DNA from: Spartobacteria bacterium
GTDB lineage: Bacteria; Verrucomicrobiota; Verrucomicrobiia; Chthoniobacterales; Chthoniobacteraceae
Reading direction: 5' to 3'
Length of the DNA stretch: 17,120 nucleotides
Assembly: GCA_025350985.1 (NCBI GenBank)
Contig: JANXWU010000075.1
Span: 1 to 17,120 of the forward strand
Positions within the stretch are counted from its first letter, which is position 1, and every line of letters begins with the position of its first letter. Below the pieces are notes generated by a model. It ran no database searches and had not been told where the DNA came from. It worked only from the letters and a program-made list of their open reading frames with translations. Below are positions 1 to 17,120 of the stretch, in pieces. The position numbers were made by a program, and so were the translations under genes.

Positions 1-1
1 A

Positions 2-1063
2 TTCGCCTCCGCCGAAGAACGGAAGAAAGCAGGGGGCTTCGTGGGGCTGGGCGGCGCGTACGCCGAACATTCCGATCCCGACGTGGCGCGGATGGCCAAA
101 ATTATCCGCAACACCATGACGCGCCTGCATGCGGAAATTTCGCGCTCGATTTCCTTCTACCGCACCCAGCAGCAGGGCGCGCAGCCGGTGCGCGTATTCC
201 TGGCCGGCGGCGCGTCGAGCCTGCCGTACATGCGCGAGTTTTTTCACGAGAAACTGCAGATGCCCGTCGAGTATTTCAACCCGCTGCGCAACGTCGCCAT
301 CGGGCCGGATTTGGACGGGCAGGAAGTGGGCAAGCACGCGCATTTGCTCGGCGAAATGGTCGGGCTGGCGCTCCGGTCGGTCACCGATTGTCCGATGGAG
401 TTGAACCTGCTGCCGCGCAGCGTCGTGCGGGCGCGGGAACTGGCCCGGCAGCGGCCTTATTTTCTGCTGGCTGGCGCGTGCGTGTGGCTTTGCCTCGGCC
501 TGCTTTGGTTCTTTTTCACGCAGGCGGAAAAGGTGAAGGCCGATGAGCTGGCGAAGTTCCAGCCAAAGGTCACCGCGCTGAAAAATTACGAGGGTAAATT
601 TGCGGCCGTGCGAAAGGAAATCGCGGAGTTGAAGCAGACCGCCGCGCCTTTGGTGCAGGCCGCTGACGACCGGCAGTTCTGGGTGAAAATTGTCGATGAC
701 GTGAACGCGCGGCTGCCGAAGGAATTCATTTGGGTGACGCTGCTCGACCCCGGATTCAGCAACGCCGACGGTTCTTTTTCCTCCGCGGTCTCCGAAGTCG
801 GCGCGCCGGCCTCGGTGACCACCACCGAGTCCGCTCCGGTGCGAGGCGGCGAAGCGTCGCGCGTGCTCGGTGTGCGCATTCGCGGGCTGTATTTGGTCAA
901 CCCCAAAGGGCTCGCCGTGGTCGATGAATTTTTCCAGGAACTGAGCAAGTCGCCCTACCTCGCTAACGTGAAACTGGCCACGCGCGCGCAGCCGACGGAG
1001 ACGGCGTGGGCCTTCGACTACGACATTCGCGCCGAGCTGAAAAAGCCGATCGTGCTGCCATGA
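2..1063 (+). CDS. PilM-PilN fusion protein of a type IV pilus-like complex (5' partial)
   Basis: The frame is open from base 2 and has no credible start in the window, so the gene begins upstream; the GTG at 41 is internal. The first ~130 codons resemble the C-terminal part of PilM, an actin-like ATPase: a phosphate-binding-type loop FLAGGASSLP, then PVEYFNP and a C-terminal helix. Without a stop the frame runs into a PilN-like protein: MELNLLP (codon at 395) matches the INLLP motif that opens PilN, followed by a basic stretch, one membrane segment (about 455-523), a probable coiled coil (about 530-660) and an alpha/beta periplasmic domain. PilM normally binds that cytoplasmic PilN motif, so here ligand and receptor are covalently joined. 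Its stop overlaps the next gene by four bases (ATGA). A separate PilN start at ATG 395 is possible, but no ribosome binding site precedes it. The family calls are from recognised motifs; the fusion is read directly from the sequence. Confidence 0.8.
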   Translation, partial: FASAEERKKAGGFVGLGGAYAEHSDPDVARMAKIIRNTMTRLHAEISRSISFYRTQQQGAQPVRVFLAGGASSLPYMREFFHEKLQMPVEYFNPLRNVAIGPDLDGQEVGKHAHLLGEMVGLALRSVTDCPMELNLLPRSVVRARELARQRPYFLLAGACVWLCLGLLWFFFTQAEKVKADELAKFQPKVTALKNYEGKFAAVRKEIAELKQTAAPLVQAADDRQFWVKIVDDVNARLPKEFIWVTLLDPGFSNADGSFSSAVSEVGAPASVTTTESAPVRGGEASRVLGVRIRGLYLVNPKGLAVVDEFFQELSKSPYLANVKLATRAQPTETAWAFDYDIRAELKKPIVLP

Positions 1064-2199
1064 ACTGGATCAAAGAAAACAAGTTTCTGGCTGGCTTTCT
1101 TGGCGTGCTGTTGCTGGGCGTGCTCGGCGGCGGGTGGCTGACTTGGTCGGCCTACGGAAAGTACGATGAGACGTCGCAAACTTTTGAAAAGGAGGCGCGC
1201 GAGTATAATCGGCTGCGCACGCTCAAGCCTTACCCCGACCAAAAAAATCTGGCTGAACTGAAGAACGCGAAAGACGGTTTCGCCGCCTCGATCATGAGCC
1301 TGCAAAAAACGCTGGCGGCGCTCGTGCTGCCGAATGAGGAACTGAAAACGCAGGAGTTTCAGGATCGTTTGAACAAGACCGTCCTAGCCGTCCGCACTCG
1401 CGCGGCCAAAGTTGCTCCCTCCACCCCCGCGCCTGCGGCTCTGGGCGCGGTTGCGGTCGCTCCGCTGAAGCTGCTGCCCGACCGGTTTTATCTCGACTTC
1501 GACCGTTACCAAAATGAACTGCCGCGCACGGAGATGGCCGCGACCGCATTGAATCGGCAGTTGAAGGCGCTGGAGTTTGTGGCGAACGAATTGATTGACG
1601 CGAAGATCGACGCATTGACGCTGTTCAAACGCGGCGCATTGCCCGAGGAATCAGGCTCACCGGCGCCCCCACCGCCACGCGCCTCCGGCGGCAAAGGCAG
1701 GGGCAGCGCGCCTGGCCCCGCCGCGCCGCTGGTTGTGAAGCACACGCTGGAAATTGGCTTCGTATCCGATCCGACGGCGTTTCGCCGGGTGCTGAACACA
1801 TTGAGCAGCACGAAGAAACAGTTTTTCATCGTGCGGTCGTTACAGGTGCGAAATTTGGAAACCAAGGGACCATCGCGTGGTGGCTTGGAAGACGCTCCGC
1901 CCGCTCCAGAACCGCCCCCCGGTGCTCCTCCTGCCGACCCCGTCCCGCCCACGCCGACCCAGAGTTCCACCCCGGAAATCCTCCTGGCGCAGGCCGCGCC
2001 CGCCCGACCTGTCCCACCTGCAGGCGTTGTGAAAGGCACCGTCCCTGCCGCCCCGGCGGCGGCACCGGGCGCCCTTCCCGCGGCGGCACCCGAGGCTCAG
2101 CCGCCCCTCGCTCCGCCGAAATACATTGTCGGCGAGGAGAAAATCGTCGTCATCATCAAATTGGAAATCGTCGATTTTCCCGTCGTGCAAATCAAATAA
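1060..2199 (+). CDS. Amuc_1100-like pilus-associated membrane protein (PilO position)
   Basis: This 379-residue protein starts at ATG 1060, which overlaps the stop of the previous gene; the open frame reaches back to 1006, but the ATGA overlap and the MNWIKENK start decide for 1060. A single membrane helix (residues ~8-29) follows a short cytoplasmic end, then a charged helical region (~35-120), a mixed alpha/beta region (~145-195), a Pro/Gly/Ala linker (~199-224), a second alpha/beta domain (~225-270), a long Pro/Ala-rich linker (~275-351) and a final strand segment (EKIVVIIKLEIVDF). The MNWI start, the segment with LEIGFVSDPTAF and IVRSLQVRN, and the closing strand after YIVGEEK line up with my memory of Akkermansia muciniphila Amuc_1100 (about 317 residues). 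Extra length here is mainly low-complexity linker. Between PilMN and PilP/Q-like genes, it occupies the PilO slot, and its topology fits that. Function in pilus assembly is inferred. Confidence 0.78.
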   Translation: MNWIKENKFLAGFLGVLLLGVLGGGWLTWSAYGKYDETSQTFEKEAREYNRLRTLKPYPDQKNLAELKNAKDGFAASIMSLQKTLAALVLPNEELKTQEFQDRLNKTVLAVRTRAAKVAPSTPAPAALGAVAVAPLKLLPDRFYLDFDRYQNELPRTEMAATALNRQLKALEFVANELIDAKIDALTLFKRGALPEESGSPAPPPPRASGGKGRGSAPGPAAPLVVKHTLEIGFVSDPTAFRRVLNTLSSTKKQFFIVRSLQVRNLETKGPSRGGLEDAPPAPEPPPGAPPADPVPPTPTQSSTPEILLAQAAPARPVPPAGVVKGTVPAAPAAAPGALPAAAPEAQPPLAPPKYIVGEEKIVVIIKLEIVDFPVVQIK

Positions 2200-2204
2200 C
2201 GCGC

Positions 2205-3221
2205 ATGGACTGGATCAAGGCCCACTACGAAAAATGTCTGCTCGCGCTCACCGCGCTGCTGCTGTTCGCGCTTTCCGGGGTGCTTATTTTTAAGACGCGC
2301 ACCTTCAACGAGGTCTTCGCTCCCGTGACTAGTGAGCCGGCGCACAATAACAAAGTGGAAAAGGTCGATGAGGCGGAACTCGTGCGGGTGCAGGAGGAGA
2401 TTCAAACTCCCGCGAAATGGAAAATTGAAGACAACGGGACGCCGCGCGGCCCGCTGTTCGTGACGTATCGGTACATCATCAAAGACGAGAAGCCCTACAA
2501 TCCACTCGACCCCAAATCGCCGCCCTTCCATTACATCGCGGTCAATGGGCAAAACATGCCGATTCCCAACCGCTGGTTCACGGAGAACAAGCTCGATTTG
2601 CTCAATCAAAACATCCTGCTGGAGGATCCTGACGGCGATGGATTCACCACGGGCGAGGAATGGATCGGCCTCGACCCCGCGCATCCCGGCGCGCAATCGA
2701 CCGACCCGAACGACAAGGCCTCGCATCCACCGTACACGGTGAAGCTGCGGCTCAAGGATTGGATTCACGTGACGTTCCCGTACATTTTCAAATCGTACGA
2801 AGGCGACCCGAAGAAACCGGCGACGCTGGAACTGCAACTCAGCCCAGTGTCGCGGCGCGGCTCGTCGCCTTTTGTAAAAATCGGCGATCCCATTCCGGGC
2901 ACGAACTTCAAGGTGGTGTCGTTCGAGCCCAAAAAATTCACGGACGCCAACGACTTGGAAAAGGATATTTCGGAACTCAAGATCGTGGACACGGCCGGCA
3001 AGGAGATCGTTTTGATTTTCAACAAGCCCGCGGAATCGCCCAATTCCTTCGCCGTCTTTCAGTATCTGATCGATGGCACCGTGTTCCGAGTGCAGATTGG
3101 CCAGAGTTTTTCCTTGCAGCCAGAGGCGGATAAAAAATACAAACTGCTGGACATCAAACAAACCGAAGCCGTCATCCAGGACGAGAAAGCCAACAAGCCC
3201 ATTACCGTGCCGCATTTGTAA
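2205..3221 (+). CDS. Amuc_1099-like membrane-anchored periplasmic protein (PilP position)
   Basis: The 338-residue protein begins five bases after the previous stop. It starts MDWIKAHYEK, closely paralleling the MNWIKENK start of its upstream neighbour, and has one membrane helix at about residues 10-30; the rest should be periplasmic. At residues 141-152 there is a D-x-D-x-D-G-x4-E-E pattern (D141, D143, D145, E151, E152) resembling the calcium loops of EF-hand/thrombospondin type 3 repeats, followed by further Asp residues. The C-terminal half carries two similar beta-rich segments, one around FVKIGDPIPG and one around FRVQIGQSF, that resemble the homology region of PilP/GspC, which docks to the secretin N-terminus. 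It directly precedes the secretin gene. Correspondence to Amuc_1099 is from order and general layout; the PilP role is inferred. Confidence 0.68.
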   Translation: MDWIKAHYEKCLLALTALLLFALSGVLIFKTRTFNEVFAPVTSEPAHNNKVEKVDEAELVRVQEEIQTPAKWKIEDNGTPRGPLFVTYRYIIKDEKPYNPLDPKSPPFHYIAVNGQNMPIPNRWFTENKLDLLNQNILLEDPDGDGFTTGEEWIGLDPAHPGAQSTDPNDKASHPPYTVKLRLKDWIHVTFPYIFKSYEGDPKKPATLELQLSPVSRRGSSPFVKIGDPIPGTNFKVVSFEPKKFTDANDLEKDISELKIVDTAGKEIVLIFNKPAESPNSFAVFQYLIDGTVFRVQIGQSFSLQPEADKKYKLLDIKQTEAVIQDEKANKPITVPHL

Positions 3222-3269
3222 CGAGGCACGCGCCAAAGCAACCGCGGATTTTTCCCAACCAGCCCACGT

Positions 3270-5966
3270 ATGAACACACCCCAGATGACTGTCCTTTGCA
3301 CGCTGACTGCGGCGTGCCTGTTGAATTCCGCCTTCGCGGAAACCCGGCGCGTCCAAGTCGCTTCTGTCTCCGCCGAAAGCGCGGCTGAGCGTGAAGACGC
3401 CCGCCGTCAGCAGATGGTCACCCGCGCCAAAGGCGTGATCAAGGACGGCGACAAGGCGATGAAGGAAAAAGACTACGAACAGGCGGTGAACCTGTATCAG
3501 ACCGCCGCCGATTCGTTGCAGGATTCGCCGCGGACGCACGGGCTGCACGAGGATGCAGTGGACAAATTTTGCGACGCTAGCGTGAAGCTTGCCTTGCAGC
3601 GGATCGACGAAGGCCGCTGGGCCGACGCCAAGCGCCGCCTCGAAACCGTGCTCGACGAAAAATACACCGGCAAACAGGGCGACCCGTTTCGCAACCGCAT
3701 CGGGCAACCGGCTCACAGCGCGCGCGTGCTCCTCGCGAAGCTGGAAGACCCGCAATACTACAACCAGACGATCACGCCGAAATTCCGCGAGAGAATCGAC
3801 AATGTGAAGCAGTTGATGCTCGATGCGCAGGGCTTTTACGACACCGGCCGCTACGACCTCGCCTTTAAGCGGTGCGAGGAAATTCTCGGTAACGACCCTT
3901 ACAACATTGCCGCCCGCAAGATGCAGGAAAAAATTAACCTGCAGCGCGATAACTCGGCCATCTCGGGCTATAACGAAGGCCGCTCGCGCGCTCTGTGGAT
4001 GGTGCAGAAAGGTTGGGAGTACCAGCCGCGTCGCTACGGTGCCAACAAGGTGGTGGTGATGGAGCAGCAGCCGACCGAAAAAGTCGGCACGGCGAGCATC
4101 ACGAAAAAGCTCAACGAGATCATCATCCCGACCGTCAAGTTCGACAACGTCACCATCCGTGAGGCGATTGATTTTCTGAAAAGGAAAAGCATTGATCTCG
4201 ACCCGGAAAAGAAAGGGGTGAACATCGTATTGCAATTGGACGCCGGTCCGGGCGCCCCTGCGGTGGCTGTCCCGGACGCCGCAGCACCGCCTGCGCCGGG
4301 GATTCCCGGCATCCCCGGCGTGCCCGATGCGGCTCCTGCCCTGCCCGGTGCCGCTCCGGGAGGGGCGGTCAGTGCGGAGACGCGGATCACGCTTTCTCTC
4401 GCTCAAATTCCGTTGATCGAGGCGCTCAAATACGTGACCAGCCTTTCCAATTTGAAATACAAAATCGAACCGTTCGCGGTTTCGGTCGTCCCGTCGTATG
4501 TGAGCGTCGATGTGCTGGTGACAAAGGAATACAAGGTTCCGCCCGGTTTCATCAGCGCCTCGCCCATCGGCGGAAACAATGCCCTTGCAGCCCCAGCCGG
4601 CCCAGTCGCCGCTGCGGGACCACCCGGTGGTCCTGCGTTGGCGGGCCGGGCCAGTGCACGCGATTACCTTGAAGGCCGCGGGGTGACGTTCCCGCCGGGA
4701 TCCAGCGCGATTTTTATTCCCACCAGCAGCCGTCTGGTCGTGCGCAATACGCAGGTGAATCTCGACCTCGTCGATGCGATCGTCGATGCCTCGTGGCAGG
4801 CGTTGCCATCGCAGGTGGACATCGAGGCGAAGTTTGTCGAGATCAACCAGAACAACCTCAAGGAACTGAGTTTCGACTGGTTGCTCGGACAGTTTAACCT
4901 GCCGCACACTAAAAAAGTCTTCGGCGGCGGCGGCACTTCTGGAAATCAAACAGTCGGCGGTGCGCTCGATTTTCCTTTCACCCCGCCCGGCTCCACGACC
5001 CCGGTGGGAGCATTTCCGCTCTCGCCTGGAAACCGGAACGGCTCGGTCGCCATCACGGCCAATGCGGTGGACGCTTTGCTGGCCGGCACGGGGCTGGGAG
5101 CCGCCTCCAAGATTGCACCCGCCATTTTCTCCGTCGCGGGAATTTTCACCGATCCGCAGTTCCAACTGGCCATTCGGGCGCTCAACCAAAAGAAGGGCAT
5201 CGACTTGCTCTCCGCGCCCCGCGTCACGACCAAGAGCGGTCAGAAAGCGGTCATTGAAGTCGTGCGTGAATTCCGTTATCCCACGGAGTTCCAGCCGCCC
5301 CAAATCCCGACGAACGTCGGCAGCGGCGGTGGCGTGACCACGGCGCTCCCCGGCCAAAGCGTGACGCCTCCGAGCATTCCGATCACGCCTACGACCCCGA
5401 CGGCGTTTGAAACCCGCAAAGTCGGGGTGACGCTGGAAGTGGAGCCCGTGGTGGGCGCGGACGGCCAGACCATTGACCTCAATCTCCAGCCCGAAGTTGT
5501 GGAATTCGAAGGCTTCATCAACTACGGCAGCCCGATTCTGGCCCCGCCCACGCAGTCCACTAATCCGCTCACCGGATTGCTCACGACCAACACGCGCGAC
5601 CAGCGTGTCCTCACGGACAACATCATCAACCAGCCGATTTTCAGCACCCGCAAAGTGCAGACCAACGTCACGCTCTGGGACGGCCAGACCGTCGTCATCG
5701 GCGGGTTGATTCGCGAGGACGTGCAGAAAGTAGAGGATAAAACTCCGCTGCTGGGCGACCTCCCGTTCATCGGACGTTTGTTCCGTTCTTCATCCGATCA
5801 GCACTTGAAGAAAAACCTGATGATTTTCCTCACTGCCCGCTTGGTAAATCCTGCCGGCGATCCGGTGCATTCGACCGAGGAAGAGGAAGAGATGGCAGAA
5901 GTCCTGGCACCGCCGCCGGCGCCGCTCCCGCCCATCATGCCGGCGGCACCGGGCTTCGCGAAATAA
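3270..5966 (+). CDS. PilQ/GspD-type outer-membrane secretin (Amuc_1098-like)
   Basis: This 898-residue secretin should form the outer-membrane pore of the pilus or secretion complex encoded upstream. Residues 1-23 look like a Sec signal peptide ending AFA before ETRR. Residues ~45-230 are helical with TPR-like patterns (e.g. KDYEQAVNLYQTAADSL and GRYDLAFKRCEEILGNDPYN). A secretin N-type domain begins near residue 275 (VKFDNVTIREAIDFLKRKS) and is interrupted by a Pro/Ala/Gly linker (~326-372); a second linker lies near 434-464. The C-terminal secretin domain (~600-865) is canonical: LSAPRVTTKSGQKA, then GVTLEVEPVV, then DGQTVVIGGLI and TPLLGDLPFIGRLF, ending LMIFLTARLV. An Ala/Pro tail closes the protein. 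It is longer than many PilQ proteins because of the TPR region and linkers. No clear ribosome binding site lies in the 48-base gap before ATG 3270. The secretin assignment is firm; pilus rather than type II secretion is inferred from PilM/PilN. Confidence 0.92.
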   Translation: MNTPQMTVLCTLTAACLLNSAFAETRRVQVASVSAESAAEREDARRQQMVTRAKGVIKDGDKAMKEKDYEQAVNLYQTAADSLQDSPRTHGLHEDAVDKFCDASVKLALQRIDEGRWADAKRRLETVLDEKYTGKQGDPFRNRIGQPAHSARVLLAKLEDPQYYNQTITPKFRERIDNVKQLMLDAQGFYDTGRYDLAFKRCEEILGNDPYNIAARKMQEKINLQRDNSAISGYNEGRSRALWMVQKGWEYQPRRYGANKVVVMEQQPTEKVGTASITKKLNEIIIPTVKFDNVTIREAIDFLKRKSIDLDPEKKGVNIVLQLDAGPGAPAVAVPDAAAPPAPGIPGIPGVPDAAPALPGAAPGGAVSAETRITLSLAQIPLIEALKYVTSLSNLKYKIEPFAVSVVPSYVSVDVLVTKEYKVPPGFISASPIGGNNALAAPAGPVAAAGPPGGPALAGRASARDYLEGRGVTFPPGSSAIFIPTSSRLVVRNTQVNLDLVDAIVDASWQALPSQVDIEAKFVEINQNNLKELSFDWLLGQFNLPHTKKVFGGGGTSGNQTVGGALDFPFTPPGSTTPVGAFPLSPGNRNGSVAITANAVDALLAGTGLGAASKIAPAIFSVAGIFTDPQFQLAIRALNQKKGIDLLSAPRVTTKSGQKAVIEVVREFRYPTEFQPPQIPTNVGSGGGVTTALPGQSVTPPSIPITPTTPTAFETRKVGVTLEVEPVVGADGQTIDLNLQPEVVEFEGFINYGSPILAPPTQSTNPLTGLLTTNTRDQRVLTDNIINQPIFSTRKVQTNVTLWDGQTVVIGGLIREDVQKVEDKTPLLGDLPFIGRLFRSSSDQHLKKNLMIFLTARLVNPAGDPVHSTEEEEEMAEVLAPPPAPLPPIMPAAPGFAK

Positions 5967-5969
5967 CGC

Positions 5970-5973
5970 GGAG
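5970..5973 (+). promoter_or_regulatory. Shine-Dalgarno-like GGAG for coaE
   Basis: GGAG lies ten bases before the GTG start of coaE and supports that non-ATG start. It stands out because most other genes in the window show no such sequence. Confidence 0.5.
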
Positions 5974-5983
5974 CGCAAGCGTC

Positions 5984-6580
5984 GTGCCCGTCTTGGGAAT
6001 CACGGGTGGCCTTGCCACCGGAAAAACCACCTTCACGCGGCTGCTCCGAGAGCGGATCGACGCTGACCTTTTCGACGCCGACGCCTGCGCCAGGGCACTG
6101 CTTGACCGCGATCCTGAAATCCGAGAAAAAGTGCGCGTCACCTTTGGCGCGACGGTTTTTGATGCAGACGGCAAACCCAATCGCGAACGGCTGCGGCAAA
6201 TCGTTTTCTCCGATGGCGCGCAAAGAAAGGCGCTCGAAGCGATCTTGCATCCGGCAATCCGGACGCATTGGACGGCATTGGCCGAGGCTGCGGGAAAACG
6301 ATGGCTTTTCGTTGATATCCCGCTTCTATTTGAAACCGGTGCCGAGCCGCTCTTCGATTGCATCGCAGTGGTGGCCTGTTCCCCGGCAATGCAGCGGCGG
6401 CGACTCACCACCGGGCGTGGAGTGGAGCCGAATCTCACCGAACAAATGCTCGCCGCGCAACTTCCCATCGACGTGAAAATTCAGAAAGCCAATCACCTAG
6501 TCTGGAATGAGTCATCTCTCGGTACCCTCGAGGAACAAGCCGGAATTTTTGCGGCCTATTTAAGTCAGCGCCATGGATGA
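5984..6580 (+). CDS. coaE: Dephospho-CoA kinase
   Basis: CoaE phosphorylates the 3'-hydroxyl of dephospho-CoA with ATP, the last step of coenzyme A synthesis, in the cytoplasm. The 198-residue length is normal for the family. The P-loop is at residues 8-16 (GGLATGKTT, where many CoaE proteins have GIGSGKS), followed by the family motif DADACARALL, the segment GKPNRERLRQIVF and the LHPAIR motif of the CoA-binding lid. The start is GTG 5984, just before the P-loop; a GGAG at 5970-5973 sits ten bases upstream, one of the few Shine-Dalgarno-like sequences in the window. It follows the secretin by 17 bases and overlaps rho by eight bases, so it may be read with either or both. Confidence 0.95.
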   Translation: MPVLGITGGLATGKTTFTRLLRERIDADLFDADACARALLDRDPEIREKVRVTFGATVFDADGKPNRERLRQIVFSDGAQRKALEAILHPAIRTHWTALAEAAGKRWLFVDIPLLFETGAEPLFDCIAVVACSPAMQRRRLTTGRGVEPNLTEQMLAAQLPIDVKIQKANHLVWNESSLGTLEEQAGIFAAYLSQRHG

Positions 6581-7877
6581 ACCCACTGCGCCCGCGGCCG
6601 CCGCGCCGCCTCGATCCGCGCCACGGGTCCGAGTTGAGGAATTGCAAGCGCTCCCGCTGCCCGAACTCATCGCCCACGTCCAGGCGGCGGGTGCCCGCAT
6701 CGCGCCCGATCGCTCGCGCCGGCAAATCATTTTCGATTTTCTAAGATTTCTCGGCCAGCGCGGCGTGATTCTGGAAGTGGATGGCATCCTCGAAGCCGCG
6801 CCCGAAGGCTACGGATTTCTGCGGTCGCCCCTGTTCAATTTTCGTCCCGGTCCCGAGGACGCCTATCTCTCGCAGCAGCAGACCAGACAGCGCGGCATCC
6901 GCGGCGGGCAGCGGATTGCCGGGCGGTTGCGCGTGCCACGCGAGCGCGAAAAATACATGGCGCTCGAGGAGATCACGGCCATTGAAGAAATCCCCGTCGC
7001 GCAGTGGTCGGAGCCGAAACACTTCGAGGATTTGACCGCGCAGTTTCCACGAGAGCGGATCATTTTGGAAAATCCGGTCACGCAATCGTTGAGCTGCCGC
7101 GCCGTCGATTTGCTCGCACCGCTGGGACGCGGACAGCGCGGCCTGATCGTCGCCCCACCGCGGGTGGGCAAGACGATCATGCTGCAGCACATCGCGCGCG
7201 CCATTCGCGTGAACTCGCCGGAAACCCATTTGATCACGCTGCTCATCGACGAACGCCCGGAAGAAGTCACCGACATGCGGCGCAGCGTCGATGCGGAAAT
7301 TTTCAGTTCGACTTTTGACGAGCCGACCTCACGTCATGTGCAGGTCGCGGAACTGGTGAGCGAGCGCTCGAAACGACTCGTCGAGATTGGCAAACACGTC
7401 GTCATTTTACTCGACAGCCTCACCCGGCTCGCGCGCGGCTACAACGCCGCCCTGACCGGCAAGGGACGCACGATGAGCGGGGGCGTGGACGCCAAAGCGC
7501 TGATGAAACCGAAACGATTTTTCGGCGCCGCGCGCTGCGTCGAGGAGGGCGGCAGCCTCACCATCCTCGCCACCGCGCTGACCGAGACGCATAGCCGCAT
7601 GGACGACCTGATTTTTGAGGAGTTCAAAGGCACCGGAAACATGGAGCTGCACCTCGACCGGATGCTGGCGGAAAAGCGCACCTTTCCCGCGATCCATATT
7701 TCAATGTCCGCCACGCGGCGCGACGATTTGCTCTACCACCCCGAGGAATTCAAGCGCGTGGAACTGCTGCGTAAAACCTTGCTTCAGCTCCCCGTGGGCG
7801 AGGCGATGGAGGTGCTTATTTCCAACCTGCAGGCGACCAACACCAACGCCGAGCTGCTGCTCGCGGGGATCCGTTGA
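6573..7877 (+). CDS. rho: Transcription termination factor Rho
   Basis: Rho is the hexameric RNA-dependent ATPase that pulls nascent RNA from RNA polymerase. The 434-residue protein has the standard compact form: an N-terminal helical domain (~20-60), a cold-shock-type RNA-binding domain (~65-135, EGYGFLRSP and DAYLSQQQ), then the RecA-like ATPase. Visible motifs are the Walker A loop APPRVGKT (194-201), [28 protein letters not shown], the Walker B region [16 protein letters not shown], the TMSGGVDA Q-loop, [19 protein letters not shown] and [15 protein letters not shown]. Residue 197 is Arg where E. coli Rho has Lys181. No large N-terminal insertion is present. ATG 6573 overlaps the coaE stop by eight bases and the end overlaps the exonuclease gene by four, which suggests coupled translation. 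Confidence 0.97.
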
Positions 7878-9013
7878 AAGCGCTCGTCGCGCGCTGGTGT
7901 GGCCGCCTTTTTTCGCGTAAAGTCCGCCCAGTTTCCACCTACGAGTTTCCCAGCTTGATCACAACCCCGCCAGCGCTCGCCGAACTCGTGGCGCAACTCA
8001 CGCCGCTGGACCGGCTCGGCCTCGACACCGAAGCGGACAGCCTGCATTGCTACCGCGAAAAGCTTTGCCTCATCCAAATCGGCCTGTCTGACGATGACGT
8101 GCTCGTCGATCCGCTGGCCGACCTCGATCTCACGCCGCTTTTCCGTGTGCTGGAAACGCGCGAGCCGATTTTGCACGGCGCGGATTACGACCTGCGGCTG
8201 CTGCACCGCGTCGGCCACACCGGCACGCGGAGAATTTTCGACACGATGATCGCCGCGCGGCTCACTGGCGCGACGGCCTTCAGCTACTCCGCGCTCGTCG
8301 CGGAGCATTTTGGAGTGACCCTCACCAAAGGCTCGCAAAAAGCCAACTGGGCGCTGCGCCCCCTCTCGCCGGCGATGGAGCAATACGCGCGCAACGACAC
8401 GCGCTATCTTATCCCGCTCGCCGAAAAACTCGACGCGCAACTCGACCGATTAAAGCGACGCGAGTGGTTCGACCAATCGTGCGCGCGCGCCGTGGCCTCG
8501 GCCAAAATTTTGCGCGAACGCGACGAGGAAAATGCCTGGCGCATCGCCGGCAGCTCCAAGCTGGATCCACGCGAGAGCGCGATCCTGCGCGAACTCTGGC
8601 AGTGGCGCGAAAAAGAGGCGGGCGTCGTGGACAAGCCGACTTTTCACATCCTGCGCAATGAAGAACTTGTGGACGCGGCGGCGCGATTCGCGCACGGCGA
8701 CGCCGTTCAAGTTCGTCATCTGCGGGGAGGACGCGAGAAGCGATTCTTCGAGGCGGCGGAAAAAGGAATGCATCTCGACGAATCGCAGTGGCCGCAGCGG
8801 CCCCGCGGCACGCGTTCGCGGGCGACGCCGGCCGAAGAAAGACGCTGCGCCGAGCTGAAAAAAAAGCGCGATCAAGTCGCGGAGAAAATCGGTCTTGATC
8901 CTTCGCTCCTCGCGCCGCGCGCCACCTTGGAGCAGCTCGCGATGGAGGGAGATTCCGCGCTTGAAAGGCTGATGCCCTGGCAGCGCGAGCTACTCGGGCT
9001 GGGTCACGATTAG
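7874..9013 (+). CDS. rnd: RNase D-type 3'-5' exoribonuclease with HRDC domain
   Basis: The protein (379 residues from TTG 7874) has a DEDDy exonuclease domain: LDTEADS gives D51 and E53, GADYDLRLL gives D106, and YARNDTRYL gives the Y171-x3-D175 pair. These four acids bind two metal ions for stepwise removal of 3' nucleotides, in RNase D chiefly from tRNA precursors. Residues ~210-290 form an HRDC-like helical domain (ESAILRELWQWREKEA). A second, less clear helical part follows to the C-terminus. The TTG overlaps the rho stop (TTGA); since the family domain begins near residue 22, a later TTG at codon 27 would leave little upstream sequence, so the overlapping start is preferred but not certain. 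Its stop overlaps the stop of the convergent gene. Confidence 0.9.
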   Translation: MKALVARWCGRLFSRKVRPVSTYEFPSLITTPPALAELVAQLTPLDRLGLDTEADSLHCYREKLCLIQIGLSDDDVLVDPLADLDLTPLFRVLETREPILHGADYDLRLLHRVGHTGTRRIFDTMIAARLTGATAFSYSALVAEHFGVTLTKGSQKANWALRPLSPAMEQYARNDTRYLIPLAEKLDAQLDRLKRREWFDQSCARAVASAKILRERDEENAWRIAGSSKLDPRESAILRELWQWREKEAGVVDKPTFHILRNEELVDAAARFAHGDAVQVRHLRGGREKRFFEAAEKGMHLDESQWPQRPRGTRSRATPAEERRCAELKKKRDQVAEKIGLDPSLLAPRATLEQLAMEGDSALERLMPWQRELLGLGHD

Positions 9014-10431
9014 GCTGCAGAACCCGTGCCGCGAAAATCGGCACCGTTCAAGCCAAGAAGTTCACCCGTGCTGTCCGCGAAATGTTCCACCGGCGCGCCG
9101 ACCCGCGTGAGCATGGAGCGATAGAGATTCGCGAGCGGCGTGTTCTTTTCGCACACGACGTGCCGCCCCGTCGCGAGCGTGCCGCCGCCGCGTCCGGCGA
9201 GAACGAGCGGGAGGTTGTGCGGATTGTGCGCGTTGCCATCGCGCATTCCGGCGCCGAAGAGCAGCATCGTGTTATCGAGCAGCGTGCGGTCGCCTTCGCG
9301 CATCGATTTCATTTTGCCGATGAGATACGCGAACTGCTCCAAGTGCCACGTGTTGATGCGCTGATATTGCGCGAGCTTTTCCGGGTCGTTTTCGTGATGC
9401 GAAATCTGGTGATGCGCGCCTTTCACGCCGTCGAGGAAGGAAAAATTCCGCGCGCTCACGGCGTTGCCGAACATGAACGTCGAGACGCGCGTCGAGTCGG
9501 TCCAGAATGCCAGCGCGATCAGGTCGAGCATGAGCCGGACGTGCTCGGTGTGGTTGCCGTGGCGCTCGCTCACCCGCGCGGGATCGCTGTAGGCATCGAC
9601 GCGCGCGCCCAGTTCCTTGATCGCCTTTTCCGCGAGCGGATCGCTGCGCACGGTTTCGTGCTGGCGCTTCGCGTCGAACTCGATCCGCGTCTCGACGGCG
9701 CGCACGGAGTCAAGGTATTCGCCGAGCTTCGCCTGATCGTCGCGGCCGAGTTTTTTCTGCAAACGTTTTGCGTCTTCCAAAACAAGATCGATCACGCTGC
9801 GATCACGCGCGGCGTCGGCTTTGCGGCCGCTGGGGTTCGGTCGAAACAAACGGTCGAACGCGAGTTTCGGATTGATCTCTTTCGCGAGCGGGGTCGTCGG
9901 CGTGCCCCACGCGATGTGCGCCCCATAAAGTTGCGTGTAGCCGACGTTCACATCGACCCCGGTCGCTGGCGGCTCAACGCCGAGTTCGAGCGACGGCAAC
10001 CGCGTCAGATGCCCGATGCGTTTGGCGGCGACTTGATCCATCGACACGCCGCCGCTGCGCAAGTCGCTGCCGCTCGTGCGCGTGATCGTCGTGCCGGTGA
10101 GGAAGCCGCCCGTTTTCACATAATGCCCGTCGCCGGTGTCGCTCGCCTTGTTCCAAAGCTCCGTGAGCACGAGGAGGTCTTCCTGAAAATCCGCGAGCGG
10201 CTGGAGGATCGGCGACAGCTCCCAATCGCCGCCCGCACCCTGCGGCGTCCACGCGTGCGGGTTCACGCCGTTGGGCATGTAAAGCACGCCCATCCGCACC
10301 GGCGCGCCGGTTTTGTTTGCGCTGTTCGCGAGCGCGGTCAAAGGCCGCATCGCTTCGAGCAGCGGCAGGCTCATCGACACGCCGATGCCCTTGAGCAGCG
10401 TGCGGCGGGAGATTTCGAGTTTGGAATTCAT
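9010..10431 (-). CDS. DUF1552 family Tat-exported protein
   Basis: This 473-residue protein belongs to DUF1552, a family expanded in Planctomycetes, Verrucomicrobia and myxobacteria and typically encoded beside DUF1592/DUF1588 cytochrome-like proteins. The start ATG is at 10431 (MNSKLEISRRTLLKG); the longer frame to 10473 would translate a dispersed repeat and is rejected. SRRTLLKG plus a hydrophobic stretch at residues ~8-35 is a twin-arginine signal, so the protein should be exported folded. Recognisable segments include VRMGVLYMPNGVNPHAW, a GGFLTG motif and the LRSGGVSMDQ and GSDL region, and a conserved end with MLLFGAGMRDGNAHNPHNLP. It may resemble the DUF1501/sulfatase-like fold, but no catalytic role is established. 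It is downstream of the GYF_2 gene and converges with the exonuclease gene. Confidence 0.9.
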   Translation of the reverse strand: MNSKLEISRRTLLKGIGVSMSLPLLEAMRPLTALANSANKTGAPVRMGVLYMPNGVNPHAWTPQGAGGDWELSPILQPLADFQEDLLVLTELWNKASDTGDGHYVKTGGFLTGTTITRTSGSDLRSGGVSMDQVAAKRIGHLTRLPSLELGVEPPATGVDVNVGYTQLYGAHIAWGTPTTPLAKEINPKLAFDRLFRPNPSGRKADAARDRSVIDLVLEDAKRLQKKLGRDDQAKLGEYLDSVRAVETRIEFDAKRQHETVRSDPLAEKAIKELGARVDAYSDPARVSERHGNHTEHVRLMLDLIALAFWTDSTRVSTFMFGNAVSARNFSFLDGVKGAHHQISHHENDPEKLAQYQRINTWHLEQFAYLIGKMKSMREGDRTLLDNTMLLFGAGMRDGNAHNPHNLPLVLAGRGGGTLATGRHVVCEKNTPLANLYRSMLTRVGAPVEHFADSTGELLGLNGADFRGTGSAA

Positions 10432-10442
10432 TTTACAAAACG

Positions 10443-10517
10443 TGTCATTCTGAGCGCAGCGAAGAATCTCCATTTAATGTTCGCGCGGAAACTCTCGTTA
10501 GCACGTCATTCCGAGTC
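10443..10517. repeat. Dispersed hairpin repeat, TGTCATTCTGAG type, with a second degenerate copy
   Basis: Positions 10443-10470 carry a sequence starting TGTCATTCTGAG and ending AAGAATCTC. ATTCT and AGAAT form the arms of an imperfect hairpin (10447-10467) around a GC core. A degenerate second copy starts ACGTCATTCCGAG at 10503. This is a familiar type of dispersed intergenic repeat in several bacterial phyla, and its readings (MEILRCAQND on one strand, VILSAAKNL on the other) are well-known spurious peptides. It fills the 66-base gap between the GYF_2 and DUF1552 genes and intrudes into the 3' end of the GYF_2 gene. Confidence 0.7.
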
Positions 10518-11046
10518 TCGTTGCACAGACTTTCAGAGCGTCGCGCCAGAAGTCAGTGCCAAGTATGCAAACCTGCACTTCGACAGGCAATGTCTCCGCG
10601 TCTATCCCATCAAGGACTTGCCAGAGCGTGCAAGGTCCCACCTTTTCCTCGGTCGATTGAAAGAACTCCAGAGAATCTCGTCCCGCCGGCGCGAGTTGTT
10701 GAGGAGCATTTCGATAAAAGACTTTGATTTCATTTAGCCGTTGGATCGCGAGGTCACGGTTAATGGAGACCGTTTTCATTACAGCCTTCAAAATTTGAAG
10801 CAGGGCTCTTTTGTGTTCATGTCGAGCAAGCGAATCGGACAAAGCGCGGCAAAGGAAAACGTGTTCTGGAATGCGGCTCCATTGTTCTTCTCCTGCTCGA
10901 CAAACGAGAGCATCAGAGCGTAGGGCGCCTTTTTCAGCCCGGTGACATACATCGACGAGTGACATCGGTCCGTGTATTTGCGCGTCTTGTAAGAAATAAA
11001 ACCAATCAACTGTGTCCCCGCCGTGAATATTCTCTTGGATATTCAT
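10498..11046 (-). CDS. GYF_2-domain protein, low GC, unknown function
   Basis: This 182-residue protein has an N-terminal GYF_2-like domain at residues ~14-62: DWFYFLQDAQIHGPMS with the GP motif, then LRSDALVCRAGEEQWSRI with the trailing Trp. GYF_2 domains occur in many bacterial membrane or secreted proteins and are thought to bind protein partners. The rest (63-182) is not recognised; it has no signal peptide and no membrane helix. ATG 11046 overlaps the stop of the DUF1592 gene (ATGA), and that overlap sets the start. A hand count of six 60-base lines inside the gene gives about 49% GC, against about 67% for a line in the neighbouring DUF1592 gene. The last ~14 codons lie in repeat-like sequence, so the natural C-terminus may have been replaced. 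It separates two genes that normally adjoin, suggesting late insertion. Confidence 0.75.
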   Translation of the reverse strand: MNIQENIHGGDTVDWFYFLQDAQIHGPMSLVDVCHRAEKGALRSDALVCRAGEEQWSRIPEHVFLCRALSDSLARHEHKRALLQILKAVMKTVSINRDLAIQRLNEIKVFYRNAPQQLAPAGRDSLEFFQSTEEKVGPCTLWQVLDGIDAETLPVEVQVCILGTDFWRDALKVCATRLGMTC

Positions 11047-12926
11047 TTCACCGCGATCCCATCGCTCCCGCGACGATATTGAAACGGATAACTGTTCACG
11101 ATCGCGAGGATCAAAGTTTCGACGCGGTAATGGTCACGCGCGAGCGATTTCACGGTCTGGCGCATGAGCGGCGCGTCGTAAAACTCCAGCCCGCGATTGA
11201 GCGCGTAGGCAAACATTTTTTCGGTGACCGTCCGCGCGAACTCGTCCTTGCGCGCGAGCAGCAGCTTCTTCAACTCCGCGGGGCCGGCGAACTTTTCGCC
11301 CGTCACCAGTTCGCCCGCCGCATCGACCGGCTGACCGGCCAACTCCGTGCGCCACGCGCCGATCCCGTCGAAATTTTCCAGCCCAAACCCGAGCGGGTCC
11401 ATGCGCTTGTGGCAGCTCGCGCAGGTCGCGTCGGCGCGATGTTTTTCAAAACGCTGGCGGAACGTGAGCCCGTCCTTCGGCTTGTCGCTCGCCGAGAGCG
11501 TCTTCACCGTCGGCGGCGGGGGCGGCGGAGGCGAGTCGAGGATTTCCTCGAGCACCCACTTGCCGCGCAGCACCGGACTCGTGCGCTGCGGGTATGAGGT
11601 GAGCGTGAGCACCGCACCCATGCCGAGCACGCCGCCGCGATTGCGATCAGCGAGCTTCACCCGTTGCAACGCGTCGCCCTTCACGCCGTCGATGCCGTAA
11701 TGCCGCGCGAGCGTTTCGTTCACGAAGGCGTAATCGCAGTCGAGCAAATCCATCAGGCTGCCGTTGTCGCGCAGCAGCGCCTGAAAAAATTCGACCGGCT
11801 CTGCCATCATCGCGTCGCGCAGCGCGGGCGTGAAATTTGGAAACTTGCCGCGGTCGGGCACCGCCGTCGTTTTTAACTCGCGCACGCGCAGCCATTGGCC
11901 GGCGAAGCTCTCCGCGAAATCGCGCGCCTTCGCGTCGCGCAACATCCGGCGGACCTGTGCGGCAAGCGTCTTTGGATCGTGCAGCTTTTTCTCGTCCGCG
12001 GCGCGAAACAATTCTTCATCCGGCATCGACGACCAAAGGAAATACGAGAGCCGGCTTGCGAGTGCATAGTCGTCGAGCGGTGCCGCGGTGCTGGTCACGG
12101 CGGGCTCGACGCGGAAAAGAAAATTCGGTGACGCCAGCGCGACCCGCAGCGCTAGCTTCACCGCGTTGTCGAACGATTCCCCGCGCTGGTCCGACCGCTT
12201 GAACAGCGTCATGAGCGCGTCAGTTTCCCCTCCCTCGACCGGCCGCCGCCACGCGCGCCGCGCGAACTCGCCAAGAAGTTTCCGCGCCGCCGCCTCCTTC
12301 GTCGTCGCGCCGTCGGGGCGCGCGGTGAAGATGCGCTCCGGCTTCGCCTTTTCCAAAACGTCGCCCGCCGCGGCGAGATATTGCTCCATCAAAACCGGTG
12401 GCACGAACAGCGTCGCGGAGTTGTTATCGAAGCCGCCGCCCCCGCCGCCGTCGGGTGGGAACTGGTCGGCGGGGCGTGTGTCCACGCCCAGCAGATCGCG
12501 GATTGTGTTGTTATATTCGAGGCGGCTGAGCCGGTGCAGCGGCGCGCGGCCTGGATCGCGCGGCACCGCCGAGTCGTCCTCGAAGGCGTGCTGAATCCAC
12601 GCGACGATCCGCCCGCGTTCGGCATCGGTCGGCTGCGGCTTGTCGTCGGGCGGCATCTCCTCGTCGCGGAGCTGCACGAGCACCTTCTCCCAAGTGCGCG
12701 GCTCGTGGTAAAACGCCGCGCGGTTGCGGAACTGCTCCATGTTCACGCCGCCCTTTTGCTTCTGCGCGTTGTGGCACTTGAAGCAGTGCTTTTCGAGCAG
12801 AGGCCGGATGTCTTTTTCAAAAACCGCATCGTCCGCGCCCGCACGGGCGACGAAGGCGAGCACGCAAATGCCGCGCGTGAGCCATCCGGCGCGGAGAAAA
12901 TGGCGTGTGCGTGTCGCTATCTTCAT
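11043..12926 (-). CDS. DUF1592-family secreted c-type cytochrome-like protein (DUF1587/1592/1588/1585)
   Basis: The 627-residue protein starts with a basic, hydrophobic signal peptide (residues ~1-31, ending ARAGA). A haem-binding C-x2-C-H follows at C48/C51/H52 (CFKCH) within a planctomycete-type cytochrome domain, and a second CASCH occurs at C502-H506 within DUF1588 (CHKRMDPLGFGLENFD). Between them are family hallmarks: LHRLSRLEYNNTIRDLLG (DUF1587), FARRAWRRPV, LASRLSYFLWSSMPDEEL (DUF1592) and a Pro run before TVKTL. The end FARTVTEKMFAYALNRG matches DUF1585. Such proteins are abundant in Planctomycetes and Verrucomicrobia, paired with DUF1552, and are suspected to act in extracytoplasmic redox or polysaccharide chemistry; no activity is proven. 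It lies 12 bases downstream of a toxin gene with no clear ribosome binding site, and its stop overlaps the GYF_2 start. Confidence 0.92.
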   Translation of the reverse strand: MKIATRTRHFLRAGWLTRGICVLAFVARAGADDAVFEKDIRPLLEKHCFKCHNAQKQKGGVNMEQFRNRAAFYHEPRTWEKVLVQLRDEEMPPDDKPQPTDAERGRIVAWIQHAFEDDSAVPRDPGRAPLHRLSRLEYNNTIRDLLGVDTRPADQFPPDGGGGGGFDNNSATLFVPPVLMEQYLAAAGDVLEKAKPERIFTARPDGATTKEAAARKLLGEFARRAWRRPVEGGETDALMTLFKRSDQRGESFDNAVKLALRVALASPNFLFRVEPAVTSTAAPLDDYALASRLSYFLWSSMPDEELFRAADEKKLHDPKTLAAQVRRMLRDAKARDFAESFAGQWLRVRELKTTAVPDRGKFPNFTPALRDAMMAEPVEFFQALLRDNGSLMDLLDCDYAFVNETLARHYGIDGVKGDALQRVKLADRNRGGVLGMGAVLTLTSYPQRTSPVLRGKWVLEEILDSPPPPPPPTVKTLSASDKPKDGLTFRQRFEKHRADATCASCHKRMDPLGFGLENFDGIGAWRTELAGQPVDAAGELVTGEKFAGPAELKKLLLARKDEFARTVTEKMFAYALNRGLEFYDAPLMRQTVKSLARDHYRVETLILAIVNSYPFQYRRGSDGIAVK

Positions 12927-12938
12927 CGAAAAAATGTC

Positions 12939-13292
12939 TTATGCGTGAACGGTCAGCCCGCTGCGGTCGATCTCCACGAAGGAATGAGCCGAAAGCGCAT
13001 TCACAATCAGTGGAAGATTGGCGCGAAAAATCGCGAGCAAATCGTCGTTCGGGATATTGCCAGCCGTTACGAACAGCAACTTCGGCGGAAGCCCGCGCAA
13101 AAGAAACGAATCCACAAAATCCCCATCCTTCGTCACCAACACCATCTGCCCGCCCGATGCCAAATGGCGCAGCCTCTCGTCGGGCGTGCGGTTTTTCTCC
13201 GGTAAATCCAGCGTGTGCAGCGCATCGTGTCCGAGCGATTCCAACAGCCTCGAAAGCCTGCGGGGCAATTGGGCATCCACTAGAAAGTTCAC
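12939..13292 (-). CDS. DUF5615 PIN-like toxin of a type II toxin-antitoxin pair
   Basis: This 117-residue protein has the compact PIN-like layout of DUF5615 (Mut7-C-like): an N-terminal strand with an acidic residue, NFLVDAQLPRRLSRLLESLG, then HDALHTLDLP, then LVTKDGDFVDSFLLRG carrying two Asp residues (KDGDF), and a final strand/helix region. The VDAQLP Asp and KDGDF Asp are the likely metal-binding acids of an RNase. GTG 13292 overlaps the upstream antitoxin stop (GTGA), the usual coupling in such pairs. Its target RNA is unknown. Confidence in the family is high; activity is inferred. Confidence 0.88.
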   Translation of the reverse strand: MNFLVDAQLPRRLSRLLESLGHDALHTLDLPEKNRTPDERLRHLASGGQMVLVTKDGDFVDSFLLRGLPPKLLFVTAGNIPNDDLLAIFRANLPLIVNALSAHSFVEIDRSGLTVHA

Positions 13293-13525
13293 GCCGTCAA
13301 AGCAACCCGTTTGGTGTCGCTCAACCGCGCCGCGTATGCCAGCGCGGCCAGCAAGTCTTCACGCTCCAAGTCCTCGTAATCTGCCAGAATCGCTTCCGTG
13401 GTCATCCCGCTGCTCAGAAGTTCCAGCAGCATGGAAACCGGATAACGCAGCCCGCGCACGCAAGGCTTGCCGTGGCAAATCTCCGAGTTGACGGTGATAC
13501 GCTTGAGCAATTCCTCTGTGGACAT
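13289..13525 (-). CDS. DUF433 antitoxin
   Basis: This 78-residue protein is a typical DUF433 protein: RITVNSEICHGKPCVRGLRYPV is the conserved start (ITxNPxICxGKPxIRGTRI in most members), followed by a helix-turn-helix-like region MLLELLSSGMTTEAILADY and a terminal helix EDLLAALAYAARL. DUF433 proteins are usually encoded just before DUF5615 toxins and are taken to be DNA-binding antitoxins that repress their own operon. The four-base overlap with the toxin gene fits. No clear operator was identified in the 94 bases upstream (13526-13619), which separate it from the PQQ gene. Confidence 0.88.
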   Translation of the reverse strand: MSTEELLKRITVNSEICHGKPCVRGLRYPVSMLLELLSSGMTTEAILADYEDLEREDLLAALAYAARLSDTKRVALTA

Positions 13526-13619
13526 GCGGAAAACCTACCCAGCGATGCGCGACTCTCAAGTCTCATCCCGGCTCTGTCCTTCCGGTAGAAAGTAACGGGG
13601 CAGTTTTAATCTCCGCGGC

Positions 13620-14864
13620 TCACTGTCCCTTCACGTCGTAGCAGTAGATCAAATCCTGATCGCGCAGGTAGAGCTTGCCGTTGGAGATGACGGGGTGCGT
13701 CCAGATGCGGCCTTGCGCACTGCGGATCGTCGTCTGCGGATCGAGCTTGAAGCGGCCGTGTTCGTTCCAGCCTTTCGGTGACGCCTCGATGAGCGCGACG
13801 GCACCGCTGGTTTCTTCGAGGCAGTAAAGCATTCCGTCCGCGCAACCGACCGCGCCTTTGCCGAGGTTCTTGCTCGCCCAGACTTCGTTGCCGGTCGCGA
13901 AATCCTGGCACGTCCAACCCGGTCCGTCGGAGTGGCCGTAGAGTTTGTCGCCAACGAGAATCACGCCGCCGTGATGGTTCTTCATCACCTTGTTTTCAAA
14001 AACTTTTTCCACCGCGTTGTCCGCGCCGATTTTTATTTCCATGCAGCCGACGCCGTAGCCGCTGGTCACATAAACGGCGTTGCCTTTGACGATGGGCGTC
14101 GGGATGACGGCGGTCTTGCCGGGCCACTCGGCGCGCCAGAGTTGCTTGCCGTCTTTCGCCGAAACGCCGACGACACTTTGCTGTGTGAGTTGCACGAACT
14201 GATGCACGCCGTTGATGTCCGCCGGGACCAGCGAGGCGTATTGCGCGCCGTCGGTGAATTCGGTGGATTGCCAGGCGAGCACGCCGGTCATTTTGTCGAA
14301 CGCGGCGATCGCGCCCTGCTTCCCGCCGGGTGTGCAGGCGACGAGATTCCCATCGACCAGCGGCGATTCCGTGTAGCCCCAGCCGGGCGTCTTGCCGCCG
14401 AGTTCGGCCATCGTTTTTTGCCAGAGGATTTTCCCGTCCTTCACGCTGGCGCAGACCAGCGTGCCTTTGCCGCTGAGGGCATAGACGCGGTCGGCATCGA
14501 CCGTGGGCGTGCCGCGCGGGCCGTCGCCCCAGTTGTTGGGCAAAATTTCCGCGAGCGGCGTCGCCCAGATTTCCTTGCCGGTGTCGGCCTTGAGCGCGAG
14601 CAACACCTCTTTCTCGTCGCGCGTGCCGAGGGTGAAAAGCCAGCCGTTCACGACCGAGAAACCGGAGTATCCCTTGCCCGCTTCCTTATAAAGCCAGACC
14701 TGCTTCGGCCCTTCCGCCGGCCATTGTTTCAGCAGGCCGGTTTCCGGGGAAATATCCGTGCGATCCGCGCCGCGAAATTGCGGCCAGTCTGCAGCCGGAA
14801 TGGAGATGGGAAAGCTCGTCGCCGTGAGCAAAGCCAGCAGGAGCGAAGGCGCGTGTTTGTTCAT
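13620..14864 (-). CDS. Secreted PQQ-type beta-propeller protein
   Basis: The 414-residue protein begins at ATG 14864 with a signal peptide (~1-24, LLLALLTATSFPISIPAA) followed by DWPQFRG, the hallmark opening of a large secreted PQQ-like (BamB-fold) family in Verrucomicrobia and Planctomycetes. About eight propeller blades can be seen as repeats of hydrophobic strand, G-x-hydrophobic-Y/F, then D/TGK-x-hydrophobic-W: VNGWLFTLGTR to TGKEIW, DADRVYALSG to DGKILW, DGNLVACTPGG to TGVLAW, AKDGKQLW, KGNAVYVTSG, VGDKLYGHSD to TGNEVW, ADGMLYCLEE and SNGKLYLRDQ. The frame remains open to 15224, but the extra N-terminal sequence is unrelated and overlaps coaB, so 14864 is chosen. Some family members bind PQQ in alcohol dehydrogenases; no such catalytic residues are seen here. 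A function in periplasmic binding or redox is guesswork. Confidence 0.9.
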   Translation of the reverse strand: MNKHAPSLLLALLTATSFPISIPAADWPQFRGADRTDISPETGLLKQWPAEGPKQVWLYKEAGKGYSGFSVVNGWLFTLGTRDEKEVLLALKADTGKEIWATPLAEILPNNWGDGPRGTPTVDADRVYALSGKGTLVCASVKDGKILWQKTMAELGGKTPGWGYTESPLVDGNLVACTPGGKQGAIAAFDKMTGVLAWQSTEFTDGAQYASLVPADINGVHQFVQLTQQSVVGVSAKDGKQLWRAEWPGKTAVIPTPIVKGNAVYVTSGYGVGCMEIKIGADNAVEKVFENKVMKNHHGGVILVGDKLYGHSDGPGWTCQDFATGNEVWASKNLGKGAVGCADGMLYCLEETSGAVALIEASPKGWNEHGRFKLDPQTTIRSAQGRIWTHPVISNGKLYLRDQDLIYCYDVKGQ

Positions 14865-14875
14865 AAGGGTCGCGC

Positions 14876-14904
14876 AGTCTATTCGAGATTTTGTCGTTTG
14901 CGAA
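14876..14904 (-). promoter_or_regulatory. Possible sigma70-like promoter for the PQQ-propeller gene
   Basis: Read on the minus strand, TTCGCA (14904-14899) and TAGACT (14881-14876) are separated by 17 bases; each matches four of six consensus bases. Transcription would start within about five bases of ATG 14864, giving an almost leaderless message. It lies in the 93-base divergent gap with coaB. Chance occurrence is quite possible. Confidence 0.25.
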
Positions 14905-14957
14905 GCGCGTGATTCCTCTCGCGACACGCCGCCGCATGCGTTTTGCTTCCACTCGAA

Positions 14958-15599
14958 ATGAACATCGTCATCACCTGCGGGCCGGGCTTCGAGCCGATTG
15001 ACGACGTGCGGCGGATCACGAATTTTTCCACCGGCGAACTCGGCATCCTGTTCGCGAACCGGCTCGCGCGCGACGGCCATGACGTGACACTTTTCAAAGG
15101 CGTCGCCGCGACGTGCCCGCTTGCCCTCGAACGCGTGACTCTCGTGCCGTTTACGACCAACGACGACCTGCGCGCGAAGCTCACCACGTTGCCGGTGCGC
15201 GAAAATGTCTCCGCGTTTTTTCACGCCGCCGCGCTCGCCGATTTCAAAATCTCCAAACGGCTCGACACTGCCGGACGCGAGATCGAACTATCGAAAATCC
15301 CGAGCACGATCGCCAAACTTCAACTCGTTCTCGAACCAGCACGGAAGTTAATTTCCGAACTGCGCGCACTTTTTCCCCAGAGCCGAATCTTCGGATGGAA
15401 ATACGAACTCACCGGCACGCGCGACGAAGCCATCGCGAAAGCGGCGCAGCAAATCCGCGCGAATCGAACCGACGCGTGCGTCGTCAACGGCAAGGCTTAC
15501 GGCGATGGATTCGGGTTTTGCGACGCGCGCGGGCTGCACCGCCACCTCGGGGACAAAGCGCTGCTTTGCGATTTTCTTGCGAGCGAACTCAAAGCGTGA
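14958..15599 (+). CDS. coaB: Phosphopantothenate-cysteine ligase (single-domain CoaB-like)
   Basis: The 213-residue protein is a stand-alone DNA/pantothenate metabolism flavoprotein (DFP) domain: VITCGPGFEPIDDVR, then ITNFSTGELG (N22, with the NxSxGxxG pattern that binds the phosphopantothenate/nucleotide), FHAAALADFKI, SKIPSTIAKL, and VNGKAYGDGFGF near the end. CoaB joins cysteine to 4'-phosphopantothenate using a nucleotide triphosphate, the step before decarboxylation by CoaC. In many bacteria CoaB is fused behind CoaC; here only the ligase half is present, and no coaC lies nearby. FGWKYELTG replaces the usual GFAAET segment, a family variant. ATG 14958 is chosen over an in-frame TTG at 14943, because the Rossmann strand starts at once. 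The gene is divergent from the PQQ gene. It could be a CoaB paralogue rather than the main enzyme. Confidence 0.82.
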   Translation: MNIVITCGPGFEPIDDVRRITNFSTGELGILFANRLARDGHDVTLFKGVAATCPLALERVTLVPFTTNDDLRAKLTTLPVRENVSAFFHAAALADFKISKRLDTAGREIELSKIPSTIAKLQLVLEPARKLISELRALFPQSRIFGWKYELTGTRDEAIAKAAQQIRANRTDACVVNGKAYGDGFGFCDARGLHRHLGDKALLCDFLASELKA

Positions 15600-15733
15600 C
15601 GCTCACGCACGGCCTTCTTTCGCTGGAAAAGGCCGCGGTTCCGACGGCCGGCGCGATTGAAAAGCAACTGCCTGCGCTTTTGCAACGGGTACGCAGCGAT
15701 TGTATTTCAGTGACGCCGCCGATTTATGCATGA
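15596..15733 (+). CDS. Possible small 45-codon ORF between coaB and the efflux adaptor
   Basis: A GTG at 15596 overlaps the coaB stop (GTGA), and the 45-codon frame (beginning MTLTHGLLSLEK) ends at a TGA at 15731-15733, overlapping the efflux adaptor start by eight bases. It fills the 126-base gap almost exactly, with overlaps on both sides like other genes here. No known family, signal or membrane helix is recognised. It may be a real small protein, a decayed remnant, or an accident of this GC-rich sequence. Confidence 0.3.
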   Translation: MTLTHGLLSLEKAAVPTAGAIEKQLPALLQRVRSDCISVTPPIYA

Positions 15734-16976
15734 CGATCCCGCCCGCGCCTTCCAAGCCACTGCCGAACCCGCTCCGCTGAAACCGCCCGCGCCCAGTCAT
15801 GCCGTTCGCAACTTGGTCCTCCTCGCCGTCCTCGCACTGCTCGCGTTTTTCGTGGGCCGCCTGATTCAAAATCATCGCGCGGCGGTGGCCAAAGCCGCGA
15901 AGCCCGCCGGCCCGCCTCCGGTTCCCGTCGTGGCCGGCACGGTGAAGCAAAAGGACGTGCCGATTTATCTCGACGGGCTCGGGACGATTCAGGCGTTGAA
16001 CACGGTGACTGTCCACGCGCGGATTGATGGCGAGTTAAAAAAAGTCGCCTTCACCGAGGGGCAGGACGTGAAGGCGGGTGACGTGCTGGCGCAGATTGAC
16101 GATGCGCCGGTGCGCGCCAATTTCGCGCAGGCCGAAGCGAAGCAGGCGCAGGATCAGGCGCAACTCACCAACGCGCGGCTCGACCTGACGCGCGATGAGG
16201 ATTTGATCGCGAAAAAAGTGATCTCGCCACAGCAGTATGACACGCAGAAAGCGCTCGTCACTCAGCTCGAAGCCAGCGTGAAAACCGACGCGGCGGCGGT
16301 CGAAAGCGCGAAGGTGCAACTCAATTACGCGACGATCGTTTCGCCCATCGATGGACGCACCGGCATCCGCCTCGTCGATCAGGGAAACATCGTCCACGCG
16401 AACGATCAAAACGGCCTCGTCGTCATCACACAGCTCCAGCCGATTTCACTCGTGTTCACACTGCCGGAACAGACGCTCGGTGAAATTCACAAACGCACGG
16501 CGGAAGCGGGCGAACTCGAAGTGCTCGCCGTCGATCGCGACAACAAAACCGTGCTCGACACCGGCAAGCTCGCCGTCATCGACAACCAGATCGACACGAC
16601 GACCGGCACGATCAAACTCAAGGCGAATTTTCCGAACAAAACCTTCCAGCTTTGGCCGGGACAATTTTCCAACGCCCGGCTCCTTTTAACCGTGAGGAAA
16701 GCTGGCCTCGTCGTTCCCGCTTCGGTCATCCAGCGCGGGCCTCAAGGTCCGTATGCGTTCGTCATCAAGGACGACGAGACGGTGGAAATTCGTCCGGTGA
16801 AAGTCGCGCAAATCGAGCAGAACGAAGCCTTGCTCGACGACGGATTGCAACCCGGCGAACGCGTCGTCGTCGATGGTCAATACAAATTGCAACCTGGCTC
16901 GAAGGTGAAAATTCCCGACGCGTCCGCAAAGTCCGGCGGACCAAAAAATCCACGTGGCGGTAGCAAGCCGAAATAG
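15726..16976 (+). CDS. mdtA: RND efflux periplasmic adaptor (MdtA-like membrane fusion protein)
   Basis: The 416-residue protein links an inner-membrane RND pump to an outer-membrane channel. A cytoplasmic leader and one membrane anchor (~29-47, LVLLAVLALLAFFVG) precede the periplasmic part; no lipobox is seen, unlike lipid-anchored adaptors. Then come the barrel-sandwich/lipoyl-like halves (LGTIQALNTVTVHARIDGEL, then EGQDVKAGDVLAQIDDAP), a helical hairpin (~135-205, with DLTRDEDLIAKKVISPQQYD), the second half (LNYATIVSPIDGRTGIRLVD) with the beta-barrel (QLQPISLVFTLPEQ) and the membrane-proximal domain (VVPASVIQRGPQGPYAFVI). This layout is characteristic of MdtA. A Gly/Lys-rich tail ends the protein. 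The RND pump gene follows after 18 bases in the same frame. Substrates cannot be read from the sequence. Confidence 0.93.
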   Translation: MHDDPARAFQATAEPAPLKPPAPSHAVRNLVLLAVLALLAFFVGRLIQNHRAAVAKAAKPAGPPPVPVVAGTVKQKDVPIYLDGLGTIQALNTVTVHARIDGELKKVAFTEGQDVKAGDVLAQIDDAPVRANFAQAEAKQAQDQAQLTNARLDLTRDEDLIAKKVISPQQYDTQKALVTQLEASVKTDAAAVESAKVQLNYATIVSPIDGRTGIRLVDQGNIVHANDQNGLVVITQLQPISLVFTLPEQTLGEIHKRTAEAGELEVLAVDRDNKTVLDTGKLAVIDNQIDTTTGTIKLKANFPNKTFQLWPGQFSNARLLLTVRKAGLVVPASVIQRGPQGPYAFVIKDDETVEIRPVKVAQIEQNEALLDDGLQPGERVVVDGQYKLQPGSKVKIPDASAKSGGPKNPRGGSKPK

Positions 16977-16994
16977 CCGCGCCGCCTCACTCGC

Positions 16995-17120
16995 TTGAAC
17001 ATTTCCGAGCCATTCATCCAGCGGCCCGTCGCGACTTCGTTGCTGATGGCGGGCGTGATCATGATGGGCCTGCTCGGCTATTACTTGCTGCCGATTTCCG
17101 CCCTGCCGCCCGTGGATTTT
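16995..17120 (+). CDS. RND efflux transporter, MdtB/MdtC-like (3' partial)
   Basis: Only the first 42 codons are in the window. They start at TTG 16995, the only start codon between the preceding stop and the conserved N-terminus, and read NISEPFIQRPVATSLLMAG followed by a membrane helix and YYLLPISALPPVDF. This is the standard beginning of AcrB/MdtB-type RND pumps: the FIxRPVAT motif, then TM1, then the start of the periplasmic porter domain (LPxVDF). It would couple to the adaptor encoded immediately upstream, driving drug or metabolite export by the proton gradient. No ribosome binding site precedes the TTG, so translation may be coupled to the upstream gene. Confidence 0.9.
   Translation, partial: MNISEPFIQRPVATSLLMAGVIMMGLLGYYLLPISALPPVDF

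Follow-up and report, generated by a model that had tools for sequence, protein, structure and literature searches.

The window, which is the whole stretch of DNA that was analysed (17,120 nucleotides) and an entire contig of the source genome, encodes members of the Akkermansia Amuc_1101, 1100, 1099 and 1098 NCBIfam families, in this order, between positions 2 and 5966, with profile matches far beyond chance. The genes and features are as follows:

2..1063, + strand: Amuc_1101-like PilM protein, C-terminal part only (NF045709, E 1.3e-95)
461..517, + strand: transmembrane-like segment between the PilM and PilN-position domains, residues 154-172 of the fragment (hydropathy 2.33 over 19 residues)
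1060..2199, + strand: Amuc_1100-like protein with a PilO-like fold (NF038287, 228.2 bits, cut-off 180)
1084..1140, + strand: N-terminal transmembrane helix of the Amuc_1100-like protein (hydropathy 2.06 from residue 9)
1855..2124, + strand: Pro/Ala-rich linker of the Amuc_1100-like protein, residues 266-355 (52 % Pro+Ala; low model confidence)
2205..3221, + strand: Amuc_1099-like protein with a transmembrane anchor, a calcium-type loop and a C-terminal beta domain like PilP (NF042425, 187.3 bits, cut-off 50)
2235..2291, + strand: N-terminal transmembrane helix of the Amuc_1099-like protein, without lipobox (hydropathy 2.67 from residue 11)
2625..2660, + strand: calcium-type loop DPDGDGFTTGEE, residues 141-152, TSP3/EF-hand-like (motif search and PF18884)
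2733..3218, + strand: C-terminal beta region with a PilP-like fold, residues 177-338 (predicted model)
3270..5966, + strand: Amuc_1098-like (PilQ-type) secretin with an N-terminal TPR-like region (NF042912, 853 bits, cut-off 750)
5984..6580, + strand: CoaE (dephospho-CoA kinase), conserved 3' neighbour (PF01121, E 1.6e-39)
6573..7877, + strand: transcription termination factor Rho, conserved 3' neighbour (PF07497 and PF00006)

The Amuc_1100-, 1099- and 1098-like proteins all score above the curated NCBIfam thresholds, the Pfam Secretin family (PF00263, E 2.5e-35) is matched in the last of these, and the start codon of the Amuc_1100-like gene overlaps the stop codon of the gene before it (ATGA). 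Both the Amuc_1098-1101 identity of the locus, which the sequence-only reading had proposed, and its slot-by-slot pilM-N-O-P-Q gene order are borne out, the former by the NCBIfam matches of the four genes at these coordinates, and the order is repeated in relatives. Alignments comprised all 42 rows of Amuc_1100-like near relatives (A1), the window protein with 94 of the 119 others among the matches listed (120 listed of 134 passing; A2), and 35, 29 and 33 rows hand-picked from the search matches (A3, A4 and A5, respectively).

The Amuc_1101-like fragment covers positions 224-562 of the 608 in its profile, and its 321.5 bits fall below the cut-off of 650 because the contig start cuts the gene. 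In it, the last part of the PilM actin-like domain is followed by a single transmembrane helix and then by a periplasmic domain at the place of PilN. The missing upstream part (profile positions 1-255) lies at the end of another contig of this genome, C245, with each piece scoring under the whole-protein cut-off, and the two contig ends share 32 amino acids (89/97 bases identical). An Amuc_1102-like gene on C245 (4293-4868; NF042424, 96.3 bits, cut-off 55) would thus lie upstream of Amuc_1101 if, as this inexact overlap suggests, the two contigs are contiguous. The suggested PilM-PilN fusion is half borne out: its PilM part is clear, with PF11104 (PilM_2) matched in the C-terminal piece (38.4 bits, gathering score 27), and its PilN part is less so, PF05137 having no matches in the source genome and matching 2/33 relatives (best E 0.04); the PilN half is assigned by layout only. 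Profile comparison of the PilN part with Amuc_1100 gave a probability of 80 % over approximately 70 columns that span the membrane helix and the segment following it, a score which proves nothing here, since the membrane helix alone gave 68 % (29 columns) between Amuc_1100 and Amuc_1099.

CoaE follows the secretin in 10/21 named loci and Rho is present in 13/21; these loci were retrieved with one Amuc_1100 peptide pattern, so that Amuc_1100 occurs in all 21 by construction. The Akkermansia Amuc_1098-1102 / MUL2 locus has the same five families (NF042912, NF042425, NF038287, NF045709 and NF042424) in an identical arrangement, with CoaE and Rho behind them, and the secretin, dephospho-CoA kinase and Rho are named as MUL2 neighbours (PMC13174399). 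The window differs from the Akkermansia cluster in its divergent sequence and in its Amuc_1100-like linkers, the longest among the 42 aligned proteins. A non-gut origin, as first read, is plausible: by profile score, the nearest of the named loci belong to Chthoniobacter MAGs. The locus and its synteny have been published before, as has a resemblance of Amuc_1100 to proteins of pili and of type II secretion.

The Amuc_1100-like protein

The window protein, with 379 amino acids, is longer than any other in the alignment (42 proteins, 298-379 aa), and the long linkers anticipated from the sequence are confirmed for this protein by its Pro+Ala-rich residues 266-355. In the predicted model the transmembrane helix runs on into a long helix (residues 8-54), behind which lies a ferredoxin-like core, as in PilO, and PilO is the best match of the fold search after the protein's own family. 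The Amuc_1100 family is recovered by profile search of 1060-2199, and no match to the Pfam PilO family (PF04350) is listed for the window protein; one deep relative (from genome G046) exceeds the PilO cut-off (26.2 bits, cut-off 22). This relative, which passes the PilM and PilO cut-offs, also fits the profile of Amuc_1100 and occupies the same slot. The proposal that Amuc_1100 is PilO-like is thus well supported, by the folds and by one intermediate protein matching both families. The assignment may already be contained in published structure work; searches of a collection of papers found none joining Amuc_1100 with PilO and PilN and, among papers outside subscription journals, none joining Akkermansia with PilO and PilP.

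The Amuc_1099-like protein

PilP is defined as a lipoprotein. A lipobox motif occurs in none of the 95 near and 1/35 deep Amuc_1099 relatives, and the calcium-type loop motif is found in 90/95 and 34/35 of these, respectively (2/2000 shuffles), with the TSP3_bac family (PF18884) matched in 38/95 and 31/35. In the predicted structure (pLDDT 91.4), the C-terminal domain adopts a beta fold like that of periplasmic PilP, and the best fold match comes from a type IVa pilus model. Fold comparison returned the anticipated PilO-like and PilP-like (C-terminal domain) folds for the two proteins, and it is by fold only that the predicted model supports Amuc_1099 as PilP-like.

At the sequence level, profile search of 2205-3221 recovered the Amuc_1099 family and not PilP. 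No Pfam family, PilP (PF04351) included, matches the window protein with an E value of 1 or below, and Pfam searches with the 95 near and 35 deep relatives yielded TSP3, EF-hand and zinc-ribbon families, with no PilP among the 25 families listed for each. The deep alignment returned 19 of 5.8 billion proteins, none with a PilP annotation, and against PDB sequence profiles the near and deep relatives matched only calcium-binding and fluorescent proteins. The PilP part of the sequence-only reading is accordingly supported by the fold and not by sequence, with the helix anchor lacking a lipobox and the calcium-type loop as departures from it. The genome search with PF04351 (0/96 genomes, 0/14 controls) says nothing on the absence of PilP, because the controls are silent too. 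The raw count of 83/96 phylum genomes with Amuc_1099 matches was set aside, as many of these are the calcium loop alone in unrelated long frames. Tandem PilP-type repeats within Amuc_1099 (residues 177-276 compared with 277-338, plus three further divisions) were rejected, with profile-comparison probabilities of 0.4-3 %.

Type IV pilus and type II secretion relationships

The window shares with type IVa PilMNOP-PilQ (PDB 3jc8, 2rjz, 5uvr) a PilM match, a PilO-like fold, a secretin, the gene order, a PilP-like domain as judged by fold, and PilB/PilT-type motors in the genome. It differs in that PilM is joined to the PilN-position domain, in that the PilP-like protein is helix-anchored, not a lipoprotein, and bears a calcium-type loop, and in that its proteins are without Pfam PilN, PilO or PilP matches. 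Elsewhere in the genome a PilT family member (460.5 bits, cut-off 319.1) is adjoined by a PilB-like ATPase, which misses its cut-off (631 bits, cut-off 675.65). With the type II platform GspL-GspM-GspC-GspD (PDB 8ab1, 2w7v), the locus has related folds, helix-anchored parts and a secretin in common, although the fold scores are weaker than for PilO, the GspM sequence match is weak and a separate type II-like cluster is present in the genome.

The locus probably encodes an envelope-spanning type IV pilus alignment complex, of the Verrucomicrobia type described for Akkermansia Amuc_1098-1102. In this model, a single membrane helix would link a PilM protein at the cytoplasmic face to the periplasmic domain that takes the place of PilN. 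With its N-terminal helix in the inner membrane, the Amuc_1100-like protein would pair with this Amuc_1101 periplasmic domain as PilO does, and the Amuc_1099-like protein, likewise anchored in the inner membrane, would use its PilP-like C-terminal domain to bridge the periplasm and reach the Amuc_1098-like secretin, which would open the outer membrane. Motors of the PilB and PilT types, encoded elsewhere, would drive extension and retraction of a pilus through the secretin channel, serving glycan attachment and uptake. The gene identities, order, folds, anchors and the motors elsewhere in the genome are observed here; from them we infer which parts touch one another, the direction of travel and the involvement of glycans.

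Descent from a type II secretion system rather than a type IV pilus, with a machine exporting proteins, is unlikely. GspL consists of a PilM-like domain, one helix and a periplasmic domain, a layout shared by Amuc_1101, and a helix-anchored GspC would fit Amuc_1099, which lacks a lipobox, better than does a PilP lipoprotein. The window secretin scores higher with GspD (135.7 bits) than with PilQ (111.7 bits), both under cut-off, GspM matches the Amuc_1100-like protein weakly (E 0.016), and T2SSM is found in 2/42 of its near relatives (best E 0.03). PulL-PulM and EpsL also occur among the Amuc_1100 fold matches, but they are outranked by PilO folds, and for Amuc_1099 the best fold comes from the type IVa pilus model. 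The deep relative above the PilM and PilO cut-offs and the retraction ATPase PilT that accompanies the family likewise argue for a pilus, and the source genome has a type II-like cluster apart from this locus (T2SSM_b, 35.3 bits, cut-off 21.7; prepilin motif), in which the GspE- and GspD-like genes are under cut-off. Profile comparison of the locus with single E. coli K-12 sequences (HofM-Q and GspC, D, L and M) gave nothing significant and had no power, because the PilM part failed against HofM as well.

Possible scaffold or host-signalling role of Amuc_1100

From its shape, its membrane anchor and the one intermediate relative, Amuc_1100 looks like an internal scaffold of the pilus machine and not an outer-surface protein. 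Few proteins of a next-generation probiotic have been studied as much, and a passage in PMC13119276 still terms it an outer membrane protein in 2026, and Amuc_1099 and Amuc_1100 are termed uncharacterized in the same year (PMC13174399). It is tentatively proposed that Amuc_1100 is an inner-membrane PilO-type scaffold with incidental TLR2 activity, and that Amuc_1099 is a PilP-type connector whose calcium-loaded loop, together with a four-cysteine zinc-ribbon-like knuckle in deep relatives, might provide a metal-dependent, calcium-controlled coupling of platform and secretin peculiar to the phylum. If so, the location, host contact route and deletion effect of Amuc_1100 would become directly testable and the published surface-localisation data would deserve a second look, and Amuc_1099 would gain a defined place between the inner platform and the secretin, plus a metal-binding prediction.

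A role for Amuc_1100 mainly as a host-signalling protein of the outer membrane or pilus surface, with its place in the operon incidental to a scaffold role, is very unlikely. Passages of PMC5332112 describe Amuc_1100 and other cluster proteins as enriched in the outer-membrane fraction, immunofluorescence of Amuc_1100 on fixed cells, and TLR2 activation by the purified protein. However, a fraction enriched in a complex bridging both membranes would include inner-membrane parts, and the N-terminal membrane helix continues straight into the body of the protein, which has a PilO-like fold. The title given to 6kny by its authors describes a transmembrane region, and an excerpt of PMC6538878 reports no type I signal peptide in Amuc_1100. 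Record titles also place the family in named free-living genera, including Rubritalea and Persicirhabdus, with which the earlier suggestion of a primarily structural role and secondary host signalling is consistent.

Gene content of the locus and its probable upstream continuation

The window constitutes an entire contig (C109) of a 2.7 Mb draft genome in 542 contigs (88 % complete). The sequence-only reading had placed an Amuc_1101/1100/1099/1098 locus at its start, and NCBIfam matches to these four families, in this order, bear this out:

2-1063, Amuc_1101-like gene, truncated by the window start
1060-2199, Amuc_1100-like gene
2205-3221, Amuc_1099-like gene
3270-5966, Amuc_1098-like secretin gene

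Genes for CoaE, Rho and an RNase D-like exonuclease are located downstream. The Amuc_1101 stop overlaps the Amuc_1100 start (ATGA) and the successive gaps after Amuc_1100 measure only 5, 48 and 17 bases, which suggests a single transcription unit. Three further window genes were assigned by eye:

9010-10473 (-) and 11043-12926 (-), adjacent genes resembling a DUF1552/DUF1592-type cytochrome pair
12939-13292 (-), small protein, which we take to resemble DUF5615, a PIN-like family found in toxin-antitoxin pairs

Cytochrome pairs of the former type are widespread in the Planctomycetes and Verrucomicrobia.

A second contig of this genome, C245, terminates inside the 5' part of an Amuc_1101 gene (profile positions 1-255). 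Upstream of this gene lies a member of the Amuc_1102 family, scoring 96.3 bits against a cut-off of 55. The last 32 codons of C245 and the first 32 of the window encode the same 32 residues, with 89/97 bases identical, while no exact overlap between the two ends was found. We therefore read C245 and the window as one locus in an assembly mixing slightly different strains, although they may represent two near-identical copies. The Amuc_1102-like protein (C245, 4293-4868) has, by eye, an ordinary-looking Sec signal at its N-terminus (MKKLLFSLCALLMAAPFASA) and no obvious prepilin leader.

Conservation among relatives

Twenty-one comparison loci were drawn from named genome records using one Amuc_1100 pattern. 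Amuc_1100 lies immediately 3' of Amuc_1101 in twenty of these, and Amuc_1100, Amuc_1099 and the secretin are consecutive in eighteen. Two of the remaining three (L096 and L097) reach a contig end, while in the third (L108, Rubritalea marina) a single frame (6001-7617) joins the first 88 Amuc_1100-like residues to a secretin, with most of Amuc_1100 and Amuc_1099 missing, through either a deletion or an assembly fault. CoaE occurs in 10/21 loci and Rho in 13/21, with several loci stopping short of these genes. Chthoniobacter MAGs gave the top scores against the window's family profiles, and the record titles include the free-living species Rubritalea profundi, R. marina and Persicirhabdus sediminis. 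Tandem secretin genes adjoin the Amuc_1099-like gene in two genomes, G078 and G006 (L075, 7204-13065; L079, 27-5954). The locus is already known and the window is a new member, since a 2026 paper describes it under the name MUL2, with the same neighbours (secretin, CoaE and Rho), kept across the order Verrucomicrobiales and less conserved in Chthoniobacterales (PMC13174399).

Pilus slots and the localisation of Amuc_1100

PilM_2 was matched in 33/33 scanned Amuc_1101 relatives, and on sequence grounds the PilM identity of Amuc_1101 is certain. Its C-terminal part comprises one membrane helix followed by a periplasmic domain in the PilN position. The PilM half of the proposed PilM-PilN fusion thus stands, but the PilN half is an unproven reading of gene and domain layout, as the PilN family had no match in the window's own genome and matched 2/33 relatives (best E 0.04). 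The assignment of Amuc_1100 as PilO-like was right, with its PilO fold in support. Amuc_1099 is probably PilP-like, with two real departures: a transmembrane anchor without a lipobox and an added calcium-type loop. Many of the 35 deep Amuc_1099 relatives in a hand-picked alignment (A3) carry a four-cysteine zinc-ribbon-like stretch (C..C and CPFC) ahead of the calcium loops, which is absent in near relatives. The interest lies in placing a much-discussed protein, Amuc_1100, and an uncharacterized one in pilus-machine slots, which makes direct tests possible; both were termed uncharacterized in 2026 (PMC13174399).

Amuc_1100 carries the published label of an outer membrane protein. In the literature consulted, this label derives from one fraction in which all cluster proteins were enriched and from immunofluorescence performed on fixed cells (PMC5332112), with the pilus location given as a personal communication (PMC10688800, section 6, part 1). 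Against this label stand its membrane anchor and PilO fold, the 6kny title, which reads 'without transmembrane region', and the finding of no type I signal peptide reported in PMC6538878. A signal sequence for Amuc_1100 is stated in PMC5332112, and an uncleaved membrane anchor would mimic one. The host effects of purified Amuc_1100 are not in doubt here, as a protein can also leave its cell or become exposed when the cell lyses.

Motors and the proposed platform

On contig C235, the window's own genome carries the gene for a PilT-family ATPase that scores 460.5 bits (cut-off 319.1); adjacent to it is the gene for a PilB-like ATPase scoring 631 bits, under its cut-off of 675.65. PilT exceeds its cut-off in 90/96 genomes of the phylum, 71 of which have an Amuc_1100 match, though more divergent members of the Amuc_1100 family may have gone undetected in the remaining 19. 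None of the six PilT-negative genomes (G008, G036, G042, G054, G057 and G072) has an Amuc_1100 match; the chance of this co-absence under random drawing is 2e-4, but as the six fall in two families it counts as at most two independent losses.

The PilM/PilN-position, PilO-like and PilP-like proteins would form an inner-membrane platform aligned beneath the secretin, with the PilB and PilT motors coming from elsewhere in the genome. The platform components are present, and we infer the contacts between them. From the literature, the likely output would be glycan attachment and uptake (PMC13174399; PMC12631272, which cites Davey et al. 2023). Separate type II secretion-like genes occur in this genome at L074 (contig C329) and L087 (contig C444), and include GspM-, GspK- and GspJ-like genes, prepilin-motif genes, and GspE- and GspD-like genes.
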